Positions 1 to 26,970 of a stretch of DNA of 26,970 nt are shown here, in pieces. The stretch's first letter is position 1. Each line of letters starts with the position of its first letter. The position numbers and the translations under genes were made by a program. The notes beneath the pieces were generated by a model, which made no database searches, was not told the DNA's origin, and worked only from the letters and a program-made list of their open reading frames with translations. The stretch covers positions 1-26,970 of the IMG/VR virus record IMGVR_UViG_3300029882_000082. One strand, 5' to 3'. The DNA comes from a virus.

Positions 1-105
1 ATCGCCCCAACTGACGATGGACTGGCCGGCGTTGGATTCGATTCCGGGATGATCATTTGCGTCTACATAGACGAACCAATTGCCGTCCGTGAATTTCGTT
101 TCCAT
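1..105 (-). CDS. Partial small phage protein, 5' end only
   Basis: Only the first 35 codons are inside the window; the gene runs off the left edge. The ATG at 103-105 (minus strand) is preceded by a good ribosome site, AAGGAG, about 6 nt upstream. The visible peptide starts METKFTDGNWFVYVD and continues with no stop. The pattern of a Trp-Phe/Val core after a short polar start resembles a class of small phage proteins of unknown function, but I cannot name it. It is the most distal visible gene of the leftward early operon that starts at PL near 1850. Confidence 0.6.
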   Translation of the reverse strand, partial: METKFTDGNWFVYVDANDHPGIESNAGQSIVSWGD

Positions 106-160
106 GTTTTCTCCTTGCTCGATATCGCGAGCATTGAGGGGATAAGGGGTGATTTGACGA

Positions 161-325
161 TCAGGCGGCGAGCAGCGCGGCCAGAAGATCACGGATGATG
201 CTGACAGCGATTTCGCCGTCGCAGAGCAGACTATCCAGTCCTTCCCCGGCCTCATCGCATGCGTCCAGCAGTTCGCTAATTTCGCTTGCCGTGTAACCGG
301 CGTAAGTTGGCTCTGAATCGCCCAT
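161..325 (-). CDS. Small acidic phage protein, 54 aa
   Basis: I chose the ATG at 325 because GGAGAAG sits 5 nt upstream; an in-frame longer reading to 382 would run into the GC hairpin at 364-380 and lacks a ribosome site. The product (MGDSEPTYAGYTASEISELLDACDE and on) is acidic, predicted mostly helical, and ends in a hydrophobic Leu/Ala tail. I do not recognise the family. It is the first gene after the 780-nt structured RNA region, and its leader contains the perfect palindrome TACTAA-T-TTAGTA at 350-362. That palindrome could be a regulator site or the last part of the RNA. Confidence 0.6.
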   Translation of the reverse strand: MGDSEPTYAGYTASEISELLDACDEAGEGLDSLLCDGEIAVSIIRDLLAALLAA

Positions 326-349
326 AGTCTTCTCCAATGAGATTTGCAG

Positions 350-362
350 TACTAATTTAGTA
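350..362. promoter_or_regulatory. Perfect palindrome before the 54-aa gene
   Basis: TACTAA-T-TTAGTA is a 13-bp perfect palindrome, AT-rich in a GC-rich neighbourhood. It lies between the 3' hairpin of the RNA region (364-380) and the ribosome site of the 54-aa gene. It may be an operator or a processing or termination element. No function is shown. Confidence 0.35.
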
Positions 363-1140
363 AGCCGCCTAGCGGGCGGCATCCCCTATCACTATGGCCA
401 GATGGCCGGTCGTAGTGCCCCGTATCCAGGGGCGAGGAGTTCAGCAGTTGGGAGAGGTGGCAGTGTGCGACCTCCGTCCGCATGGACGGCGCTCTCTCGA
501 AGCGATTACGGGGCTACCTGATGGCTCCTGGACTAGCTAGGCCCATTCCACATCGTCACCCCTGCATCCCCTCGCCTACACGGGCCACCTCGTCAGGCAA
601 CCCCATTCAGAATCTGAGCTACACCTCACCCAACTGCTGTTCAGCTTTCATGGAATCGGGCCGGAGGTGAGTAACCCGGCTTGTGGGGCATTCCTAGCTT
701 CGGCCATCGCTGGCTGGCAGCGCACCGCCTATTACCTTCTCGCTCATACCGGCCCATACCCGGCACCCGGCCCGCAATCTCCGGACTTACTTCGGTACAC
801 CATCACCACTGGCGCATTCCGATTCCATGAAAACTGCTGCGCGTGAGGCCAGTCTGTATTCCCGGCCCCACGCCTTCCGATCCAGTCAGGCAGATCCTGT
901 CTCCCTGGCTAGGTCGGGCGCTCTCCTTGTTACGCGAGGAGTTGCTGTGTTCCGCGCCACTTTCGTGGAATGGCTGGCCATCGCGGGCCTGTTCGTGTGC
1001 GCCACATGCACGTACGTACTACTGCAAATTGTTATGCCACGTTCCGCCTACCCGGCTTTGCCGGAGCGACCACCGTTAGACGGCGGGTGATTCGGTGCTA
1101 TCTCGCACCGAGAAACCCGAAGGCTTCTCGCTGCGGACAA
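361..1140 (-). ncRNA. Candidate large structured phage RNA, about 780 nt
   Basis: This interval has no convincing gene but many complementary segments. Reading 5' to 3' on the minus strand: a multi-hairpin domain closed by 1133-1137/1043-1047, holding hairpins 1110-1129 (UUCG loop), 1093-1110, 1070-1086 and 1052-1064; a GAAA-loop hairpin at 957-968; a 10-bp hairpin 841-850/864-873; a continuous 18-bp long-range helix 819-836/642-659; adjacent to it a 17-bp helix 622-639/442-459 with one U.U; and hairpins at 572-600, 474-489, 417-433, 390-417 and 364-380. In the minus transcript the imperfect pairs 1115/1124, 1072/1084, 846/868, 833/645, 599/573 and 605/509 are G.U; on the plus strand the same pairs are A-C mismatches. 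This points to minus-strand RNA. The 5' end abuts the stop codon of the 129-aa gene, so it is probably part of the PL transcript. Size and style resemble the giant phage-associated RNAs GOLLD and ROOL, but I cannot claim homology. Confidence 0.7.
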
Positions 1141-1530
1141 CTAGATACGGGCGTAGCCTTCTTCGAATGCAGCTGCCGGCGAGTACGACTTGTAGCCGTC
1201 CGGATAGACCACGTAATAGCCGCCTTCGTGCGGAGCGTGCTTGGCAACGTACAGCGAGGGGACATGGAACTTCGCGTAGCCCTCCTCGTCCGGCGTGATC
1301 CATGCGCCGCCAGTCGTCTCGCGATCTTCAGCGACAGCCAGCGTCACGTCCAGTTCCAGCTTCGCGATCTTCAGCGCCCAGACTTCCTTGTGGCAGCGGT
1401 AGCGCGGCATCTCAGCCATCGCTTGAGACTCATCGCGTTGCGGCTCGGCGCGATCTCCAATGTCCGACATACGACCCATTCCGAGCGCCGTTGCATCGGA
1501 CGGGTTATTCGGCGGGGTTACGTAGCTCAT
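1141..1530 (-). CDS. Conserved phage early protein, 129 aa
   Basis: The ATG at 1530 has GGAGAG 4 nt upstream. The protein has a variable N-terminal third and a well-ordered C-terminal part beginning around YRCHKEVWALKIAKLE and ending with GGYYVVYPDGYKSYSPAAAFEEGY. This is a pattern I know from many phage proteins of unknown function, found alone or as a C-terminal module. It is second in the PL operon, 14 nt after the 84-aa gene. Its stop codon is directly followed by the structured RNA region. No enzyme motif is visible, and the function is unknown. Confidence 0.82.
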   Translation of the reverse strand: MSYVTPPNNPSDATALGMGRMSDIGDRAEPQRDESQAMAEMPRYRCHKEVWALKIAKLELDVTLAVAEDRETTGGAWITPDEEGYAKFHVPSLYVAKHAPHEGGYYVVYPDGYKSYSPAAAFEEGYARI

Positions 1531-1544
1531 CAATCTCTCCTTTG

Positions 1545-1799
1545 TTAAAACGGCTGATAGTCGCCGGTGTAGTTGCCAACCTCGATCACATCGCCCAGAC
1601 CTTCGCTGAGCGTCGCGTAGCCGCCGAACTTCGTCATCACGCCGTTGACCTTGGCGCGAGCAACGTCACGCTTGACACCGCGGTTGCGAAGTTCACGAAC
1701 GGCGGCCGACTTGCTGAAGCAGTACTTGGCAGCGTTCGCGCCGCTATATGCCGGGTGCCCGATGCGGATCACGGTCTTCGGCGCTTGCGTGTTTTCCAT
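1545..1799 (-). CDS. First gene of the PL operon, 84 aa, unknown
   Basis: The start at 1799 is supported by AGGAGAG about 5 nt upstream; a longer reading to 1886 would begin inside the operators and upstream of the expected transcript start. The product begins MENTQAPKTVIRIGHPAYSG and is basic in its centre (ELRNRGVKRDVARAKVNG). It has no recognisable domain. As the first gene behind PL it should be made at once on induction. In lambdoid phages this place often holds small host-interaction or anti-restriction proteins, but that is position only, not evidence of function. Confidence 0.75.
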   Translation of the reverse strand: MENTQAPKTVIRIGHPAYSGANAAKYCFSKSAAVRELRNRGVKRDVARAKVNGVMTKFGGYATLSEGLGDVIEVGNYTGDYQPF

Positions 1800-1850
1800 G
1801 CTCGCTCTCCTGTCCTGGTTGGGTGGTGTGTTGTGCTGCTCAGTGACTCT

Positions 1851-1892
1851 ATTAAACACCACGTTTATACAGATGTCAAACACCACGTTTAA
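1851..1892 (-). promoter_or_regulatory. PL promoter with two repressor operators (OL)
   Basis: On the minus strand a perfect -35 (TTGACA, 1879-1874), a 17-nt spacer and a -10 (TTTAAT, 1856-1851) form a strong promoter reading toward 1799. Two 17-bp operators overlap it: TTAAACACCACGTTTAT at 1852-1868, over the -10, and TCAAACACCACGTTTAA at 1876-1892, over the -35. Each is an inverted repeat, and their centres are 24 bp apart. The same site and spacing recur at 3820-3860, so this is the left operator of the phage repressor. Sites about 2 kb apart would permit DNA looping as in lambda, which is inference. Confidence 0.85.
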
Positions 1893-1972
1893 TATTTTTG
1901 AGGAAATGTGTAACAGCCGATGGATGCGTGCCGTCGTGCGTCCTAGACTGGAGCGATCATCAGGAGTCCGCC

Positions 1973-2170
1973 ATGACGCGAGAAGAGGTATTGCTACGGA
2001 TGACCGAGGTCGAACCCGAGGGAAAGTGGGCGCCGATCGAGAGGTATGCGGATGTGCTGGCCGAGCTGGAGCGGATGCTCAGTGACCGGGAAATGCGGGT
2101 ATTGGTAGATGCCGGCGCGCGGCTGGTGAGGCTGAGTTACCCGGAAGTGTTCCGGACAGCGAAGATATGA
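1973..2170 (+). CDS. Small plus-strand gene inside the immunity region, 65 aa
   Basis: The ATG at 1973 follows AGGAG by 6 nt. The protein (MTREEVLLRMTEVEPEGKWAP and on) is mostly helical, with charged residues and a Leu-rich centre. I do not recognise it. It lies divergent from the PL operon and convergent with the toxin gene, and it ends at the bidirectional terminator 2172-2196. A gene in this place and orientation, between OL and the repressor gene, could be expressed in the lysogen. A rightward promoter would have to lie in 1893-1960; I see no strong one. Confidence 0.65.
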   Translation: MTREEVLLRMTEVEPEGKWAPIERYADVLAELERMLSDREMRVLVDAGARLVRLSYPEVFRTAKI

Positions 2171-2171
2171 A

Positions 2172-2196
2172 AAAGCCCAGCGCGGGGCTGGGCTTT
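2172..2196. terminator. Bidirectional intrinsic terminator
   Basis: AAAGCCCAGC, a 5-nt loop, then GCTGGGCTTT make a perfect 10-bp stem. On the minus strand it ends in five T residues, so it should stop transcripts from the toxin-antitoxin operon. On the plus strand the tail is shorter and it would end the 65-aa gene. It directly abuts that gene's stop codon. Confidence 0.85.
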
Positions 2197-2217
2197 GAAA
2201 ACGGGCATGGGGGAGGC

Positions 2218-2601
2218 CTAGGCTTGCCCTTGCTCCCACAAGGCGCTCAAGTAGGAGGCGAACTGTTCGTGCTCGATCTCGCCTTTCGCGACACGCACCA
2301 CGACATTTTCGAGTTCGGGTGTTCGCGGGATATCAACTCCTTCCCGCTCCAGATACGCGAGGGCGCACGTGAGGCCGGTGCGTTTGTTGGCATCATTGAA
2401 TATATGCCCTCTTGCGATCGCAACCGTGTACATCGCGGCGATCCCGAACACATCGTCAATGCCGTTGTAGCGCGCGTGATTATCGACACGCGCGAGCGCC
2501 GATTCTATACCGCCCAAGCCGCCAGGCCCGTTCCCGCCGAGACCGCCAAGCTCTACAATTATTTCATCGTGCGTCGTAATGACGTATTGCAGCTCCAACA
2601 C
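2218..2601 (-). CDS. doc: Doc-like Fic-family toxin
   Basis: At 127 aa it matches the size of P1 Doc (126 aa). The Fic core HIFNDANKRT at residues 66-75 fits the Doc version HxFx(D/N)xNKRT, with His66 as catalytic residue and Lys73-Arg74 for the nucleotide phosphates. Doc is known to phosphorylate elongation factor Tu and so stop translation; this follows from the family. An N-terminal glycine-rich loop (GGLGGNGPGGLGGIESAL) matches the conserved region of Doc before the first long helix. Translation starts at a GTG (2601) directly after the antitoxin stop, so the two are coupled. The operon ends at 2172-2196. Confidence 0.88.
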   Translation of the reverse strand: MLELQYVITTHDEIIVELGGLGGNGPGGLGGIESALARVDNHARYNGIDDVFGIAAMYTVAIARGHIFNDANKRTGLTCALAYLEREGVDIPRTPELENVVVRVAKGEIEHEQFASYLSALWEQGQA

Positions 2602-2781
2602 TCAACGGTCCTTCAACGCCACTAATACGTCGCGGTGCGCGGAAATCACCTTTCGGATCGAGCGAAGCACTTCGGATTTTGCCGCCGGGGTCGAGACATC
2701 CACAGAGGACTTCGGGCGAATGATCACGCGCGGCTTCAACTGCACGCCGTACAGTTCCGTGATTTTGGTATTCGTCGTCAT
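2602..2781 (-). CDS. Antitoxin partner of Doc, 59 aa
   Basis: The ATG at 2781 is preceded by a strong ribosome site, GGAGG, 4 nt away. The 59-aa product sits immediately upstream of doc and shares a stop-start junction with it, the usual order for antitoxin then toxin. Its C-terminal half (SEVLRSIRKVISAHRDVLVALKDR) is a basic amphipathic helix that could wrap the toxin. The N-terminal part lacks an obvious Phd/YefM fold, and its sequence (VQLKPRVIIRPKSSVDVSTPA) is not one I can place. Its role is inferred from position. Confidence 0.7.
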   Translation of the reverse strand: MTTNTKITELYGVQLKPRVIIRPKSSVDVSTPAAKSEVLRSIRKVISAHRDVLVALKDR

Positions 2782-3009
2782 AATTACCTCCGGTGGGTGT
2801 TGCAGGCGCGCCATCCCTCCCCAAAATCAACAGACGAGCAGATGCCGACATATGCAACTATTCTACGGCATTCAGCAGGGAGGAGTAAAGGCTAGCCTTG
2901 CATGCTACGGCGCGCAGTGACGTCGTTTTTCACCGCGATTAACACAAAGTAATCCGCGCAGGAAACGGGCTATCAAGGCCCTCACCGCCTCCGGCACTTC
3001 CAGTGCTCG
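2782..3009 (-). promoter_or_regulatory. Toxin-antitoxin promoter region; end of repressor transcript
   Basis: This 228-nt gap has no gene. On the minus strand TTTACT (2889-2884), an 18-nt spacer and TAGAAT (2865-2860) make a fair promoter for the antitoxin-doc pair. Nearer the repressor stop are two short hairpins, GCACT/AGTGC at 2994-3006 and GGGC/GCCC at 2967-2981, that could weakly end the repressor transcript. Neither has a long T-run. I see no clear operator palindrome for autoregulation. Confidence 0.5.
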
Positions 3010-3786
3010 TCAGTACCCCCCGACGAACTTGCCCTTCACCACGCCGCAGATAGTAGCGTTCCCGTTGACCTCGAAGATCCGGTTGGGCCAGTTCGGGTTG
3101 AGGGCTTTCAGATACTTGCGGTCGCCCTCAATGATGAGCTGCTTGAAAGTGGCCTCAGCTTCATCGTCGAGGCGGACGACTACGAGAGATCCGTTCTCGG
3201 CGGTGGCATTCGGGTCGATAAGCGCCAACTCGCCATCACGAAAGGATCGGTGATCCATCGGGTCAAACATGCTCTCGCCGCGGACGCGGAGATAAAACGA
3301 AGAATCAGAAACATTTACCGCAGCGCCTAGCCATTGTTCGGCATCGCCCGGCGCAAAATTATCCACTATCGTCTCCCAGGCTCCGGCCTGTACCCAGGAG
3401 ATCAACGGGTATTTTCCCTTGATGTCTGGCCCAGGCTCTGTATTCGGTTTTTCTAGGGTACTGCTGCGCCTGGACTGCAAATCGACAATCACGCCCCGTT
3501 CTTGTGCGGTGATTGATGCATCGGGAATATTGGAATTGTGCTTTGGCGAAACAAGCATTGGCCCGATGCCCTCCTTAATCCATATGGCGCTAATTCCCAA
3601 TTCCTTCTGCGCTATCAGCCTCCCGTCCCTCGAGACGCCATTCTCGCCGCGATATGACCAATTGTTGATGGTTTGTTCGCTCTGATTCAGGGCGCGCGCC
3701 AAATCTGCCGGACCATCAATTTCTGGCCGGACCAGTTTTGCCGCCTCAAAGAGCCGGCGGGCAGTCTCGTGCATCACTTTTTCCAT
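3010..3786 (-). CDS. cI: Phage repressor, HTH plus S24 self-cleaving domain (CI-like)
   Basis: The product is 258 aa. Residues about 8-75 form a helix-turn-helix of the phage CI type (LARALNQSEQTINNWSYRG). From about 125 the protein is a LexA/S24 peptidase domain: cleavage site Ala134-Gly135 in WVQAGAW, nucleophile Ser172 in GESM, and general base Lys215 in ATFKQL. It should hold the lysogenic state by binding OL and OR and be inactivated through RecA-stimulated self-cleavage after DNA damage; that is family knowledge. The start at 3786 has GGGGGAG 9 nt upstream; a longer reading to a GTG at 3825 would run into the operator. Confidence 0.93.
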   Translation of the reverse strand: MEKVMHETARRLFEAAKLVRPEIDGPADLARALNQSEQTINNWSYRGENGVSRDGRLIAQKELGISAIWIKEGIGPMLVSPKHNSNIPDASITAQERGVIVDLQSRRSSTLEKPNTEPGPDIKGKYPLISWVQAGAWETIVDNFAPGDAEQWLGAAVNVSDSSFYLRVRGESMFDPMDHRSFRDGELALIDPNATAENGSLVVVRLDDEAEATFKQLIIEGDRKYLKALNPNWPNRIFEVNGNATICGVVKGKFVGGY

Positions 3787-3819
3787 GACGCGATTCTCCC
3801 CCGAGTAAACGCCTTGTTG

Positions 3820-3861
3820 ATACACGCGGTGTTTGCTTTTTTCTTAAACATGGTGTTTAAT
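3820..3861 (+). promoter_or_regulatory. PR promoter with two repressor operators (OR)
   Basis: Two sites lie 24 bp apart centre to centre. TTAAACATGGTGTTTAA (3844-3860) is a perfect 7+3+7 inverted repeat. The second, at 3820-3836, is degenerate and matches the common 17-bp site at 12 positions. They overlap a rightward promoter, TTGCTT (3833-3838), 17 nt, TTTAAT (3856-3861), with exactly the layout of PL. A start about 7 nt later places the transcript's 5' end at or just before the Cro ATG (3871). A leftward promoter for the repressor must also lie here; the best I see is TTAAGA-17-TGTATC, a poor match that would suit activation by bound repressor. Confidence 0.8.
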
Positions 3862-3870
3862 GAAGGCACC

Positions 3871-4149
3871 ATGAGCAAACACACCAAACTTCATCCCGAC
3901 AGCAAGGTCATCGACGCCCTTGGCGGCCCCACGAAAGTTGCCGAGAGGCTGGGCTACGACAAGACGAGCGGCGGTGTTCAACGCGTTCAAAACTGGCGTG
4001 GCCGGGGAATCCCATCGGACGTGAAGATTAAGTTTCCTGAGTTGTTCATGACGGACCTGATTGACCGCATCAAGTCCAGCGACGACGCCCAGAACAATCC
4101 TGGCGGTACGGTGGGCGACGAAAAGATGGCCCCAATGGTTTCGGTTTGA
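3871..4149 (+). CDS. cro: Cro-like regulator, 92 aa
   Basis: This is the first gene rightward of OR. The N-terminal half (SKVIDALGGPTKVAERLGYDKTSGGVQRVQNWRGRGIP) has the shape of a compact Cro helix-turn-helix: an Ala/Gly-rich first helix, AERLGY, then a recognition helix ending in QNWRGRGIP. The rest is a polar tail of about 35 residues. It should compete with the repressor at the shared operators. The ATG at 3871 lies only about 2-4 nt after the expected PR start, so the mRNA is probably leaderless or nearly so; an in-frame ATG at 3850 lies inside the operator and the promoter. Confidence 0.82.
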   Translation: MSKHTKLHPDSKVIDALGGPTKVAERLGYDKTSGGVQRVQNWRGRGIPSDVKIKFPELFMTDLIDRIKSSDDAQNNPGGTVGDEKMAPMVSV

Positions 4150-4174
4150 CACGTTAGTAGTCCTGTTTTTAGTT

Positions 4175-4194
4175 GGCGTCCTTGGGGCGCCTTT
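4175..4194 (+). terminator. Weak hairpin after cro, possible early terminator
   Basis: GGCGTCC-TTG-GGGCGCC is a 7-bp stem with one G.U on the plus strand, followed by TTTAATTTA. The place, between cro and the next gene, is that of lambda tR1. The T-run is interrupted, so termination would be partial at best. Confidence 0.45.
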
Positions 4195-4235
4195 AATTTA
4201 GGTCCACACCAACCTGTAAAGCTACCTGTAACCCC

Positions 4236-4601
4236 ATGAAAAATAACTATCAAGCTGAAATGCCGTGGCTCCAAGGCCTTCCGACGATTCAGTTCGCTAG
4301 CGGCGAAGTGGTCGCCTCGTGGTCATGCAAGCGCGATGCAGTGTCCTGGTGCTGGGCCAATCGCCCGAAGCGCGGGATGAATGAGCCAGACGATCAATCC
4401 ATGTGTGCCCGCTTCACCGGCATGCATGCGCCGCACCTGTCGCGTTGCCTGAACAGTCGCACCAAGGCTCCAATGGACATGCAATCGCAGTACGTGAAGT
4501 TGTTTGAGCAGTACACCGGCTGGCGCGGCGTCTCTCAGTTTGAGATGCGGGACCGCGGCTTGACCATCATGGAAGAAGTCATCGCACAACGAGCCGCGTA
4601 A
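4236..4601 (+). CDS. Conserved phage protein, 121 aa, in the CII position
   Basis: The sequence (PWLQGLPTIQFASGEVVASWSCKRDAVSWCWANRPKRGM and on) matches a pattern I associate with beta-proteobacterial phages: a tryptophan-rich N-terminal half, then MHAPHLSRCLNSRTKAPMDM and a C-terminal helical segment with YTGWRGVSQFEMRDRGLTIMEEV. The central part could be a small DNA-binding fold, given HLSRCLN. It is second in the rightward early operon, where lambdoid phages place the CII activator, but I see no direct sign that it is CII. There is no good ribosome site at 4236; an in-frame ATG at 4260 is an alternative start. Confidence 0.75.
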   Translation: MKNNYQAEMPWLQGLPTIQFASGEVVASWSCKRDAVSWCWANRPKRGMNEPDDQSMCARFTGMHAPHLSRCLNSRTKAPMDMQSQYVKLFEQYTGWRGVSQFEMRDRGLTIMEEVIAQRAA

Positions 4602-4629
4602 GCCACCAAACCACAGGCGACCATAAATC

Positions 4630-5433
4630 ATGAGCACAGTCGAATCCGGCCCGCGCGACGGGCACCACGAAGTGCGGGCAACTCACTTTGTCGGTCAGTC
4701 TTGCAGCGATGACGAATGCTCTATCGGTAAAGATGAGCCCGTTGTGCGGATCCATACGCGGAGCGGGCGCGTCGTTCTGTTCGATCGCGAAAACTTCGAT
4801 CTAGTTGCCCCCTACTCATGGAGCATAAATGGCCTGGGTTATGCGCGTGGCACGGCTCTACTGCCTGGCATCCCCAAGAACATAGCGATGCATCGCTTGA
4901 TTATGGGTTTGTTCGCCGGCGATCCGCGCGAGGTTGATCACATCAACGGAAACCCAAGTGACAACCGGGTGTGCAATCTCCGCATTTGTACGCATGCGGA
5001 CAACATGCGCAACAGGGCCAAACATCGAACGCGCAACAAATACAAGGGTGTTCACAAAGAAGGCGCGCGCTTTCGTGCCGCAATCAGAGCGAATGGGGAG
5101 TCCATCAAAGTTGGAGTTTTCGATACCGAAGAAGAGGCGCATGCCGCGTACTGCAAGGCAGCGACCGAACTGCATGGTGAATTTGCGAATCACGGAACGA
5201 CCCCAGTCCAAAAAGGATTCTCGGATGGCCCTTATGGCCACGGGCGCATATTGCCGCTCGAGCCCGAAGTCCTTGAATACCAGATTGGCGAGTCACTTGA
5301 ATCACTGGAGCGGCGCGTGATTCTGGCGACCTTGAAACATTTCTCAGGCGTCCGCTGGATCACTGCCAAGTCTCTTGGCGTCGCCGACAAGACGCTCTAT
5401 CTGAAGCTAAAGAAATACGGGGTGGCGGAATGA
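4630..5433 (+). CDS. HNH endonuclease with AP2 domain joined to a Fis-type HTH
   Basis: The product is 267 aa in three parts. Residues about 40-125 are an HNH nuclease (MHRLIMG, then VDHINGNPSDNRVCNLR, with His104 in the DHINGN core). Residues about 138-186 are an AP2/ERF DNA-binding domain (KYKGVHKEGARFRAAIR through HAAYCKAATELHGEFAN). Residues about 224-265 are a Fis/NtrC-type helix-turn-helix (LATLKHFSGVRWITAKSLGVADKTLYLKLKKYG). HNH-AP2 proteins are usually free-standing homing endonucleases; the C-terminal HTH is not part of that family. The gene may be a homing endonuclease inserted into a regulator gene while keeping the frame. Confidence 0.85.
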   Translation: MSTVESGPRDGHHEVRATHFVGQSCSDDECSIGKDEPVVRIHTRSGRVVLFDRENFDLVAPYSWSINGLGYARGTALLPGIPKNIAMHRLIMGLFAGDPREVDHINGNPSDNRVCNLRICTHADNMRNRAKHRTRNKYKGVHKEGARFRAAIRANGESIKVGVFDTEEEAHAAYCKAATELHGEFANHGTTPVQKGFSDGPYGHGRILPLEPEVLEYQIGESLESLERRVILATLKHFSGVRWITAKSLGVADKTLYLKLKKYGVAE

Positions 5434-5492
5434 ATCTCAACATCGGAATGCGAATCGTCGGCACTTCATACCGTGCGCGGGGTGTGGCATGA
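5430..5492 (+). CDS. Tiny coupled gene, 20 aa
   Basis: ATG at 5430 overlaps the stop of the HNH-AP2 gene (ATGA), and its own stop overlaps the next ATG at 5489 in the same way. The peptide is MNLNIGMRIVGTSYRARGVA. The exact double overlap, repeated through this operon, is the main reason to call it. It could also be only a translational relay that carries ribosomes to the next gene. Confidence 0.45.
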   Translation: MNLNIGMRIVGTSYRARGVA

Positions 5493-5731
5493 ACAAGACC
5501 GAATGGTTTTCCGTTGATACGCCGCCTGCACGCGTGGGCGTCTATGAGACGCAGACGGAAACCGAAAGCGATAGCGACGACGGCTGTGGCGGACCGTACT
5601 ACAACGCATGGAGCGGCAAGCAATGGGCCGGGAGCGGCAAATCGCCTGAGCAGGCCGCTAAGGAAGCCTCGATATGTGGCCGCACCGCCCTGCCCATCTT
5701 TCGGTGGCGCGGCCTCAGGGATCCGTCATGA
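5489..5731 (+). CDS. Conserved small phage protein, 80 aa
   Basis: It starts MNKTEWFSVDTPPARVGVYET and ends FRWRGLRDPS. The Trp at the start, PP-x-R-V-G-V-Y-E, a W-x-G-x-x-W core and a terminal W-R-G-L are a combination I recognise from small phage proteins of unknown function. An acidic Ser/Asp/Glu stretch and a CGG motif sit in the middle. It overlaps its neighbours by ATGA on both sides. No catalytic motif is visible. Confidence 0.75.
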   Translation: MNKTEWFSVDTPPARVGVYETQTETESDSDDGCGGPYYNAWSGKQWAGSGKSPEQAAKEASICGRTALPIFRWRGLRDPS

Positions 5732-5931
5732 CCAACACTCCCACCAACGGCGCAGTCACCACCGCCATGCAGCGCGACCACTGGTACCGCAGCCTGCGCT
5801 ACGTGCCCCGCGACCGTTCCATCATCGACCGGGTTCTCGAGTCGCCTGTAACCTTTTTCATCTCGCTTGCCCTGCTCTGTGCACTGGCTATTGCTGGCGT
5901 CGTGGAGTGTTTGATGGGGGGTGTGCTGTGA
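5728..5931 (+). CDS. Small single-pass membrane protein, 67 aa
   Basis: The start at 5728 overlaps the preceding stop (ATGA); a longer in-frame reading lacks a ribosome site. The N-terminal 40 residues are polar (MTNTPTNGAVTTAMQRDHWYRSLRYVPRDRS). Residues about 46-64 (VTFFISLALLCALAIAGVV) form one clear membrane helix, so the polar part probably faces the cytoplasm by the positive-inside rule. The function is unknown. It is followed by another tiny membrane peptide, and the two could act together. Confidence 0.7.
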   Translation: MTNTPTNGAVTTAMQRDHWYRSLRYVPRDRSIIDRVLESPVTFFISLALLCALAIAGVVECLMGGVL

Positions 5932-6026
5932 AACCTCTACTGATTCTCACCTCCCTCGTCCTCGGCGGATTCCTCGCGCTCTGGGCAGTTTGTGCGCTGG
6001 TTATGCGGGTTCAGGGGGCGCTATGA
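5928..6026 (+). CDS. Tiny membrane peptide, 32 aa, GTG start
   Basis: A GTG at 5928 overlaps the stop of the 67-aa membrane protein, and the stop at 6026 overlaps the next ATG (6023). The peptide (KPLLILTSLVLGGFLALWAVCALVM and on) is almost wholly one membrane helix with a basic residue at each end. Tiny one-helix proteins of this kind are common in phage early operons but rarely characterised. Double overlap with real genes supports translation. Confidence 0.55.
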   Translation: MKPLLILTSLVLGGFLALWAVCALVMRVQGAL

Positions 6027-6214
6027 ATGCGCGCGAATACGAAATCACCGACGCCGAGCGCGAGGCTCGCATAGACCAGCTTGGCGCCGCGATGGTTCTC
6101 GCTACAGATCTGACGGAACGTGCGCGACTCTGGCGCCGGATGCGGGTCGAGATTTTGGCGCGGTCGGAAAATCAGATTCACAGGATGGAAGCAGAAAAAG
6201 GCCTTGGCAAGTGA
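6023..6214 (+). CDS. Small helical charged protein, 63 aa
   Basis: The ATG at 6023 overlaps the preceding stop, and its stop overlaps the GTG of the YdaU-like gene. The protein (MNAREYEITDAEREARIDQLG through IHRMEAEKGLGK) is rich in Arg, Glu and Ala and is predicted to be a helical hairpin. There is no known motif. Its place just before the replication genes suggests an accessory role, but nothing in the sequence shows this. Confidence 0.65.
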   Translation: MNAREYEITDAEREARIDQLGAAMVLATDLTERARLWRRMRVEILARSENQIHRMEAEKGLGK

Positions 6215-6555
6215 ATTTTTACAAGCGCTACATGGGCGACTACCTGCGGGATACGCTCCGGCTGTCGATGCTCGAGGACGGCGCTTACAACCGGCTGATC
6301 GATTGTTATTACTCGTCCGAAGAGCCGTTGCCGCTTCAGAAGGATGAGCTGTACACGATGACTCGCGCGCTCACTACCAAGGATCGCGAGGCTGTCGACA
6401 AGGTGCTGTCCAGGTTCTTCACGCTGACTGAAGAGGGATATCGCCACAAGCGCATTGATGAGGAAATCGCCAAGTCGAAAACGAAGGCTGAGGCGAATCG
6501 CGAAAACGGTAAGAAAAGCCCCGGCAGGCCCCGCAAGGATCAATCCCATGGATAA
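6211..6555 (+). CDS. YdaU-like replication protein (DUF1376), 114 aa
   Basis: It starts with GTG at 6211, overlapping the previous stop. The N-terminal block (NFYKRYMGDYLRDTLRLSMLEDGAYNRLIDCYYSSEEPLPL) is the signature of the DUF1376/YdaU family. Such proteins are known from Rac-type prophages and many phage replication modules and usually sit just before a helicase or helicase loader. Family members are often longer; here the protein ends shortly after the conserved domain with a basic tail (ANRENGKKSPGRPRKDQSHG). Its last 8 nt overlap the helicase start. The exact role is unknown; initiation or primosome assembly is likely from context. Confidence 0.85.
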   Translation: MNFYKRYMGDYLRDTLRLSMLEDGAYNRLIDCYYSSEEPLPLQKDELYTMTRALTTKDREAVDKVLSRFFTLTEEGYRHKRIDEEIAKSKTKAEANRENGKKSPGRPRKDQSHG

Positions 6556-8302
6556 CCTAAACATATCCCAAGAAGAACCCAGTGGGTTTTTCAATCAAAA
6601 CCATGCTAAGGACTCCGAAAAACCCAATGGGTTATTTTTCGGTTCCGATGTGGGTTCGGAGTGGGAACCCAAAAATAACCTTATCCATAGCCATAGCCAT
6701 AAACTACCTAAAAGCCCTAGCCAAGGAGAGGGTTTTACAGCAGACCTTACTACTCCTACTGGGGGTAGCGAAAACGGCGAAACTGAAAAATCCCGTTCCC
6801 TTGGTCGGGATGATCCTGAGAATGGCCTACGCCCGTATCAAGCCTCCGCAGTGCGTGCATTGCGCCTTGCGCTGGCCGGTGGCGATCTGCGCCTGATGCT
6901 CGCATCGCCCACTGGCTCGGGCAAGACTGAGATCGGCATGTCGATCATCAAGGGCGCGCGCATCAAGGGCAAGCGCGTCGCGTTCCTGTGCAATCGCATC
7001 CACCTGGTCGAGCAGGCGCATCGTCGCTTCTATCGCTCGGGTATCGATTGCGGCGTTATCCAGGGCGCGAATACCCGCGGCGAATGGCAGCAAATCATCG
7101 TTTGTTCGATCCAGACCGTCGCCAAGCGCGGGCTGCCGGAATGCGACCTGATCGTGATTGATGAGGCGCACGCGGTTGCCGGTTCGAAGGACTATCGCCG
7201 CATTATCGAACTCGCCAAGGGCAAGCCGATCCTTGGACTTTCGGCCACGCCGTGGTCGAAGGGGCTAGGAAAAACCTTTCCGGAAATCGGCGGCCCGCTG
7301 TTCGAAAAGATGGTTGTGGCAACGACGATTGCCGAGTTGATCGAAGACGGTTTCCTGGTTGATTGCGACGTGTACGCCCCTGGTGAGCCGGACATGAGCG
7401 GCTACAAGCAGGTTCGCAATCCCATGGGCGAACTGGACTGGTCCGACAAGGACGCAGGCGAGGCCTCAGACAAGACGGAACTGATCGGCGATATCGTCCA
7501 CCACTGGAAGCGCCTGGCTAACGACACGCCGACCGTTTGCTTTGCATCGAACATCGCGCACAGCAAGCACATCGTGGAGCGCTTCCTAGCTGCCGGCGTG
7601 GCAGCAGAACACATTGATTCGTACACCCCGGAAGACGAACGCAAGGCAATTCTCCAGCGCGTGACGAGCGGCAGGACCATGATCATTTCGAACGTTGGGA
7701 TTCTTTGCGAAGGCTGGGATTTTCCGGCCTGTAAGACGCTGATCCTGGCTCGCCCGACCAACAGCCTGATTCGGTATATCCAGATGGCCGGTCGCGTCCT
7801 GCGCATTTTCGAAGGCAAGGAGAAGGCGCTGATTCTCGATCACTCGGGCACAGCCAAGCGCCTCGGCTATCCCACCGATGATATGCCGATGGAACTGGAC
7901 GACGGCACGCCGAAGAAGTCTTCGCAAAGTAAGCCAAAGGAAAAACTGCCAAAAGCATGCCCGAAGTGTTCGTATCTGAAGGTCGGCCACAAATGCCCGC
8001 AATGCGGTTTTGCTCCCGAAAAGCAGAACGATATCGCCGAGGGTGACGGCGAGCTGGTCAAGCTCGAAAAGACGAAGTGCAAGGCGACGCCCGCAGAGAA
8101 GCAGCAGTTCTACTCCGAACTCCTGGGTTTGCGCACGATGCGCGGTTATTCGACCGGCTGGGTAAGCCATACGTACAAAGACAAGTTTGGCGTCTGGCCA
8201 AAAGGTCTTTTTGATAACGCCTGCGAACCATCGCAAGAGACCAAGGACTTCGTTACCCACAAGATGATCCGCTTTGCCAAGGGGGCTAAACGTGCAGCGT
8301 GA
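6548..8302 (+). CDS. SF2 DEAH-type helicase with C-terminal zinc ribbon
   Basis: The product is 584 aa. Walker A PTGSGKT is at 121-127, DEAH at 205-208, SAT at 232-234 and motif VI QMAGRVLR at 412-419. A four-cysteine ribbon (CPKC, CPQC) lies at 471-486. This places it with DEAD/DEAH phage helicases that unwind DNA at the replication fork or origin using ATP. The first 90 residues are low-complexity, polar and lack a domain; the DNA there is AT-richer and holds spaced repeats (6576-6671). The primase follows, overlapping by 11 nt, and replaces the usual fused primase-helicase. Confidence 0.92.
   Translation: MDNLNISQEEPSGFFNQNHAKDSEKPNGLFFGSDVGSEWEPKNNLIHSHSHKLPKSPSQGEGFTADLTTPTGGSENGETEKSRSLGRDDPENGLRPYQASAVRALRLALAGGDLRLMLASPTGSGKTEIGMSIIKGARIKGKRVAFLCNRIHLVEQAHRRFYRSGIDCGVIQGANTRGEWQQIIVCSIQTVAKRGLPECDLIVIDEAHAVAGSKDYRRIIELAKGKPILGLSATPWSKGLGKTFPEIGGPLFEKMVVATTIAELIEDGFLVDCDVYAPGEPDMSGYKQVRNPMGELDWSDKDAGEASDKTELIGDIVHHWKRLANDTPTVCFASNIAHSKHIVERFLAAGVAAEHIDSYTPEDERKAILQRVTSGRTMIISNVGILCEGWDFPACKTLILARPTNSLIRYIQMAGRVLRIFEGKEKALILDHSGTAKRLGYPTDDMPMELDDGTPKKSSQSKPKEKLPKACPKCSYLKVGHKCPQCGFAPEKQNDIAEGDGELVKLEKTKCKATPAEKQQFYSELLGLRTMRGYSTGWVSHTYKDKFGVWPKGLFDNACEPSQETKDFVTHKMIRFAKGAKRAA
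6576..6701. repeat. Spaced inverted-repeat sites, possible replication origin
   Basis: Inside the 5' end of the helicase gene, AACCCA occurs at 6576, 6621 and 6666, exactly 45 bp apart. The first two copies are halves of 13-bp palindromes, AACCCA-N-TGGGTT. A further TGGGTT lies at 6651. An AT-richer stretch and three tandem CCATAR hexamers (6685-6701) follow. Iterons plus AT-rich DNA inside a replication gene is the lambda O/ori arrangement. An origin here is inference; the 15-residue protein period could also be a coding repeat. Confidence 0.5.
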
Positions 8303-9188
8303 ACGCATCGGCGATCTCTGCGTAGACCGCTGGGAGTCGATCCTGATATCCCTAGGCGTCGCGTCCGAATTCCTTTCGAAGAAACATGGCCCCTGTCCTA
8401 TGTGCAAAGGAACCGACCGATACCGCTTCGATAACAAGGATGGCCGCGGGTCGTGGTTCTGTTCGAAATGTGGTGCCGGCGACGGATTTTCCCTGCTGCG
8501 CAAGCTGAACGGTTGGTCGTTCGCCGAGGCGGCGCGAGAAGTAGAGCGCGTGTTGGGAATCTCGAAACAGGACGCCCCGCGCCAGGAATTCACCGACGAA
8601 CAGAAGCAGCAGAATTTGCGCCGCGTCTATTCGCAATCGCGTGCCGTGGAGCATGGCGACGTGGTGTGGACGTACCTGAATCGCCGCACCGGAATCGCAG
8701 ACGTGCCGAATACGATACGCCTACACCCTTCCCTGCGCTATGACGCAGGCCAGGCATACCCGGCGATGCTGGCACTGGTAGCGATGCCCGATGGCAAGCC
8801 CTCGACCATGCACCGTACCTGGCTGGATGGGCAAGGCGGCAAAGCGCCGGTCGACGAGCCTAAGAAAGTGATGGCCGGAACGATCAAGACCGGTGCCATC
8901 CGTCTCGCACCGATGGCTGAATGCCTTGGCCTCGCCGAAGGCATCGAAACCGCCCTGCGCGCCTCTGTGCTGTTCGCCATGCCGGTATGGGCTGCGATCT
9001 CTGCCGGCGGTATGCGCGACTGGGAAGCGCCCGAAGGTCTGAAACACCTGATTGTGTTCGGCGATAACGATGAGAACTTCACCGGCCAGACAGCGGCGTA
9101 CTCGCTTGCTAATCGCCTTTCGCTGAAGGGCATCAAGACCGAGGTACGTATCCCTGAGAAAACCGGAACTGACTGGGCGGACGAATGA
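8292..9188 (+). CDS. Phage primase with zinc ribbon and Toprim domain
   Basis: The product is 298 aa, with a GTG start at 8292 preceded by a GGGGG run 7 nt upstream. Residues 35-60 hold a zinc ribbon (CPMC, CSKC) of the P4/T7 gp4 primase type. Residues about 212-296 form a Toprim domain: the acidic strand motif LGLAEGIETAL and DND at 258-260 (FGDNDEN). It should make RNA primers for phage DNA synthesis. It lacks a helicase domain, supplied by the preceding gene. Downstream genes overlap by ATGA. The size suits the two-domain phage primase. Confidence 0.92.
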   Translation: MQRERIGDLCVDRWESILISLGVASEFLSKKHGPCPMCKGTDRYRFDNKDGRGSWFCSKCGAGDGFSLLRKLNGWSFAEAAREVERVLGISKQDAPRQEFTDEQKQQNLRRVYSQSRAVEHGDVVWTYLNRRTGIADVPNTIRLHPSLRYDAGQAYPAMLALVAMPDGKPSTMHRTWLDGQGGKAPVDEPKKVMAGTIKTGAIRLAPMAECLGLAEGIETALRASVLFAMPVWAAISAGGMRDWEAPEGLKHLIVFGDNDENFTGQTAAYSLANRLSLKGIKTEVRIPEKTGTDWADE

Positions 9189-9349
9189 TCTACGACGCCG
9201 CTCGCCTCGCTGAAGTCCTCGAGGAAATCGCCTCATGGACTCTCGATCAACGCAGGGGATACCTCGCCGACATCGGAAAGGCATTTGGCGCCGAGGCAGA
9301 GCAGCAGTTGAAGGATGGGCTTAAACAAATGTGGGAGCAACGGAAATGA
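9185..9349 (+). CDS. Small helical phage protein, 54 aa
   Basis: The ATG at 9185 overlaps the primase stop, and the TGA overlaps the next ATG at 9346. The sequence (MIYDAARLAEVLEEIASWTLDQRRGYLADIGKAFGAEAEQQLKDGL) is highly helical and amphipathic. The pattern RLAEVLEEIASW with RRxYLADI reminds me of small proteins found after phage primases, but I cannot name a family. It may assist the primase. Confidence 0.7.
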   Translation: MIYDAARLAEVLEEIASWTLDQRRGYLADIGKAFGAEAEQQLKDGLKQMWEQRK

Positions 9350-9438
9350 GCCAACCAGCTTTCAGAGTAAATGACCTCCTCAAGATCATCGAGGAGCAAG
9401 GACCGCTTTCGCCCAACCGGCCGAAGGAGGCTGTATGA
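9346..9438 (+). CDS. 30-aa peptide resembling the start of the next gene
   Basis: ATG at 9346 and TGA at 9438 both overlap their neighbours by ATGA. The peptide MSQPAFRVNDLLKIIEEQGP and on resembles the first helix of the following winged-helix protein (VEMLELIETHGPVSAN) in spacing and residues: hydrophobic pair, LIE, GP, S-x-N. It looks like the stump of a duplicated gene that was cut down and kept as a short coupled frame. Confidence 0.5.
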   Translation: MSQPAFRVNDLLKIIEEQGPLSPNRPKEAV

Positions 9439-9851
9439 GCAAACCGAAGCTGCCCCGTCCTACGCCAAGAATGGTCGAGATGCTTGAGTTGATCGAGACA
9501 CACGGCCCGGTATCAGCCAACACGCTCACCGACCTCGGAATCTGGTGCCGTCAGGATATCGACTACTTCATCCGTGAACTGAAGGCGGAGAAGCTGATTC
9601 ATGTTGCCGACTACGATCCGAGCCCATGCCGTGATGGCTACACCGTGAAGCGCTGGGTTATCGGCGATGGCGAAGATGCGAAACGCCCTCACCCGCCAAA
9701 GAAGAAATACCCGCGGCATCGCAAGGATTGCCCGCGTTCAGTGGTGGGCGTCAAAGCTCAAGCAGACAAGGAAGCGAGACTGATGCAGGAGCGCAATCGT
9801 CCTGCTCGCCGCGACCCACTCATCGAAGCACTTTTCGGAGCAGCCGCATGA
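9435..9851 (+). CDS. Winged-helix DNA-binding phage protein, 138 aa
   Basis: Residues about 10-60 form a winged helix (MVEMLELIETHGPVSANTLTDLGIWCRQDIDYFIRELKAEKLIHVADY) of the kind used by small transcription factors. It is followed by a wing with KRWVIGDG and a strongly basic C-terminal tail (RPHPPKKKYPRHRKDCPRS). The protein should bind DNA. The target is unknown; early-gene control or a replication accessory role would fit its place after the primase. It overlaps both neighbours. Confidence 0.78.
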   Translation: MSKPKLPRPTPRMVEMLELIETHGPVSANTLTDLGIWCRQDIDYFIRELKAEKLIHVADYDPSPCRDGYTVKRWVIGDGEDAKRPHPPKKKYPRHRKDCPRSVVGVKAQADKEARLMQERNRPARRDPLIEALFGAAA

Positions 9852-10123
9852 GAGGGGTTTATGCACCAACACCCTTGGGGAAAGGGAGTACGAGGGCTTG
9901 GGGCCTTATGCCCTCGGCGTCGGTGGGTTTCGTGTCTTTTGAGAAACCCACAAACAGAGTGTACAGCCTGTCAAGCGGCTCAATTTCCGGGTTTGGCCAT
10001 AAATCTCAGCCGAGAATCGCGCACATCCTTACGCAACAAAGGTTTCGGGTTTTAAAGTTTATTTCGCCACTCGATTTCGAGTTCGTGCGGATCGAGCATT
10101 TCGACGCATTGGAGGCAGCATGA
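9848..10123 (+). CDS. Hypothetical coupled gene, 91 aa
   Basis: The frame is defined by exact ATGA overlaps at both ends (9848 and 10120). The product begins MRGVYAPTPLGKGSTRAWGL and ends [25 protein letters not shown]. No family is recognised. The composition is unusual for this operon: few acidic residues in the first two thirds and many Ser/Gly/Phe. A second open frame (9861-10055) covers part of the same DNA, with a CxxC pattern, but lacks matching overlaps. The call is moderate. Confidence 0.5.
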   Translation: MRGVYAPTPLGKGSTRAWGLMPSASVGFVSFEKPTNRVYSLSSGSISGFGHKSQPRIAHILTQQRFRVLKFISPLDFEFVRIEHFDALEAA

Positions 10124-10344
10124 CCCAAGTAATCGGCTGGGATAAAACCAGTCTCTACGAACTTGCCACGAAGCGCGGGATGCATCCCGGTTCGGCCAAT
10201 GCACTCATGGAGTTTGCAGCAGAACTTCAGCAGCGCGCCCTCTCGCACGAGAGGCAGGAAGCGGCGTTGTCTTGTGAGGCGGGAAATGCGACTGAAGACG
10301 AACAATTCTGGGATACGAGCGAATTACCAAAGGAGCAAGCATGA
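10120..10344 (+). CDS. Small acidic helical protein, 74 aa
   Basis: It overlaps its neighbours by ATGA on both sides. It starts [20 protein letters not shown] and contains a helical middle ([26 protein letters not shown]) and a short acidic C-terminus. No recognised family. Its tight coupling to the HD phosphohydrolase gene suggests both are translated together. Confidence 0.65.
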
Positions 10345-10880
10345 CTCCCACAATCTTAACCATTGACGGCGAATATTTCGACTTTACCGATCCGGGCCGC
10401 AGCAAGTTCGGTATCGAAACGATCGCCCACGGACTTTCTCAAATCTGCCGATTTGGCGGTCAGACGAAAGTCTTCTACAGCGTGGCGCAGCACAGCGTTC
10501 TCGTATCTCACATTGTGCCTCCTGAATTTGCATTCGCGGGCCTTCTGCATGATGCGGCTGAGGCGTTTATTGGCGACATTCCGAAGCCCCTGAAGAGAAT
10601 GCTTCCCGACTATGGCGTGATCGAAGACCGCGTAGAAGCTGCGGTGTTTGCACGCTTTGGTTTAGATCCAAAGTTACCTCCGGAAGTCAAACGCGCAGAC
10701 CTGATCGCGCTTTGCACTGAGCAGCGTGATTTGATGGTGAGAAAGGATGCAGACACGCACATATGGACATCCATTGAAGGGATTGATCCGCTGGCTGGAA
10801 AGATTATCCCACTTCACCCAGTTGCAGCCAGGCGTGCGTTTCTGGAGCGGTATGACGAATTGCTAGCGGCGGCGGCATGA
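10341..10880 (+). CDS. HD-domain phosphohydrolase, YfbR-like nucleotidase
   Basis: The 179-aa product has the HD-domain metal sites in order: His51 in [12 protein letters not shown], His70-Asp71 in [12 protein letters not shown], and a later Asp in [13 protein letters not shown]. This arrangement matches phage and bacterial HD hydrolases of the YfbR group, which remove phosphate from deoxynucleoside monophosphates. In a phage it would adjust nucleotide pools, or remove altered or starvation-signal nucleotides. The substrate cannot be told from sequence. The N-terminal residues 1-30 ([12 protein letters not shown]) are typical of the phage branch. Confidence 0.9.
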
Positions 10881-11086
10881 GCACCTTTGGCGACCGCCTG
10901 CGCGAGGCAATCGAAACGCATCCAATGAATCAATCCACATTTTCGGCGAGGACTGGAATCTCGCTTCAGAACATCTCGCACTACCTGGCTGGACGGCGTA
11001 AGCCAGGAGTCGACGTGCTAGCCCAGATGGTCAAGGCGCTGTCACAGTGTGATGTCAGATGGCTTGTTACCGGAGAAAATCAATGA
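10877..11086 (+). CDS. XRE-family helix-turn-helix regulator, 69 aa
   Basis: The whole protein is one XRE/Cro-type HTH domain: [52 protein letters not shown], followed by [10 protein letters not shown], an ending common in phage XRE proteins. It should bind DNA as a dimer and control either early genes or itself. It is distinct from the S24 repressor and Cro, so the phage encodes a third small regulator within its own early operon. It overlaps both neighbours by ATGA. Confidence 0.88.
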
Positions 11087-11376
11087 GAGAAAAAATCTTA
11101 AACACCGCCGAACTAATTGTGCTTTGCAAGGCAAAGATTTGCCGCATTGAGTATTTCACCGCCCGCGGCATCGATCGTCTCGCCGCTTTCGAAATCGCGG
11201 AACTCTCTGGCCTCGCGCACAAGCTGCACGATGCAGCAGAACGGGAATACGAATCAGGGCGCAACACCGAAGAAAGTCGGGCTAAGGCTGCAAGGGATGC
11301 GAAGGCGGGGGATTTGACTGCGCGCGTCGATCACATCGATAGCGCTGGATACGTCCATTGGAAGGCGGCGAAATGA
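11083..11376 (+). CDS. Hypothetical early protein, 97 aa
   Basis: The start at 11083 overlaps the XRE gene stop, and the stop overlaps the ParB-like gene start. The protein ([25 protein letters not shown] and on) is helical, with a charged, coiled-coil-like centre (ELSGLAHKLHDAAEREYESGRNTEESRAKAARDAK). No domain is recognised. Confidence 0.65.
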   Translation: MREKILNTAELIVLCKAKICRIEYFTARGIDRLAAFEIAELSGLAHKLHDAAEREYESGRNTEESRAKAARDAKAGDLTARVDHIDSAGYVHWKAAK

Positions 11377-12029
11377 GCACAAACAAAGTGACCAAACTCG
11401 TATTCGACTCCAAGGTATCGGAGCGCAAGATTCTGATTGTTCCCATCGCGACGATCTCGCATACACCGTACAACCCGGCCGCCCGAACCAAGGAAGGTGC
11501 GAAGCTCAAGAAGCTAATCGACGCCATCAGGGAATACGGCCAACTCTACCCTGTCCTGATTACCGCCGACCGTGAACTGGTGGATGGCAATCGTCGCTTG
11601 ACGGCCTGTCGCGCGCTTGGGCATACCCACGTCGAATGCATCATTCTCGACATGGATCGGGACAAGGCTTTCACGGCCATCAATACCACGCCGGAGAAGC
11701 TTGGCGGTAAGGGCTGGCTGGAAGTCGGGCGCGGCGGCGGATACCTGTTCAAAAAAGAGCGCGGTCAGTACGACGAGCTTGTGGGTCTGATTGGGGCATT
11801 CGGAATTGACCTGCTGATTCAAAAGAACCTCGGCCTGAACATTCTGCCACTGTGCAAGAGCGTCGCTAATCTCGGATTGTCGCGCGGCGTTGGTGAAATC
11901 ATCCTCCTGACTGCCAAGAATGGATTGACCAACAAAATCAACTTCGAGCTTCGCTCCGACAAACCGAAGGCGGAAAAAGTTCAAGCGCTTGAAAAGATTT
12001 TCCGCGATTCCGCCAAGGGGATTGTATGA
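11373..12029 (+). CDS. ParB/Srx-like nuclease-domain protein, 218 aa
   Basis: The start MSTNKVTKLVF overlaps the previous stop. Residues about 20-100 are a ParB N-terminal-like domain: IVPIATISHTPYNPAARTKEGAKLKKLIDAIREYGQLYPVLIT, then VDGNRRLTACRALG. The GNRR motif takes the place of GERR in plasmid ParB, so nucleotide binding may differ. The C-terminal half is not a typical ParB HTH, and residues 105-180 are glycine-rich, then helical. ParB-like phage proteins act as regulators, nucleases or modifiers of DNA; no parA lies nearby, so partition is unlikely. Confidence 0.8.
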   Translation: MSTNKVTKLVFDSKVSERKILIVPIATISHTPYNPAARTKEGAKLKKLIDAIREYGQLYPVLITADRELVDGNRRLTACRALGHTHVECIILDMDRDKAFTAINTTPEKLGGKGWLEVGRGGGYLFKKERGQYDELVGLIGAFGIDLLIQKNLGLNILPLCKSVANLGLSRGVGEIILLTAKNGLTNKINFELRSDKPKAEKVQALEKIFRDSAKGIV

Positions 12030-12472
12030 GCGATATCCAAGTTATCTCAGGCACCCGCCGCGCCATGAAAGAAATGGCCGATGGCACCCTTCGCGTCCAG
12101 ATCGATATCGACCCGCGGTTCCGCGCCGCATTCTTTGCTGCATTCGGCCAGATCGACATGCCCGTCGCCATCGCTCCGCTAGTCGCTGACTTCGAGCAAC
12201 GCGCACCGGAAGCGGAGAAGGCTAAAGGCGGACCGCTGGCGAAGCTGGCGGGGATGCTTTGCGCTGATCCGAATTTTTGGGAATTCCTGAACGATGAATT
12301 CATGCTGCCTGCCGACGTGACGAGCGCAGAGCAGGCGGCCCGCGTTATTCGCAATGCTTGTCGGGTTGAAAGCCGTGCCGAACTCGACTCAAACGCCGAG
12401 GCGGAAAGCGATTTTCACGCCTCAATTCGTGGACCGTGGCTTAAGTGGCGCGCGGCTAATGGGCTGAAATGA
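12026..12472 (+). CDS. Conserved phage protein, 148 aa
   Basis: It begins MSDIQVISGTRRAMKEMADGTLRVQIDIDPRFRAAFFAAFG, a start I associate with a family of phage proteins in the nin-like region of Burkholderia and Pseudomonas phages. A recombination or replication accessory function is possible from position, just before NinG. Residues 75-140 are helical with PLAKLAGMLCADPNFWEFLND and a terminal WLKWRAANGLK. No catalytic motif is visible. It overlaps its neighbours by ATGA. Confidence 0.75.
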   Translation: MSDIQVISGTRRAMKEMADGTLRVQIDIDPRFRAAFFAAFGQIDMPVAIAPLVADFEQRAPEAEKAKGGPLAKLAGMLCADPNFWEFLNDEFMLPADVTSAEQAARVIRNACRVESRAELDSNAEAESDFHASIRGPWLKWRAANGLK

Positions 12473-12672
12473 TCGTTAGCAAAGCAAAAGGCCATGGCGG
12501 CAAAAAAGTCTGGTACGACCGCAAGCGCAGCAAGGATGGCATGCGTACTCGCCACTACAACGTCATAACCCTATCCAAGATGGTTTGTCGTGACGGATCG
12601 TGCTGGAGATTCATCATTGGACCATGGGCATTCGCATTCAGCTTCAAGGGGAGAAAAGGAGGACGGGCATGA
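12469..12672 (+). CDS. Small basic protein before ninG, 67 aa
   Basis: Start and stop overlap the neighbouring genes. The product is strongly basic, with lysine and arginine pairs (KAKGHGGKKVWYDRKRSKDGMRTRHYN) and aromatic residues near the end (CWRFIIGPWAFAFSFKGRKGG), so nucleic-acid binding is plausible. No family is recognised. Confidence 0.6.
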   Translation: MIVSKAKGHGGKKVWYDRKRSKDGMRTRHYNVITLSKMVCRDGSCWRFIIGPWAFAFSFKGRKGGRA

Positions 12673-13286
12673 TCCGTACTTCCACACCTCTCAAGAAGGC
12701 GCTGAAGCCCAAACGCTGCCGCCATTGTGGAAATAGTTTCCAGCCAATCTCAAGCCTAAGCAAAGCATGCAGCGTTCCTTGCGCAATTGCCCTGACGGAG
12801 CGAGATAAGGCAAAGAAGCTGGCCAAGGCCAAGGCAGCCGAACGCCAGTCAATGAAAGAGCGCGCGGAGAAGATCAAGACACGCGGCACGCATCTTAAGG
12901 AATTGCAGGCGGCGTTTAATGCTTGGATTCGTTTGCGGGATGCAGCGTTGCCGTGTATCTCATGCGGTCGCCCTGCCTCATGGAAAGGTCAATGGGATGC
13001 GGGGCATTATTTGTCGCGAGGATCTAGCCCCGCTATCCGGTTCGATCCGGCCAACGTGCATAAGCAGTGTCTGCCATGTAACCGGCACCAATCCGGCTTT
13101 CTGGTTGCGTACCGGGTGAACCTCGTCAGGAAGATCGGGCTGGTAGAAGTCGAGCGCTTAGAAGGCCCGCACGAACCACTGAAGCTCACCATCCCTGAAA
13201 TCATCGAAATGAAAGCCCACTACCGCGCCGAAGTCCGGCGCATGAAGAAAGAAGTTACTTTGGAAATGGAGGAAGTAAATGTCTAG
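12669..13286 (+). CDS. ninG: NinG/Rap recombination protein
   Basis: At 205 aa it is the size of lambda NinG (204 aa). An N-terminal zinc knuckle (Cys17, Cys20, Cys34, Cys38) is followed by a Lys/Glu-rich helix and an HNH-like C-terminal part: Cys96-x2-Cys99, DAGHYLSRG with His113, and HKQCLPCNRHQSG with Cys134 and Cys137. Rap/NinG is a structure-specific endonuclease that acts on branched recombination intermediates in the phage Red pathway. The chosen start at 12669 overlaps the preceding stop. The gene overlaps the next one by 8 nt. Confidence 0.9.
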   Translation: MIRTSTPLKKALKPKRCRHCGNSFQPISSLSKACSVPCAIALTERDKAKKLAKAKAAERQSMKERAEKIKTRGTHLKELQAAFNAWIRLRDAALPCISCGRPASWKGQWDAGHYLSRGSSPAIRFDPANVHKQCLPCNRHQSGFLVAYRVNLVRKIGLVEVERLEGPHEPLKLTIPEIIEMKAHYRAEVRRMKKEVTLEMEEVNV

Positions 13287-13497
13287 CAACAACGAATCAG
13301 CAAAATCTGGCGGTATCGGCCTGATGGGCCTTCTATTCATCCTCTTCCTGGCGCTCAAGCTTCTGAACGTCACGGTAGTGGCAACGTGGTGGTGGTGGTG
13401 GATCACGGCACCGATTTGGGGGCCGACTGCGCTTGTGCTTGGCATTCTGGCGATTATCGGCGTGGGCGTAGCAGTCATCGCGGTGGTGGCGAAATGA
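13279..13497 (+). CDS. Small two-helix membrane protein with a Trp cluster
   Basis: The 72-aa product has a membrane helix (LMGLLFILFLALKLLNV), then WWWWWITAPIWGPTA, then a second helix (LVLGILAIIGVGVAVIAVVA). This layout matches a common small phage membrane protein that databases often label as transmembrane Fragile-X-F related; that name is historical and the function unknown. The five consecutive Trp codons are the tgg run at 13388-13402. It overlaps ninG by 8 nt and the next start by ATGA. Confidence 0.82.
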   Translation: MSSNNESAKSGGIGLMGLLFILFLALKLLNVTVVATWWWWWITAPIWGPTALVLGILAIIGVGVAVIAVVAK

Positions 13498-13919
13498 CCG
13501 ACATCGATGAACTTGAGCGGCTTGCCGAGGCGGCGACGCCAGGACCGTGGTGCGATCGTGGATTTGGCGGCATTCAGCCGGAAAGCGGTGGATCGTTAGT
13601 AGCGGTCACGGTGACCAAAGGCGGATGCCTGCCGGACTATGTTGAGAATAGTGCATACATCGCTGCCGCCAACCCCACCGCAATCCTTGAGCTTGTAGCA
13701 GAGGTGCGGCGGCTGCAGACTGCGCTAAATACGCCGCAACTGACGGCTGCTTATGCACCCTATCTCGCGGGCATCGTCGGAGTCGAAGGTGTTAGCCAAG
13801 AAGTCGCCGCGGATTTTTTTATGAACAGCGCCCAGCTCGTCACCGTCTACTACGGCGAGAAGCGCGTATTTACGAACCTGGCCGAGTTTTGTGCGGCGCA
13901 TCCGAGGGAGAAAGCATGA
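13494..13919 (+). CDS. Ea22-like phage protein, 141 aa
   Basis: The N-terminal half has the pattern of the Ea22/ead family: DELERLAEAATPGPW, then YIAAANPTAILELVAEVRRLQTAL. Ea22-type proteins are accessory early proteins of lambdoid phages, and lambda Ea22 is linked to the lysis-lysogeny decision. The C-terminal half (VSQEVAADFFMNSAQLVTVYYGEKRVFTNLAEFCAAHPR) is a different, variable module. The start at 13494 overlaps the preceding stop. Confidence 0.78.
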   Translation: MTDIDELERLAEAATPGPWCDRGFGGIQPESGGSLVAVTVTKGGCLPDYVENSAYIAAANPTAILELVAEVRRLQTALNTPQLTAAYAPYLAGIVGVEGVSQEVAADFFMNSAQLVTVYYGEKRVFTNLAEFCAAHPREKA

Positions 13920-14152
13920 GTATCGTCGGCCACTTTCCAAAGTACATCCACGAAGACAAGCATTGCTTCGTCTATTGCGGACCCGATCGGTGCGATTGTC
14001 GCGCGGGTAACCCACTGGACGTCACGGCGCAAATTCTTCGGAGGGAAATCGCCGAGGCGTTCGCTATCACGCCACGCATGCAAGGGATGGTCACTTGCCT
14101 ATCGTGCGGGGCGCATGCCATGTCGGCTCAAGACCTACCTTGCGGACACTAG
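13916..14152 (+). CDS. Cysteine-rich small protein, 78 aa
   Basis: The start at 13916 overlaps the Ea22-like stop. The product contains cysteines in two groups: FVYCGPDRCDCRAGN near residue 25, and MVTCLSCGAHAMSAQDLPCGH at the end. The second group fits a small zinc-binding knuckle (Cys-x2-Cys with a later Cys-x-His). No family is named. Confidence 0.65.
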   Translation: MSIVGHFPKYIHEDKHCFVYCGPDRCDCRAGNPLDVTAQILRREIAEAFAITPRMQGMVTCLSCGAHAMSAQDLPCGH

Positions 14153-14154
14153 CC

Positions 14155-14469
14155 ATGACATTCCTATGGGGCTTCACTGCTGGTTGGTGGGTTTGCTCGC
14201 TGTCATGTCTTGCTGCGCTTGCGATATGGAAACTGCGACGCCCTCCACCGCCAACAAAACACGCGAGACGTAATCACCCATGTCCCGGCGCTGAGATTCT
14301 GACTGATGGCAATGGAGATTTTCTCGCTCCGTATCACCGCAAGAATCGCGACGCCCCCGAGCGCAACCTGTCGCGCGAGATTCATGCGGGGATGGCTGAG
14401 TTGAATGAACGAGATAGCGAGGATCGGGTGCGGTACGAATTTCTAGGCCAAACCGGGTTCGAAGAATAG
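14155..14469 (+). CDS. Small membrane-anchored protein, 104 aa
   Basis: I chose the ATG at 14155, 2 nt after the previous stop, because it puts the membrane helix at the very N-terminus (MTFLWGFTAGWWVCSLSCLAALAIWKL). Basic residues follow (RRPPPPTKHARR), then a polar acidic domain of about 60 residues. The N-terminal anchor suggests the polar part stays cytoplasmic by the positive-inside rule. No family is recognised. It is the last gene of the long rightward early operon; a 78-nt gap with a new promoter follows. Confidence 0.65.
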   Translation: MTFLWGFTAGWWVCSLSCLAALAIWKLRRPPPPTKHARRNHPCPGAEILTDGNGDFLAPYHRKNRDAPERNLSREIHAGMAELNERDSEDRVRYEFLGQTGFEE

Positions 14470-14512
14470 GTATTGCATCTAGTCAGTATTCGTAGTAGTG
14501 CGAAGCGGTTTA

Positions 14513-14525
14513 GCGTATAATACGC
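14513..14525 (+). promoter_or_regulatory. Promoter -10 inside a palindrome before the Q-like gene
   Basis: The palindrome GCGTAT-A-ATACGC (13 bp, perfect) contains a consensus -10, TATAAT, at 14516-14521. A 17-nt spacer leads to a poor -35 (TAGTAG). The transcript would start about 14528 and read the Q-like gene at 14548. A perfect palindrome over the -10 suggests an operator for a repressor or for a small early regulator. CGAAGC occurs on both sides of the palindrome. Confidence 0.55.
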
Positions 14526-14547
14526 GAAGCCAAAACGGGAGCGTCAC

Positions 14548-15084
14548 ATGGCAAGTTTTAGTGGTTTCCGACGACGTGAAGCGCGGGCAGTCAACTCTGG
14601 CAATTTACGCTGGAGCGACAATGGCCCGACCGACGCCGATTACATCGCAGCGCGTGGTATGTCAGGAGAACCGCTTGGTGCGCTGCTTGAGCGCTTGAAG
14701 TGGGCCAACGATCATCGCGCCTATGCTCGCTGTGTTTATCTGCTGGGCGAACGGTTCTACGAGCGCAAGAAGCGGAACGTGACGAAGGCGCTCTGCCACA
14801 CTGCGATCCGTGAATGGCTCGACGAGAACTGCAAGAAGTGCGGCGGTCGTGGGTTGGAGACGGACAAGTTCCACAACATGAATACCTGTACGAAATGCAG
14901 GGGAACGGGCCAGCACGCATACGAAGGTCATGAGCGCGCTCATATGGCTAACCTTGCGGCAGGCTCTTGGCAGAAGTACGAGCGCGACTATGAAACTGTT
15001 CTCGAATGCCTTCGTGGCGCCGTTAGCTCGCATCGAGTCGGCGCAATGAAAGCGTTTGGGGTTTTGGAAGAAGTCGGCGCGTGA
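14548..15084 (+). CDS. Q-like antitermination candidate with zinc finger
   Basis: GGGAG precedes the ATG by 6 nt. The 178-aa protein has a helical N-terminal half and then a DnaJ-like zinc site, CKKCGGRG (Cys95, Cys98) and CTKCRGTG (Cys114, Cys117), then another helical region. Several lambdoid Q proteins (the phage 82 type) carry such a two-CxxC zinc finger and let RNA polymerase pass the terminator after the late promoter. The place supports this: about 850 nt downstream lies a promoter-terminator pair of the pR'-tR' type. The gene has its own promoter. Sequence alone does not prove antitermination. Confidence 0.6.
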   Translation: MASFSGFRRREARAVNSGNLRWSDNGPTDADYIAARGMSGEPLGALLERLKWANDHRAYARCVYLLGERFYERKKRNVTKALCHTAIREWLDENCKKCGGRGLETDKFHNMNTCTKCRGTGQHAYEGHERAHMANLAAGSWQKYERDYETVLECLRGAVSSHRVGAMKAFGVLEEVGA

Positions 15085-15527
15085 GCCTTCAAATCGTCCC
15101 GATCACGCTCGAAGAGGCGAATGCATTCGTCTCCCAGCATCATCGACACCATAAGCCGACAATCGGCCACAAGTTCAGCATCGCGGCATCCGAGGGCGAG
15201 ATGGTGCGCGGCGTGGCAATTGTTGGTCGGCCGGTCGCGCGTGGGAATGATGACGGATGGACGCTAGAGGTGAGTCGCTGCTGTACTGACGGCGTGCGCA
15301 ATGGTTGTTCTATGTTGTACGGCGCCGCTTGGAGGGCAACCAAGGCGCTCGGGTTCCGGCGTCTGATTACCTACACACTGCCAGCCGAAGGCGGCGCATC
15401 GCTCCGGGCTGCCGGCTGGACATTAATTGGCGAACGTGGCGGCGGGAATTGGAATACGCCAGCACGGCCACGCATTGACACCGATGCTGCATTGCGCGGA
15501 CAAAAGTTGCTTTGGGCGGCGACATGA
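15081..15527 (+). CDS. XF1762-family protein, GNAT-like
   Basis: The 148-aa product begins MSLQIVPITLEEANAFVSQHHRHHKPTIGHKFSIAA. The HHRHHKP motif, GWTLEVSRCCTDGVRNGCSMLYGAAWRATKALGFRRLITYTLPAEGGASLRAAGW and the last strand match the phage protein family often called XF1762, which has the order of strands of a GNAT acetyltransferase. The acetyl-CoA loop is not fully typical, so the activity is uncertain. It overlaps the Q-like gene by ATGA. Confidence 0.85.
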   Translation: MSLQIVPITLEEANAFVSQHHRHHKPTIGHKFSIAASEGEMVRGVAIVGRPVARGNDDGWTLEVSRCCTDGVRNGCSMLYGAAWRATKALGFRRLITYTLPAEGGASLRAAGWTLIGERGGGNWNTPARPRIDTDAALRGQKLLWAAT

Positions 15528-15922
15528 AATGCACACAATCTCAAATGCGCAAGCGGTTCGAGGTGCAGCGTAAGGCCGGGATGAATGTTGACTGGCAAAC
15601 ATGGCAGCAGGCTTGGTATAGCGCATTGTCTATGGTTTCTAACCCCCTTGAGTTGGAGTGGAAAGTGAGTAAAGAACAGGAATTTCTCAACGAGAGCCAG
15701 AACGAATTCACCGACATTAGCTCCGAGCAATTTCGCGTATATGAGTACCTGGCGAATGGCAAGAAGGTTTCGATTCGCATTCCAGGACCAATGCGCCTGA
15801 GCGTCAGCGCGAGCGGCGGCCACCGGGTATTCGATGCAAACGGAGTCTCTCACTACATGGCTCCCGGTTTCGTGCATATCTACTGGAAGGCAAAGAGCGG
15901 ATCCCCAAACTTCGTGGCGTGA
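15524..15922 (+). CDS. Hypothetical protein, 132 aa
   Basis: The ATG at 15524 overlaps the XF1762-family stop. The product begins MKCTQSQMRKRFEVQRKAGMN and ends PGFVHIYWKAKSGSPNFVA. The first third is helical and basic. The C-terminal half looks like beta strands with Gly turns (KKVSIRIPGPMRLSVSASGGHRVFDANGVSHYMAPGFVHIYW). I do not recognise a family. It is the last gene before the candidate late promoter, so it probably belongs to the delayed-early transcript. Confidence 0.65.
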   Translation: MKCTQSQMRKRFEVQRKAGMNVDWQTWQQAWYSALSMVSNPLELEWKVSKEQEFLNESQNEFTDISSEQFRVYEYLANGKKVSIRIPGPMRLSVSASGGHRVFDANGVSHYMAPGFVHIYWKAKSGSPNFVA

Positions 15923-15935
15923 CCGTAAATAATTG

Positions 15936-15964
15936 TTGTAAACTCTTGCGATCTGTTCTAGGAT
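15936..15964 (+). promoter_or_regulatory. Candidate late promoter (pR'-like)
   Basis: TTGTAA (15936-15941), a 17-nt spacer and TAGGAT (15959-15964), four of six consensus positions in each hexamer. It lies alone in a 234-nt gap, AT-richer than its surroundings. The start would be near 15971. The terminator at 16109-16142 follows after about 170 nt, as in the lambda pR'-6S-tR' unit (194 nt). Confidence 0.6.
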
Positions 15965-15970
15965 ATGACC

Positions 15971-16142
15971 TGAGCAAATAAATGACGTTTAGCCCGAGCC
16001 GGAAACGGATAGCGCAAACAAGCGCAAGTCCCCGGAAACCAGCAGACGCCCTCGACCATAACGCTCCCACAGCTTTTTGATGGGATCGTGCACTCCAAAA
16101 TTCTCCATAAGCCCTGCCAGCTAACCGCTCGCGGGGCTTTTT
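15971..16142 (+). ncRNA. Candidate late leader RNA, 6S-like
   Basis: If the promoter before it is active, RNA would end at the terminator 16109-16142 unless a Q-like factor acts, giving an RNA of about 172 nt with no gene. It contains a short GCGC/GCGC hairpin near 16015. The length and setting resemble lambda 6S RNA, but sequence identity is not claimed. Confidence 0.45.
16109..16142 (+). terminator. Intrinsic terminator before the late genes (tR'-like)
   Basis: AAGCCCTGC, a 13-nt loop, then GCGGGGCTT pair over 9 positions (one G.U), followed by a T-run to 16142. The first late gene starts only 15 nt on, at 16157, so its expression from upstream requires read-through. This suits antitermination control. 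Confidence 0.8.
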
Positions 16143-16156
16143 GCATTTCCGCCGCC

Positions 16157-16360
16157 ATGAAATCTCAAGCCCTCGAATCCTATCTCTACGGCAATCCTGA
16201 GAGGGTGGCCGAGATTCGTCAGGCGCAGAAGGCTAACGAGCAGCGCCGCGAAGCCAAGCGCCCCACCCTATCGCTGAAACCTCGCGACGGTGGCTGGAGC
16301 GAAGCCCGCAAGCGCGCAGAAGCCCTATTTTCTCCCGCCGATCCCTTTTCTGTGGATTAA
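16157..16360 (+). CDS. First late-region gene, 67 aa, unknown
   Basis: The ATG at 16157 has no clear ribosome site and lies just behind the terminator T-run. The product is basic and helical (ERVAEIRQAQKANEQRREAKRPTLSLKPRDGGWSEARKRAEALFSP). No family is recognised. Longer in-frame starts fall inside the terminator. Confidence 0.6.
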   Translation: MKSQALESYLYGNPERVAEIRQAQKANEQRREAKRPTLSLKPRDGGWSEARKRAEALFSPADPFSVD

Positions 16361-16405
16361 CCCGCCTGCAGCGGTGCAATGCCGCGCCAAGAATTCGGAG
16401 TAGCG

Positions 16406-16618
16406 ATGGGTCTGATAGCTGCCGACGATATGTCTGAGCGCGAACAGGCGATTTTGTACGAATGGACTCGCAGTGCGACCGACTCGGCTTTCCATGCTGG
16501 CTATATCACCCGTGGCTGGGCTCCAAGCGACGCGACATGCCAACGCCTGCGCGGATATCACCAGGCCGGCCTGAGCCCGGATGAGGCTGCCGAGGCGCTA
16601 TTTGCGCGGAGACACTGA
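16406..16618 (+). CDS. Small helical protein, 70 aa
   Basis: I chose the ATG at 16406 because GGAG lies 5-6 nt upstream; another in-frame ATG at 16379 lacks this. The product starts MGLIAADDMSEREQAILYEWTRS and is helical, with a repeat-like end (RLRGYHQAGLSPDEAAEALFARRH). The C-terminal GLSPDEAAEALF is typical of a short helix-hairpin. The stop overlaps the next ATG (TGATG). The function is unknown. Confidence 0.6.
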   Translation: MGLIAADDMSEREQAILYEWTRSATDSAFHAGYITRGWAPSDATCQRLRGYHQAGLSPDEAAEALFARRH

Positions 16619-16902
16619 TGAGCGATTACCGCGCGCGCAGCAATCAGGCCAAAGCCGCTCGCGCCGGAATCGTAGACCAACGCCCGCAACCAAACCGCAA
16701 CAAGCGCGCAAAGCCAGTTGTGGTCGAGTATAGATTGAGTGAACACGCCAGAACGCGATTCGAAGGAAACTTCTGGTCTGAATTGAGAATGGGCGACTGG
16801 CATAAATGGCACTCGTATCGAACAGTCGAGGAAGCTCAGAAGGCGATCGACAACGACATGCGCAAGAATCAGGGGCTATGGGAATTCAGGTTGACGCCAT
16901 GA
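16618..16902 (+). CDS. Small basic protein, 94 aa
   Basis: ATG at 16618 overlaps the preceding stop. The N-terminal third is basic and Ala-rich. The C-terminal part (FEGNFWSELRMGDWHKWHSYRTVEEAQKAIDNDMRKNQGLWEFRL) contains aromatic residues and the sequence HSYRTVEEAQKAI, like a small alpha/beta domain found in phage proteins of unknown role. No name can be given. Confidence 0.65.
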   Translation: MSDYRARSNQAKAARAGIVDQRPQPNRNKRAKPVVVEYRLSEHARTRFEGNFWSELRMGDWHKWHSYRTVEEAQKAIDNDMRKNQGLWEFRLTP

Positions 16903-17033
16903 AGGATATGGCTGAGGCGACGGCAGGAGGCTTTTTGATGGCAGGGACCTATTCACTGGCATGCGCGCATTTCTACACATCATGCGCCGAGCTGCTATTG
17001 GAAGCATTCGCTGCTGGTTCTGCGCCCGACTGA
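16899..17033 (+). CDS. Small protein with a hydrophobic stretch, 44 aa
   Basis: ATGA overlap with the preceding stop supports the start at 16899. The peptide (MKDMAEATAGGFLMAGTYSLACAHFYTSCAELLLEAFAAGS) has moderately hydrophobic residues over about 25 positions and two cysteines. It could be a membrane peptide. No ribosome site is apparent, so it would depend on coupling. Confidence 0.45.
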   Translation: MKDMAEATAGGFLMAGTYSLACAHFYTSCAELLLEAFAAGSAPD

Positions 17034-17072
17034 TTCCGCCAGGCGAAACCTGCTGCGATCCGAAGACAGTTG

Positions 17073-17145
17073 GAATGATTCAAGAGTGATCTGAGAATGA
17101 TTCAAGCCGTCGCAAATTGACTTAAGCAGCGCGGAATGATCTGAG
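17073..17145. repeat. Five short direct repeats, TGAYYYRAG
   Basis: The core TGAYYYRAG starts at 17076, 17087, 17098, 17118 and 17137, with steps of 11, 11, 20 and 19 bp. The first three copies lie one helical turn apart on the same face of the helix. The fuller 12-bp unit GAATGATTCAAG occurs identically at 17073 and 17095. This looks like an array of binding sites for one protein, not a coding repeat, as 11 is not a multiple of three. Confidence 0.6.
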
Positions 17146-17159
17146 ATTTGTCGCGGGTT

Positions 17160-17332
17160 CGCTTTTGTAGCCGCTGGGCGTCGCTTTCGGGCTAAAGAGC
17201 GATTATTGCCGCCCTGCGGCTACAGAACGGAAAGAATAATGACCTCGCAAGAGGTTCTTCAAGGGAGCGTGATGCAGTTAGGACTGGATTGGCTTATCAC
17301 GCAGCCGCATGCCAGTCCGCTCCCTTGAGGGT
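17160..17332 (+). ncRNA. Second candidate structured RNA, plus strand
   Basis: Three strong elements follow one another. First, a 15-bp stem with one U.U, 17166-17180/17210-17224, holding an inner stem TCGCT/AGCGA. Second, a hairpin GACCTC-GCAA-GAGGTT (17241-17256) with a GNRA loop on the plus strand. Third, a 12-bp helix 17258-17269/17318-17329 enclosing GGACTGG/CCAGTCC (17281-17287/17312-17318). GCGTGAT (17267-17273) could alternatively pair with ATCACGC (17296-17302). The G.U pairs 17241/17256 and 17258/17329, and the GNRA loop, fit only the plus strand. A 29-aa frame (17239-17328) overlaps the last part, so a coding role is not excluded. Confidence 0.55.
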
Positions 17333-17540
17333 GACAGCCGCAATCGACCATTGATGCGCCAACCGGGGCCCAAATTCCAGGGTCGAGCGCATTGCCGCAT
17401 GTGATGTGGCTCAATAGATTGTGCCGCCGCGACAAGCAAACGCAACGAACCGCGACCGCTTGCGGATTCCCTCAATCTCTCCTCGCGTCGAACTCATCGA
17501 CGTTTGCTGCTCTCGGGCAGCGCTTTTATTCTGGTGTCTC
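17333..17540 (+). other. Non-coding remainder before the zinc protein, with terminator-like hairpin
   Basis: No gene is seen here. ATGCGC/GCGCAT (17354-17359/17387-17392) pair with two more G.U on the plus strand, and CAAGC/GCTTG pair near 17433-17465. A hairpin GCTGCT-CTCG-GGCAGC (about 17507-17522) followed by GCTTTTATT is terminator-like and ends 10-15 nt before the next gene. The structured RNA may therefore extend to about 17530. Confidence 0.4.
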
Positions 17541-17750
17541 ATGGCTCGCAAACCCAAAGCAGAGTCAGCGGATCGCACCGAGATTTGCAAAAACTGCAAG
17601 CACTCGCTGTTCCTTCGTGAGTCGATCGAATGTCGCCGCTATCCGCCGCAAGTGATCTACGAAGGCAGCACGGGCTTTGTTGAGCATCGTTTCCCAGAGA
17701 CCTCGGCCGACTCTTTCTGTGGCGAGTTTGCGCCTATCCTGACCAGTTAA
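17541..17750 (+). CDS. Small zinc-binding phage protein, 69 aa
   Basis: The pattern CKNCKHS, then IECRRYPPQ, then SADSFCGEFAP gives four to five cysteines spaced as in a small zinc-ribbon protein common in phage genomes; the RRYPP and FCGEF words are typical of it. It would fold around one metal ion. The function is unknown. The start at 17541 (MARKPKAESADRTE) lacks a strong ribosome site. It comes after the long structured gap and before the phosphoesterase gene. Confidence 0.75.
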   Translation: MARKPKAESADRTEICKNCKHSLFLRESIECRRYPPQVIYEGSTGFVEHRFPETSADSFCGEFAPILTS

Positions 17751-17790
17751 GCTGTTTATTTGGTCATATAAGACCTACTAAGGAATTTCT

Positions 17791-19002
17791 GTGGACACAA
17801 GCGACTTGCTGAAAGCCGTGAAGCTCCACGGGAGTGTCAATGCCGCCGCCAAGGCGATCGGGATGCCAGAGAGTACCCTGCGCGGTCGAATTCGCGGCGC
17901 AGTACCGATATCCGAGAATCAGCGTAAATTCCAGCCAGACTGGACATCGGAAGACTGTATCGCCGAGCTGCGTCGAATCGCGCAGATAGACGAAACCAAA
18001 GTTATAAGCCGGAATTACTTCCGTGTGCATTCGGACATATCCGAGTCCACATGGAATAGGCACTTCGGCACGTTCCACGAGTTCAAGCGTCAGGCAGGCA
18101 TAGTCCTGTCGCGCCATGCACACGCGCTCGAGCGTGATATTGCGAAGCACGCCAGCAAGGATGTGCAGCGCCGTATGAACGTGGAGAAGTCGGGCTGGGA
18201 GGATGCATACCTGCGCCCCAGTTCGAAGCGCTTCCAGACGGTTCTGGTTGCGTCGGACATCCACGACATCGAGTGCGATCCGTTCTGGCGGCGCTGTTTC
18301 GTTGATACGGCCAAACGTGTGCAGCCTGAGAAAGTTGTCATCAACGGCGATGCGCTGGACCTGCCCGAGTTCGGCAAATACGGCGTCGATCCGCGGGAGT
18401 GGGATGTCATCGGCCGCATCAGATGGCTCCATGCTTTCCTCGAAGATGTCCGCACGGCTTGCCCTGAAACGGAAATCGTCTATATCGAAGGCAACCATGA
18501 GGCCAGATTGCTCCGCCATCTTGGTGAGGCAACTCCCGCGCTGAAGGTCATCCTCTCCGATCTGCACGGCTTCACGGTGCCGAAACTGCTGGGCCTTGAC
18601 GCCTACCAGGTGAACTACATCGCCCGGATGGATCTGGCGGCGTTCAGTGAGCGCGACCTCAAGCAGGAACTGGCGAAGAACTACCACGTGATGTATGACT
18701 GTTTGCTCGCCCACCATTTTCCGGAGGGGCGTTCGTTAGGATACCCGGGGTTTAACGGGCACCATCATCGCTACTTCGCCTGGTCCGATTATTCGCCTCA
18801 GTTCGGCTCGTATCAGTGGCTGCAGTTGGGCGCAGGCCATCGCCGAGCGGCTAGTTACTGCGCCGGCGAGAAGTGGAACATGGGCTTTCTCCTCGCGCAC
18901 GTCGACACGCATTCAAAGTCCGTGCAGATGGAATACATCGATGTCCGCGATCACTCGATGATCGGCGGCCGCTTCTATCAGCGTGCGGCTGAAGAGGCCT
19001 GA
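17791..19002 (+). CDS. Calcineurin-like phosphoesterase with DNA-binding N-terminus
   Basis: The product is 403 aa, with a GTG start preceded by AAGGAA 5-6 nt upstream. Residues about 5-37 form an HTH (LLKAVKLHGSVNAAAKAIGMPESTLRGRIRG). Residues about 50-105 match the homing-endonuclease-associated repeat (ISRNYFRVHSDISESTWNRHFGTFHEFKRQAGI). Residues 150-400 are a metallophosphoesterase: Asp156-x-His158, GDALD 186-190, GNHE 234-237, AHH about 307-309, and GHHHR 323-327. Such enzymes cleave phosphodiesters or phosphates, and DNA is a plausible substrate given the N-terminal part. Homologues with this order are known before phage terminase genes; a packaging or recombination role is inference. 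Confidence 0.9.
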   Translation: MDTSDLLKAVKLHGSVNAAAKAIGMPESTLRGRIRGAVPISENQRKFQPDWTSEDCIAELRRIAQIDETKVISRNYFRVHSDISESTWNRHFGTFHEFKRQAGIVLSRHAHALERDIAKHASKDVQRRMNVEKSGWEDAYLRPSSKRFQTVLVASDIHDIECDPFWRRCFVDTAKRVQPEKVVINGDALDLPEFGKYGVDPREWDVIGRIRWLHAFLEDVRTACPETEIVYIEGNHEARLLRHLGEATPALKVILSDLHGFTVPKLLGLDAYQVNYIARMDLAAFSERDLKQELAKNYHVMYDCLLAHHFPEGRSLGYPGFNGHHHRYFAWSDYSPQFGSYQWLQLGAGHRRAASYCAGEKWNMGFLLAHVDTHSKSVQMEYIDVRDHSMIGGRFYQRAAEEA

Positions 19003-19065
19003 CACCCTCCGCAAAGAATCATATTGGAGGGGTGGTGGGTGAGTGGGAAATAACCTGAGACTGAA

Positions 19066-19389
19066 ATGACCGGAATCGTACAACCCCTGCGCTATGGCGA
19101 CATTGGCGGCTCTACCCCAATGTATGCGATCCCTCGCGCCGGCGTAAGCATGAGTGGCACGGTAGGCACGACCAGCGCTGTGATCATTCCTGCCGGGACG
19201 TATCAGAACTCGGTCACCGTCCAGAACACGAGCGCCAATACGCTGAACCTCTCGTTCAATGCGAGTGCAGTAGCGACGGACTTCAAGCTGGCTGCGGGTG
19301 CATCAATCACGTTGCCGTTTGGGCCCAGCAATGCGCTGTCGGCGTTGGGGAGTGCGGCTGGGACTACCTGGGCGGCGATTGGGGCTTAA
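19066..19389 (+). CDS. Small beta-rich protein, probable virion component
   Basis: The 107-aa product is rich in Ser, Thr, Ala and Gly, with alternating hydrophobic residues (SVTVQNTSANTLNLSFNASAVATDFKLAAGASITLPFGPSNALSALG), which suggests a small beta-sandwich. Proteins like this are typical of decoration, head-fibre or tail-associated proteins. No ribosome site is close to the ATG. It ends 4 nt inside the tail-to-tail GIY-YIG gene on the other strand, which marks the border of the inserted cassette. Confidence 0.65.
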   Translation: MTGIVQPLRYGDIGGSTPMYAIPRAGVSMSGTVGTTSAVIIPAGTYQNSVTVQNTSANTLNLSFNASAVATDFKLAAGASITLPFGPSNALSALGSAAGTTWAAIGA

Positions 19390-19883
19390 GGCTGTCGCAT
19401 CGCTTCCGCAGCATTTGCCAAGCACTCCAGCGCGAACTGCTCGGGGTAGAACTGGCCCGCGTCCAGTTCGTACATCATGTCCTCTTGCGCCTCTAACTCC
19501 CTCTGACGTGCCTCGCGCTCTGGCGTCCATGGCGGTTCCGGTTCTGGAGGTTTTGGTCGCGCAGTCTTGCCGTGGCGCGCGTTGTACCCTTCGGCGATTG
19601 CCTGATACTGAGAGATCAGAACTTTTTCAAGTTCGTCGAGAGACGCGCCGCTCCAGGCCGAGGCGATAGGTATAAATTCAAAGGCGCTCTCTCCGTACTC
19701 ACGAAGGTCCGCGTGAAGTTTGGTTTGATGCCCATTTTTCGCTTGCTGGATATGCATGCGCCAGCGAGTTGTCGGGTAGGTCAATCCAGTCTGTCCGATG
19801 TACACCTTGCCCGTTGGCTTGCAGGTGACCATATAGACCATCCCAAAGCGATGCCAATACTGGCGCGGTTTGCCTCGTGGCAT
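19386..19883 (-). CDS. GIY-YIG endonuclease
   Basis: The 165-aa product has a degenerate GIY motif (GMVYMV, residues 14-19), then VYIGQT (27-32), an arginine-rich segment (TTRWRMH) and FEFIPIASAW, ending the nuclease core near residue 95. The C-terminal 70 residues are Pro/Glu-rich and helical, perhaps a linker or DNA-binding arm. GIY-YIG proteins of this kind are free-standing homing endonucleases or small repair nucleases. AAGGAA lies 6-7 nt upstream of the start, 1 nt past the stop of the 57-aa gene. It is the last gene of a minus-strand cassette. Confidence 0.88.
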   Translation of the reverse strand: MPRGKPRQYWHRFGMVYMVTCKPTGKVYIGQTGLTYPTTRWRMHIQQAKNGHQTKLHADLREYGESAFEFIPIASAWSGASLDELEKVLISQYQAIAEGYNARHGKTARPKPPEPEPPWTPEREARQRELEAQEDMMYELDAGQFYPEQFALECLANAAEAMRQP

Positions 19884-19884
19884 G

Positions 19885-20058
19885 TCATTTCCTTATGAGT
19901 TGACCACAAGTCGGGCAGCGTTTGTGCTCGGTGCGCTCAGAAACGTGAAGCGCACGCGTAACAGTCGAAGGCGACAGGTCAAATTGCTTGGCTGCCGCGT
20001 AGGGAGTGGCGCCGGGGTTCTCCTGAAGCCATTGCAGGGCCTGCTGGGTCTTGCTCAT
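19885..20058 (-). CDS. Small HTH plus zinc-knuckle protein, 57 aa
   Basis: The start at 20058 overlaps the stop of the 105-aa gene (ATGA), and the stop is next to the GIY-YIG start. Residues 4-40 form a helix-turn-helix (QQALQWLQENPGATPYAAAKQFDLSPSTVTRAL). The end has a CPTCGQ knuckle at 49-54 and a basic tail. It could bind DNA and either regulate the cassette or assist the endonuclease. Being short, it is easily missed in annotation. Confidence 0.75.
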   Translation of the reverse strand: MSKTQQALQWLQENPGATPYAAAKQFDLSPSTVTRALHVSERTEHKRCPTCGQLIRK

Positions 20059-20372
20059 GCCGAGATCGCCATCAGTTCGGCACGGAAAGCTGCGGCGCGC
20101 GTTGCATCCTGAGCGGCCAGCATCGCAGCCGATTCAGCATTCATACGCTGCCATGCAGCCTTGGCAACCAGATTGCGCGCTTCCTGATCGCTGATCTTGC
20201 TGATGCCATTGTGCGGAACAAACGAATACATCTGTGTGCCGCGCGCCATAACATACGAGTCAGGGGCTGAATCACCGGGCGTTGCGACCTTCGCAATGAC
20301 GGTCAAACCCTTGATGAAGCCGACATTAACGGCTTGACCTACTTCCCATGCTTGCTTGCTGTTCTTGATCAT
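20055..20372 (-). CDS. Conserved small protein, first gene of the cassette, 105 aa
   Basis: GGAG lies 7 nt before the ATG at 20372. The product starts MIKNSKQAWEVGQAVNVGF, with beta-strand-like segments (LTVIAKVATPGDSAPDSYVMARGTQMYSFVPHNGISKI), and ends in an Ala-rich helix. I recognise the general style (KSKQAWEVG, GDSAPDSYV, FVPHNG) from phage proteins of unknown function, but no role is known. It heads the minus-strand operon of three genes. A weak TCTAAT -10 lies upstream; the -35 is poor. Confidence 0.7.
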   Translation of the reverse strand: MIKNSKQAWEVGQAVNVGFIKGLTVIAKVATPGDSAPDSYVMARGTQMYSFVPHNGISKISDQEARNLVAKAAWQRMNAESAAMLAAQDATRAAAFRAELMAISA

Positions 20373-20461
20373 TTTCGGCTCCGGTTGAGTTCGCTGCTGG
20401 TGTGATTAGAGTATGTGTTATGAGGTGGCAAATAGCAAGCACTATCTAATGGATGTTGCAG

Positions 20462-21262
20462 ATGGCGTTGACAGACAAGCAGCGCCGCTTCGTAGACGAG
20501 TACCTGATTGACTTGAATGCCACGCAGGCGGCAATTCGAGCCGGGTACAAGGGCGATCCAAATACGGTCGGTCCCCGCTTGTTGGTAAATGTTGGTATTG
20601 CGAAAGCGATTCAGTCGGCGAAACGGGGTCGCTCCAAACGCACGCAGATCACCGCTGACAAGGTTCTCCAGCGCTGGTGGGATCTCGCCAACGTCGACGT
20701 CAATGACCTGGTTGAATACCGGCGAGACAACTGCCGACACTGCTGGGGCGTGAATTTCGCCTATCAGTGGACGGAAGCAGAATTCGAGGCTGCCGACAAA
20801 GAAGCGGCTGATAAGGGCGATCGCCCACCGACCGACGAAGGCGGATACGGATTCGTGACAATCCGCGAGCCCAATCCTGAATGCCCTGAATGCGGCGGCG
20901 AGGGTCGCGGCAAGATTCATGTTCACGACACGCGCCGACTGAAAGGCGCTGCCCGCGCTCTATACGCTGGCGTGCATCAGGGCAAGGATGGGCTCAAGGT
21001 TCTGCTTGAGGACCGCGGCAAGGCGCTCGAGAACGTCGCCCGTCACCTTGGCATGTTCAACGACAAGCGTGATGACGATGTTAAGGCGCTCGCCGCAGAA
21101 AAACTGCGTCTTGAGAATGACCGCCTGCGCAAGAGCCTCGATGAAGAGATCAAGGCGCTAGAGATCGAGAAGCGCAAAGCCGAACTGGCACTCGCCGAGA
21201 AAGGCGGCGGAAACTCAAACGCCAAACTATTGGCCGACCTGATAGCGAAACTCCCTTCATGA
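20462..21262 (+). CDS. terS: Terminase small subunit with an internal zinc insertion
   Basis: The N-terminal 60 residues (ALTDKQRRFVDEYLIDLNATQAAIRAGYKGDPNTVGPRLLVNVGIAKAI) are the terminase_2 HTH that binds the phage packaging site. An insertion near 88-150 holds CRHC (91-94) and CPECGGEG (141-148), a zinc site seen in a subset of phages. The last 90 residues are a coiled coil (EKLRLENDRLRKSLDEEIKALEIEKRKAEL), used for oligomer assembly. Two ATGs are possible (20453 or 20462); I chose 20462 because most members start MALT. It overlaps terL by ATGA. Confidence 0.92.
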   Translation: MALTDKQRRFVDEYLIDLNATQAAIRAGYKGDPNTVGPRLLVNVGIAKAIQSAKRGRSKRTQITADKVLQRWWDLANVDVNDLVEYRRDNCRHCWGVNFAYQWTEAEFEAADKEAADKGDRPPTDEGGYGFVTIREPNPECPECGGEGRGKIHVHDTRRLKGAARALYAGVHQGKDGLKVLLEDRGKALENVARHLGMFNDKRDDDVKALAAEKLRLENDRLRKSLDEEIKALEIEKRKAELALAEKGGGNSNAKLLADLIAKLPS

Positions 21263-22590
21263 ATACCGGCAATCTGATGCTGGACCGCCAGCTAGGGCGC
21301 TGGTATCCGCTCAAGGACCATCCGGTACAGCTCGCGCTGGTTGACGCTGTTTCGACGGGAATCCGGTTTCCACTGGTTCCGGCTGGGCGCCGTAGCGGAA
21401 AGACCGAGCGGTTCAAGCGCTTTGTCGTGAAGCAGGCTTATGCCTACCCTGGCATGTACTTCGCCGCCGCGCCAACGCATGCGCAGGCGAAGAAGATCTT
21501 CTGGGACGACCTGAAGGCATTCGCGCTTTGCTGCATGCACAGTCGCAGGCCGTCCGAGTCTGACCTGATCATCTATCTGGACAACGGCAGCGAGATCCAT
21601 GTCATCGGTCTGGATAAACCGCAGCGCATTGAGGGCGTTCCATGGACTGGCGGCGGCATCGATGAGTTCGCCGACGTTAAGCCCGATGCATGGGAGGCAA
21701 ACATTCTCCCGGCGCTGAACACGGTCAATCCGACCATGCCCGACTATCGGGCGTGGTGCTGGCTGCTGGGCGTGCCGGATGGTCTGAACCATTATTACGA
21801 CCTGTGCATGCAGGCCGAGACCGGCGAAGACCCGAATTTCAAGGTATTCCACTGGAAGTCAGCGGAGATCCTGCCGATAGACGTCATCGACGCCATGAAG
21901 CGCGCGATGTCGGCGAAGCAATACAGACAGGAATTTGAAGCCTCGTTCGAGACAGCGACGGGCCGGATCTATGAGGATTACAGCAAGAGCAACCACACCT
22001 CAGAGCGAATCCAGCCGCACGAACAGTTGCTGTGGATGCATGACCAGAACTTTACGCCGCTGTCTTCTGCAATCGGAGTGCGCCGCGACAACGGGCTCTA
22101 TCTGCTCGATGAGATCGTGCTGACCAGTGCGATATCGAAGCAATCGGCCATGGAGTTCGTCGAGAAGTTCGTCAATCACCAGAACCGCGAAGTCATTATC
22201 TACGGCGATCCGGCTGGCCGGGCTGGCGAGAAACACGGTCACGCGTCGGATTACACGGACATTGAAGGCGTGCTGAAGGCCCATAACTGGAAGTTCGTGC
22301 GCAAGGTCAAGCCTGCCGCTCCTGCAATCAAGGATCGGCAGAACGCCGTCCGCACGAAGATTTGCACCGCTGACGGCGTTCGAAGCCTGTTCGTCAATCC
22401 GACGACGGCCAAGTGGTGCGACAAGGGTCTTGCGACGGTCCAGTTGCAGGAAGGATCGACGTTTCAGGAAGACCAGAAGAACAAGTATCAGCACATTACG
22501 ACGGCGATTGGGTATTGCGTCGACGTCGAATGGCCGAGCATCAAGGGCATCGCGTCACAGGCGGCCCACGTCCCTCACATGAACAGGTGA
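21259..22590 (+). CDS. terL: Terminase large subunit
   Basis: The product is 443 aa. Walker A GRRSGKT is at 43-49 and Walker B IDEF at 134-137, with the catalytic Glu. The nuclease domain has Asp262 (HDQNFTPLSSAIG) and Asp317 (IYGDPAG), and a His near the end (KYQHITTAIGYCVDVEW). The enzyme pumps DNA into the prohead with ATP and cuts concatemers. The length suits the Terminase_6 style of siphophage and podophage enzymes. Its frame begins 1 nt inside the terS stop. Confidence 0.95.
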   Translation: MNTGNLMLDRQLGRWYPLKDHPVQLALVDAVSTGIRFPLVPAGRRSGKTERFKRFVVKQAYAYPGMYFAAAPTHAQAKKIFWDDLKAFALCCMHSRRPSESDLIIYLDNGSEIHVIGLDKPQRIEGVPWTGGGIDEFADVKPDAWEANILPALNTVNPTMPDYRAWCWLLGVPDGLNHYYDLCMQAETGEDPNFKVFHWKSAEILPIDVIDAMKRAMSAKQYRQEFEASFETATGRIYEDYSKSNHTSERIQPHEQLLWMHDQNFTPLSSAIGVRRDNGLYLLDEIVLTSAISKQSAMEFVEKFVNHQNREVIIYGDPAGRAGEKHGHASDYTDIEGVLKAHNWKFVRKVKPAAPAIKDRQNAVRTKICTADGVRSLFVNPTTAKWCDKGLATVQLQEGSTFQEDQKNKYQHITTAIGYCVDVEWPSIKGIASQAAHVPHMNR

Positions 22591-22594
22591 TGCA

Positions 22595-22825
22595 ATGAGT
22601 TTCGACATTGGCTGGGTACCTGAGGGTTGGGTGCGCGGCAATCCTCTCGGCATCATCAACAACGGGTTTCGCGGTGGGCCTCAGGCAGCGTTCTATTACA
22701 AGGTCCAGTCACTTATTGACGAGATCCCGGCGATAGGCGCAGTTCAATTCCACGAAAGCGAGTTTGACAAGGCGCGCGCGTGGTTTGAATGGTGGCATCA
22801 ACCAATTGGCGAGGTCGCAGCATGA
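22595..22825 (+). CDS. Small head-region protein, 76 aa
   Basis: It starts 4 nt after the terminase stop. The sequence (MSFDIGWVPEGWVRGNPLGIINNGFRGGPQAAFYYKVQSLIDEIPAIGAVQFHESEFDKARAWFEWWHQPIGEVAA) is rich in Gly and Trp. The stop overlaps the ATG of the next small gene. I do not recognise it. Genes of this size between terminase and portal are often accessory and not essential. Confidence 0.65.
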   Translation: MSFDIGWVPEGWVRGNPLGIINNGFRGGPQAAFYYKVQSLIDEIPAIGAVQFHESEFDKARAWFEWWHQPIGEVAA

Positions 22826-22968
22826 AAAAACCACACATCAATCGCTGGTGGCGCGATGACCTTTGGCATTGTCAAGTGAGCATTCATCATGGCTTGGGCC
22901 GCACTCTGCGCGAAGCCTTCGAATTGTGCATGCTAGCAAAGCAACGATGGAATGGAGCGGCCGAATGA
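22822..22968 (+). CDS. Tiny basic protein, 48 aa
   Basis: ATGA overlaps at both ends define this frame. The peptide (MKKPHINRWWRDDLWHCQVSIHHGLGRTLREAFELCMLAKQRWNGAAE) is rich in Trp, His and Arg. It has no known motif. It is one of three short genes between terminase and portal. Confidence 0.6.
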   Translation: MKKPHINRWWRDDLWHCQVSIHHGLGRTLREAFELCMLAKQRWNGAAE

Positions 22969-23144
22969 GCAAAATCCACCTTAACCCGGCGCACAAGGGC
23001 GACCTTCACAAGGCGCTGGGCATTCCGCAGGACAAGCCGATCCCCGAAGCCAAGCTCGACGCAGCCAAAAGCTCGAGCAATGCGCATGTCCGGGAGATGG
23101 CAACCTTCGCAAAGAACGCACGCGGTTTCAAGCACGCCAAGTAA
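22965..23144 (+). CDS. Conserved small protein, 59 aa
   Basis: It begins MSKIHLNPAHKGDLHKALGIPQDKPIPEAKLDAAKSSSNAHVREMATFAKNARGF. The opening NPAHKGDLHKALG with IPEAKL is a recurrent phage small-protein pattern that I have seen in many phage head regions, without a known role. The chosen ATG (22965) overlaps the preceding stop. The portal gene follows 9 nt later. Confidence 0.75.
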   Translation: MSKIHLNPAHKGDLHKALGIPQDKPIPEAKLDAAKSSSNAHVREMATFAKNARGFKHAK

Positions 23145-23153
23145 CGGACCAAA

Positions 23154-24629
23154 ATGTTTAAGACCCTGCAGAAGGATTTCCCGAAAGACAAGGATTTCCC
23201 TGAGCGGACATTCCGCCTGCAGACGCTCCAACGTGTGCTATGCGGAACGCTCTATGACGAGCTCAGGCACGCATTCGATGAGGAAGAGTCAGGCGACGGC
23301 ACTTACATTCCGTTGCGCAAACGTCGCCCCAGTGTGCGCATGAACCTGTGCCGCACGGTGGTGAATGATTCGGTCTCACTGCTGTTCTCCGAGGGTCACT
23401 TTCCCGCGGTCGACCTGAAAGATCCCGACCAGAAGCAGACGATGGGGAAACTCATCAAGGAATGCGGGGTGAACGCGGTCATGATCGACGCAGCCACGAA
23501 AGGCAGTGTCGGCTCGGTTGCAGTCCTGTTTCGCGTGCTCAGTAATCGCGTCTTTTTCGACGTGATGGATACGGACTACCTGACGCCGGCCTGGAATCCG
23601 AAGGCACCTGACACGCTGCTGAAGGTCCGGGAACTGTACAAGGTCAAGGGATCGACGCTCGCTGATTCAGGCTACGCGATCAAGCCCGATGACCTGGGCG
23701 CGCAGTTCTGGTTCCAGCGCGAGTGGGACGATACCGACGAAACATGGTTCATCCCATGGAAGGTGTCGGAGCAGGCTGAAAAGAAACTGGCGGGTGTTGA
23801 GTTCAAGCCAGTGGTCGATGACGAGAAGACCGTCAATCACGCGCTCGGCTTCGTGCCTGTTGTGTGGATCCGGAATCTCCCTGGCGGGGATACGGCGGAT
23901 GGCAAGCCGACGTTCTGCGACGAAGCGATCGATACGCAGATTGAAATCGACTATCAGCTGTCGCAGGATGGTCGCGGGCTGAAGTACACGTCCGATCCAA
24001 CGCTGCTCATCAAGGAACCGGCGTTCGGCGAACAGGGGCCGACAACCAAGGGCGCTGCCAACGCGATCAAGGTCAGCGAGAACGGCGACGCCAAGTTGCT
24101 GGAGATCAACGGCACTGGTAGCGCTGCGGTGATCGAGTACATCAAGTACCTACGCGAAATCCAGCTCGAAACGCTGCACGGCAATCGCACCAGCCCGGAA
24201 AAAATGTCCTCGGCCCAGTCCGGCCGTGCCATGGAGCTGATGAACCAGGCGCTGGTATGGCTTGCCGATCGGCTCCGCATCAGTTACGGAGAAGGCGGGC
24301 TCCTGGAACTGCTGCGCATGATTGCGAAGGCGGCTGACAAGTTTGAGCTCGTCTTCAAGGATGGCGACAAGGTCGGCACGTTCGACATCAAGTCAGGAAT
24401 CAGCCTGCGCTGGCCGGCATGGTACGCGCCGACGATGCAAGACATGCTGACGCGCGCCACCACGCTCTCAAAATTGTGCGATTCAGGTCTGCTGAGTCGT
24501 GAAACCGCGATCAAGATCCTGGCAGCGGAATACGACATCGAAGACGCCGCTGCCGAAAAACTGCTCGCAGATGCGGATATGAAGCAGCGCAACGAAGAAG
24601 CGCAGAAGAAAGTGCAGATCAACGAATAA
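23154..24629 (+). CDS. Portal protein, SPP1 gp6-like
   Basis: The 491-aa product has the portal pattern of the SPP1 gp6 family: a helical N-terminus, RMNLCRTVVNDSVSLLFSEG, the clip/stem region with DTQIEIDYQLSQDGRGLKYTSDP, and a long C-terminal helix (PEKMSSAQSGRAMELMNQALVWLADRLR) containing the tunnel segment. The portal ring forms the packaging vertex that binds terminase and later the tail connector. The end (EDAAAEKLLADADMKQRNEEAQKK) is a coiled coil. A CCGGC/GCCGG hairpin near 24632-24646 follows the stop. Confidence 0.9.
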   Translation: MFKTLQKDFPKDKDFPERTFRLQTLQRVLCGTLYDELRHAFDEEESGDGTYIPLRKRRPSVRMNLCRTVVNDSVSLLFSEGHFPAVDLKDPDQKQTMGKLIKECGVNAVMIDAATKGSVGSVAVLFRVLSNRVFFDVMDTDYLTPAWNPKAPDTLLKVRELYKVKGSTLADSGYAIKPDDLGAQFWFQREWDDTDETWFIPWKVSEQAEKKLAGVEFKPVVDDEKTVNHALGFVPVVWIRNLPGGDTADGKPTFCDEAIDTQIEIDYQLSQDGRGLKYTSDPTLLIKEPAFGEQGPTTKGAANAIKVSENGDAKLLEINGTGSAAVIEYIKYLREIQLETLHGNRTSPEKMSSAQSGRAMELMNQALVWLADRLRISYGEGGLLELLRMIAKAADKFELVFKDGDKVGTFDIKSGISLRWPAWYAPTMQDMLTRATTLSKLCDSGLLSRETAIKILAAEYDIEDAAAEKLLADADMKQRNEEAQKKVQINE

Positions 24630-24692
24630 CCCGGCTTGATGCCGGAAATCAACCAGGCCGCTCGATGCGACCTTTTTCATTGGAGAGGCTCG

Positions 24693-25352
24693 ATGCCGAA
24701 CCTGTTGCGCCAAATGATGATGCAGGCCCGTTTGATGGAAGGCGAACCCGGAACTCCTGGTGGTGGTCCTGCTACGCCAGTTACACCGCCTGCTGCACCT
24801 GTCACGCCACCGGCCAAGACCGGCAATCCGCTGCTCGACCTTCCCATCGAGGAAGTGCCTGACCAGTGGCGTGAACACGCACGTGAACTGCGTCGTGAAA
24901 ACGCAAGTCTCCGCGAGAAAACGAAGTCGATTGATGAAGCTGCGGCGCAGGCAAAAATCGATGAAGCGGTGCGCAAAGCCGTTGAAGCGCAAGAAACCAA
25001 GACGAAAGCGATCATCGACGCCGAGCGTGAGGCCTCACACCGCCGCATCATCAACTCCGAAGTTAAGGGCGCCGCCCTGTCGATCGGTCTCCAGGATGCT
25101 GATGCGATCAAGTTGATCGACATTTCAAGCCTGAAGGTAGACGAGAACGGCGAAGTGGCCGGCGTCACGGAACTGCTTGCCGCTTTCAAGACGGCCAAGC
25201 CGTACCTCTTCAAGGAAGCGCCTGCGCACAGCAGCAACCCGAATCCGCCTCCGCCTAAAGCGAAAGTGGAAACGTTCGATGCCCGCAAGGCTACGCCTGA
25301 AGAGCGCGCAGCCAAGGCGAAAGAACTCGGTATCTCCAACAGGGAACGCTAG
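24693..25352 (+). CDS. Scaffold protein
   Basis: The 219-aa product starts at 24693 (GGAGAGG 4-5 nt upstream). The N-terminus has a Pro/Gly-rich linker (GTPGGGPATPVTPPAAPVTPP). Residues about 60-140 are a charged coiled coil (EHARELRRENASLREKTKSIDEAAAQAKIDEAVRKAVEAQETKTKAI). Then come LSIGLQDADAIKLIDISSLKVDENGEV and a basic tail. This composition and its place between portal and major capsid are those of a phage scaffolding protein, which guides prohead assembly and leaves before packaging. The Pro-rich start is less common. Confidence 0.82.
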   Translation: MPNLLRQMMMQARLMEGEPGTPGGGPATPVTPPAAPVTPPAKTGNPLLDLPIEEVPDQWREHARELRRENASLREKTKSIDEAAAQAKIDEAVRKAVEAQETKTKAIIDAEREASHRRIINSEVKGAALSIGLQDADAIKLIDISSLKVDENGEVAGVTELLAAFKTAKPYLFKEAPAHSSNPNPPPPKAKVETFDARKATPEERAAKAKELGISNRER

Positions 25353-25383
25353 ATCCGGTATCTGGCCTCACCCGCTTTGATCT

Positions 25384-25413
25384 GAGCCCGCCGCGCGCGG
25401 GTTCTTTGCTTTA
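25384..25413 (+). terminator. Intrinsic terminator between scaffold and capsid
   Basis: GAGCCCGC, loop CGCGC, GCGGGTTC form an 8-bp stem (one G.U), followed by TTTGCTTTATT. It may limit read-through of scaffold and earlier genes, or act only partly, so that capsid RNA is set separately. I see no strong promoter in 25414-25470. Confidence 0.7.
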
Positions 25414-25473
25414 TTGCCCGACAGCCCTGGTGGCGAGGGGAAAGACCCTTACCCAAACCATACAGGACTCACC

Positions 25474-26832
25474 ATGGCATTGAATAACCTGCCGACCGCA
25501 CTGCAAAGCGCGATTCAGCTCGGCTTCCTTGAACACCGCTTTGGCCTGCCGCTGAAGGCAAAACTGGGCTTCCGCTCCATTGCCGACCGCGAGCCGTTCA
25601 CCGCCAACATCGGTGAAACGATCACCAAGACCCGTACCGGTCTGCTGCCGGTCATCACGACCCCGATGGCGCCGGCTGCCAACTCGGACTTCACGTCCGG
25701 ACTCACGCCGCAAAACTACTCGCTCGAACAGTACATCCTAGGCATCGGCCAGTACGCGGGCAACATGCAACTGAACGTGGTGACGCAGCGCGTCGCTATC
25801 GCCGACTTCTTCCTGCGCAATGCCTACGCGCTGGGCGAACAGGCGTTCCGTTCGGTCGACGCACTGGCGCAGCAAACCCTGTTCAATGCGTACATGGGCG
25901 GCAACACCCGCGTGCGCGTTACGCTGGGTTCTACCGGCCCGACCATCTCGGTCGACGATATCCGCGGCTTCCAGACCACGCTGAACGCACAAGGTCAACC
26001 GGTCGCCGTATCGGGTTCGAACCCGGTCAACGTTGTGGTGGGCGCCGATACCTATTCGCTCACTGGCTTCGCGGCGGATGGCACGAACGTTTCGACCGCG
26101 CCTGGCGGTGTGTCGGGTACGCTGACGTTCTCGACCAACGTGACGGTCTCGGACGGCACCGCCGCCCAACCGGTCATTTCGGCCGTAGCACCTTATGTGG
26201 TTCGTCCGAGCACTTCGGCGGCCAACGTGATGGCCCAGACGACCGCAGCGATCTCGTCGGCCAATGACATCAACAACGGCAAGCTGACGATGTCGATGAT
26301 CCTGAACGCCAAGGCTACGATGTCGGCCAACGGGGTCCCGGTTGCTAACGACAGCGGCATGTACAACCTGTACTGCGATCCGTTGCAGGCAACCGGTCTG
26401 TACAGCGACCCAGCGTTCCAGCAATTCTTCCGCGGTCAGGTGACGACCGAAGAATACCGTCAAGGTATCGTCGCGCAACTCCTGGGTGTTCGCATCCAGG
26501 AAACCAACATGAACCCGGTGCAGACGCTCTCGGGCGTCGGCGTGGTGCGTCGCGGCCTGCTGTGCGGCCAGGGTGCACTGGTCGAGGGCGAGTTCACGGC
26601 AGACGCATACAACGCGGCGATGGAATCCGACGACGGCGACATGATTGCCGTGGTTGACGGCATCGCGCACGTGACGCGTGAGCCGCTGGATGCGCTCAAG
26701 CAGGTTGTGACGCAAACCTGGTCGTACATCGGCGGCTTCGTTGTGCCGACCGACACGACGACGACCGCCGCAACGATCCCCACCGCATCAAGCGCTGCGC
26801 AAAAACGCTGCGTGATGCTCGAATCGTTGTAA
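25474..26832 (+). CDS. Major capsid protein
   Basis: The start at 25474 has AGGA about 7 nt upstream and gives 452 aa. The early part (ALNNLPTALQSAIQLGFLEHRFGLPLKAKLGFRSIADREPFTANIGETITKTRTGLLPVI) and the end with VTREPLDALKQVVTQTWSYIGGFVVPT fit an HK97-fold coat protein that follows a scaffold. Residues about 180-250 are Thr/Val/Gly-rich and beta-like (VVVGADTYSLTGFAADGTNVSTAPGGVSGTLTFS), probably an extra insertion domain as in P22-type coats. No protease gene precedes it, so processing is unlikely. Confidence 0.88.
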   Translation: MALNNLPTALQSAIQLGFLEHRFGLPLKAKLGFRSIADREPFTANIGETITKTRTGLLPVITTPMAPAANSDFTSGLTPQNYSLEQYILGIGQYAGNMQLNVVTQRVAIADFFLRNAYALGEQAFRSVDALAQQTLFNAYMGGNTRVRVTLGSTGPTISVDDIRGFQTTLNAQGQPVAVSGSNPVNVVVGADTYSLTGFAADGTNVSTAPGGVSGTLTFSTNVTVSDGTAAQPVISAVAPYVVRPSTSAANVMAQTTAAISSANDINNGKLTMSMILNAKATMSANGVPVANDSGMYNLYCDPLQATGLYSDPAFQQFFRGQVTTEEYRQGIVAQLLGVRIQETNMNPVQTLSGVGVVRRGLLCGQGALVEGEFTADAYNAAMESDDGDMIAVVDGIAHVTREPLDALKQVVTQTWSYIGGFVVPTDTTTTAATIPTASSAAQKRCVMLESL

Positions 26833-26847
26833 TCAGGCAAGGGGACC

Positions 26848-26868
26848 GGAGCAATTCCGGCTCCTTTT
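26848..26868 (+). terminator. Terminator after the major capsid gene
   Basis: GGAGC, a 7-nt loop, GCTCC and TTTT make a short intrinsic terminator. A second hairpin, AAGCCCC/GGGGCTT (26870-26893), follows at once and stands just before the next gene's ribosome site, so it may affect translation or give tandem termination. Confidence 0.65.
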
Positions 26869-26909
26869 CAAGCCCCTGTCCCCTCGGGGGCTTCATAAAG
26901 GAGATTCAC

Positions 26910-26970
26910 ATGCCCAGACCAGCCAAGCAGGAAGTGCCGGAAACCATCGAACCCGCGGCGCCGCGATTCA
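26910..26970 (+). CDS. Partial late gene at the right edge
   Basis: The ATG at 26910 has AAAGGAG 6 nt upstream. Only 20 codons are visible (MPRPAKQEVPETIEPAAPRF), a Pro/Glu-rich start. In this position one expects a head-completion or connector protein, but the visible part does not allow an assignment. Confidence 0.6.
   Translation, partial: MPRPAKQEVPETIEPAAPRF

Follow-up and report, generated by a model that had tools for sequence, protein, structure and literature searches.

The window, that is the whole stretch of viral DNA analysed (26,970 nucleotides), carries near its left end two small leftward genes on the minus strand. One (1141-1533, phrog_11049) codes for a 130-aa protein of unknown function and ends at 1141; the other (161-325), with the ribosome-binding site GGAG, starts at 325 and codes for 54 aa. 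Between them lies a giant structured RNA (356-1140, minus strand) with its 5' end near 1140 and its 3' end near 356. An earlier note on this DNA had described at 361-1140 a structured RNA of about 780 nt without a convincing gene; the stretch proved real, its end being placed nearer 356. Only mechanical open reading frames are present and homologues retain the pairings instead of an open frame, so that coding in 356-1140 is unsupported. A relative of the 54-aa protein (86% identical) is encoded in contig L029, also directly 3' of a related RNA.

The fold of the minus strand has an energy of -365.8 kcal/mol as compared to -318 +/- 9 in shuffles (z -5.3), and z reached -6.6 for minus-strand positions 335-1145. 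The plus strand also folds better than its shuffled controls (-334.4 kcal/mol, z -5.4), and the choice of the RNA strand must therefore rest on other evidence. In none of these comparisons was a shuffle equally stable. The two long-range helices given in the earlier note were recovered exactly: an 18-bp helix of continuous pairs including one G.U (819-836 with 642-659, minus strand) and a second one of 17/18 pairs with a single mismatch (622-639 with 442-459, minus strand). In a scan of the window and 25 phage loci (about 280 kb, spans of 60-400 nt), the 18-bp helix was the sole uninterrupted helix exceeding 16 bp. No counterpart of the second long helix was found in the relatives. A candidate long-range closing helix, 342-354/1017-1029, was discarded as it is not conserved in L034, L042 or L217.

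Two copies of AAACACCACGTTTA (1854-1867 and 1878-1891) lie upstream of the leftward genes, about 750 nt upstream of the RNA, and resemble repressor operators, which suggests that the RNA may be under repressor control and expressed on induction. Further along, a 31-nt string resembling a terminator hairpin (2164-2194) recurs at 97-100% identity in L029 and L030, contigs that have diverged elsewhere, and a Doc/Fic-like toxin gene (2218-2601) adjoins the repressor region. The Burkholderia host proposed earlier was not confirmed; among annotated phages, the window has DNA in common only with phages of Stenotrophomonas.

A recurrent module and its spread among phages

Relatives were reached by several routes. 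The upstream 130-aa protein has relatives in 25 viral contigs, none of which carries the RNA, and the covariance model of the central module described below (R1) found no match in the L002-L026 contigs scanned; at the DNA level, the window's RNA likewise had no match among annotated phages. A translated part of the RNA, used as query, led to contigs L030-L032. In these contigs and in L029, a near-invariant GCAGUUUUSAUGGAAUCGGAAUGCG makes up the 5' arm of the 18-bp helix, and scanning with this motif yielded ten contigs in all. A scan with the P2 part of the module then gave at least 120 contigs and, among the matches listed, nearly all had a matching P1 and most a P3. An exact GGUGA-type P3 pattern matched L041 only. 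The 3'-arm pattern GGAATCGGGCCGG retrieved the known members together with about 36 loci devoid of a recognisable 5' arm, which were judged to be chance matches. Positions 988-1110 of L063, with 13/16 motif letters, are possibly a far relative of the module.

The central module of the window (642-836, minus strand; model R1 at 830-648, 20.2 bits, E 2.1e-6) is built around the 18-bp helix, here termed P1, whose 5' strand (819-836) pairs with the closing strand P1' (642-659). Enclosed between these strands are hairpin P2 (798-814) with the loop GGUGA (807-803), a variable insert (681-797) and hairpin P3 (660-680) with the loop UCACC (670-666). Relatives follow the same plan, in the order P1, AAUGCG, P2, insert, P3 and P1', with inserts of 30-170 nt that cannot be aligned.

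Among 43 non-redundant modules, all 9 pairs of helix P1 show two-sided changes; 102 cells are doubly changed as compared to 34 in shuffled controls, and 95% of cells are paired, falling to 31-52% when the partner is slid. G.U exceeds A.C by 16 to 5 on the presumed RNA strand. The loops of P2 and P3 are complementary and change together. They were compared directly, the automatic alignment (A6) being poor in the loops. Most modules carry GCUGAU/AUCAGC, while GGUGA/UCACC is found in the window, in L041 and in the second copy of L042, ACCGA/UCGGU in the second copy of L034 and UGAUGA/UCAUCA in phage FBPa47. In a complementarity matrix of the loops, P2 and P3 loops of the same type pair over 5-6 bp, whereas pairing between types is usually limited to 2-4 bp. 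Second copies of the module also differ in P1, with GGGAUGGG/CCCAUCCC and GGAAGG/CCUUCC in L034 and L036; the P1 of the second copy in L042 is GGGAUGGG/CCCAUCCC. The compensatory changes in P1 and in the kissing loops indicate that the fold of the module is under selection.

Model R1 detects the module in more than 130 phage loci, and one common variant is present in about 840 of 5426 complete E. coli genomes. With a second query, 241 phage records were matched, 24 of them over most of the query length. The search patterns favour sequence-conserved members and the calibration of R1 was short. None of the records inspected annotates the module as an RNA, and the module sequence had no match in the text of the published papers searched.

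Several well-known phages are among the carriers. Phage P1 (L202) has three copies within a 932-nt stretch between tRNA-Thr and tciA (L202 3419-4350, corresponding to OP279344.1 65552-66483; fold z -6.3). Within this stretch, the modules alternate with hairpins that have extended acceptor-like stems and a T-arm (GAGGGUUCGAAUCCCUA). Phage D3 carries one module between tRNA-Met and tRNA-Gly, phage R656 also has the module, and the copy in ZCKp20p ends at tRNA-Arg. In Stenotrophomonas phage SOVA965 one module lies in 920 nt devoid of genes, which are followed by four tRNAs and an HNH gene. In Klebsiella phage KP6 one module is found in a stretch of about 3 kb that has no annotated gene and precedes a tRNA cluster (L204 2291-5318); this stretch is possibly a very long RNA. 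The HK620 module has the late promoter on one side and the terminator tQ on the other. In the late leader of HK620 (L203 3215-3600) a conserved stretch, GCGACUUUGCGG..UUUUUAGAAACUGACCACAAAGAUAAAUGCAAACGA, precedes the module; it is common to HK620, KP6, ZCKp20p, Bas78 and others, has compensatory pairs of its own and gave no Rfam match.

The neighbourhood of tRNA genes recurs beyond these examples. Fifteen of 144 modules have a tRNA at a distance of 200 nt or less, as compared to 3% of random positions, and all 17 modules at 500 nt or less from a tRNA are on the same strand as that tRNA; about 85% of modules have no tRNA nearby. An entire tRNA-Ser (anticodon GCU) is contained in the module insert of L188 (7011-7206), and T-arm hairpins were detected in 5/128 inserts as compared to 3/2086 control stretches. 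The loci behind these counts were all collected with a single pattern and do not amount to a census. The window has no tRNA and the insert of its module no T-arm.

Exchangeable domains of the giant RNA

On either side of the module, the window RNA has further conserved domains. The 5' domain (783-1143, minus strand) is homologous to L217 9202-9615 (nhmmer 5e-24) and partly to L034 and L038, as also seen in alignment A3. It contains the hairpin CCAC-GAAA-GUGG (957-968, minus strand), replaced in homologues by CCC-UUCG-GGG, CCC-GAAA-GGG or CCGC-GAGA-GCGG, and the hairpin CUCCU-CGCGUAACA-AGGAG (923-941, minus strand), with compensatory changes in 3/6 pairs and CCGCU../..AGCGG or UUCGCU../..AGCGAA in homologues. 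All cells of these two hairpins are paired in the window, L217, L034 and L038; five pairs are doubly changed, and only one of 500 shuffles was as good. The UUCG and GAAA loops singled out in the earlier note are thus present, and they are swapped among homologues. The 3' domain (364-433, minus strand) comprises three hairpins, GCCCC-UGGAUAC-GGGGC (417-433), GGCC-AUCU-GGCC (396-407) and GCCGCC-CGCUA-GGCGGC (364-380), and is conserved in L038, L041, L216, L217 and L218, the middle hairpin showing changes in relatives. A pattern derived from 417-433 matched L216, L217/L219 and L218 in addition to L038 and L041.

Homologous RNAs of about 700-1500 nt occur in other phage contigs, where whole domains have been exchanged; only about 10 of these giant homologues are distinct and they are mostly metagenomic. 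Pairwise comparison reveals blocks in differing orders and spacings between phages, and the folds exceed shuffles with z of -6.4 in L034, -5.3 in L042 and -2.9 in L217. L217 aligns with the first 360 nt and the last 150 nt of the window RNA and is devoid of the module, which identifies the module as an exchangeable domain of a larger RNA. In L034 and L042, the slot of the window's second long helix holds a second copy of the module. Averaged over 60 loci, the excess of structure around the module falls to background within about 240 nt, indicating that most modules lie outside giant RNAs and are small RNAs, giant forms such as that of the window being the exception and a minority.

Comparison between sequences establishes the pairings and the strand of the RNA, its kissing loops, the way in which domains are exchanged, the distribution of the module over many phages and, for a minority of modules, the linkage to tRNAs. 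With compensatory change in the 5' part and in the central module and conserved hairpins at the 3' end, the proposal of a giant structured RNA in the leftward operon was borne out, and we are highly confident that this folded RNA and its family exist.

Possible modes of action

The best explanation overall is that of a giant noncoding multi-domain RNA acting in trans, to which we give about an even chance as a whole. According to this model, a noncoding RNA of about 780 nt (1140-356, minus strand) would be co-transcribed with the small leftward genes, on infection or prophage induction, and would fold into a large multi-domain particle. The module would serve as a clamp, the long helix P1 being closed by the short hairpins P2 and P3 with their kissing loops, and the resulting rigid junction would display the variable insert between P2 and P3. 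By analogy with GOLLD and ROOL, the RNA may act as a stable structural RNA which scaffolds, shelters or mimics tRNA-like cargo, or possibly as a bait against tRNA-attacking host enzymes, the insert setting the specificity. Phage tRNAs help to evade tRNA-targeting defences (PMC10264068), and because of this a bait or cargo role would be the most economical guess, about evenly balanced against the cis-acting and small RNA alternatives.

The module could instead act in cis as a control element bound to its transcript, the giant form being several such elements in a row, through processive antitermination as with HK022 put or through protection or processing of the operon RNA. The modules of HK620 and HK629 are flanked by the late promoter and the lysis genes, that of HK620 being ahead of the annotated tQ; those of mEp460 and of E. 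coli prophages follow the repressor in the leftward operon, and the window RNA is itself within such an operon. However, the Bas78 module is antiparallel to the structural operon, the ZCKp20p module and its tRNA are opposite to their neighbours, the FBPa47 copy is directly followed by a terminator-like hairpin and a U run, and there are tandem copies and long variable inserts. We consider a cis-acting leader unlikely, albeit with an appreciable probability.

Rather less probable in our estimation is a base-pairing small RNA, in which the module would be processed from a longer transcript and the variable insert would provide the seed. This reading draws on the prophage sRNA STnc100, which has the architecture of the module and whose model scores 33.9 bits on the third module of phage P1; STnc100 is transcribed in EHEC, where it was confirmed by Northern blot (PMC5331693), and is linked to PasD (PMC13192938). 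Yet that score is below the 47-bit gathering cut-off, HK620, D3 and the giant relatives gave no match, and a folded RNA of 780 nt with conserved domains exceeds the needs of a seed.

That unrelated phages, HK620 and ZCKp20p, have the same insert, and that HNH or TnpB nucleases are found near several copies, could point to an RNA that is selfish, or inserted in the manner of homing elements, and that spreads together with tRNAs and HNH endonucleases at no gain to the phage; but no nuclease is consistently linked and the kissing loops and P1 are retained by compensatory change, making such mobile cargo improbable. Chance or DNA-level structure devoid of a functional RNA, for which the folding of both strands could be invoked, is contradicted by the covariation counts, by pairings conserved across more than 130 loci and by the strand bias of G.U pairs, and we regard it as very improbable.

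Comparison with known RNAs

Few noncoding RNAs of unknown function are as large as GOLLD and ROOL. The family of the window RNA, absent from Rfam and linked to tRNA clusters, would add to them a third, modular kind of giant phage RNA. GOLLD is encoded by phages and prophages, measures several hundred nt, is often located near tRNA islands, with tRNAs sometimes in its linker, and has kissing loops and one conserved and one variable half (PMC12286853). ROOL is a large phage-encoded RNA, also near tRNA islands, with pseudoknots and a variable linker (PMC12286853). The likeness in size and phage origin noted at the outset holds, and kissing loops and a variable linker that may contain tRNAs are further points of resemblance; a tRNA neighbourhood was seen for relatives of the module, whereas the window has no tRNA. 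In contrast, the conserved sequences of GOLLD are different and neither model recognises our RNAs: no Rfam family reaches its cut-off in the window, the GOLLD model (RF01998) has no match to E 10 in window positions 250-1250 and none to E 1 in L202, L203, L209, L211 and L217, the ROOL model has no match in the window or the relatives, and neither reaches its gathering score in the relatives. Of the two options left by the earlier note, a new family or a distant member of GOLLD or ROOL, the first fits and membership is unsupported: the RNA at most works like these two and was not filed with them. A homo-oligomeric nanocage is a further mark of GOLLD. As judged from sequence, the window RNA is best read as belonging to a new family of giant phage RNAs that is modular in build.

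Other candidates fared no better as identities. Phage T4 RNAs C and D invite comparison, being stable RNAs without an assigned role that are encoded within a tRNA cluster of the phage, and RNA C carries a T-arm-like hairpin, but R1 has no match to them. The C4 antisense RNA of phages P1/P7 was rejected, as none of the loci scanned gave a match at its cut-off. Proteo-phage-1 (RF03044) is absent from the window; in SOVA965 (L211 2495-2578) it scores 34.7 bits, below its cut-off of 42, within the gene-free stretch that also harbours the module and the tRNA cluster.

If the kissing-loop clamps form a superfamily, it was overlooked in the classic phages P1, HK620 and D3, and the presence of the module in these phages makes the function of a giant RNA testable in ordinary laboratory strains. 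We propose tentatively, as a possibility somewhat short of even, that such a superfamily extends from modules of 100 nt to giants exceeding 1 kb and acts as a scaffold with exchangeable tRNA or mimic cargo, STnc100 and PasD being offshoots. The STnc100 model (RF02076) has no match in the window or in nine other records including HK620, D3 and giant relatives, and STnc100 is a single RNA of about 206 nt, with no giant form in the literature searched. It is nevertheless the nearest known RNA and the only known family with the plan of the module: it is prophage-encoded, with a helix (cauGGUG/CACCaug), AAU, a hairpin, an insert, a C+G-rich hairpin and a closing helix, and its consensus (P1-AAU-P2-insert-P3-P1') could be aligned to the third module of phage P1, which is also matched by R1. 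The module family may also explain where the prophage sRNAs STnc100 and PasD came from.
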